This document shows positions 1-36,038 of a stretch of 36,038 bases of DNA, piece by piece (within the stretch, counting starts at the first letter, position 1; each line of letters opens with the position of its first letter). The translations under genes and the position numbers were made by a program. The notes beneath the pieces are model-generated. The model ran no database searches. It was not told the DNA's origin and worked only from the letters and a program-made list of their open reading frames with translations. Source of the DNA: Sphaerochaetaceae bacterium (GTDB lineage: Bacteria > Spirochaetota > Spirochaetia > Sphaerochaetales > Sphaerochaetaceae); NCBI GenBank assembly GCA_016938475.1, contig JAFGUP010000055.1, positions 1 through 36,038 on the forward strand, written 5' to 3'.

Positions 1-16
1 TAGCCAAGAAAAATCC

Positions 17-44
17 TTGAATTTGTTGCATTTTGTTGTAATAT
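17..44 (+). promoter_or_regulatory. Candidate promoter for the xdh operon
   Basis: A TTGAAT box at 17-22 and a TAATAT box at 39-44 are separated by 16 bp, a plausible housekeeping-sigma promoter. It lies about 150 bp upstream of xdhA, so the transcript would have a long leader containing the hairpin at 52-81. An ATG at 50 opens a 39-codon reading frame to 169 without a ribosome binding site; I do not call it a gene. The window edge hides what lies further upstream. Confidence 0.35.
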
Positions 45-51
45 AAAAGAT

Positions 52-81
52 GCGGATGAAGGCCTGTGAAAACACATCCGC
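52..81 (+). promoter_or_regulatory. Hairpin in the xdhA leader, unknown class
   Basis: GCGGATG (52-58) pairs perfectly with CATCCGC (75-81). Inside it TGT (65-67) pairs with ACA (72-74) around a GAAA tetraloop, leaving a one-sided six-base bulge AAGGCC. No U-run follows, so it is not an intrinsic terminator. It does not look like the purine or molybdenum-cofactor riboswitches I know, which are larger. It could be a small cis-acting element or an mRNA stabiliser; a chance stem is possible. Confidence 0.35.
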
Positions 82-193
82 CCACACTGCGAGAAGTACC
101 TACTCAGCAGAACTTCCCACAGATATTTTCACTGGAAGGAAATATGTGTACCATAGCAGGAATCACTGACCGAAACACATACAAGGAGGGGCT

Positions 194-2479
194 ATGCGGA
201 TAGTCGGAACACCCTTAGAAAGAGTCGATGCCAAGGAGAAAGTCACCGGCAAGGCGAAATATACCGAGGACCTGTTGGGACCCAACACCCTGGTGGCGAA
301 GGTCCTGCACAGCACCATCGCCAACGGTCTGGTGCAATCCTTCGACCTCAGTGAAGCATGGAAGGTTGCGGGAGTGATCGACATAGTCACCTGCTTCGAT
401 GTACCCGACATCCAATTCCCCACCGCAGGACACCCGTGGTCGACGGAGAAGAAACATCAGGACATCGCCGACAGGAAACTCCTCAACACACGAGTACGTT
501 TTTATGGAGACGACATCGCCGCAGTCATTGCGGAAGACGAACTTTCGGCCGCTGAGGCGCTGCGAAACATCAAAGTGACCTATGAAGAATACATGCCCAT
601 CCTCTCGGTCGAATCAGCGATGGAACCGGGGGCCATGGCAATCCACGAGGAACGCCCCGACAATGTGTTGGTCCACTCCACCTATGAGATCGGTTCATTC
701 GATGAAGCAAGCCAGGATCCCAACCTCATCAAGACAGAAGGGGACTACGAAACCCCGATAGTCTCCCATTGCCACATTGAGAACGCCATGAGCTTCGCCT
801 ATATGGAAGCTGGCAAGATCGTTGTGGTCAGTTCAACCCAAATCCCCCATATCGTAAGGCGGGTATGTGCCCAAGCGCTTGGAACCGGATTCGGCGACAT
901 ACGGATCATCAAACCCTACATCGGTGGAGGATTCGGAAACAAACAGGATGCCCTCACTGAACCTTTGAACGCCTTTTTGACCACTCGTGTAGGTGGCCGC
1001 TCAGTCAAACTCGAATATACCAGGGAAGAGACGTTCAACTGCACGAGGACACGTCATGCGATGAAATTTCATATTGTCTCCTACGTGGACAAGGAAGGAA
1101 ATTTCGTAGCCCGTTCCATAGACGCCTATTCCAACCAGGGAGCCTATGCATCTCATGCCCATGCACTGGTTGCCAACGCAGTCAACGGATTTCGAATGAT
1201 GTACCCGGTGGGAGCCATCAAGGGCAACGCCTATACAGTCTATACGAATCTACCCACTGCGGGCGCAATGCGCGCCTACGGTATACCGCAAATCGGCTTC
1301 GCACTCGAATCACATGTCGACGACATCATCGCGAAGACCGGATTCGACCCCATCGAATTCAGAAAGAGGAACATGATGAAACTCGGCTTCGTCGATCCGG
1401 TGACCACCATCACCTGCCATTCCACTGGACTGGAGGAATGCATCGACAAAGGAGATGCCTATCTCGACTACAGCAGGAAAAGAATAGCGTATGCCAACCA
1501 GAGTGGACCTGTAAGGAAAGGTGTCGGAATGGCGATCTTCTGTTACAAAACCGGAGTCTACCCCATTAGCCTCGAAACCGCGGCTTGCAGAATGGTACTG
1601 AATCAGGACGGATCGGCTCAGCTTCAGATGGGAGCCACCGAAATCGGCCAAGGCGCCGACACTGTATTCACCATGATGGCAGCGGAAACCGCGGGGTTCA
1701 CCGTCGACAAAATCCATATCATCAGCAAACAAGACACTGATGTGACCCCTTACGATACCGGAGCGTATGCTTCACGACAAACCTATGTCTCTGGACTTGC
1801 GGTAAAGAAAACCGCCGAATCACTGAAAAGGAAAATCCTCGAATTCGCCGCCACCATGCTCGACAAGGATGCATGGGACCTCGATATCAAGGAGAACCAG
1901 ATCACCCACACGAACAAGAACGAACCGTTGCTATCGGTCGCCGACGTCGCTCTGGAAGCATGTTACAGCCTCACCCACTCCAACCACATCGCGGCCGAGG
2001 AGACCCACCACTGTTCCGACAACACCTATTCCTTCGGAGTCTGCTTCACTGAAATCGAAGTCGATATCCCGATGTGCCAGATCAAAGTACTCGACATCAT
2101 CAATGTCCACGACTCGGGAACCATCATCAACCACCAGACAGCGGAAGGCCAAGTACATGGAGGAATGAGCATGGGACTTGGCTATGGGCTCACCGAATAC
2201 CTGCTGTTCGACCCGAAGACTGGAAAAATGTTGAACGGAAACCTGCTCGATTACAAGTTGATGACTGCGATCGACACTCCGGAACTTCACGCACAATTCG
2301 TGGAAACCAACGATCCCACAGGACCGTACGGAAACAAGTCCCTGGGAGAACCGCCGGCCATACCTGTAGCCCCGGCACTCAGAAACGCATTGCTCAACGC
2401 AACCGGTGTGGCGGTCGATTCGATCCCATTGCATCCCGAGAGACTATTCTTCGCATTTGAACAAGCGGGACTCATATAA
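194..2479 (+). CDS. xdhA: Xanthine dehydrogenase, molybdenum-binding subunit
   Basis: This is the large catalytic subunit of a three-subunit xanthine dehydrogenase, a cytoplasmic molybdenum hydroxylase that oxidises hypoxanthine and xanthine in purine breakdown. At 761 residues it matches the E. coli XdhA length and aligns end to end with it by eye. The molybdopterin-contacting Gly-rich segment GGGFGNKQD lies near residue 237, GATEIGQGAD near 480, and the KSLGEPPAIP segment near the C-terminus carries the Glu (about E719) that is the general base in this family. The start is fixed by AAGGAGGGG at 183-191, two bases before the ATG. xdhB follows after 16 bp and xdhC overlaps xdhB, so the three form one operon. 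The substrate specificity is inferred from the similarity to xdhA rather than to CO- or nicotinate-dehydrogenases. Confidence 0.95.
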   Translation: MRIVGTPLERVDAKEKVTGKAKYTEDLLGPNTLVAKVLHSTIANGLVQSFDLSEAWKVAGVIDIVTCFDVPDIQFPTAGHPWSTEKKHQDIADRKLLNTRVRFYGDDIAAVIAEDELSAAEALRNIKVTYEEYMPILSVESAMEPGAMAIHEERPDNVLVHSTYEIGSFDEASQDPNLIKTEGDYETPIVSHCHIENAMSFAYMEAGKIVVVSSTQIPHIVRRVCAQALGTGFGDIRIIKPYIGGGFGNKQDALTEPLNAFLTTRVGGRSVKLEYTREETFNCTRTRHAMKFHIVSYVDKEGNFVARSIDAYSNQGAYASHAHALVANAVNGFRMMYPVGAIKGNAYTVYTNLPTAGAMRAYGIPQIGFALESHVDDIIAKTGFDPIEFRKRNMMKLGFVDPVTTITCHSTGLEECIDKGDAYLDYSRKRIAYANQSGPVRKGVGMAIFCYKTGVYPISLETAACRMVLNQDGSAQLQMGATEIGQGADTVFTMMAAETAGFTVDKIHIISKQDTDVTPYDTGAYASRQTYVSGLAVKKTAESLKRKILEFAATMLDKDAWDLDIKENQITHTNKNEPLLSVADVALEACYSLTHSNHIAAEETHHCSDNTYSFGVCFTEIEVDIPMCQIKVLDIINVHDSGTIINHQTAEGQVHGGMSMGLGYGLTEYLLFDPKTGKMLNGNLLDYKLMTAIDTPELHAQFVETNDPTGPYGNKSLGEPPAIPVAPALRNALLNATGVAVDSIPLHPERLFFAFEQAGLI

Positions 2480-2495
2480 TTAAAGGGAGATCAAG

Positions 2496-3383
2496 ATGTA
2501 CGATTTCAATACACTCTACGAACCGAATACCGTGGAAGAAGCCCTGGCCTTGAAGAAAGTCCACCCCGAAGCATTGCTGCTCGCAGGAGGAAGCGATATT
2601 CTCATCAAGTTGCGCGAAGGTAAACTCGCCGGATGCGACATCATCAGCATCTATATGCTGGATGAACTACGGGGAGTCTCTATCCAGGACAATGGGGAAT
2701 TGATCATCCGCCCCCTCACAAGCTTCACCGGTATCACCATGGATCCACTGATCAAACAACATGTCCCGGTTCTTGGCGATGCTGTGGATCAGATAGGAGG
2801 ACCTCAGATACGGAATATCGGGACCATCGGTGGAAACATCTGCAATGGAGTGACCAGTGCCGATTCGGCAACCACACTCAAAGCCTACGACGCGATCCTC
2901 GAACTCTCAAGTGCCGATGGAGTAAGAAACCTGCCCTACGCAGAATTCAACTTGGGACCAGGAAAAGTCGACCTGAAACCGGAAGAGATCCTCACCGCGA
3001 TACGCATCCCGAAAGAAAGTTGGGATCAGACCTGCGGACATTACATAAAATATGCGAAGAGGAAAGCGATGGATATCGCCACCTTGGGGTGTTCGGTGAA
3101 TGTGAAACTCACCAAGGATAAGAAACACATCGAACGACTACGAATCGCATTTGGAGTCGCAGCCCCTACTCCGATACGTGCACTCACCGCCGAGAAGGCC
3201 GCCAATGGCCATGCAGTGGATGCACATCTACTGGACATCATCACGGCTAACGTGGAGGCGGATGTGAGACCACGAACCAGTTGGAGGGCTTCCAAGGAGT
3301 TCCGGCTCCACCTGGTGAAAGAGCTTGCCCGCAGGGCAACCGTCGCATCGATTGAAAAAGCGGGAGGAACAATACATGGCTAA
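2496..3383 (+). CDS. xdhB: Xanthine dehydrogenase, FAD-binding subunit
   Basis: This 295-residue protein is the FAD subunit that passes electrons from the iron-sulfur clusters to NAD+. Two FAD-binding loops are visible: LLAGGSDILIKL at residues 28-39 and GPQIRNIGTIGGNICNG at 102-118, followed by SADS at 121-124. The C-terminal segment PRTSWRASKEFRLHL is nearly identical to that of E. coli XdhB. A ribosome site (AAAGGGAG) lies about 7 bases before the ATG. The stop codon at 3381-3383 lies inside the start of xdhC (8-bp overlap), which suggests translational coupling. Confidence 0.95.
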   Translation: MYDFNTLYEPNTVEEALALKKVHPEALLLAGGSDILIKLREGKLAGCDIISIYMLDELRGVSIQDNGELIIRPLTSFTGITMDPLIKQHVPVLGDAVDQIGGPQIRNIGTIGGNICNGVTSADSATTLKAYDAILELSSADGVRNLPYAEFNLGPGKVDLKPEEILTAIRIPKESWDQTCGHYIKYAKRKAMDIATLGCSVNVKLTKDKKHIERLRIAFGVAAPTPIRALTAEKAANGHAVDAHLLDIITANVEADVRPRTSWRASKEFRLHLVKELARRATVASIEKAGGTIHG

Positions 3384-3870
3384 AAAAGCGATCACCTGCA
3401 CAGTGAACGGAAAGAAAAGGGAATACTTCATCGATGTACGCGAATCGCTGCTCGACATGCTCCGAGGAAATGCAGGACTCGACAGCGTGAAACATGGCTG
3501 CGATGTCGGCGAATGCGGAGCCTGCACCGTACTCATCAACGGACTGCCGTTCAACTCATGCATTTATCTTGCCATCTGGGCCGATGGAAAAGAAATCATG
3601 ACCCTGGAAGGACTCAGCGATGTGAAGGGAACCATAAGCGACATTCAACAGGCCTTCATCGATGAAGGAGCGGTCCAGTGCGGATTCTGCACTCCCGGCT
3701 TCATCATGTCCTCGATACCCATCATCAATAAGGAAAATCCCTCCACCAGAGAGGAGATCAGAAGGCAGATATCAGGGAACCTCTGCCGATGCACAGGTTA
3801 CGAAAAGATAGTGGATGCCATCGAGAAGACACAGAAGAAGCGGATAGCAGAAAAGAAGGAAACAGTGTAG
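3376..3870 (+). CDS. xdhC: Xanthine dehydrogenase, [2Fe-2S] subunit
   Basis: This 164-residue iron-sulfur subunit carries two [2Fe-2S] clusters between the molybdenum centre and FAD. The plant-ferredoxin-type cluster uses C42, C47, C50 and C62 (CDVGECGAC plus a later Cys); the second uses C102, C105, C137 and C139 (CGFCTPG and CRCTGY). All eight ligands are present. The reading frame extends 17 codons further upstream, but the GGGAGGA at 3362-3368 places the start at 3376, giving the usual family length. It overlaps xdhB by 8 bp. No maturation gene of the XDH-accessory type and no purine permease are seen downstream; the operon seems to end here. Confidence 0.95.
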   Translation: MAKKAITCTVNGKKREYFIDVRESLLDMLRGNAGLDSVKHGCDVGECGACTVLINGLPFNSCIYLAIWADGKEIMTLEGLSDVKGTISDIQQAFIDEGAVQCGFCTPGFIMSSIPIINKENPSTREEIRRQISGNLCRCTGYEKIVDAIEKTQKKRIAEKKETV

Positions 3871-3907
3871 ACGACTAACGTAGCGGTTCGTCCGCCCCTC
3901 GAGATAA

Positions 3908-4105
3908 TACGACATCCCGCAGGTATTGAAACATGAGAAGGTGATCGTCGGTGTGAACAACTGTTTCCCGATCCCCGATTGTGGTGTCATAACCGATATA
4001 TTCCAGATCCTCAGGTGGTTACAGGACATACAATTGACCATCTTGCAACAATCGGGGAAGTTCATGAAGGAACAACACCGGTATATCGATTGGGTTAAGC
4101 ACTGA
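3908..4105 (+). pseudogene. Start-less coding remnant, unidentified
   Basis: A reading frame of 65 codons stays open from a TAA at 3905 to a TGA at 4103-4105. It has third-position composition like that of the neighbouring genes, but no start codon except one ATG 13 codons from the end and no ribosome site. The product would end WLQDIQLTILQQSGKFMKEQ. I do not recognise the family. It reads like the C-terminal stub of a decayed soluble protein, and it lies directly beside a decayed lectin-like fragment. It could also be an open frame by chance. Confidence 0.3.
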
Positions 4106-4152
4106 ATACCTAGGAGTTACCGATTCCAAAGTTGCTTCATCTCGCAAACCAT

Positions 4153-4303
4153 TCGTCCCATTCGGGAGAGCCTTCGAGCTGATAACCGCCGGCGTCTTCC
4201 GCCAGGGCAGCGGTCTGTACCAGTTCAGGTTGCCGATTCCCACGAAGATGGATTCATAGGAGTGGGTTGTTCCCTCTTCACTGGTGTAGAGCTCGACGGG
4301 ATT
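4153..4303 (-). pseudogene. Broken fragment of the C-type-lectin-like gene
   Basis: On the - strand this stretch encodes NPVELYTSEEGTTHSYESIF followed by VGIGNLNWY, matching residues 131-159 of the intact protein at 7719-8657. It then changes frame: the intact gene reads ctggtaccag where the fragment has lost one G (near 4218), so the following residues are in the wrong frame. DNA similarity continues past the frameshift to 4181, then jumps to match about 7983-8013, which means about 130 bp between those two blocks has been deleted across a short ctgata-like match. The 5' part of the gene (signal peptide and helical repeats) is absent. This is a dead paralogue or recombination relic, not an expressed gene. 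Confidence 0.75.
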
Positions 4304-4320
4304 GGGGGCTAAGAAGCACA

Positions 4321-4375
4321 CCCATTACCCATTACCCATCACCCATTACCCATCACCCATCACCCATCACCCACC
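4321..4375. repeat. Heptamer tandem repeat CCCATYA x7
   Basis: Seven uninterrupted 7-bp units (CCCATTA or CCCATCA, in the order TTA, TTA, TCA, TTA, TCA, TCA, TCA) run from 4321 to 4369, followed by a partial unit. Because 7 is not a multiple of 3, gain or loss of a unit would shift any frame through it. It abuts the truncated end of the lectin-like fragment. No gene can be supported across it; the open frames here arise from the repeat itself. Confidence 0.9.
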
Positions 4376-4574
4376 TCCTGGTCCTTTTCACAGCACACCA
4401 GGAAAAGCGTCTCAGCCGAGACCAGTCATCGCTGTGGAGATTCACCCTTCACAAGACCACACTCACTATCACATCGAATACTCCTCCTGACAAACAGGTA
4501 TACCCAATGCACATCCCGAACAGGAACATGAATCCATCTGATACCATTCCAAGGGAGGTCAGGATAAGAAGAGA

Positions 4575-4669
4575 TATTCATGTGTCATACCGCAGAACCA
4601 TTTTTAAACACTATTCATATATTGACATCTATATGATCATATATTATCATTACATATGACACATGAATA
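4575..4669. repeat. Perfect 15-bp inverted repeats flanking a promoter
   Basis: The 15 bases at 4575-4589 (TATTCATGTGTCATA) recur as their exact reverse complement at 4655-4669, with 65 bp between. The interval contains the promoter at 4622-4650 and a 12-bp palindrome, ATATGATCATAT, at 4631-4642. Two readings fit: paired operator sites bracketing the promoter of the downstream gene, or the terminal inverted repeats of a very small (95 bp) non-autonomous mobile element. No convincing target-site duplication is visible. Confidence 0.75.
4622..4650 (+). promoter_or_regulatory. Promoter of the secreted-protein gene at 4713
   Basis: A consensus TTGACA at 4622-4627 and TATCAT at 4645-4650 are 17 bp apart, predicting transcription from about 4657. 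The downstream inverted-repeat arm (4655-4669) would sit on the start point. Confidence 0.6.
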
Positions 4670-4712
4670 CGTAATTCAGAATACACTCTCGATGAAATCT
4701 GAATAGGATGGT

Positions 4713-5918
4713 ATGACAATGAGAAATCATCGTGTCGTAGCATTACTTTTCTTCACTGTATGTAGTATTACGGCAGTACCAGCAAATTCTCTCCTATTTG
4801 AGATCGTAACAGGATCTCTGACCGGATTAGAGCTTGATGCAAATCATTCTTCAAGCAACCCTGAAGTGAGCCCCTACCAGATCCAGAACTATACATACGG
4901 GGAATACTGGTCAACCGATGGATTTCTGGGACGCTATGTCTATCGTGGCGATCCCATCGACCTCACTGTTACAACTCTTCATCCTTCACCCAGTACCTGG
5001 AATAATGGAAGATTTTATTACTTCCATATCAATGACTCAGGTACAAATGATCTCGATTCATGGAAAGAATATGTATTACTCTTCAGAATAAAGGGGCAGT
5101 TGCACCATGGGGGAACCAGCGATTTTACCGGAGCAAACATCATTATTGAGAGTCCGGGAGAACAGATACGTATTCCAGTTGGTGCAGGGGATGAAACTGT
5201 TCAAACAGGAGAGGCTGGATATGATGTACATGGAAATGCCGGGATCTTTAATGGGAGCAATGGCTTCTTCTATAGATACCCGTACACCTATCTATGGATT
5301 GATGTAACTGTTCTGAGAACCACACATGAATATAACATCTCAAGAAGGAGAGTCCGAGGATACTATGACTCTTCAATACATATTGTCGGGAATGGGATCG
5401 ACAGGAATCTGACCATCGAAGGATTCGTGAGGACGGGGAGCAACACAATGAACCCTGATACGTTTTCTTTCGGTATGCAACGTATCGCCCCTGAAATGAT
5501 CCCTTTTACCGACCTCATGGGAAAAAACACTCTCACAAACAGCTATCTTGCAGGGCATGTCTCGTATAATTCTTCGGAAACATCGGGACGTGTCGGTTTC
5601 TATGCCGACTCGGCCGGAACGTCGACAGATTTTGCCTTTACTTCGACGGTCTCAGGAGTGCCGGTATCAATTCCCTATCAAGTACTATTTGATCCTATCA
5701 TCTGTGGGAACACCATCTCTCCTGTCCTGGTCTCGTCAATGAATAATACCTTCATGACGGATTATCGAACTGTTTACTCTCCTGTCGATGGACAGCAGAG
5801 CGTCGATCACGTATTGACTGGAGATATCCGACTTATCGTACATCCTGGAATCACTGCTACCAGTTTCCCTGCCGCGTCCTACTCATCAACAATCTATGCT
5901 GTGTTCACTGCAGACTGA
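4713..5918 (+). CDS. Secreted beta-rich protein of unknown function
   Basis: The first 25 or so residues form a signal peptide: MRNHR, a hydrophobic core VVALLFFTVCSITAV, then PANS as a likely signal peptidase I site. The remaining approximately 375 residues are rich in Ser, Thr, Tyr, Asn and Gly, have no membrane span and alternate in the manner of beta-strands. The C-terminal strand, SSTIYAVFTAD, resembles the last strand of spore-coat-U/fimbrial type modules, but I cannot place the protein in a family. A second ATG at 4719 fits the AGGATGG at 4705-4711 slightly better. It stands alone behind its own promoter in a region full of mobile-element debris, so it may have been acquired by transfer. 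Confidence 0.8.
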   Translation: MTMRNHRVVALLFFTVCSITAVPANSLLFEIVTGSLTGLELDANHSSSNPEVSPYQIQNYTYGEYWSTDGFLGRYVYRGDPIDLTVTTLHPSPSTWNNGRFYYFHINDSGTNDLDSWKEYVLLFRIKGQLHHGGTSDFTGANIIIESPGEQIRIPVGAGDETVQTGEAGYDVHGNAGIFNGSNGFFYRYPYTYLWIDVTVLRTTHEYNISRRRVRGYYDSSIHIVGNGIDRNLTIEGFVRTGSNTMNPDTFSFGMQRIAPEMIPFTDLMGKNTLTNSYLAGHVSYNSSETSGRVGFYADSAGTSTDFAFTSTVSGVPVSIPYQVLFDPIICGNTISPVLVSSMNNTFMTDYRTVYSPVDGQQSVDHVLTGDIRLIVHPGITATSFPAASYSSTIYAVFTAD

Positions 5919-6381
5919 TTGGATGCAAACAGAAGCAGGTACATGTGAGAACGTTCAATGAACGTCAATCAACAAAATTCACATGAGGAAGGCGTGTGTA
6001 CAGCCTTCCTGTACGGCATTCATCACCCTAGTATTTCCAGCTCACATATTCGACCGCGAGGATATGGTACACGCCGGAGAGCCTGAGATGCGTGTTACGT
6101 GAGTATCGAAGGACAGGAGGAGTCTACTCAACTGTACATGTGCATCATTCTTCTACCCTATACCATGAGAATACTAAGAAATCATCTATTCGATTGAATG
6201 ACCAACAACCTGCGTTACCAAGATGTTCTCATAATCCTGCACATTCATTGCTGTGTGCAAAGTTTCTCTATCCACGAAAGCGAAAACAGTAGTTCCCGAG
6301 TTTGAGGCGTACGTGTCAAACAGACACCATGGATGACAGATCTGGAGCGTTTTGACCATACTCATTCCCAGGAGGAACAGT
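5919..6381. other. Gene-free stretch with two dyads
   Basis: No coding frame is supported here. There is a dyad ACGTTCA-A-TGAACGT at 5951-5965 and the hairpin described at 5986-6010. The right part leads into the IS66-type remnant; I could not identify a terminal inverted repeat of that element. Confidence 0.5.
5986..6010 (+). terminator. Possible terminator hairpin after the secreted-protein gene
   Basis: AGGAAGGC (5986-5993) pairs perfectly with GCCTTCCT (6003-6010) around a 9-base loop, 68 bases after the stop at 5918. There is no U-run, so it is at best an incomplete intrinsic terminator or an mRNA 3'-end stabiliser. Confidence 0.35.
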
Positions 6382-6756
6382 ATGGGAACAACGAATTATC
6401 ATCAGTACACTCACGACCAACGGCTTGCATATCTCAAAGAATTCGATGAAAGCGGGCAGTCAGTTCGTGCGTTCTGCGAGAATAGAGAATTGAACCAATG
6501 GACACTTGGCAAATGGGTGAAAGAGCGCAGACATAACAGAGGAGTCTTTGACGCCGGAGAAATGAATAAACATGGTTTTGTAAACCTGACTGTGATGAAA
6601 CCAGTACAAGAGACATTAACAGGCCAGAATGCGAGAAGCAATGCTGACCATATAACCGTTCATCATGGCCGGTGGTACATCAGCATCCCCCGATATGTGC
6701 GAAGCAGTGACCTGGCAGAGGTTATGCGGGCATTGGAGGCAGTAGATGGAGTTTAA
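6382..6756 (+). CDS. tnpA: IS66-family accessory protein TnpA
   Basis: This 124-residue protein is the first of the three IS66-family proteins. It has an N-terminal helix-turn-helix (about residues 10-45, FCENRELNQWTLGKWVKERR) and the family's C-terminal SIPRYVRSSDLAEVMRALEA segment. AGGAGGAAC just upstream sets the start at 6382 rather than 10 codons earlier. The tnpB start at 6746 lies inside its end, the normal IS66 overlap. The frame is intact, but tnpB is broken and the DDE transposase tnpC is missing, so the element cannot move by itself. Confidence 0.85.
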   Translation: MGTTNYHQYTHDQRLAYLKEFDESGQSVRAFCENRELNQWTLGKWVKERRHNRGVFDAGEMNKHGFVNLTVMKPVQETLTGQNARSNADHITVHHGRWYISIPRYVRSSDLAEVMRALEAVDGV

Positions 6757-6968
6757 CATACGCAACTGCTATCTTCGGCCTGGATTCACCGATCTCAGAA
6801 GAGGAATGAACGGTCTTATGCAGATTGCCATGGGAAAAATGGATCTGGATCCATTGGGGGGGAGATCTGTTTCTATTCTGTGGGCGAAGCCATCGGATGA
6901 TCAAGATGCTGTGGTGGGCTGGGGATGGGTTCTGGCTGTTTCAGAAGTTATTTCGAAAGCAAAATAAT
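6746..6968 (+). pseudogene. tnpB: IS66-family TnpB, frameshifted and truncated
   Basis: The first 32 residues carry the IS66 TnpB signature (FTDLRRGMNGLMQIAMGKMD LDP). After Ser-Val-Ser at about 6875 the frame is lost; the next frame continues with FCGRSHRMIKMLWWAGDGFW and LFQKLFRK, which is the expected TnpB continuation. A 2-base loss or 1-base gain explains it. Homology then ends near 6968, about two thirds through a normal TnpB of about 115 residues, where the oppositely oriented remnant begins. Confidence 0.8.
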
Positions 6969-7186
6969 CTGCAAAGCATCCAGCACCCGGCTCCCTCGCA
7001 GTAGACAATGCGGATCTGTTTTCTGTTGGTTGAATAGAACACAAACATGGACTGTTCGTCCAACTCCATGTTCATAGCCCCGACCACCAGGGAGACCATT
7101 CCACGTACACCGCGACGAAAATCGGTAGCTCCAAAGCGCAGAAAGATCTTCTTTCCTTCGATGCTCGTGTCAAACGGCAGTTTCAT
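6968..7186 (-). pseudogene. tnpB: IS66-family TnpB, truncated second copy
   Basis: On the - strand a start at 7186, with AGAGGG overlapping the tnpA stop, opens a TnpB with FGATDFRRGVRGMVSLVVGA and RKQIRIVYCEGAGCWMLCRL. About 75 residues match the family; the frame then runs into the other remnant and stops at 6941. The C-terminal third and tnpC are absent. Confidence 0.75.
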
Positions 7187-7198
7187 CTCAAAAACCCT

Positions 7199-7537
7199 CT
7201 AATCCGAGCAAGTACATTTCTCCCTTCCCTGCTGCTGGAAGACAACCATCTCTTCCAGGCTCATCCCTTCACCATTCCTCGCCCCGCTTCTGCTACCGGA
7301 TTGACTGCCGACGTTGTAGCACACAATATTCATGTCTGACGCAGATTGGTGTTTTGTCTTCTGCAGAACGCTTCCTGATCTGCCGGCTTCAGCCTGCTTG
7401 AGCCATTTCCTGAGTGTCACGGCGGTAATGGGAACATCCACTCGCTCGCAGAATTTCTTCTGGAAAAGCCCTGATTGTCTGTACCTGCCGACTATTTCAT
7501 CTTTGGCTTCCTGCAAATACGGTCTTACTGATTTCAT
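7199..7537 (-). CDS. tnpA: IS66-family accessory protein TnpA, second copy
   Basis: This 112-residue protein starts at 7537 behind a good GAGGAGG and has an IS66 TnpA-type N-terminal helix-turn-helix (FCERVDVPITAVTLRKWLKQ at about residues 29-48). Its C-terminal half lacks the usual Leu/Ala-rich end seen in the + strand copy and is Ser/Gly/Gln-rich, so it may be a diverged or partly decayed version. The truncated tnpB follows 12 bases after its stop. Confidence 0.7.
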   Translation of the reverse strand: MKSVRPYLQEAKDEIVGRYRQSGLFQKKFCERVDVPITAVTLRKWLKQAEAGRSGSVLQKTKHQSASDMNIVCYNVGSQSGSRSGARNGEGMSLEEMVVFQQQGREKCTCSD

Positions 7538-7718
7538 GCCTATCCTCCTCAGCCCATGCTATAGAGAATTGTCCTCATTCGCATACGACGTATTTGGTTT
7601 GATGCTCACAGATCAGCAATAATGCATGTCCATTGATGTTGACGGATAGAGGTCCTCTTCAAACTACTCCAGGATACACTCTATGGATTCCCAGTAGAAA
7701 CGGTGAGAAATGCGGAGT

Positions 7719-8657
7719 TCAACGGGGATCGTTTTCGTATTCGATAATGAATCCGAAATTTTTTCCGGGAGATCGGGTGAGACCATGGGCTCCTACCGCT
7801 TCCATGTAATCGCCCCAAGTGGGAACGGGAATGTTCATTTCACCAAAGCCCATGATGGGCTGACCTGTACCGGAGTTGTTGGGCTGGGTGTTGTTCCGGG
7901 GGTCCTTGTCGGTTACCCCATCATTCATGTCCTGAGCCCAGTTGGTATAATCCCATTCATTACCGGAGAGCCAGATCCACCCTCCGTCCGGTTCGGGTGA
8001 GCCTTCGGGCTGATACCCACCCAGGAAAGGTCCGATACTGATGCCATAGTGCTCACCGTTCTCTTCAAAGTGCCAGAAGTACATATCGTCGTTAATCAGA
8101 GAGAATACGAAATCATTCTCATCCGCGCTCTCCAGACAGGCCAGATAACCGCCGGCGTCTTCTGCCAGGGCAGCGGCCTGGTACCAGTTGAGGTTGCCGC
8201 TTTCCACAAAGATGGCTTCATAGTAGTGGACTGTTTCCTCTTCATCGATGTAGGTCTCGACGGGATTACGGGTAACTTTGACATCGGAGGGGAGTTCAGC
8301 CCAGCCCCAAGTGGGATAGGTAGTGTGAATTTCGATGCCGTTCAAAACCAGAGTGTACTGATCCACTTCCACGTTTTCCGCTTCCAGGGGAGTAATTTTA
8401 TTAAAGACGGCCTGGAGTTCGGTTTCTTCGATACCCAGTTTAGCGGAGGCGTCGGCCATATCGGGAGCGCTCGCAGTGGGATCACCCAGGGCAGCTTTCA
8501 ATTCGTTCGACGAAACACCCAGTTCCGCCGCAGCATCTTCTATTCCGAAGGAAGACTGAGAGGCGGAGGCGGTCTCTTCCACAGTTTCTTTGTTTCCTCC
8601 AGCGAATAAAGCAGCTGCGAAGAAAAAAATCAAGGTAATCAGTAGTGTTCGTTTCAT
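7719..8657 (-). CDS. Secreted C-type-lectin-like domain protein
   Basis: The 312-residue product begins with a signal peptide (MKRTLLITLIFFFAAALFAG, then GNKE, a common spirochaete cleavage context without a lipobox Cys). Residues 38-58 and 69-87 are two related helical repeats (DAAAELGVSSNELKAALG and DASAKLGIEETELQAVFN). Residues 142-308 form a C-type-lectin-like fold: an opening NLNWYQAAALAEDAGGYLA, a core GGWIWLSG at 225-232, TNW at 238-240 and the closing FGFIIEYE. Such domains bind glycans or proteins outside the cytoplasm; the ligand cannot be read from the sequence. AAAGGAAAAAG precedes the start. It is divergent from the AraC-type gene at 8797. A broken relative lies at 4153-4303. Confidence 0.85.
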   Translation of the reverse strand: MKRTLLITLIFFFAAALFAGGNKETVEETASASQSSFGIEDAAAELGVSSNELKAALGDPTASAPDMADASAKLGIEETELQAVFNKITPLEAENVEVDQYTLVLNGIEIHTTYPTWGWAELPSDVKVTRNPVETYIDEEETVHYYEAIFVESGNLNWYQAAALAEDAGGYLACLESADENDFVFSLINDDMYFWHFEENGEHYGISIGPFLGGYQPEGSPEPDGGWIWLSGNEWDYTNWAQDMNDGVTDKDPRNNTQPNNSGTGQPIMGFGEMNIPVPTWGDYMEAVGAHGLTRSPGKNFGFIIEYENDPR

Positions 8658-8712
8658 AATCTTTTTCCTTTATCGTTTCTGTTTTTCGAGTTTTCCTCAC
8701 ACAATGGGGGAT

Positions 8713-8754
8713 ATCTCGAATGAGATCATTACATATTTTTTCCATATTTTTTCC
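8713..8754. promoter_or_regulatory. Repeats in the divergent lectin/araC promoter region
   Basis: The 11-bp unit CATATTTTTTC occurs twice in tandem (8732-8742 and 8743-8753), one helical turn apart. Just beside it is a dyad ATCTC-GAAT-GAGAT at 8713-8726. The spacing and position suit regulator sites for one or both divergent genes, but A/T-rich repeats can also be UP elements. Confidence 0.4.
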
Positions 8755-8796
8755 TTCTCCGCCGACCGGGAAGGAATAATAGTGTAGTATGGAGCC

Positions 8797-10002
8797 ATGT
8801 GGAAAACGTTTTTTTATAGTATTTTGATAATGGGAGCCGGCTGGACCGTATCCGGAGCGGGCAATCTGATGATAAGAAAGAAAAACGATAATCCGGAGAA
8901 AGCGGCTGGCCTCTTCGTTCTCTCTGTTTTTTTGATTACCATCCTTGATAATCTTATTCGCCCCGAATTCGTAGGAAGGGGTGTAGCGGAAATGATGTAT
9001 CACATCAGCCGCCCAAGTTATCTGCTTGTGGGACCGGCCCTGCTTGTATACGTGCGGGCGCTGCTACGGGAAAAAGGCTTTTTCACATACACCGTTTTTT
9101 TGCACTTCCTCCCGTATGGTATCTGGCTTGTCTACGCATATGTGTATCCGTCCTCCCTGCATCCGGATAGTATCTTTGCCGGAAATAGTACTGTGCTGAT
9201 CCAATCGCCTCCCAGGAGAATGCCCCTTTTTAATCTGCATTGGGATGTCTGGAAAAACATATCCCTTCTTATCTATGTGATAATTGTGCTCTATTTGATT
9301 TATCGCCACAGGAAGCGGGTGCCCGATTTCTACTCCTCCCTGGATACATACACCACCCTGTCCTGGTTTAGAAATCTTCTTTTTCTCTATGCGGGGATAT
9401 CCCTTTTCAATGTGATTGTAGATAGGTTAATACCGGAAGCATCCGAAGTTTTTCAGGTTTCCATGGCTGTCGGACGGGTGCTTCCTCCGGTTCTTTTTGT
9501 CTTCTTTTTTTCTCTTTTTTCCGGAGCCCCTCAGGTATGGATTCCCGAGCCGGAGCTTCTGGAAACGGGAGAAACCGAAGAGACTCAGGCCGATGAGAAC
9601 CGGCAACGACCAAAACGGGCCAAGGGGGAGGGAAAATATGAGAAATCCGGTTTGGCAGAAGAGGAGAGCCATGCTCTTTTTAATCAGCTTAGAATGTATA
9701 TTTCCCGGGAGAAGCCCTTTCTTGAACCGGATTTAACCCTGGAGGAACTTGCGGCGGCTCTGGGCGAAACCCGTCACCGTCTCTCGGAGACGATTAATCG
9801 GGAGGCGGGAGTCAAATTTTATCGCTTTATAAACACGTATCGTCTGGAGGAGTTTAAGGAAGCGGTTCAAAAGAACCGATATCCAGACTATACTATTCTT
9901 GCAGTGGCTCTGGAGTGCGGATTCCGTTCCCAGTCGGCCTTCTACAACCTTTTCAAGGAAGTGGAAGGAATGACACCCCGAGCCTATATGCTTCTACACT
10001 GA
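8797..10002 (+). CDS. Membrane-anchored AraC-family regulator
   Basis: The 401-residue protein has about six or seven hydrophobic helices in residues 1-245 (for example 3-22, 73-92, 145-165, 182-205, 215-240), then a charged linker (245-295, rich in Glu, Lys and Arg). A C-terminal AraC/XylS DNA-binding domain with two helix-turn-helix motifs spans residues 300-400 (DLTLEELAAALGETRHRLSE and ILAVALECGFRSQSAFYNLF, ending MTPRAYM). It would sense a signal at or in the membrane and bind DNA directly from there. An in-frame stop at 8785 limits the start to 8797; the ribosome site is weak. Divergent orientation suggests it controls the lectin-like gene at 7719-8657. Confidence 0.85.
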   Translation: MWKTFFYSILIMGAGWTVSGAGNLMIRKKNDNPEKAAGLFVLSVFLITILDNLIRPEFVGRGVAEMMYHISRPSYLLVGPALLVYVRALLREKGFFTYTVFLHFLPYGIWLVYAYVYPSSLHPDSIFAGNSTVLIQSPPRRMPLFNLHWDVWKNISLLIYVIIVLYLIYRHRKRVPDFYSSLDTYTTLSWFRNLLFLYAGISLFNVIVDRLIPEASEVFQVSMAVGRVLPPVLFVFFFSLFSGAPQVWIPEPELLETGETEETQADENRQRPKRAKGEGKYEKSGLAEEESHALFNQLRMYISREKPFLEPDLTLEELAAALGETRHRLSETINREAGVKFYRFINTYRLEEFKEAVQKNRYPDYTILAVALECGFRSQSAFYNLFKEVEGMTPRAYMLLH

Positions 10003-10257
10003 TATGATGTGACCTTTGTAAAGGATTATTTCTCAATACTCATTCGATTAGTATCTTCATCACCGAAGAGAGAGGATATCAGTGTTCGGCATCTGACCAT
10101 GCTGATCGTGTATTGGGGGCAACAGGCATTTGGTCCGTCTACAGCTCTTTCTGTCTACCAATACTTCTCATACAGGCAGCTGACAATGTGAGTGGTAGGA
10201 TAAATATGCAGACACAGGAGTGCGGGAGATGATGCCAGGGCAAGCATTCACCAGTTC

Positions 10258-11526
10258 TCAATGGGTAAGAAAGTCATTCAGTCTGATACTGATTATGGAA
10301 AGCTGATGTTTCAGACGGCTTTCATTCTGTCCGATATCGACCAGAGACCGTTCAATGAGGGATACCGCCTCCTCGTACTTCTCGAATCGGGGAAAGACCA
10401 GCGAATTTTCGATCGCCTGAGTAATCTGTTCAGGGCTGAGAAGAGGGGCCTCAGTATCTTTTCCTCTGCTCAGGAAGATTCTGGTTTCATCAAGTTCAAG
10501 AATATTCTTAAGAATTGGTACGCCGTGAGAATAGGTAAACACACTTTTCTGAATCTCAGGATCTGTAATCAGGAACTGAAGAAAATCCCACGCGAGGTCC
10601 TTCTTTCGTGAACGTGAACTGATTGAGAGAAGAAGGGACTGGAGTTCTGCACCGTTCTGACCATCTGGACCTCTCGGTAATAACAGTGCCTCCCAGTCAA
10701 AGTTCTTATACTTCTGGATACTATAGGGATAATAAGCATACGCTCGGTACTCGGAAAAAGGAAGCGGAGCAAAGACAACATTTCCATCCTCAAAATGATA
10801 CGAATCGTCAGGAGGAGAAATGGCATTGAGTTTCCCTATGAAAGAAACAGCCTCGAGCACACCCTCTTCCGTCAGATAGGATTGAGTTCCGTTATCGCTG
10901 AACAGTTGCTGCCCGTTGGTGAAAGCCGCCAGTCGCCAGTCAAACCCCTCAACAGCTTTCACCGAAGGATTATTCTTCAATGTGTAGCATATGTCGTAGA
11001 ACTCTTCCCAGGTCCAGTCATTTTCGGGGAGAGGAATGGCATTTTCTGAAAGGATAGTCTGATTCACGAACATGAGGGTAGGGACCACTTCCAACGGGAA
11101 TCCATACTGTCCTTTTTCAAATCGACCAGCCTCAATGGCATTTCGGTAGTATAGATTCACATCAAAAGCCTCTTTCATATAATCACTCAAATCTTCAAGA
11201 ACCCCTAGTCTGGCAAAAAGTGTAAAAGCCTCCGGACGAACCAGGAAAAGGTCCGGCTCCCTCCCGTTCAGGATCTCCTGACTTATCCATTCAGAATAGT
11301 TCTCTTTCATTGTCCCGCTACGATATGAAATGGTCACATGAGGGTGCAGTTCTGTATATTTCTCGATCGCATGGTCAAAAAACGTATAACTCTGCCAATA
11401 GGGGACATCCCATACACTTCCCGAGAACAGGCCAATCTCAAGGTGCTGTTCTTTCTCATGACATCCGCTGAAAAGCAGGACGCTTAGCAGTACCACAGCT
11501 ATGACCGGCTTTATCGGCTGTTTCAT
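10258..11526 (-). CDS. Sugar-binding lipoprotein (family 1) in a sensory operon
   Basis: The 422-residue product is an extracellular solute-binding protein of the MalE-like family 1. Its signal sequence ends with the lipobox LFSGC (Cys22), so it should be a lipid-anchored periplasmic protein. Typical features are the DLFLVRPEAFTLFARLGVLE segment and the FPLEVVPTLMFVNQTIL segment. Its ATG overlaps the response-regulator stop (ATGA at 11523-11526), so it is translated with the two-component genes. No MalF/MalG-like permease accompanies it, which is unusual for this family and suggests either a partner encoded elsewhere or a role in sensing. Confidence 0.88.
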   Translation of the reverse strand: MKQPIKPVIAVVLLSVLLFSGCHEKEQHLEIGLFSGSVWDVPYWQSYTFFDHAIEKYTELHPHVTISYRSGTMKENYSEWISQEILNGREPDLFLVRPEAFTLFARLGVLEDLSDYMKEAFDVNLYYRNAIEAGRFEKGQYGFPLEVVPTLMFVNQTILSENAIPLPENDWTWEEFYDICYTLKNNPSVKAVEGFDWRLAAFTNGQQLFSDNGTQSYLTEEGVLEAVSFIGKLNAISPPDDSYHFEDGNVVFAPLPFSEYRAYAYYPYSIQKYKNFDWEALLLPRGPDGQNGAELQSLLLSISSRSRKKDLAWDFLQFLITDPEIQKSVFTYSHGVPILKNILELDETRIFLSRGKDTEAPLLSPEQITQAIENSLVFPRFEKYEEAVSLIERSLVDIGQNESRLKHQLSIISIRLNDFLTH

Positions 11527-12188
11527 TCTGACACCATAGTGAGACCGTTCTGAACGGCAAAGATGGCGATCTGCGTTCGATCTCTCAGCTCGAGTTTCTG
11601 CAGAATACTGCTGATATAGTTTCTCACTGTTCCTTCACTGAAATGAAGCTCGGAGGTTATCTCTTTATTCGAATAGCCCATACCGATCAGTTTGATGATA
11701 CGCAACTCATTCTTTGTGATTGTCTCAAGAAGCTCCTCTTTATGCTTCGGCGTAAAATTGGATTTTGCCATATCAGAGAAGAGATCCATCACTTTTTTCG
11801 TGACATCAGGGTTCAGTAGAGCCTTTCCACTGTGCACCACGTTGATGGCATGAAACAGTTCATCAGTAGAACAGCTCTTGAGCAGATACCCCAGAGCTCC
11901 CTTCATGATAGATTTATAGATATACTCATCCTCATCAAAGGTAGTCAGGACGATGACCTTGATATCCGGCAGTTTCTCTTTGATTTCATCAAGAGAGCTT
12001 ATACCGTCCATGACAGGCATCCGGACATCCATCAGGATCACATCCGGCTTCAGAGACACAGCTTTATCAACCGCATCCCTCCCGTTCACTGCTGTCCCCA
12101 CCACCTCGAGATTATCATAGGTGCTGAGCATATAGGAAAGACTGTCACGTATTAACTCCTGATCATCGGCTATCAACACTCGTATCAT
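11523..12188 (-). CDS. NarL/LuxR-type response regulator
   Basis: A 221-residue two-component regulator. The receiver domain (residues 1-120) has acidic D8/D9, phospho-acceptor D54 in VILMDVRMP, and the conserved Lys in GYLLKS. The C-terminal LuxR-type helix-turn-helix (about 155-212) contains YSNKEITSELHFSEGTVRNY. The reading frame opens 18 codons earlier, but AGGAG just before the ATG at 12188 and the standard MIRVLIADD opening fix the start. The cognate kinase is the preceding gene. Targets are likely the adjacent operons; no site can be assigned by sequence alone. Confidence 0.93.
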   Translation of the reverse strand: MIRVLIADDQELIRDSLSYMLSTYDNLEVVGTAVNGRDAVDKAVSLKPDVILMDVRMPVMDGISSLDEIKEKLPDIKVIVLTTFDEDEYIYKSIMKGALGYLLKSCSTDELFHAINVVHSGKALLNPDVTKKVMDLFSDMAKSNFTPKHKEELLETITKNELRIIKLIGMGYSNKEITSELHFSEGTVRNYISSILQKLELRDRTQIAIFAVQNGLTMVSE

Positions 12189-12316
12189 GCTGTTCTCCTG
12201 CTTGTATATATCTGTTCTGTCTGAATCAACCTTACACGGCACTCCACTGTCCGCTCATGCCGGGTGCATACTTGAGTGTCCCCCCCTGAAGGTGCTCATC
12301 CTGATACCTGCATCCT

Positions 12317-13723
12317 TCAATCGTCTCCCAGTTGAAACTCCCGAATATCCGTCCGTCTCGCAGACGGAATAGTGACAGTAAGATGAAACTCGAGAGCCGG
12401 GGTGACCGATGCACTGAACATCCCGGAGAATTCCTCCACCTTGCTTTTCATATGGGTCAAACCAAAACCCGGAGTCACATCCATATCCTGCAGACCATCA
12501 TTCATGACTGAGAATATCAATTCGTCATCGAGATAAACCAGCATCAGATCAATATGCTTTGGATTGCTGTGTCTGACGGCATTGGAAATACTTTCCTGCG
12601 CTACCCGATACATAAATTCCTCTATCTGCGTATTCAGCAGATACGAATCACCCTCGATTGAGAAAGAAACTTTGGTATTTGAAAAAAGAGAGATCTCATT
12701 CACCAGATTATCGATCGCTGAATGAAGAGAATACCGAGTCAGAGCATCAGGGCGTAGTTCCTTGATAGAACGCCTTACGTCTATGAGGGATTTACTGGTG
12801 ATCTCTTCTACACTGGAAAGTTGATTCTTGAGCAGGTCTGGATCATGATCGATCGCCTTCATACAGGACTTCACCCCCATGTTAATTGCTGTCAGATAAT
12901 GGCCTATCGTATCATGAATCTCCCGAGCAAGCCGATTCCTCTCCTTCAGCTTTGCCATTTCCTCATTTCTTTTAGAATATTCCGCTAGCTGGATATTTGA
13001 TAACCGAAGTTTTTGGGTTGACTCATAGAGGGCTTTGTTCAACTCCTTTACCCGCGTGGATTCCTCGAGATACAGCTGAACTTCGAATATCATGAAGAGG
13101 ATAAAGATAACAAGAGCAAGAGAATCCATGATATTCTGAGTCCAATACAGAAGACTGCGTGTTGCCGCATCATAATAATCGAGATACCCCCAGAAGGAGT
13201 AGAGGTTCAGTCGAGAGGAAAGGATATCAAAATCGATAAAAATATAGAGGAGAATGATCAGGAACAGCAGCCTATACTTGTTCACAGTATTTTTCACATA
13301 CACCATGATATTCGTAATGATCAGCAGAAGAATGACCTTATTGCTGATATTCATGAAATAGAGAATCAGAAGCCCGATGGCAATATCGGCGAACACAAAA
13401 AACAGATTCATAGTGGGTGAGATGAATGTGGCTTTGTTTCTATAAAAGATCAGGAATAATTCAAGGAAAAAGAGGATCTGACTCATCGTTATCAGCTGGT
13501 CAGGAGGTATCGGGACACTGGAAAAACTGCGTAACAGCTGGTAGGCCGAAAAATCGGAGCACACCTTTTTTGTTGTTACAGCAATAAGAATCGTGGTGAA
13601 CAGTATAATGGCATAATTCATCAGAAGTAACGAATTACGAATGGCGTTCAGCCGGTCATCAGGGCTGGGTCCACGCAAGAGGGAGGAGATGAACGAACCC
13701 CACCTTCTGGGACCTCCGGCCAT
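12317..13723 (-). CDS. Sensor histidine kinase (HisKA_3/NarX class)
   Basis: This membrane kinase has about six transmembrane helices in the first 225 residues, a short coiled coil (about 225-270) and a HisKA_3 dimerisation domain with the phospho-accepting His in AREIHDTIGHYLTAIN (H270 counting from the chosen start). A C-terminal HATPase follows, with N-box SNAVRHSNP and glycine motifs VMNDG and GFGLTHM. An in-frame ATG at 13753 overlaps the preceding gene by 10 bp, but only the ATG at 13723 has a good AAGGAA, so I prefer 13723 (468 residues). It has almost no periplasmic loop for ligand binding, which fits a model in which the co-encoded binding protein at 13744-14685 presents the signal. 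A 128-bp gap separates it from the regulator gene. Confidence 0.9.
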   Translation of the reverse strand: MAGGPRRWGSFISSLLRGPSPDDRLNAIRNSLLLMNYAIILFTTILIAVTTKKVCSDFSAYQLLRSFSSVPIPPDQLITMSQILFFLELFLIFYRNKATFISPTMNLFFVFADIAIGLLILYFMNISNKVILLLIITNIMVYVKNTVNKYRLLFLIILLYIFIDFDILSSRLNLYSFWGYLDYYDAATRSLLYWTQNIMDSLALVIFILFMIFEVQLYLEESTRVKELNKALYESTQKLRLSNIQLAEYSKRNEEMAKLKERNRLAREIHDTIGHYLTAINMGVKSCMKAIDHDPDLLKNQLSSVEEITSKSLIDVRRSIKELRPDALTRYSLHSAIDNLVNEISLFSNTKVSFSIEGDSYLLNTQIEEFMYRVAQESISNAVRHSNPKHIDLMLVYLDDELIFSVMNDGLQDMDVTPGFGLTHMKSKVEEFSGMFSASVTPALEFHLTVTIPSARRTDIREFQLGDD

Positions 13724-13743
13724 TGAAGATTCCTTCATAGACG

Positions 13744-14685
13744 TTACTGCCATCCATCGAGACCGAACAGGTCCACATTCGTAGAATCGATTAACTCGAC
13801 GGGAACAAGGATCTCATGAGTGACGGGCTTTCCTTCCAGTAGTTCATACGCTTTTTCAGCTGCTGTCCGTCCGATGCTCATCGGTGACTGGGCAACAGTG
13901 GCAGTCAGCTTCCCTTCCTTTACCATTTTTTTCCCGTTAGGCGACCCGTCCACGCCATAGACAAATATCCCCTCCTCCTGCTTAGCCGCCAACAGTGCTG
14001 CGATTGCTCCAATCGCAGAAGGATCATTGGTACACATTACGACATCAAAATCGACCCCTTTATGCAGAATGGTCTCCATAACCGGCATGGTTGACTCCAG
14101 CTGGCCAAAGGCATCATACCGGCCTACGATCTCAAAACCTGGATAGATTGAAACAGTATCAACGAATGCCCTGGTTCGATCGATACCGGATTTAGTCTCA
14201 GGATGCTCCAGAATGATGATTCTGGCTTCAGGCCCGACCCGTTCATACACATCATGTGCAATAAGCACTCCTGCTTTGTAATTGTCTGAGGTGACGACTG
14301 AGGCTACCATTTCATCATCAAACACAGGGGAATCGACATTAATCACGGGAATTCCTGCTGCCTCAGCAGCTTCAAGAGCAGGGTGCACTTCCTGCCAGTC
14401 AACAGGATTGAGAAAAATCAGATCAACTCCCTGATCGATCAGATCATTGATCTGCCTGATCTGTTTTTCCATGTCCAGTGCAGGATCAAGAGTGATCAGC
14501 TTGTCACCACGTGATTCCAGCACCTCCAGGATCCCGTCATTGAGGGCTACAAAGAAGGGGTTGTTCATAGTCATATACGTTGCACCGAACAGATACGACG
14601 GCTCATCAGCTCGTCCCTGCCCGCTCAGCGGGAGCAACGAACAGAGGATGAGTATCAACACTATGAGTGGTATTCTAACCTTCAT
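13744..14685 (-). CDS. Periplasmic sugar-binding protein of the sensory cassette
   Basis: The 313-residue product has an N-terminal signal sequence (VRIPLIVLILILCSLLPLSG) and a ribose-type periplasmic binding fold (Peripla_BP_4): GATYMTMNNPFFVALNDGIL, DPALDMEKQIRQINDLIDQG, DLIFLNPVDW and VYGVDGSPNGKKMVKEGKL. It resembles RbsB but differs clearly from the transporter's own binding protein at 14879-15826. It lies immediately upstream of, and nearly overlaps, the histidine kinase gene, so it probably supplies the ligand signal to the kinase, as XylFII does for LytS in clostridia. A TATACT -10-like box at 14711-14716 (flanked by GGGAA/TTCCC) lies 26 bp before the start and suggests its own promoter. 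Confidence 0.88.
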   Translation of the reverse strand: MKVRIPLIVLILILCSLLPLSGQGRADEPSYLFGATYMTMNNPFFVALNDGILEVLESRGDKLITLDPALDMEKQIRQINDLIDQGVDLIFLNPVDWQEVHPALEAAEAAGIPVINVDSPVFDDEMVASVVTSDNYKAGVLIAHDVYERVGPEARIIILEHPETKSGIDRTRAFVDTVSIYPGFEIVGRYDAFGQLESTMPVMETILHKGVDFDVVMCTNDPSAIGAIAALLAAKQEEGIFVYGVDGSPNGKKMVKEGKLTATVAQSPMSIGRTAAEKAYELLEGKPVTHEILVPVELIDSTNVDLFGLDGWQ

Positions 14686-14822
14686 ATACAGCCTCGAAGC
14701 CTTTGTGGGAAGTATAGCCCCATTCCCGCTATAATCATAGTCTTTACAGGGACGTCACTCGTGCATATGCTCCCTCGCCTGAAGTAGCTGACAGAAACAT
14801 CACCCGACCGTCAGAGGGGACA

Positions 14823-14855
14823 GGCTCTGACATTCCATCCGGAGCTGACAGAGCC
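14823..14855. terminator. Hairpin between rbsB-like gene and sensory cassette
   Basis: GGCTCTG (14823-14829) pairs with CAGAGCC (14849-14855). It lies 24 bases after the stop of the rbsB-like gene. The T-run (CTTTT) is on the + strand side only, so as a - strand terminator it is incomplete; it may separate the transporter transcript from the sensory operon. Confidence 0.35.
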
Positions 14856-14878
14856 TTTTCATAGATCAGTAGCTATTG

Positions 14879-15826
14879 CTATTTAAGATAGTTGTCCACA
14901 TTCTCAGACGTGACGAGGGTGAACGGTACCATCGTGGTCTTGGGTACCTCCTTCCCTGCGATGATATCCGGAATAAGGGAGATAGCAGTGGAGACCTGGG
15001 CTGCTCCGTCCTGCAGCACTGTTGACCTCAGAGTACCGGCCTTTACCATGCCCAGTGGACCTGCATTTCCATCAACTCCGATAGCCACGATGTCTTTACG
15101 CCCGATGGAGTTCACATAGTTCTGTACAGCGGATGACATATCGTCGTTGTCACAGATGATAGCCTTGATCTCATCACCATATTCCGTAATGACATCACTG
15201 GCGAAGCTGACTGCCTTATCAGCAGACCAGTCAGCAGCATAGTCACCAACAGATTCCCAGGATGGATCGTTACCGAGGATGTTGAGAATTCCCTTGCCAC
15301 GTGCGATCTGGGCAGAGTTCCCGACGACTCCCATCATGTGAGCATACTTCCCGCCGCCGGGGACCTGAGCCTTCACGAAATTGCCCATCATCTCACCGGC
15401 ATCGACATCGTTTGAACCGACAAACGCTGTTGCGAGTTCTTCAGTGTTATTCGTGGTTGAGTTGACCACTATCACGGGAATTCCCTCCTGTGCACTGCGG
15501 GAGACGATAGGGGCACTCCCCTCACTTTCTGCAGGAAGCAGAATCACGAGGTCAGCACCGGATGCAAGTGCGTCTTCCAGCAGGTTGACCTGGGTGATAG
15601 GGTCGGTAAGCCCGTCATAGAGCTGCCAGCTGTCGATCACACCCTCAGATTTCAAATCATTCAGAGCATCTTTCGCAGCTCCGTTGAGGGTTGCATGAAA
15701 TGCATCCACAGTATTCTTTGCGATGTAGGCAACCTTGAAATCATCAGCGCTTTCGGCATTTCCATTTGTAAAAGCAAAACCTGTAACCAGACTCAGCAAC
15801 AAGACCACACTAACAATCCTTTTCAT
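14879..15826 (-). CDS. rbsB: Ribose-type ABC transporter, periplasmic binding protein
   Basis: The 315-residue protein has a signal peptide (MKRIVSVVLLLSLVTGFAFT) and the Peripla_BP_4 fold, with GLTDPITQVNLLEDALASGA, LVILLPAESEGS, IPVIVVNSTTNN, AIICDNDDMSSA and IAIGVDG-like (VAIGVDGNAGPLGMVKAG) segments. It is the solute receptor for the permease and ATPase genes upstream. The substrate is a monosaccharide or polyol; the family includes ribose, inositol, xylose and autoinducer-2 receptors, so ribose is not certain. Two hairpins lie between it and the permease gene, which could favour its higher expression. Confidence 0.88.
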   Translation of the reverse strand: MKRIVSVVLLLSLVTGFAFTNGNAESADDFKVAYIAKNTVDAFHATLNGAAKDALNDLKSEGVIDSWQLYDGLTDPITQVNLLEDALASGADLVILLPAESEGSAPIVSRSAQEGIPVIVVNSTTNNTEELATAFVGSNDVDAGEMMGNFVKAQVPGGGKYAHMMGVVGNSAQIARGKGILNILGNDPSWESVGDYAADWSADKAVSFASDVITEYGDEIKAIICDNDDMSSAVQNYVNSIGRKDIVAIGVDGNAGPLGMVKAGTLRSTVLQDGAAQVSTAISLIPDIIAGKEVPKTTMVPFTLVTSENVDNYLK

Positions 15827-15843
15827 AAAAACACTCCTTTCTT

Positions 15844-15890
15844 TCCCCTCTCGGGGATTCTTACTATTTCTCCTACCCCGCGTATGCGGG
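15844..15890 (-). promoter_or_regulatory. Two stem-loops between rbsC- and rbsB-like genes
   Basis: On the - strand transcript CCCGC-ATAC-GCGGG (15877-15890) and TCCCC-GAGA-GGGGA (15844-15857, a GNRA tetraloop) stand in series. They occupy the 76-bp gap after the permease stop and before the binding-protein ribosome site. Intercistronic stems like these often stabilise the downstream binding-protein mRNA or stop 3' decay. Confidence 0.55.
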
Positions 15891-15902
15891 ATTCTGAGTT
15901 CA

Positions 15903-16910
15903 TTATCTTTTCCGGTTGATCAGTTTATCCATCAGTACAGCGGCGATGATAAGGACGCCTTTCATGATGATCTGCCAATACGAGTTGATTCCAAGGAGAT
16001 TCATACCATTGAAAATCAGGCCGATGATCATGATGCCTATAAAGGTGCCGGGTATAGTTGAGACTCCACCGGAGAACGAAGTCCCGCCGATCACGCACGC
16101 AGCAATAGCATCCACTTCATATCCAACACCGATATTGGGCTGCGCTGCATTGATTCGGGCTGTCATGATGATCGAAGCAGTGCCGGCAGCAACCCCGCTG
16201 ATCACGAAGGTACCGATCCTGGTCCAGAGCACATTGACGCCGGAAGCAGTTGCTGACTTGATGTTACCTCCGACCGCATAGACGTACCGGCCATACTTCG
16301 AAAGCTGCAGAAGCACGAATGCGATGATGGACACGGTAAGAAAGATCAGCGCAGGGAAGGGAATGATTCCGAACAGCTTTCCCAGACCGATCTGTGCGAA
16401 CTCAGGCTTGACCAGAGCAAATGAGTACCCTCCAGAGAGAACGTAGGCCACTCCACGTATGACCAGCATACTTGCAAGTGTCACCACAAAGGGAAACATA
16501 TCGAATTTGGCAACGATGAATCCGTTGATGAGTCCGAATAAGGCACACGCTGCGATGGCAGCGACTGATGCCAGCACGATACTGCCGGTAGCATTGAGAA
16601 CCAGTCCGATCGTGACGCTACCAAGTGCGAGCATGGACCCGATGGAGAGATCAATCCCTCCGGCAGTGATCACGAACACCATTCCCATAGCCAGAAGTCC
16701 ATTGAGAGAGACGGTTGTCAGTATATTCGAGATATTGGTAACCGTGAGAAACTTTGGCGAAGCGATAGATAATACCAGAAACATTCCGAGCATCACGAAT
16801 CCGATCCCGTACCGTTTCATGAATAAGCTGAGATCCTGCTGATCCACATCATGCAGACGGGACAGCATCTTCCCTGTTCTCTGTGCCAATACCTTCCTCT
16901 TTATCTCCAT
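15903..16910 (-). CDS. rbsC: Ribose-type ABC transporter, permease
   Basis: This 335-residue inner-membrane permease (BPD_transp_2 family) has about nine or ten hydrophobic helices. Family landmarks are NGLLAMGMVFVITAGGIDLS near residue 70, GLINGFIVAKFDMFPFVVTL near 125, YAVGGN near 215 and AACVIGGTSFSGGVSTIPGT near 270, ahead of GTFIGIMIIGLIFNGMNLLG. It starts 5 bp after the ATPase stop and is followed by the binding-protein gene, the ATPase-permease-receptor order usual for ribose-type systems. It forms a homodimeric channel in this family. Confidence 0.92.
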   Translation of the reverse strand: MEIKRKVLAQRTGKMLSRLHDVDQQDLSLFMKRYGIGFVMLGMFLVLSIASPKFLTVTNISNILTTVSLNGLLAMGMVFVITAGGIDLSIGSMLALGSVTIGLVLNATGSIVLASVAAIAACALFGLINGFIVAKFDMFPFVVTLASMLVIRGVAYVLSGGYSFALVKPEFAQIGLGKLFGIIPFPALIFLTVSIIAFVLLQLSKYGRYVYAVGGNIKSATASGVNVLWTRIGTFVISGVAAGTASIIMTARINAAQPNIGVGYEVDAIAACVIGGTSFSGGVSTIPGTFIGIMIIGLIFNGMNLLGINSYWQIIMKGVLIIAAVLMDKLINRKR

Positions 16911-16915
16911 TATCC

Positions 16916-18442
16916 TTACCTCCTGCCGAATTCCTTCCTCAAGATTGATTCCTGATCTTCTTTTCCAGAGAGAATATCCTCCCTGCTTACCTCACCGTTG
17001 AGAGAGCCTTCGTGATAGATCAATATCCGATCACTCATGCCCATGACTTCCGGCAGTTCTGAAGAAACCATAAGTATCGCCATTCCTTCGGCTGCGAATG
17101 TTCCCATGAGTTCATGAATCTCTGCTTTTGCCCCTACATCAACCCCCCTCGTCGGTTCGTCGAGGATAAGAACTTTCGGCTTGTTGAGCAGCCACTTCGC
17201 AACAACGACTTTTTGCTGATTCCCACCGCTTAACGAGAATGCTTCAGAGTTTATTCCTGCCATCTTGATCCTGAGACTGGATGAAATTTCATTGCAATCC
17301 TTTCGTTCCTTGGCCCGTTGTACGAAAAGTCCCTTATGCATCGTCTTCAACCCAGGTAGTGAGATGTTCTCCCGTATGGAGCGGAACAGGCACAACCCAT
17401 ACTCCTTTCGGTCCTCATTGATCATGGCAATACCGTTATCAATTGCATCACGAGGTTTATTGATAAAGATTTCCTCACCGTCTAGAATCAGTCTCCCGCT
17501 TTTCAACTGATCGAGCCCGAAAACAGCCCGCATGGTTTCACTTCTACCCGACCCCACCAGGCCTGCTATTCCGAGGATCTCGCCGGCTCTGACTTCAAAA
17601 CTGATATCTTTGAACCCTGTTCCTGTGAGTTTGTCAGCCTTCAGAACAACATCACCGATCGTGCATTCGGTCTTCGGAAATACACTCTCGACATCTCTTC
17701 CAACCATCAGAGAGATAACCTCATCTTTCGTAATGTCAGCGATATTACCGGAATCGATGAACATACCATCGCGAAACACCGAGTAGGAATCACAGATTTC
17801 AAATATCTCATCCATACGGTGAGATATGTAGACGACGGTTACACCCTTGCCCTGCAGTTCCCGTATCGTGCGGAACAGTCGTTTCGACTCCTCACTGTCC
17901 AGAGACGAGGTCGGCTCATCCATCAGAACCAGCCGCGCATTGGTCGATACAGCTTTCACGATCTCTATCATCTGCATCTGAGCGATCGTAAGGTGCTCCA
18001 TATGAGTTTTCGGGTTGAGCCTGATATCGAACTTATCGAGCACTTCCTGAGTCTTTCGATTGGTTTCCCTTTTATCGAGAAGGCCTGATCTCTTGAAGGT
18101 GTCCTCACGATTCAGGAAAATGTTTTCAGCGATCGAAAGATATGGTTGTGGATTAAGCTCCTGATGGATCATTGCGATACCTGCATTGATGGCATCGACA
18201 GGTGAGGAAACACTGTACGGTCTTCCTTCGAACTTGATCGAACCGGAATTCGGCTGGAGAAGTCCGCAGATGATATTCATCAGAGTAGACTTCCCTGCGC
18301 CATTCTCTCCGATCAGAGCATGGACCTGTCCCTTCTTGAGTCGGAATTGGACCCCTTTGAGAGCCTTCGTCCCACCGAAGCTTTTACTTATATCATGGCA
18401 GTCCAGAATGTATTCATACGACGTCTCATTCTTGTGATGCAT
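16916..18442 (-). CDS. rbsA: Ribose-type ABC transporter, double ATPase
   Basis: At 508 residues this is the duplicated ATPase of CUT2 transporters. The first domain has Walker A GENGAGKST (about residues 40-50), signature-like LTIAQMQMIEI and Walker B RLVLMDEPTSSL. The second has a degenerate Walker A GLVGSGRSE, a canonical LSGGNQQKV signature and VLILDEPTRGVD. Such asymmetry is normal for the family. The frame extends 10 codons upstream of the chosen start, but AAGGGG eight bases before 18442 supports this ATG. It is the first gene of the transporter operon, behind a leader with a stable stem at 18484-18504. Confidence 0.92.
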   Translation of the reverse strand: MHHKNETSYEYILDCHDISKSFGGTKALKGVQFRLKKGQVHALIGENGAGKSTLMNIICGLLQPNSGSIKFEGRPYSVSSPVDAINAGIAMIHQELNPQPYLSIAENIFLNREDTFKRSGLLDKRETNRKTQEVLDKFDIRLNPKTHMEHLTIAQMQMIEIVKAVSTNARLVLMDEPTSSLDSEESKRLFRTIRELQGKGVTVVYISHRMDEIFEICDSYSVFRDGMFIDSGNIADITKDEVISLMVGRDVESVFPKTECTIGDVVLKADKLTGTGFKDISFEVRAGEILGIAGLVGSGRSETMRAVFGLDQLKSGRLILDGEEIFINKPRDAIDNGIAMINEDRKEYGLCLFRSIRENISLPGLKTMHKGLFVQRAKERKDCNEISSSLRIKMAGINSEAFSLSGGNQQKVVVAKWLLNKPKVLILDEPTRGVDVGAKAEIHELMGTFAAEGMAILMVSSELPEVMGMSDRILIYHEGSLNGEVSREDILSGKEDQESILRKEFGRR

Positions 18443-18983
18443 GGTTAACCCCTTCACCCGACAGGTGTCCAATCAGTACACACTCCTGAGTCTTCTTCTC
18501 AGGACGGTTTCAGGATAAGAGGGTTTACAAGCGCGTGAAAGATATCAAATGTCACGTATTCATTCAGATAATTGTCATCTTCCGGATATGATAGATATCA
18601 CATCCCTGCACAGAATGTCATACTGATACGACGCTCTTGATCCGTTGTATCCATGATGAACTGCAGCGTCTGAGCCATGATGTCAGGTCTGTGTGTGCCA
18701 TACAAGAAACCAGTGGGGAAAACGATGAGTCCGTCAGGACAAGGTGGAACCAGCTACCATGATCCGCAACACGTGCTATCGGGTTCCCTGTCTGCTGCAC
18801 AGAATCCCTCAGCAGGGATTAGAGTTATACCAATCCAACAGTTCAGTTCACTGAGAGCCCCCGGGAAAATCCTTCAGTATTCAGCTTTGCCAACATATAA
18901 ATGAATCCGGGGATATGATACCATGAAGAGCAAACACTGAATGATCATGCAGGTCGAGATCAGTGTGTTCCATGAGGTTTACC
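18443..18983. other. Divergent regulatory region, rbsA / diguanylate cyclase
   Basis: About 540 bp without a supportable gene. On the rbsA side TCCTGAG (18484-18490) and CTCAGGA (18498-18504) form a perfect stem with a 7-base loop in the presumed leader. I could not find a promoter pair good enough to call for either gene; TATGAT at 18914-18919 is a possible -10 for the cyclase gene without a clear -35. No operator common to both sides was seen. Confidence 0.45.
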
Positions 18984-21680
18984 ATGAAGCTGAACACAAA
19001 ATTCTATATCCTCCTCATAGCGCTGAGCTGTATCATGCTTGGTTCTCTCGCAATAATACCTGCCAGTCCTATGACGGGGAGGGTCTTTTCCCTGCTCCTC
19101 ATCGTATTCCTGCTTACCCAGACCGTTGTACGAACGCGATTTCATCCGCTTTCCAGTCTGCTCTCTGCACTGGAGGCCATGGATGAAGATTTTTTGATAA
19201 AGAGGGGAAAGAACAGACATGATGAGACAGGAAATCTAGCCGGGAACTGGTATCGGGCAATCGATCGCCAGTCGGACACTGCAGGAGAGAACAGAGACCT
19301 GCATGACCGGCTTGATGCGGAGAAGAGACGATATCAGACCGTGATGGACCTGGCGACAGATGCAATCTTCATCATCCGCACCACGGATGGCAAACTGCTC
19401 GAATATAACAGGCGCGCAAAGACTCTTCTCGGATATGAAGATGAGGAGATGTCAAACCTGTTCATCATGGACTGGGATAGACACATTCAGGACCTCTCCA
19501 CGTACAAGGATATCATATCAGAAATCAATGAGGACACTGTTGAACTTGTGAGAGAGCACACTCGGAAAGATGGGTCGACGTATACAGCGTCAGTCATGAC
19601 AGCACGTATCACAGTTGATGATGAACAGATTATCTATGCTTCGGTGAGAGATATCACTCAGATACAGGCGAACGAGAGGGAACTTGTTCAAAAGAATGAG
19701 ATCCTGGAATATGCCCAGAGGATCACACAACTGGGGTACTGGGTACGTGATGCTGAAACGGATACGCTCAGGGTAAGTGAAGAGATGTACCGCATACTTG
19801 GAATCAACCGGGAACAGTTTGATAGCAGGCTTGAGAGCATCACCGCTTGTATTCACCCTGACGACAGAGACCGGGTCATGGAGGTGTATGCTGCTGCACG
19901 TGAAAATCGTACAGGACATGTTCCTCGGTATCGCATGTGCAGAGCAAATGGAGAGATCGCTCAGGTTCACAGTTATATGACCTCTCTGACTGATGAACAG
20001 GGAAAGGTAGTCGGAACCCTGGCTACGGTACAGGATATCACCGAGCATGTGGCGTACGAAGAACAACTGAAGACTATCACCGAAACGAGTCTCGATGCCA
20101 TTATCACCATGGATGAAAAGGGTCTGATCTGCTTCTGGAACCCGGCGGCAGAGAGGATATTCGGCTACACGGAGAAAGAAGTCCTTGGGAGAAACCTGCA
20201 TACCCTCCTTGCACCTGAGAGGTATCACGCAGAATTTCGTACAGCGTTCCAGCAATTCAGGAAAACCGGAACAGGGAATGCGATCGGTAGGACAATAGAA
20301 CTGTATGGACTGCATAAGAATGGACATGAGTTCGTGATCTCACTCTCATTGAGTGCTATACAACAACATGACACCTGGCAGGCTGTAGCTATCGTACGTG
20401 ATATCACTGAGCAGAAAGCACAGGAAAAGGCACTCAAGGACAGTGAGTTCAGATGGAAGTTTGCCATCGAGTTCGGGCAGGAAGGGCTCTGGGACTGGGA
20501 TATACGGAGCTCAACCGTGTTCTTCTCTCCACGATGGAAGGAGATGCTCGGATTTGCAGAGAATGAGATACAGGATTCACTTGAAGAGTGGGAAAAACGG
20601 GTCCATCCTGAAGACATGCCTCGGGTGCAGGAAGACCTGAAACAGTATTTCGAAGGCAACACTGAGCAGTACATCAACGAGCACAGAGTTCTCTGCAGGG
20701 ACGGCAGCTATAAATGGATCCTGGACAGGGGTGTAGCTGTTGAACGGGATGCGGACGGCACTCCTCTGAGGGTGATAGGTACCCATATGGATATCACCGA
20801 GAAGAAGGAAGAGGAAGACCGTATTCGCGTGGAACACCAGAAACTCATCACGATATTCAACTCAGCCGTTGTCGGGATAGCTCTTCTCAATTTGGATCTT
20901 CAGTACACCTATACGAACCACCAGTACAGGAAGATACTCGGAATACCTGCGGAGGACTTTTCTGCAGAACCCTTCACCGCTCATACACAGTCAGAATTTG
21001 CCACACCTCACACATCAGTATTTAATCGTGTCAGAGAAACCGGAAACACCGAACTGATTGAACAGGATATAATCACCGGTAACGATGTAAAAAAAAGGCT
21101 GTTATGCTCAGTGGCTCTTTTCCCGGATAACAAACAATTCATTCTCACTGTAGAAGATAATACAAAACAGCATGAGATGATGAAGATCCTTGAACAACAG
21201 GCACTCACCGATGTGTTGACCAAACTCGGAAACAGACAGGCGTTCAACATCAAGACAGAAGAGTGTTTTGCACAGCATAGAAGAAATGGAATCTCATTCT
21301 CCCTTTTTGTATTTGACATCGATCATTTCAAGTCAGTAAATGACACGTACGGTCATATAACAGGAGACGAGGTCCTTGTCTCGCTCTCGGCAGTTGCAAC
21401 CTCCAACAAGAGGGCGACGGATTTTATCTACAGAATCGGTGGCGAAGAATTCGCTGTCTACTTAACCGGAACAGATCTTGAGGGGGCAACGCACGCTGCT
21501 GAGCAGTTGCGAAGGAGAGTGATGGAAGAGGTTACTGTGAAGAATGGGGACCATATAACGATAAGCATTGGGGTTGCGGAATTGCGGAACGACGATACTC
21601 CGGATTCACTGTTCAAGCGAGCGGATGACAATCTCTACCTCGCCAAGCGTACCGGTAGAAACAGAGTCGAAGCATCATGA
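18984..21680 (+). CDS. Diguanylate cyclase with about five PAS domains
   Basis: The product (898 residues from the chosen start) has one or two N-terminal hydrophobic helices (KFYILLIALSCIMLGSLAII and VFSLLLIVFLLTQTVV). About five PAS domains follow from residue 115 to 735, each with typical ends such as VRDITQ, VQDITE, VRDITE and HMDITE. A C-terminal GGDEF domain carries active GGEEF at about 819-823 and an inhibitory RxxD site (RATD) nine residues earlier. It should make cyclic di-GMP from two GTP, with product feedback and several sensory inputs at the membrane. No EAL domain is present. Alternative starts are GTG 18963 and ATG 18972; GAGG six bases before 18984 favours the latter. It is divergent from the sugar transporter. 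Confidence 0.92.
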   Translation: MKLNTKFYILLIALSCIMLGSLAIIPASPMTGRVFSLLLIVFLLTQTVVRTRFHPLSSLLSALEAMDEDFLIKRGKNRHDETGNLAGNWYRAIDRQSDTAGENRDLHDRLDAEKRRYQTVMDLATDAIFIIRTTDGKLLEYNRRAKTLLGYEDEEMSNLFIMDWDRHIQDLSTYKDIISEINEDTVELVREHTRKDGSTYTASVMTARITVDDEQIIYASVRDITQIQANERELVQKNEILEYAQRITQLGYWVRDAETDTLRVSEEMYRILGINREQFDSRLESITACIHPDDRDRVMEVYAAARENRTGHVPRYRMCRANGEIAQVHSYMTSLTDEQGKVVGTLATVQDITEHVAYEEQLKTITETSLDAIITMDEKGLICFWNPAAERIFGYTEKEVLGRNLHTLLAPERYHAEFRTAFQQFRKTGTGNAIGRTIELYGLHKNGHEFVISLSLSAIQQHDTWQAVAIVRDITEQKAQEKALKDSEFRWKFAIEFGQEGLWDWDIRSSTVFFSPRWKEMLGFAENEIQDSLEEWEKRVHPEDMPRVQEDLKQYFEGNTEQYINEHRVLCRDGSYKWILDRGVAVERDADGTPLRVIGTHMDITEKKEEEDRIRVEHQKLITIFNSAVVGIALLNLDLQYTYTNHQYRKILGIPAEDFSAEPFTAHTQSEFATPHTSVFNRVRETGNTELIEQDIITGNDVKKRLLCSVALFPDNKQFILTVEDNTKQHEMMKILEQQALTDVLTKLGNRQAFNIKTEECFAQHRRNGISFSLFVFDIDHFKSVNDTYGHITGDEVLVSLSAVATSNKRATDFIYRIGGEEFAVYLTGTDLEGATHAAEQLRRRVMEEVTVKNGDHITISIGVAELRNDDTPDSLFKRADDNLYLAKRTGRNRVEAS

Positions 21681-21827
21681 CACACAGTGTTGCCTCGAAT
21701 AAGAGGGTACGAGAAAAGAATCAGACTGTCACACTCACTCGATACCCGTTGTGTGGTTTCTAGACAGCAGACGATCTCTCACTTTCCGTTCTCTCTCCGG
21801 GAAACCATGAAGTCACTTCAGGACAAT

Positions 21828-23933
21828 CTACTGAAACAGTGTGGTAAACCCCAGGCAGCTCCATAGCTGAAGAGGATTTGATTCAGTGGAACTGCCTGTC
21901 TTCTTGCCGAAAGCCAGCGGAATATCTCCGTTTCTGGTCGGTGAGAAAGTCCATAACTCACTTGAGTTGAAATCTCGTACTTTCTCGTGCAGTGTACTCA
22001 GGTATACATTGATCCTCTCAAGACGCTGCCGGTAGTCGTCGATGCGTTCGTCAGGAGACGAAGCTTCTACTGCCTTCAATCGTTGCAGTTGGCGCTGAAT
22101 ACCATGGAACAGGATACTGTTCATAAGGGGCCAGACAACAAGACCATGATAGTGACTGCGATTAAGTTCCCTGGCAACCTGAGGATCAGAGGCAAATACC
22201 GAGTTGGAGACGAGGATACCCACATCGGTCTTCAATCCGAGAGGAAATGGAGTCTCAAGAGGTCGAAGGAGGGTATCAAGCTCCTCAAGACACGGTTGCC
22301 CGAACAGAAGCGTGAAAGCAACATCATTATGCTGTACTTCTATAGGCTGTCTGCGCTGATCAAGGCCGAATACGGTGAACGGATATCCGTCTGGAGGCAT
22401 CACAGTCATATCGAGCCTACGGTTCAGTACAGAGAGCTCATCATGAGTAAAACCTGCCTGATCAAGCCAGGACCTGACACGTTCACGGATCTTTCCGGGT
22501 TCTATCAGCACGGTGAACCGTTCGGTTTCTTTCTTGAAAGCTACTGCGGAAGCCTCTCCCTCCTCACTCAGGATCTGATACGGAATATAGGCTGTAAGCT
22601 CCTTGAGCTGTTGCGCCAGGTTCCTTGCCACTGACACAAAATTCAGCCCCAGTCCGATATTCACCTCATAGCTGTACCGGATACCCTGATTCGAAAGACT
22701 GTCTCTCCAGTCTCCCACCTTCACAGCAGCATGATACGGTATCATCCCTTCCCTGATGCGATTATAACAGTAGGTTATCGTCCTGCCCAGCAACTCATAC
22801 CCGCAAAACACCTCTCCAGTGGAAGTGTGAAACGTACCACTAAGTAGCCTCTCAGTATCTTGTGTACCTTCTACCTCATTCCAATGAGCTATGACCGCAG
22901 GGAACAGAAAGTCATCATCCACCATATGGTATTCCAGCACCCCCGGCGACCTGAACGGATCATCAACCGTCGCCTGTGCCTGTGAGGTGTGAGGTGTTCG
23001 CTGTTCCACAAAGAATGCCGCATACTCACCGAGGACCTCCTCATGTGCCACCTCGCCCCGCACTGAGAGGCGCTCGAGGACAGATCGGAATGCATGAAGA
23101 GCAAGATCAGAGGTAACACTCCCTGTGAGCATCGCGAGGGAGATAAGCGTGTCTCTCCCAAAATAGGTGAAGAACCGTGGTCCTCCGGCGAGAAGTTTTC
23201 CTTTCCGTGCCAGCAGACTCAGACCTTCGAGCTGGGTGGTCGCCAGCTCCCGATGAAACGGTTTCAGATGAGTCAGCTGCAATCGCGTGTGAGGTTTCAG
23301 CAGGTCCATGGGAGTTGAGGTCAGTGGAGCATAGTCCTCATCAAGAAACATTCCGACCAGCTGCAACGTCAGGTTGATGGAACAGTGACCTGATGAGACA
23401 GTGAAAGTCTCTTTCGATTCACCACTGTCTGCGCTGCTGATGAACATCTCTGCTCGATAGCTGAATATGTCATGGACGTTCCGCTCAATCACCCACGACA
23501 TTCCATCCAAACCGGTTTTATGTTCCATGACCGATGCGATTTCATGCTCAAGCAGACTCGCCTGATACGTTTCCCTTCCTGCCTCCTGGAATACTCTGAT
23601 CCTGCGCATCGACTCGAGAAAGACCTCAGTCATCGACAGTGTCGTCCTTGATGCGCAATGAAGATCATAGGAGCCCGAAACTGTATGACGAATCCGCCTA
23701 TCAGGTAGGAGCTCCTTGCTCTCCTGATAACCGGCGATCTGTTTCGAAGGAAATATCTGTATGGAGCAGTCAGATGTGAACGAGATCAGCAAACCGTAAT
23801 TCTGATATGCCGAGGCGATCTGAATCTCATTCGTGCGCTGGTAATTCCGTGATATCCAATCAACTAATCCAATGTCTGAACTGTAGTAGGCATGATGGAC
23901 CTGATCTTCTCTACGATGTACAAGCATGCTCAT
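21828..23933 (-). CDS. Cytoplasmic debranching-enzyme-like glycosidase
   Basis: The 701-residue product has no signal peptide. The motif GGPRFFTYFGRDTLISLAML (about residues 250-270) matches the GRDT block of the glycogen-debranching C-terminal (GDE_C, six-hairpin) glucosidases. Later HMVDDDFLFPAVIAHWN and VGDWRDSLSNQGIRYSYEVN look like further catalytic-barrel loops. An N-terminal beta-sandwich-like region (1-200) precedes the barrel. It is the last gene of the oligosaccharide ABC operon, starting 2 bp after the permease stop behind AAGGGG, so it likely hydrolyses the imported oligosaccharide or a glucoside. The linkage it attacks cannot be decided; several six-hairpin families share the fold. 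Confidence 0.75.
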   Translation of the reverse strand: MSMLVHRREDQVHHAYYSSDIGLVDWISRNYQRTNEIQIASAYQNYGLLISFTSDCSIQIFPSKQIAGYQESKELLPDRRIRHTVSGSYDLHCASRTTLSMTEVFLESMRRIRVFQEAGRETYQASLLEHEIASVMEHKTGLDGMSWVIERNVHDIFSYRAEMFISSADSGESKETFTVSSGHCSINLTLQLVGMFLDEDYAPLTSTPMDLLKPHTRLQLTHLKPFHRELATTQLEGLSLLARKGKLLAGGPRFFTYFGRDTLISLAMLTGSVTSDLALHAFRSVLERLSVRGEVAHEEVLGEYAAFFVEQRTPHTSQAQATVDDPFRSPGVLEYHMVDDDFLFPAVIAHWNEVEGTQDTERLLSGTFHTSTGEVFCGYELLGRTITYCYNRIREGMIPYHAAVKVGDWRDSLSNQGIRYSYEVNIGLGLNFVSVARNLAQQLKELTAYIPYQILSEEGEASAVAFKKETERFTVLIEPGKIRERVRSWLDQAGFTHDELSVLNRRLDMTVMPPDGYPFTVFGLDQRRQPIEVQHNDVAFTLLFGQPCLEELDTLLRPLETPFPLGLKTDVGILVSNSVFASDPQVARELNRSHYHGLVVWPLMNSILFHGIQRQLQRLKAVEASSPDERIDDYRQRLERINVYLSTLHEKVRDFNSSELWTFSPTRNGDIPLAFGKKTGSSTESNPLQLWSCLGFTTLFQ

Positions 23934-23935
23934 AC

Positions 23936-24790
23936 CTACCCCTTCACACCGGTCGATGCGACACTGGCCTGTACCTGTTCCTGTGTGATGATGTACATGA
24001 TGATACCCGGCAGGATCACGATCGTCAGTGCGGCGAACATCTGGGTGTAATCATAGGAAAAAGCTTCCGTGAAGAAGGCGAGAGCGAGTGGCAGTGTGCG
24101 AACGCGGGGAGAACTTGTGAGGAGCATAGCATAGAAATACTCGTTCCAGTTACCCAGGAACATCATGATCCCTGATGTGGCAAGACCCGTCCTGGCCAGC
24201 GGGAGATCTATGGACCAATAGACTCGCCAGAATCCCGCACCTTCTATGAAGGCTGCTTCATTCAAGGAGTCAGGGATCGACATGAAGGAGATTCTCATCA
24301 CGAACATAGTGATTGCCATACCGAACGAGATATAGACAAAAACCAGAGCGAACCTCGTATCAGATAGGCCCAGGTTTGTTATCAGAGAGAAGATCGGTTG
24401 CGCTTTCGTATGGGGAGGGACCAGGAGAGTCAGCGTGAACAGCAGATAGAGCAGGTTCTTACCGGGAAATCTGAATTTCGCTATCGAATATGCACCCATC
24501 GAATAGATCAGGAGAGAGATAATTGTAGCTACCGAGGCTATCACCAGCGAGTTGATCGTATAGAGACCGAAATTGTATTGCGTGAAGACCTGAATAAAGG
24601 GGTTGAAGTCGAATCTTTCGGGAAGGGAGAAAGGACTGGAGAGAATTGCTGAGTTATCCTTGAACGAAGACAGAACCACCCAGAGGACAGGAAATACGGA
24701 TATGATAAAGACGAACAGCATGACGAGGTAGAGGAACACTGTTGTTCCTGAAAATTTCAGCCTGTTCCGGGTTCGTGAAGTATCTGGCAT
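23936..24790 (-). CDS. Oligosaccharide ABC permease, MalG type
   Basis: This 284-residue inner-membrane permease has six hydrophobic helices. Its cytoplasmic EAA loop, NEAAFIEGAGFWRVYWSIDL followed by PLAR, docks the ATPase. N-terminal FPVLWVVLSSFKD and mid-protein SMGAYSIAKFRFPGKN are typical of the MalG/CUT1 family. It lies 11 bp after the partner permease and is directly followed by the glycosidase gene. No ATPase of this class is encoded in the operon, so a shared MsmK/UgpC-like ATPase elsewhere in the genome is expected, as is common for CUT1 systems. Confidence 0.92.
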   Translation of the reverse strand: MPDTSRTRNRLKFSGTTVFLYLVMLFVFIISVFPVLWVVLSSFKDNSAILSSPFSLPERFDFNPFIQVFTQYNFGLYTINSLVIASVATIISLLIYSMGAYSIAKFRFPGKNLLYLLFTLTLLVPPHTKAQPIFSLITNLGLSDTRFALVFVYISFGMAITMFVMRISFMSIPDSLNEAAFIEGAGFWRVYWSIDLPLARTGLATSGIMMFLGNWNEYFYAMLLTSSPRVRTLPLALAFFTEAFSYDYTQMFAALTIVILPGIIMYIITQEQVQASVASTGVKG

Positions 24791-24801
24791 GAGGTTGACT
24801 C

Positions 24802-25683
24802 CTAGTAGATTGGATTATTCATCCTGAAAAGTCTGTTTATGATCCACAGAGTGAACATTCCCATCAGGAACATGAATACAGCCGCGGCATTGGCAAGACC
24901 ATAGTTCAGATCGGTTATCGCCTTGACCAGAATGATCGGTATGTTCATCGTGTCATCACCCGGACCACCTCTCGTGGTCAACGCTATTGCCTCATACATC
25001 GCGATTCGGGAAGTGATGGATAAGATGATGCTCGTTCCGATGGCATACCGGCACAGAGGCAGCTGGATACGAAGAATCGCCTGAAAACCGGTAGCGCCAT
25101 CTATTCTAGCCGCATCATGAAGATCTGAAGGAATGTTCATAAGGTCGCCGAGAACGATGAGGGTGATGATCGCCCCGTAGAACAACCATGTCAGCGTGAC
25201 TGCTACGAAAGCCCAAGGTGATTCGAAGAACCAGTTCACCTGAAAAGAGGGGCGTACCAGCCGTATCAGACTGTTCAAAAAGCCGAAGTCGTTGTTGAAC
25301 ATGAAACGGAAGATCATCGCCATGGCGGCAGAAGACACGATGTTCGGGATCATGTACACACCACGGACCGCTTTCCACCCCTTCGGTTTCTGGAACAGGA
25401 CAAAGGCGACGAGTACCCCGAACCCGACATGGAGCGTAGCAGCGATCAGTGACCACAGTAGCAGATTGCGCAGAGAGATCAGGAAACTGCTCTGACTGAA
25501 GAATCTCAGGTAGTTCGTGAGACCGTTGAAGGTCGGAGTGCTGAATCCGTCCCACCGGGTAAAACTTGTAAGCACTACCGTCACGATGGGGATAAGATAG
25601 AAAAGAAGAAACACAGCGATAGTAGGAAGTAGAAATGCATATGCAAAGGGCACATACCTTCGTTCGATTCTGTTAATGGGCAA
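24802..25683 (-). CDS. Oligosaccharide ABC permease, MalF type
   Basis: This 293-residue permease has six membrane helices and a short cytoplasmic N-terminus (MPINRIERRYVPFAYAFLLP). It has the EAA loop DAARIDGATGFQAILRIQLP followed by LCR, and TSFTRWDGFSTPTFNGLTNY after the first helix, both characteristic of CUT1 MalF/UgpA-type subunits. It forms the channel together with the MalG-type protein encoded next. A 9-bp stem lies between it and the binding-protein gene. Confidence 0.92.
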   Translation of the reverse strand: MPINRIERRYVPFAYAFLLPTIAVFLLFYLIPIVTVVLTSFTRWDGFSTPTFNGLTNYLRFFSQSSFLISLRNLLLWSLIAATLHVGFGVLVAFVLFQKPKGWKAVRGVYMIPNIVSSAAMAMIFRFMFNNDFGFLNSLIRLVRPSFQVNWFFESPWAFVAVTLTWLFYGAIITLIVLGDLMNIPSDLHDAARIDGATGFQAILRIQLPLCRYAIGTSIILSITSRIAMYEAIALTTRGGPGDDTMNIPIILVKAITDLNYGLANAAAVFMFLMGMFTLWIINRLFRMNNPIY

Positions 25684-25711
25684 TTCGGTTCCTCCTTGCT
25701 ATACGTGAAAT

Positions 25712-25736
25712 TGCTCTGTGCGATGCACACAGAGCA
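25712..25736 (-). promoter_or_regulatory. Intercistronic stem-loop after the binding-protein gene
   Basis: TGCTCTGTG (25712-25720) pairs perfectly with CACAGAGCA (25728-25736) around a 7-base loop, 18 bp downstream of the binding-protein stop and upstream of the MalF-type gene. No U-run follows, so it probably acts as a partial terminator or as 3'-end protection that lowers permease expression relative to the binding protein. Confidence 0.55.
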
Positions 25737-25754
25737 TGATCACGTACTATCGTC

Positions 25755-27059
25755 TTATAGTCGAGTCTCTGCAGCTTTAAGAGTAAGCTCTTCGCAAAAC
25801 TGTTGTGGAGTGAATGTTCCATCAATGAGTTTTGGCAACAGTTTCCCGAATTCCATATTGCCGATAGAACCAGGAACAACATCGCCGAAGAGAGGCGCTA
25901 AACGAGTATCCTTATTGATCGTCGTAGCGAGATCGACGAGAATAGGATTCTTCTTCTGCTTGGTAAGGAAATCCTCAGAAAGAGTGAGTTTAGGAACGAC
26001 CCCGCCCTCGACCAGCATAAAGGCTTCCAGCTCGTCCGGACTCATCATGAACTCGAGGAAGGCGAGGGCTGCTTCCAGTTCTCTCTCAGGAAGACCGTTA
26101 GGAATCCACCAGTTATATCCACGTACATTCGCAATAGCGAAGTTCCCAGGATAGACATCGCCGGAGACCTGGTCACCGGAAAATCCATTCGACCACTTAT
26201 CCTCTGAATCCGGAGCAAAATCACCGACCATCCATGGACCATTGGGAATCACTGCCGATCTTCTACTCATGAACGAGTTCGCGGCATCCGCATAGGCAGC
26301 ACCGAGAGTATTGCCACTCGCGTAGTCCTGAAGAACTTTCTGAAGATTGGTCGTAGCTTCTCTCCATATAGGACCCGTATAGTCGTAGATCTTTTCCTCC
26401 ACCCCGTTCTGAAGCATCTCGACACCACCGGGTTCTGCAGCTATGAGCGAGGTATAGAAAAGATTCGTAGTCCAGGCGTTCTCGCTTGTCATGAACGCGA
26501 TCTTCTGATCCCCGAGCATGTCGAGGAACTCTTCATGAGTCATTTCCCCTATCGGTTTCGAAGGGTTGATCATCGTATTATTATAGAACAGCCCGATAGG
26601 TCTGGCCAAAGCGAGAGGAAGAGATACGATTTTCCCGTCTCTTGTGTTGTACTCCAACGCATCATCAAGTAGCAGTCCCTTCACGTGCGGTTTGGTATCA
26701 AGCCACGGTTTCAGGTCCTGAACTCGATCATTGGCAAGCATGTAGTCTTCGAACCAGACAGTATCACCTACACCTTCAATGAGGGCCGGCAGTTTATTCA
26801 TCTGGGCAAGCAATTTGATCTTGTCCTGATACCCGTCCTGTGGTAGTTCCTCGATCACGATCCGGTACGTTCCATCGTACAATGCATTGAATCGGTCTAC
26901 CTGAGGGAGGAAGAACTTCCCTCCGACATTCTGACCAGCTTTGTAGTGCGGAATAACCAATTCAACCATACCGTTGTCCTCCACCTCCTGAGAACCCGCG
27001 GCAACCAGTAAAAATGACACCCCCAGTACCATAACCATAAGAATCATTATGTTCTTCAT
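25755..27059 (-). CDS. Oligosaccharide ABC transporter, solute-binding protein
   Basis: The 434-residue product is a family 1 extracellular solute-binding protein. The signal sequence (MKNIMILMVMVLGVSFLLVA) ends in AAGSQE, a spirochaete-like cleavage context with no lipobox Cys. Family segments include LPALIEGVGDTVWFEDYMLA, VSLPLALARPIGLFYNNTMI, AVIPNGPWMVGDF and the ALAFLEFMMSPDELEAFMLV region. GGAGG precedes the start. It is the first structural gene behind the operator and promoter at 27078-27119 and hands substrate to the MalF/MalG-type pair. The likely ligand is an oligosaccharide, given the downstream glycosidase. Confidence 0.92.
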   Translation of the reverse strand: MKNIMILMVMVLGVSFLLVAAGSQEVEDNGMVELVIPHYKAGQNVGGKFFLPQVDRFNALYDGTYRIVIEELPQDGYQDKIKLLAQMNKLPALIEGVGDTVWFEDYMLANDRVQDLKPWLDTKPHVKGLLLDDALEYNTRDGKIVSLPLALARPIGLFYNNTMINPSKPIGEMTHEEFLDMLGDQKIAFMTSENAWTTNLFYTSLIAAEPGGVEMLQNGVEEKIYDYTGPIWREATTNLQKVLQDYASGNTLGAAYADAANSFMSRRSAVIPNGPWMVGDFAPDSEDKWSNGFSGDQVSGDVYPGNFAIANVRGYNWWIPNGLPERELEAALAFLEFMMSPDELEAFMLVEGGVVPKLTLSEDFLTKQKKNPILVDLATTINKDTRLAPLFGDVVPGSIGNMEFGKLLPKLIDGTFTPQQFCEELTLKAAETRL

Positions 27060-27077
27060 GAAAACCTCCTGTAAATT

Positions 27078-27119
27078 TGTTACCGTTTACATTCTTGCAT
27101 TGAAACCGGTGTTTGTCAA
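27078..27119 (-). promoter_or_regulatory. LacI-controlled promoter of the oligosaccharide operon
   Basis: On the - strand TTGACA (27119-27114) and AAGAAT (27096-27091) are 17 bp apart. Immediately downstream, touching the -10 box, lies the partial palindrome TGTAAACGGTAACA (27091-27078), 10 of 14 positions symmetric and with the central CG typical of LacI-family operators. Its TGTAAAC half recurs in the operator of the lacI-type gene itself (28152-28165). A repressor here would block transcription initiation. Confidence 0.65.
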
Positions 27120-27137
27120 ATACAAATTTCTTGAAAG

Positions 27138-28121
27138 CTATTTACTGCTAAGATTTATCCCTGTACTTCGTCGAACGACCAGCTGAACAGGCAGAATCCT
27201 GGTTCCTGGACCCTTTCCCAGAATCTGGTCATGGAGTAACTCGATTGCAATCGATGCTGTTGCAGGAATATCCTGATGAACTGTCGTGAGGCCGTCAGAA
27301 AGTTCAGGCATGTCATCAAAACCAACGAGAGAGATATCCCTGGGGACGCTGTATCCGTTATCATACAGGGCAGCCTTTACTCCGACTGCGATCTCATCCG
27401 AACAGGCGAACACAGCCGTAGTTCGATCCATTTCTTCGGGATGCTCCCTGATAAATGTCGAGAATTTTCTATAAGCGTCCAGAGGAGTATCCACTTCGCT
27501 GATAATCTGAGAATCAGATAGCGTACAACCCACACTCTCCAGCATATCTGAAAAGCCCCTGAGACGATCCATGATATTCTGAAAGTCCAGCCGAAAAGAG
27601 ACAAACAGAATATGTTTATGTCCACAATCGGTAAGGTACTTTGCCACCTGACGTCCACCGTCATAATCATCAGGGGCAACCCAACACCTCCCGATGTCGT
27701 GTCCCACTAGAACATAGGGGATTCCCTGTGATTCAAGATACTCGATTCTGGGGTCTCCTTTATGCGCTCCAAGGAGGATCACCCCATCGACATTGGTTAC
27801 CGGCAGCCCATCGGACTTCGAAGGAAGATCGACTACTCTGGATTCGATGCCAAGAGTCTTTCGCATGACTGCCTGGAAAAACAAAAGAGAGAATGGAGTC
27901 AATCGATGTGTCCCCTCAGCAAGATGAATTCCTATGGTAAGACGATTACCTGTGGAGAGGTCTCTGGCGGCAGACTCCGGAACGTAGCCCAATTGTCTTA
28001 CGACAGATTTCACCCGTTCTCTCGTAACCGGATTCACAGAAGGTTTATTGTTTAAGACCCGGCTCACCGTCCCCGTAGAGACACCTGACAGCCTGGCAAC
28101 ATCATGTATTGTCGGTTTCAT
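27138..28121 (-). CDS. LacI-family repressor of the oligosaccharide operon
   Basis: The 327-residue regulator begins MKPTIHDVARLSGVSTGTVS, a classic LacI helix-turn-helix, with the hinge region and LGYVPE near residue 57. A periplasmic-binding-protein-like effector domain follows (VDGVILLGAHKGDPR, RDISLVGFDDMPELSDGLTT, ending VRRST). The frame opens 13 codons earlier, but the LacI start and the promoter both point to 28121. There is no ribosome site: the -10 box ends only 7 bases before the ATG, which implies a leaderless mRNA. It lies just upstream of the ABC operon on the same strand, with an operator of its own. Confidence 0.92.
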   Translation of the reverse strand: MKPTIHDVARLSGVSTGTVSRVLNNKPSVNPVTRERVKSVVRQLGYVPESAARDLSTGNRLTIGIHLAEGTHRLTPFSLLFFQAVMRKTLGIESRVVDLPSKSDGLPVTNVDGVILLGAHKGDPRIEYLESQGIPYVLVGHDIGRCWVAPDDYDGGRQVAKYLTDCGHKHILFVSFRLDFQNIMDRLRGFSDMLESVGCTLSDSQIISEVDTPLDAYRKFSTFIREHPEEMDRTTAVFACSDEIAVGVKAALYDNGYSVPRDISLVGFDDMPELSDGLTTVHQDIPATASIAIELLHDQILGKGPGTRILPVQLVVRRSTGINLSSK

Positions 28122-28128
28122 AGTAACG

Positions 28129-28165
28129 AGTATAGTGTTCAATACACACATTGTAAACACTTACA
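28129..28165 (-). promoter_or_regulatory. Autoregulated, apparently leaderless lacI-type promoter
   Basis: On the - strand TTTACA (28157-28152) and TATACT (28134-28129) are 17 bp apart, and only 7 bases separate the -10 box from the ATG at 28121, putting +1 at or next to the start codon. The partial palindrome TGTAAACACTTACA (28152-28165) covers the -35 box. A second dyad, TTACA-N7-TGTAA, lies at 28169-28185. Autorepression is inferred. Confidence 0.6.
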
Positions 28166-28242
28166 TATTTACATTGACAGTGTAAGACTCCCTGGCTCGC
28201 TCATGGAAGGCATGGGAAAACCGAGAAGGGTCATCATGCCCG

Positions 28243-28272
28243 AAAAGAGCCGGTCGACTCCACGACCGGCTC
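28243..28272 (-). terminator. Intrinsic terminator of the fasciclin gene
   Basis: GAGCCGGTCG (28247-28256) and CGACCGGCTC (28263-28272) form a perfect 10-bp G+C-rich stem with a 6-base loop, followed on the - strand by TTTTC. It lies 43 bp after the stop of the fasciclin gene at 28315. Confidence 0.85.
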
Positions 28273-28314
28273 AAGTGGCTATGAACACATGACTCAATCA
28301 TTCATGTTCATCTG

Positions 28315-29220
28315 TCACTGGGGAGGAAGAAGTACGGTGTCTATCACATGAATCACCCCGTTTTCTGCTTCAATGTCAGCGATCAGTACGTTGGCTCCCT
28401 GGATCGTTACATCTCCTTTGCTCATTGACAGAATCACATCATCTCCGTTGGCTGTTCTCTGTGAGGCAAAAGCCATCACGTCTGATGCCATGATCTTTCC
28501 CGGAATCACATGATACAGCAGAATATCTGTCAGGGTCGGAATATCTGCCAGAAGAGCTTCCACTGTTCCTGCCGGAAGCTTCGCAAATGCATCATCTGTG
28601 GGAGCAAGTACGGTAAACGGACCCTCAGAATCAAGAGTCACTACCAGACCTGCTGCACCAAGAGCCGCCACCAAGGTTGTGAATCTTCTGTCACCCGCAG
28701 CAATCTGTGCAATACTCGGCGTATCGACGGGAGGGAGCAGTACCGTGTCTATCACATGGATGACGCCGTTTCTCGCTTTGATATCAGTGATGATCACCTT
28801 TGAATCATTCAGCATCACACTGCTGTCTTCAACCCTGATATCGATGCTTTTTCCGTTCGCTGCCTCAGCAGACGAAAGGCCTACTACATCGGAAGCCATA
28901 ACCTCTCCTGAAACCACGTGGTACAGAAGGATATCTGCCAGGGTCGGAATATCTCCCAGAAGAGCTTCCACTGTTCCTGCTGGAAGTTTCGCAAATGCAT
29001 CATCTGTCGGTGCAAACACGGTAAAGGGTCCTTCACCCTGAAGAGACTCCACAAGGTCTGAAGCCTGCAGAGCAGCAACCAGCGTCGTAAAACGGCCATC
29101 TGCTGATGCTATATCAACAATAGTAGGTTCTACCATTGCATCTGATTCCCGTACACCGGCACCAATCACCACAGAAAGTGCCAGAACACTCATGAGTACC
29201 ATAACAATCATCTTCTTCAT
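28315..29220 (-). CDS. Secreted protein with two fasciclin (FAS1) domains
   Basis: The 301-residue product has a signal sequence ([20 protein letters not shown]) and two FAS1 domains, at about residues 33-163 and 168-300. Each has the H1 and H2 boxes: [20 protein letters not shown] or [20 protein letters not shown], and [13 protein letters not shown]. The two domains are nearly identical in places at the DNA level too (around 28540-28620 and 28960-29040), so the second arose by a fairly recent tandem duplication. FAS1 proteins mediate adhesion or matrix contact outside the cell. AGGAG precedes the start. It is divergent from the CarH-like regulator and shares a mirrored operator with it. Confidence 0.92.
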
Positions 29221-29396
29221 AGCTTAACTCCTTTCCTTGTTCTTCAGAACATTCTGTCCAGATACCTTCAGCACAATACTGAATACTACCTTTTTCAGTT
29301 GTTTTCTACTTTCGATACAGTCAAAATAGTCACTACACGCAAGCACGTGTCATGAAATCCTGATACTGTACATCATCTGGAAAGAACATACGTATA

Positions 29397-29413
29397 TGTC
29401 TAACTATAGTCAA
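29397..29413 (-). promoter_or_regulatory. 17-bp element on the fasciclin promoter
   Basis: On the - strand this reads TTGACTATAGTTAGACA. The TTGACT (29413-29408) with TATGTT 17 bp downstream (29390-29385) makes a fair promoter for the fasciclin gene. The whole 17-bp block matches the block at 29455-29471 on the other strand at 13 of 17 positions, with two T(T/A)GAC-like units starting 11 bp apart in each. This suggests a regulator that binds 11-bp direct repeats and covers the -35 region. Confidence 0.6.
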
Positions 29414-29454
29414 CTATTTTTTTTAAAATAAGTACAATTTTTTTAGAATTATAT

Positions 29455-29471
29455 TTGACAAGTCTTAGACA
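29455..29471 (+). promoter_or_regulatory. 17-bp element on the carH-like promoter
   Basis: TTGACAAGTCTTAGACA on the + strand contains a consensus -35 (TTGACA, 29455-29460) for the regulator gene and TAGACA 11 bp further on. A clear -10 is lacking (AACGAT lies at the 17-bp spacing). A further TTGACT is at 29485-29490. It is the mirror partner of the element at 29397-29413. Confidence 0.55.
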
Positions 29472-29519
29472 ATTTAGAACGATATTGACTGGAGCCAGTT
29501 CCCGTGCGATAGTTCCACC

Positions 29520-30512
29520 ATGAGTCCAGATAACGAAAAAATCCATCCGATAGCAGTAGTACAGAGACGCACCGGCCTGTCTGCACATGTCCTGAGAAAG
29601 TGGGAGGATCGATACGCACTGGTTACGCCCGACAGAAGTGAAACCGGACGTCGCCTCTATTCAGAAAATGATATTGCCCGTCTCTCACTTTTATCACGTG
29701 CCCTTCGCACAGGCAGGACGATCGGTCAACTCGCAACGGTGCCTGATGAGCGTCTCATCCAGTATATCGAGCAGGATCAGAACACTATAATACCGGGAGC
29801 TGTCTCTGAGGCAGGTATCGACTCCTCTTCTACCACAATGTCCAGTAAAACAACATCTTCTTCCTCAGATGATACAGCTGTTATGGAAGCAGCTGACCGC
29901 TTTCTGATGCATCTTTTACAGTATCAGGACAGAGAGATGGACATGACTCTTCAGGAGAGCCTGCGTCAGCTTGGAAGGTATGCAGTAATTGATCAGCTCA
30001 TTCCTCTTATCATGAGAAAAATCGGCAATGCATGGCAGAATGGTAAGCTGAGGATCAGTCATGAACATCTTGCGACGTTCCGACTGGAGACGTTCCTTGT
30101 GAGAATCATCGATTCCATCACCCTGCCGCTACATGCTCCGAAGGCAGTTTCCGCAGTCCTTGAAGGACAGAAACATACGCTCGGCACGCTTGCCGCTACA
30201 GTGTCGAGTTGTTCTTCAGGCTACCGTACACAGTTTCTCGGAGAGATGCTTCCTGCAGAGGAGATAGCCAGTGTGGTTCAGACTCTTGATGCAAAGGTTC
30301 TTATTCTCAGTATCACCTACCCGTTCAGAACTGAGACCCTTGAACAGGAGCTACAGAACCTTATACGAATGATGCCGACATCAACAACCATCATTGCAGG
30401 TGGAGATGCGGCGGTCGCCTATCAGCAGCAACATGGCGCTTCTCCGATAGTCATCACTGAAGACTTTGTCTGCCTGAGAAAGGTCCTACAGAACATGTAT
30501 CAGAGACTATAA
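29520..30512 (+). CDS. CarH-like B12-dependent MerR-family regulator
   Basis: The 330-residue protein has an N-terminal MerR helix-turn-helix (residues 8-75: AVVQRRTGLSAHVLRKWEDR, ETGRRLYSENDIARLSLL), a Ser/Thr-rich linker (95-118), a helical domain (119-205) and a Rossmann-like B12-binding domain (207-330). The helical domain has W172, E182 and H183 at the W-x9-EH spacing that senses the upper face of adenosylcobalamin in Thermus CarH, and the B12 domain has H219 in GQKHTLG, the lower-ligand position. It is therefore likely a light- or B12-responsive repressor: tetramer with AdoCbl in the dark, released by light. No ribosome site is visible before the ATG. It is divergent from the fasciclin gene, its probable target. 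Confidence 0.88.
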   Translation: MSPDNEKIHPIAVVQRRTGLSAHVLRKWEDRYALVTPDRSETGRRLYSENDIARLSLLSRALRTGRTIGQLATVPDERLIQYIEQDQNTIIPGAVSEAGIDSSSTTMSSKTTSSSSDDTAVMEAADRFLMHLLQYQDREMDMTLQESLRQLGRYAVIDQLIPLIMRKIGNAWQNGKLRISHEHLATFRLETFLVRIIDSITLPLHAPKAVSAVLEGQKHTLGTLAATVSSCSSGYRTQFLGEMLPAEEIASVVQTLDAKVLILSITYPFRTETLEQELQNLIRMMPTSTTIIAGGDAAVAYQQQHGASPIVITEDFVCLRKVLQNMYQRL

Positions 30513-30599
30513 CAGGTTTGCACGCACTGCAGTGCCTGATCCTGTTCCGTCTCAATCCTCCTGCTGTTTTCGCGCATGCAGTACAGCCGTTGTTCGTTC

Positions 30600-31178
30600 T
30601 CAGAGCGTCTTCTTCTCCATACGCATCTTCTTCATGGGATCCACCATCTCATCGGTTTCATCTGGGAGCCAGTGCTTCTCCCCCTCTTTTCCAAGGATGC
30701 CCTGCATGATATAACCGGTAACAAGAAGCATGAGCAGGGTAAGAGCGAATCTTGCCAGAGTGAAGGCAAGACCAAGGAACTTTGTCTCTACAAGCAGTTG
30801 AGGGATCTTGAGTGCCGCCCAGGAACCGAGAAAAATCACCATATTATGCACGCTTGCTCCCTTTTTCAGTAGAGCTGCCGCCATAGGAAAAGCAACGTAG
30901 AGGGGACCGGTGGGCAAAGTTCCCAACACGAGAGCTAAAAGCGTCCCGCTCATACCGGAACCTCTTCCCATCCACTTCTGCACCTTATCCTTGGGCAGCC
31001 ATACATCCATGATCCCCATCAGGATGAATACCGGTGGAATGATAAGAATCATCTCCATAAAGTATTCACCCACCTTCCGGGAAGATCTGACAGCGACCTC
31101 CGGTGCGAAGACAGAAAGAGCGAGAAAGATAAGAACAAGGAGAAGCGGGATACGGTACTGTTTGAGTAACTGTTTCAT
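30600..31178 (-). CDS. DUF318-type permease, half A
   Basis: This 192-residue membrane protein has about five hydrophobic helices and a charged C-terminal tail. GTLPTGPLYVAFPMAAALLK then KGAS is the conserved core of the DUF318/YraQ permease family. Full-length members have two such halves in one chain; here the halves are separate genes. Its ATG overlaps the stop of half B (31175-31178), so they are translated together. The family includes the methylarsenite exporter ArsP, but neither half contains any Cys, which argues against that substrate. The transported solute is unknown. Confidence 0.8.
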   Translation of the reverse strand: MKQLLKQYRIPLLLVLIFLALSVFAPEVAVRSSRKVGEYFMEMILIIPPVFILMGIMDVWLPKDKVQKWMGRGSGMSGTLLALVLGTLPTGPLYVAFPMAAALLKKGASVHNMVIFLGSWAALKIPQLLVETKFLGLAFTLARFALTLLMLLVTGYIMQGILGKEGEKHWLPDETDEMVDPMKKMRMEKKTL

Positions 31179-31654
31179 AGAATCACCCCCATAAGTGCTG
31201 CGATTACCAGGGCAGACAGAAAACCGAGAGCATTTCTCAAGATTGCGAACGTACGTCCCAGCACCTTCATCTCAAGTGGGAAAGTTGCAAAGCCCACCAT
31301 CACAAGGGTGGTGATGAATGCACTGACTGTCATCACACTTGCCCCGGCTCTCAGGAGAGACCCCGCAAGGGGAAAGGCCACCAGAGAAGGTATCAGGGTC
31401 ACCGCCCCGGCTACAGCAGCTCCGACTGTTGCGAGAAAGCCTGCATCCGCACCTACAAGAGCGGAGATCTTCTCGGGAGTGAGAATACCGAGAGTGAGCC
31501 CGACTATTCCAAGAACGGTCAGCAGACTTGCCCCTGTTTTTCCGAAGGACATCAATGCTACCTTGAGCACTCTCTTTGTTTTCTGCCGGCTGTGTATGAG
31601 CGAAGCAGTGAAGGCTACTCCCGTCAGGCCGTAAATGATAATCAATGTGGTCAT
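31175..31654 (-). CDS. DUF318-type permease, half B
   Basis: This 159-residue membrane protein has four or five hydrophobic helices. VAFPLAGSLLRAGAS followed by KVLGRTFAILR parallels VAFPMAAALLKKGAS and KFLGLAFTLAR of half A, so the two are homologous half-transporters that probably form a heterodimer. AGGAGGGG overlaps the padR-type stop and lies just before its ATG. It sits between the regulator and half A in a three-gene operon. Confidence 0.8.
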   Translation of the reverse strand: MTTLIIIYGLTGVAFTASLIHSRQKTKRVLKVALMSFGKTGASLLTVLGIVGLTLGILTPEKISALVGADAGFLATVGAAVAGAVTLIPSLVAFPLAGSLLRAGASVMTVSAFITTLVMVGFATFPLEMKVLGRTFAILRNALGFLSALVIAALMGVIL

Positions 31655-31663
31655 GGACCCCTC

Positions 31664-32032
31664 CTAGTTCATTCTGTCGTGTATTGTTGTCTCGTATGTC
31701 TCAAGAAGATACTCGATCGTCTCCTTTCTCCTACGAACATGCTGAATCCAGATGTCAAGCATCCGCTTTCCTTCATCAGTGATCTCGTACACACGCCGTT
31801 TCGGTCCCTGAGCACCCTGCTCCCACGAGGAAGCAACCAGAGAGGAACTCTCCATCTTTCTCAGCACCCGGTATAAAGAGCCTATATTCATCTGTTCAGA
31901 GGAAAAACCGAAATTCTCAAGCTTCTCCATGAGCAGATACCCATAGCCCTTTGTATCATACAGAAGGATAAGCAGAGAGATCTCGAGGAACCGTTCCATC
32001 GACTGAGCTCTTCCATGGCAGTGTCCGTTCAT
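31664..32032 (-). CDS. PadR-family transcriptional regulator
   Basis: The 122-residue protein is a PadR-type winged helix repressor: FLEISLLILLYDTKGYGYLL is the first helix region, MNIGSLYRVLRKMESSSLVA the recognition helix, and PKRRVYEITDEGKRML the wing, with a C-terminal dimerisation helix. An N-terminal HCHG (residues 4-7) before the winged helix could bind a metal, as Cys/His-rich N-termini do in some relatives; this is a guess. AGAGGAGA precedes the start. It heads the operon with the two half-permeases and lies behind the operator at 32063-32089, so it probably regulates itself and the transporter. Confidence 0.9.
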   Translation of the reverse strand: MNGHCHGRAQSMERFLEISLLILLYDTKGYGYLLMEKLENFGFSSEQMNIGSLYRVLRKMESSSLVASSWEQGAQGPKRRVYEITDEGKRMLDIWIQHVRRRKETIEYLLETYETTIHDRMN

Positions 32033-32062
32033 AGTGGATCTCCTCTGAATCTATCTGCAGTT

Positions 32063-32089
32063 TTACTATATTCAACTTGCATATAGTAA
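32063..32089 (-). promoter_or_regulatory. PadR operator overlapping the permease-operon promoter
   Basis: TTACTATAT (32063-32071) and ATATAGTAA (32081-32089) are perfect 9-bp inverted repeats with 9 bp between. On the - strand the left arm contains TATAGT, a good -10 box, so a bound dimer would block the promoter. The A/T-rich dyad about 30 bp before the regulator gene is the usual PadR autoregulatory arrangement. Confidence 0.7.
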
Positions 32090-32348
32090 CTAAAAACGGT
32101 AGACAGGTCAAGCTGTGTTTCTCTGTTTCGTGTGAAGTAGATCCGTTTGAAAGAAACAAAAAGAGAGTCCACCGTTCCTACGAAAGCCCTGCACAGAGTC
32201 TGAATCAGGATGAAGTATGATCCTAGGAGATTCCATGAGGATACCGAGTGGGACGGAAAGGCTCAACGTCCAGTCTGTCATCACAAAAACCAATCAAAGA
32301 AAGGTAAGAAGTCTACGATGCACCTGGACTGCCGGCCGGCATTGTTGA
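32090..32348. other. Gene-free stretch between secreted-protein operon and padR
   Basis: No gene is supported here. The 12-bp palindrome TGCCGGCCGGCA at 32330-32341, 8 bases after the stop of the - strand gene, could form a short stem but lacks a U-run. No clear terminator separates the two operons. Confidence 0.4.
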
Positions 32349-33758
32349 TTACTTTTTTTCGTGATAGGTGACGGTGCCATCCTCATCCCAAGTAATGTGT
32401 TCGATACATGAGAAGTACTTGTACTCCTTATACTCTTTGATCTGACCGTTGAGGTACCAGGAGCGTGAGAGATAGTTGCCGTAGTTTTCGCCATGTACCT
32501 CTTTTATCATCATATTACCGGGAGCGGGGCACGACTTGCCGTTCACTTCGTGGTAGAAGTAGAAGTGTTTGGGAGTGTTGATACCTTGAATATACAACAC
32601 CTGTCCTGCAAATTCCGAGGATTCCGACCACCGTTTTACCTGGTAGCGGGGTGAACCGTTCAGGTCATAATAGATATCCCCTACATAGGTATGCTTGAGA
32701 CTCCAGGCCGGGTCAATATACTCTGCGATGACCTGTTCAGGTGTGCGTGAGGCAAAACGTTCTTCAGATGCTTCCTTCCACAGTATTTCCTCAGTCTCCT
32801 GCGGTTTTGTCTCAGCTTCAGAAATCATATCTGTATCTGGGGAACTGGCAGGTACAGCAGGTTGGACCTGTACAGTGTCTGCTGCAGGTACTTCAGGTTT
32901 CGTCATCTCCTCCTTTCCGAGATAGATATTGAAAGCCTTGACGACACTGCACTCCTCCCGCCTCTGAATTGTCTGTATGGCAGATAACATACTGCGGATT
33001 GTTACCTGTGCATCGTCCCACATGACATACTTCTGCACCATGTCTATGGTGAACTCTGCTGCACTCACAGCACCACCGACCCGCTCGGCGATCTTTTCTC
33101 CGTACGCCTTCAGCTCTCCTGCTGTCTTCGTCACCGCCTGACGCTTTGCTTCCTCCACATAAGCATCCTTCAATCCATCCTTAACCTTGGAAAAAGCTGC
33201 CTCCGCATACTCCTCTGTCTTGGACTTTTCGAGCTTCGGCGAGATGAAGGTACCGATGATATGATCTTCGATCGCCCTGTTCTCCTGAGAGAACGTCTCA
33301 CGGATCATAGCGCGCACCTTCTGTCTCATCAGAGCATCTGCAGTGTCCTTAAGAAGGTCACTCCAGTTTGCCGTATACATCTTCTCCAGAAGATTCTCAC
33401 TGGTGTCCCACATGATAGAGGCGGTTTCAGCGAGATCGGAGGCTGACCACATGACGGTGTTCTTGAGAATCACCCACATGCTCGACCGATCTATCTGTGC
33501 CTCCTTGTAGTAGTTCACCTTATACTCTGCTTTGATGATCTGCTTTGTCAGTTCCATATATCGGGGGTCATCTGCGCCTATGGCATCTCGCTCCTTGTAC
33601 AGGTTATCAGAGCTCTGTCTCCATCTGCCTTCCAACGTCCTGAACATGTCGAGTTCGCTCTGGGTGATGGCTAAAAGCGGGGAAAGGCCTATACTTAGAA
33701 TACCTAAAAAGATTAAGACCTTCTTCCAGCCAGTTCCAAGATGCATCTTCCGGTTCAT
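32349..33758 (-). CDS. Secreted protein of unknown function, helical N-half
   Basis: The product has a signal sequence (KKVLIFLGILSIGLSPLLA). Residues 30-270 are mostly helical and charged, with several possible coiled-coil stretches. A Pro/Glu/Thr-rich linker follows at about 285-330. The C-terminal domain (340-469) contains YDLNGSPRYQVKRW, SRSWYLNGQIKEYKEYKYFS and TWDEDGTVTYHEKK, which look like MORN-type beta-hairpin repeats (G-x-x-x-Y/W-x-x-N/D-G-x). I do not recognise the whole protein. GAGGAGG and the ATG at 33758 decide the start over an upstream GTG. It begins 10 bp after the LamG-type gene and forms an operon with it. Confidence 0.82.
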   Translation of the reverse strand: MNRKMHLGTGWKKVLIFLGILSIGLSPLLAITQSELDMFRTLEGRWRQSSDNLYKERDAIGADDPRYMELTKQIIKAEYKVNYYKEAQIDRSSMWVILKNTVMWSASDLAETASIMWDTSENLLEKMYTANWSDLLKDTADALMRQKVRAMIRETFSQENRAIEDHIIGTFISPKLEKSKTEEYAEAAFSKVKDGLKDAYVEEAKRQAVTKTAGELKAYGEKIAERVGGAVSAAEFTIDMVQKYVMWDDAQVTIRSMLSAIQTIQRREECSVVKAFNIYLGKEEMTKPEVPAADTVQVQPAVPASSPDTDMISEAETKPQETEEILWKEASEERFASRTPEQVIAEYIDPAWSLKHTYVGDIYYDLNGSPRYQVKRWSESSEFAGQVLYIQGINTPKHFYFYHEVNGKSCPAPGNMMIKEVHGENYGNYLSRSWYLNGQIKEYKEYKYFSCIEHITWDEDGTVTYHEKK

Positions 33759-33768
33759 ACTCACCTCC

Positions 33769-35793
33769 TCACAGCTGCTCGAGCAGGATCGTCACATCTT
33801 CTTCAAGGGGCAGACCAAGATCAAGAATGGTCCCTCCATGACGTCCTTCACCATTGAGCCACTGCTGTTCGCTCACCCCGGCTTTCAGAAGATATATCGC
33901 ATCAGGGGGCAGCATGAAAGTGAAAGCCCCCTGATAGTCACTTACCGTTTCGTCGGTGAAAGTAATCACCTGTTCATCAATTGAGCTGATGGTGTAGACT
34001 CTCACAGGAATGTGTGCCACCGACTGTTTCCCGTCTCGAACAGTGCCCTGCACCGTGATAGTGGAAACCGGCTGTGTTCTTGTCGGCTCCCGGGTGTTAT
34101 CTATCTTGAAGTGATGAACTTTCAGCGTACGGCTTACCCTGACTGCAGTTTCCCCGGTGACGAGGTCCCACGGGTATCCCTCGTCGTTATAAACAACGCC
34201 CAGATACTCTCCGTCTGGAAGGTCAAGCCGATAAAACCCGTTTGTATCGGTCGCTGTGTAATACACGACAGCTCCTGTCACTTCGTAATCATCGAGGTCT
34301 TTTGATCCATGTACACCCCGCACTCGTTTGAGTGGAAAGAAGGCAAGATACGCCGGGTACGCTTCTTTGTTGAAGATATCCTTCAGATAGACACTCCCAC
34401 CAAAATTGCCATGTGCATTGTACGTACCAAACAGGGTGAACCGCTCAGGGATCGTCTGTTCTGATGAAACACTTGCAGGAGTCTGAGGGGAAGGTGGCGA
34501 AAGTAACTCTGGTTCTACTGAAATCTCATTCTGCGACGATCTCACCAGAGAGATGACCTCATCCTCTGCAAGGGGTCTATCATATAGATAGAGCATACCG
34601 ATGTCGACATCACTGTAGTACCCGATCGACGAAGAGGGATGCATATGTCGCCCAATCACGATATCTTTGTCAGAGGAAGGAATACCTCCGCTGTACGGCC
34701 TGTCCAGAATCTTCTTCTCGTCAAGGTAGAGACGAAGATGGCCATTGTCCAGAATGAGGGTGAGCCGGTACCATGTGTCGAGCGAAGGGGTGACACCACT
34801 CCTGAAATACTGAGAGGCGCGCCCTGCTCCAGCTGCCAGATCATGTGCTGATGAAGTGTAATCATGATCCCCGACTATCTGAAGGCGCATGATATAGGAA
34901 CGCAGATCGTACGGTACATCATTGGTCCATTCAAGCAGGTACTGGTTATCGGCATGGGAACCGTCGTTAGCCCAGGAATTGAAACGCACATCGAAACTGA
35001 TCGTATACTGCCCGTCCAGATTATAGCCGGAGGGATCGAGAAGTGCCCACTGCCGGCGATCCGCTTCCAGGGAGAAGGTCTCATCGTCCCCCCGGGCACC
35101 CCCCGCGAGACGGATATCGTTGCCCCCTATCAGATCCTCTCTTCCTGACCAGTGACCGATCAGTCCTATGTCGGGAATGCGCTGCTGAGGCTTCTCTGCC
35201 GCAGTCTCCCATACTGTGAGATTATCGAAGGCTGCATGGACTTGCTGCTGGGCATAGAAACCGAACCCGCCTTCAGGATAGGCATCATCCATCACAGTGA
35301 ACAGCTCGGTTCCGTTCACATAGCCGGTAAACACATCTCCTCTCATCACCACCCTGATCCTGTTCTTACCGTGCGGAACAATGAGAGGAGAGTATGTCCA
35401 TTTCTGAAGCAGAGAGACCTGCCCGTCATCGGCCCTGCCGACGACGTAGTACCCCTGTGCAGCGAGCCAGAAGAAATAGAAATGTCCGGAATCCTGAAGA
35501 CGGAATATCAGACCGTAGCCGTGAGTGTCCCGGCCCATCACCCACTGTGTGTCTACTTCTATCACCCCGTCATCAAAAGGCGTGGAGCGCCATGAATATG
35601 CATCGTTTCCTTCACTGTAGAATTCATACTGCCCTGATGTGACGTGCATGCGGGAGCCGTCCTCGAACCAGGCATGAGAGTTATCAGAAAAAGACTCATC
35701 CCAGATCAACTGAGCTCCGTTTACACCGCCTATGAAAACAACAATCATCAAGGTAAGACAGACAGATACATATCGAAACAAATTGAGATTCAT
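33769..35793 (-). CDS. Secreted multidomain LamG / jelly-roll protein
   Basis: The 674-residue product has a signal sequence ending at VNGA. Residues 30-200 form a DUF1080-like jelly roll (LIWDESFSDNSHAWFEDGSR, YGLIFRLQDSGHFYFFW, GFGFYAQQQVHAAFDNLTVW). Residues 205-425 form a LamG/concanavalin-like domain (GLIGHWSGRED, YTISFDVRFNSW, WYRLTLILDNGHLRLYLD, IGMLYLYDRPLAEDEV). A Pro/Ser linker (430-455) leads to two carboxypeptidase-regulatory-like beta domains (460-674). Both lectin-like folds suggest glycan binding at the surface or in the periplasm. GGGAGG sets the ATG at 35793 rather than the GTG two codons earlier. It heads the operon with the gene at 32349 behind the promoter at 35924-35952. 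Confidence 0.85.
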   Translation of the reverse strand: MNLNLFRYVSVCLTLMIVVFIGGVNGAQLIWDESFSDNSHAWFEDGSRMHVTSGQYEFYSEGNDAYSWRSTPFDDGVIEVDTQWVMGRDTHGYGLIFRLQDSGHFYFFWLAAQGYYVVGRADDGQVSLLQKWTYSPLIVPHGKNRIRVVMRGDVFTGYVNGTELFTVMDDAYPEGGFGFYAQQQVHAAFDNLTVWETAAEKPQQRIPDIGLIGHWSGREDLIGGNDIRLAGGARGDDETFSLEADRRQWALLDPSGYNLDGQYTISFDVRFNSWANDGSHADNQYLLEWTNDVPYDLRSYIMRLQIVGDHDYTSSAHDLAAGAGRASQYFRSGVTPSLDTWYRLTLILDNGHLRLYLDEKKILDRPYSGGIPSSDKDIVIGRHMHPSSSIGYYSDVDIGMLYLYDRPLAEDEVISLVRSSQNEISVEPELLSPPSPQTPASVSSEQTIPERFTLFGTYNAHGNFGGSVYLKDIFNKEAYPAYLAFFPLKRVRGVHGSKDLDDYEVTGAVVYYTATDTNGFYRLDLPDGEYLGVVYNDEGYPWDLVTGETAVRVSRTLKVHHFKIDNTREPTRTQPVSTITVQGTVRDGKQSVAHIPVRVYTISSIDEQVITFTDETVSDYQGAFTFMLPPDAIYLLKAGVSEQQWLNGEGRHGGTILDLGLPLEEDVTILLEQL

Positions 35794-35910
35794 AAACACC
35801 TCCCTCTGCGCAGGTTGAAGAGGAGGACCTCTGGAGAAGAACTATAAGGGGGAGAACCACAATGCGTGCCATGGAATGAAGTATCCCAGGGGGCTTCTCT
35901 GAATTCGTAT

Positions 35911-35952
35911 CCTGTACAGGTAAAGTATACGAGAAGTGTTACTCGATAGCAA
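35911..35952 (-). promoter_or_regulatory. Promoter of the LamG-protein operon with TSS palindrome
   Basis: On the - strand TTGCTA (35952-35947) and TATACT (35929-35924) are 17 bp apart, predicting +1 near 35917. The perfect 10-bp palindrome CCTGTACAGG (35911-35920) covers that point and may be a repressor site. The spacer itself is bracketed by CGAG/CTCG (35930-35945). The leader to the ATG would be about 120 nt. Confidence 0.55.
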
Positions 35953-36038
35953 CAGAATGCTTAAAATTCTCAGCGGGCGGCTACATAGAGACGCCTTGAG
36001 TATCATACAGATAATCGACACCATTCAGCAGGCTTATA

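Follow-up and report, generated by a model that had tools for sequence, protein, structure and literature searches.

A CarH-type, adenosylcobalamin (AdoCbl)-dependent repressor in the genome of a Sphaerochaetaceae bacterium probably controls both its own gene and a divergently transcribed gene for a secreted fasciclin-domain (FAS1) protein, and is probably released by light, although light release is less certain than repression. CarH has been studied almost wholly through carotenoid genes. The arrangement described here recurs in relatives from at least seven phyla and suggests that pigment genes are not the only targets of light control, a surface or protective protein being another. We report the domain make-up and motif residues of the regulator, the mirrored operators between the two genes and their conservation across phyla, all obtained computationally. 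The window (the whole stretch of DNA analysed, 36,038 nucleotides) is one contig, C178, of a 3.07-Mb genome in 395 contigs. A search of open-licence full text found no paper joining CarH or LitR with fasciclin, nor fasciclin with photolyase and MerR; earlier reports are possible. Each component has been described before; what appears to be new is the output gene, together with the twin mirrored operators and the wide spread of the pairing.

The gene pair and its regulator

The two genes lie back to back on either side of an intergenic region of about 300 bp:

28315–29220, minus strand: FAS1 gene; 301 amino acids, with an N-terminal signal-like segment and two fasciclin domains.
29520–30512, plus strand: carH-like regulator gene; 330 amino acids, with a MerR helix–turn–helix (HTH), a four-helix cobalamin cap with Wx9EH and a Rossmann B12 domain with H219xxG.

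Both proteins proved to be as an earlier sequence-only reading had described them. The regulator matches Pfam MerR_1 (4.7e-13) and B12-binding_2 (1.9e-5), with B12-binding below the cut-off, and its partner, the only FAS1 gene of the genome, matches Fasciclin (5.9e-77) in two stretches. Converging on carH from the minus strand (30600–32032 of the window) are a PadR regulator and two short ArsP_1-type permease-like open reading frames. Rfam gave no match in the window, which thus holds no known riboswitch.

The best PDB sequence match of the regulator is Thermus thermophilus CarH (TtCarH), to which it is approximately 22–24% identical over the aligned fold. Its AF2 model (pLDDT 90.8) has the CarH structures 5c8e and 5c8d as top fold matches; the cobalamin-binding part can be overlaid on TtCarH at about 2.5–3.9 Å, whereas the full-length proteins superpose poorly owing to a different arrangement of domains. 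The score against the NCBIfam CarH equivalog NF052513, a narrow model, is 115 bits against a cut-off of 400, and the protein is therefore named CarH-like rather than a CarH equivalog. As in the T. thermophilus and Bacillus megaterium proteins, a MerR HTH is combined with a four-helix Wx9EH cap and a B12 Rossmann domain. The HTH contains an RxWERRY-type recognition helix, of which R26, W28, E29, R31 and Y32 are invariant in 89 relatives.

Wx9EH contacts the adenosyl group and marks CarH, CarA-type proteins being without its Trp (PMC9304148). In the regulator translation, W172, E182, H183 and H219 stand where they had been placed before, and the first three form an intact Wx9EH, the criterion separating CarH from CarA. 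The B12 Rossmann motif of CarH is published as D/ExHx2G-x41-SxT/V-x22–27-GG, and H219, G222, x41, S264xT266, x27 and G294G295 match this spacing, but position 217 is Q and not D/E, which gives QxHxxG for the classic D/ExHxxG of TtCarH; Q at 217 is also found in most of the sampled relatives. Wx9EH and the B12 His are retained in 26–28 of the 28 FAS1-paired relatives (W in 28, E in 27 and H in 26), with Arg as the H183 equivalent in one of them, L030.

The below-cut-off Rossmann match and the D/E-to-Q change are what might be expected of a B12-independent, CarA-like regulator that answers to an antirepressor or redox signal and keeps the cobalamin domain only as a dimerisation module. This is a rather improbable account of a protein that retains W, E, H, the lower His, x41, S and GG with the published spacing, whereas CarA-type proteins are without the Trp. 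Also favouring it are the distant spirochaete homologues L123–L130, which have lost Wx9EH; L123 still has a divergent, overlapping FAS1 gene, and from this case the FAS1–regulator pair may outlive B12 sensing.

Repeat pairs and predicted promoters between the genes

The CarH operator unit mapped in Thermus, Bacillus and myxobacteria is 5′-nnnnTnnACAn-3′, repeated in 11-bp tandem and overlapping a −35 element (PMC9304148). The repeat unit of the window is identical to it, and an 11-bp tandem is present at each of two blocks that face opposite ways:

29455–29471, plus strand: predicted carH-facing operator, TTGACA-N5-TAGACA; two perfect TnnACA units 11 bp apart (8/8).
29397–29413, minus strand: predicted FAS1-facing operator, TTGACT-N5-TAGACA; two TnnACA units 11 bp apart (7/8), the first unit being the FAS1 −35.
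29367–29383, no strand assigned: possible second, weaker repeat pair, TGTACA/TTTCCA (7/8), downstream of the FAS1 −10.
29385–29413, minus strand: predicted FAS1 promoter; −35 TTGACT (29413–29408), 17 bp, −10 TATGTT (29390–29385).
29485–29513, plus strand: predicted carH promoter; −35 TTGACT (29485–29490), 17 bp, −10 GATAGT (29508–29513).

The 17-bp carH-facing block reads TTGACAAGTCTTAGACA and its opposite-strand copy TTGACTATAGTTAGACA; the two are identical at 13 of 17 positions, and the two units 11 bp apart that had been noticed in each were confirmed as TnnACA-type units. The further claim that each block covers the −35 of its own gene is correct for FAS1 but less so for carH, where the best −35, probably 29485–29490, lies outside the block, 14 bp downstream of it. 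The carH −10 ends 6 nt before the ATG (29520), and a leaderless carH mRNA is accordingly predicted. The best promoter ends 5–8 nt 5′ of the carH start codon in 17 of the 28 paired loci and the −35 hexamer begins 34–37 nt upstream of the ATG in most relatives; leaderless carH mRNA is a predicted general trait among FAS1-paired relatives. A repeat-pair unit supplies the best FAS1-facing −35 in 16 of the 28 loci, and the carH −35 coincides with a repeat unit in most loci from Gemmatimonadota. The weak pair at 29367–29383 is not kept at the same place in L030.

The 11-bp tandem nnnnTnnACAn operators of the Thermus and Bacillus CarH proteins likewise overlap promoter elements. Those characterised have three or four repeats, although in some systems one or two are enough if degenerate repeats adjoin them (PMC9304148), and each block here has only two good ones. 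CarH operators at the crt promoters of Sorangiineae and Nannocystineae are similarly divergent, comprise one or two direct repeats plus degenerate repeats and are expected to control both sides (PMC9304148). In all of these systems the targets are carotenoid genes, whereas the two mirrored predicted operators of the window would serve the regulator itself and a divergent partner encoding a secreted FAS1 protein.

TTGACA resembles a σ70 −35 element, so that the unit is easily found in promoters, and a base-frequency estimate gives about one such block per genome by chance. The exact form TTGACNNNNNNTAGACA occurs once in the 3.07-Mb genome, and one block alone is within chance expectation for the whole genome; two mirrored copies within 75 bp, together with their conservation in relatives, exceed it. 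We counted repeat pairs, taken as two TnnACA units 11 bp apart that agree at 7 or more of the 8 letters, in the 28 FAS1-paired loci (190 bp upstream of carH), with 503 upstream regions of other genes from the same loci as controls. Pairs faced carH in 23 of the paired loci, FAS1 in 24 and both ways in 20, against 27, 23 and 4 of the 503 controls. Perfect pairs at spacing 11 numbered 13 facing carH and 13 facing FAS1, with 0–3 at the other spacings from 7 to 21; the relatives in these statistics are not independent but are deeply diverged, and the spacing comparison controls for base composition. Against this spacing-11 peak on both strands, conservation at 38–46% protein identity and several units lying away from any −35, it is highly improbable that the blocks are chance −35-like sequences and the gene pair a neutral neighbourhood.

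Unpaired carH genes also carry pairs of at least 7/8 (28/59 and 37/59 in the two orientations), so the operator would belong to carH generally, FAS1 being one output. In L152, L158, L164, L173, L186 and L189 two FAS1-facing pairs stand 42–43 bp apart, one at the −35 and the other further downstream, which suggests a two-site operator. Many Gemmatimonadota loci, like the window with its weak pair, have a second FAS1-facing pair, 32–43 bp further on.

A genome-wide search for TTGACNNNNNNTWGACA with one mismatch gave matches mostly within coding sequence and no further convincing regulon member; the matches of an operator pattern one base too long, TTGACANNNNNTTAGACA, were left out. Weak candidates in promoter positions were L081 and L063, the latter preceding a 3-oxoacyl-ACP synthase III-like gene.

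Spread of the pairing

Conservation of both blocks in relatives that keep the gene pair had been proposed as a check on the sequence-only reading, and both were found in the two loci L030 and L115. L030 (genome G002, placed in the same genus; regulator 38–39% identical) has the same divergent pair, with TTGACATATCTTAGACA towards carH and TTGACGATAGGTGGACA towards FAS1, and L115 (G084; 46% identical) keeps TTGACTTGTAATTGACA and TTGACTTGTCTTGGACA. The 17-bp form of the carH-facing block is common to the window, L030 and L117. G002 is a fragmented metagenome-assembled genome, and L030 was considered as a possible contaminant contig; no sign of this was seen, its GC content of 0.363 fitting two other G002 contigs (0.361 and 0.383).

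A profile search of 395 Spirochaetia genomes for carH-like loci gave further spirochaete pairs (L117, L118, L119 and L121). From 84,980 species genomes, a scan retrieved 80 named CarH-like loci, 22 of which have FAS1 close to carH, divergently in 21; these are mostly from Gemmatimonadota, with others from Acidobacteriota, Bacteroidota, Verrucomicrobiota, Krumholzibacteriota, Lysobacteraceae and one spirochaete. The paired set comprises these 22 loci, the window, L030, L115, L117, L118, L119 and L121, of which L115 is apparently the same contig as L148. In all there are 28 carH loci with FAS1 nearby, nearly all divergent. They span Spirochaetes, Gemmatimonadota, Acidobacteriota, Bacteroidota, Verrucomicrobiota, Krumholzibacteriota and Gammaproteobacteria. 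With 28 of the 89 sampled loci, in a sample biased toward window-like sequences, FAS1 near carH is commoner than detectable crtI or crtB. On the carH tree, pairing takes 16 changes, at least five of them forced by well-supported branches, and is clustered compared with shuffled labels; its history may be a single origin with losses or repeated pairing.

Among the Gemmatimonadota, L154, L162, L178 and L183 have a two-domain FAS1 lipoprotein-like gene, and two FAS1 genes lie upstream of carH in L162 and L183.

Light, cobalamin and the possible role of FAS1

The earlier reading of a light- or B12-responsive switch on FAS1 is supported by these analyses, the response to light being the inferred part. 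In the mechanism that we infer, AdoCbl-loaded oligomers would occupy the 11-bp tandem repeats at either side of the intergenic region in the dark; the FAS1 −35 and the stretch leading to the carH −35 would be covered, and both promoters kept off. Green, blue or UV light would break the Co–C bond, or B12 would become scarce, and the loosened oligomer would release the DNA, so that FAS1 and carH are transcribed, the latter as a leaderless mRNA. The FAS1 protein would then work on the cell surface or within the periplasm, where protection from photo-oxidation, cell–cell adhesion or both are the most plausible functions.

Light release is the less certain part because Q173, directly after Trp172, replaces His132 of TtCarH, which takes part in the bis-His light state. 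Dissociation largely fails in the H132A variant of TtCarH (PMC10442372). The final light state of TtCarH also requires O2, and relatives of this genome may be anaerobes. The main rival is accordingly a sensor of B12 levels, whose AdoCbl form would keep FAS1 and its own gene repressed under ample B12, with derepression on shortage and light being incidental. The presence of a CobA adenosyltransferase in the genome, in which no PduO-type enzyme was found, would suit either role. We nevertheless regard a mere B12-level sensor as unlikely: the intact Wx9EH contacts the adenosyl group, and the His132-equivalent position varies across the sampled relatives. CtMerR, with Arg there, still changes from tetramer to monomer in light (PMC11796333), and both CtMerR and SasPcob, without that His, photolyse AdoCbl in green light. 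In addition, a photolyase gene lies just downstream of carH in L175, L186 and L204, and crtI/crtB adjoin it in L189, neighbours that tie the CarH–FAS1 module to light stress.

That no carotenoid gene is present had been stated earlier and is true for the window; elsewhere in the genome, however, a carotenoid cluster is divided between contigs C340 and C36. It comprises crtI (cut by the contig end), a phytoene synthase, a Caroten_synth protein, a lycopene cyclase-domain protein, a second desaturase-type protein and a fatty-acid-desaturase-like protein. At the end of C340 (genome G000) and the start of C36 (L142 and L029), the cluster looks complete, with the assembly break within crtI. Neither the divergent promoter of this cluster nor the photolyase gene of this genome shows a visible 11-bp repeat pair. 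With such a cluster in the same genome, FAS1 may belong to a wider programme of protection against light.

The AF2 model of the FAS1 protein (pLDDT 90.9) has TGFBIp, CupS, Rhodobacter sphaeroides Fdp and AstaP as its closest Foldseek folds, and is 47% identical to Fdp (PDB 1w7d) over the aligned fold. Bacterial FAS1 genes have been linked to comparable functions: RSP_1409 of R. sphaeroides responds to photo-oxidative stress (PMC7074977), and an Azospirillum fasciclin under RpoE–ChrR mediates flocculation (as cited in PMC10949492). RSP_1409, the Azospirillum fasciclin and Fdp are controlled by sigma-factor or Prr pathways and not by a B12 photoreceptor. The AstaP proteins of green algae (PDB 8c18) are secreted, light-stress-induced FAS1 proteins that bind carotenoids (PMC10147662, PMC7477208). 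The genome of the window encodes a carotenoid pathway, and its FAS1 protein matches AstaP in fold; carotenoid binding by FAS1 has been described as an algal innovation, a cyanobacterial homologue having failed to bind (PMC10147662).

More speculatively, and with a good deal less confidence than we place in local control of the pair, CarH may not be primarily a carotenoid regulator: across many phyla, twin mirrored operators would let a B12 photoreceptor directly switch a divergent, secreted FAS1 protein with a surface or photoprotective and possibly carotenoid-binding role, through a leaderless, fast-responding carH mRNA. If true, a recurrent CarH–FAS1 module in at least seven phyla would place a cell-surface or secreted protective protein under direct control of B12 photoreception, offer a testable physiological trigger for bacterial FAS1 proteins and provide natural two-sided green-light promoters.

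Other divergent partners of carH were also seen. In the spirochaete locus L114 (2070–3003), a glutathione peroxidase-like gene is transcribed divergently from carH and a TAGACA unit lies upstream, making this gene a possible further oxidative-stress target. In Methylococcales loci such as L196, L208 and L217, a conserved carH-like gene is divergent from a glutamine-dependent NAD synthetase-like gene, identified by eye.
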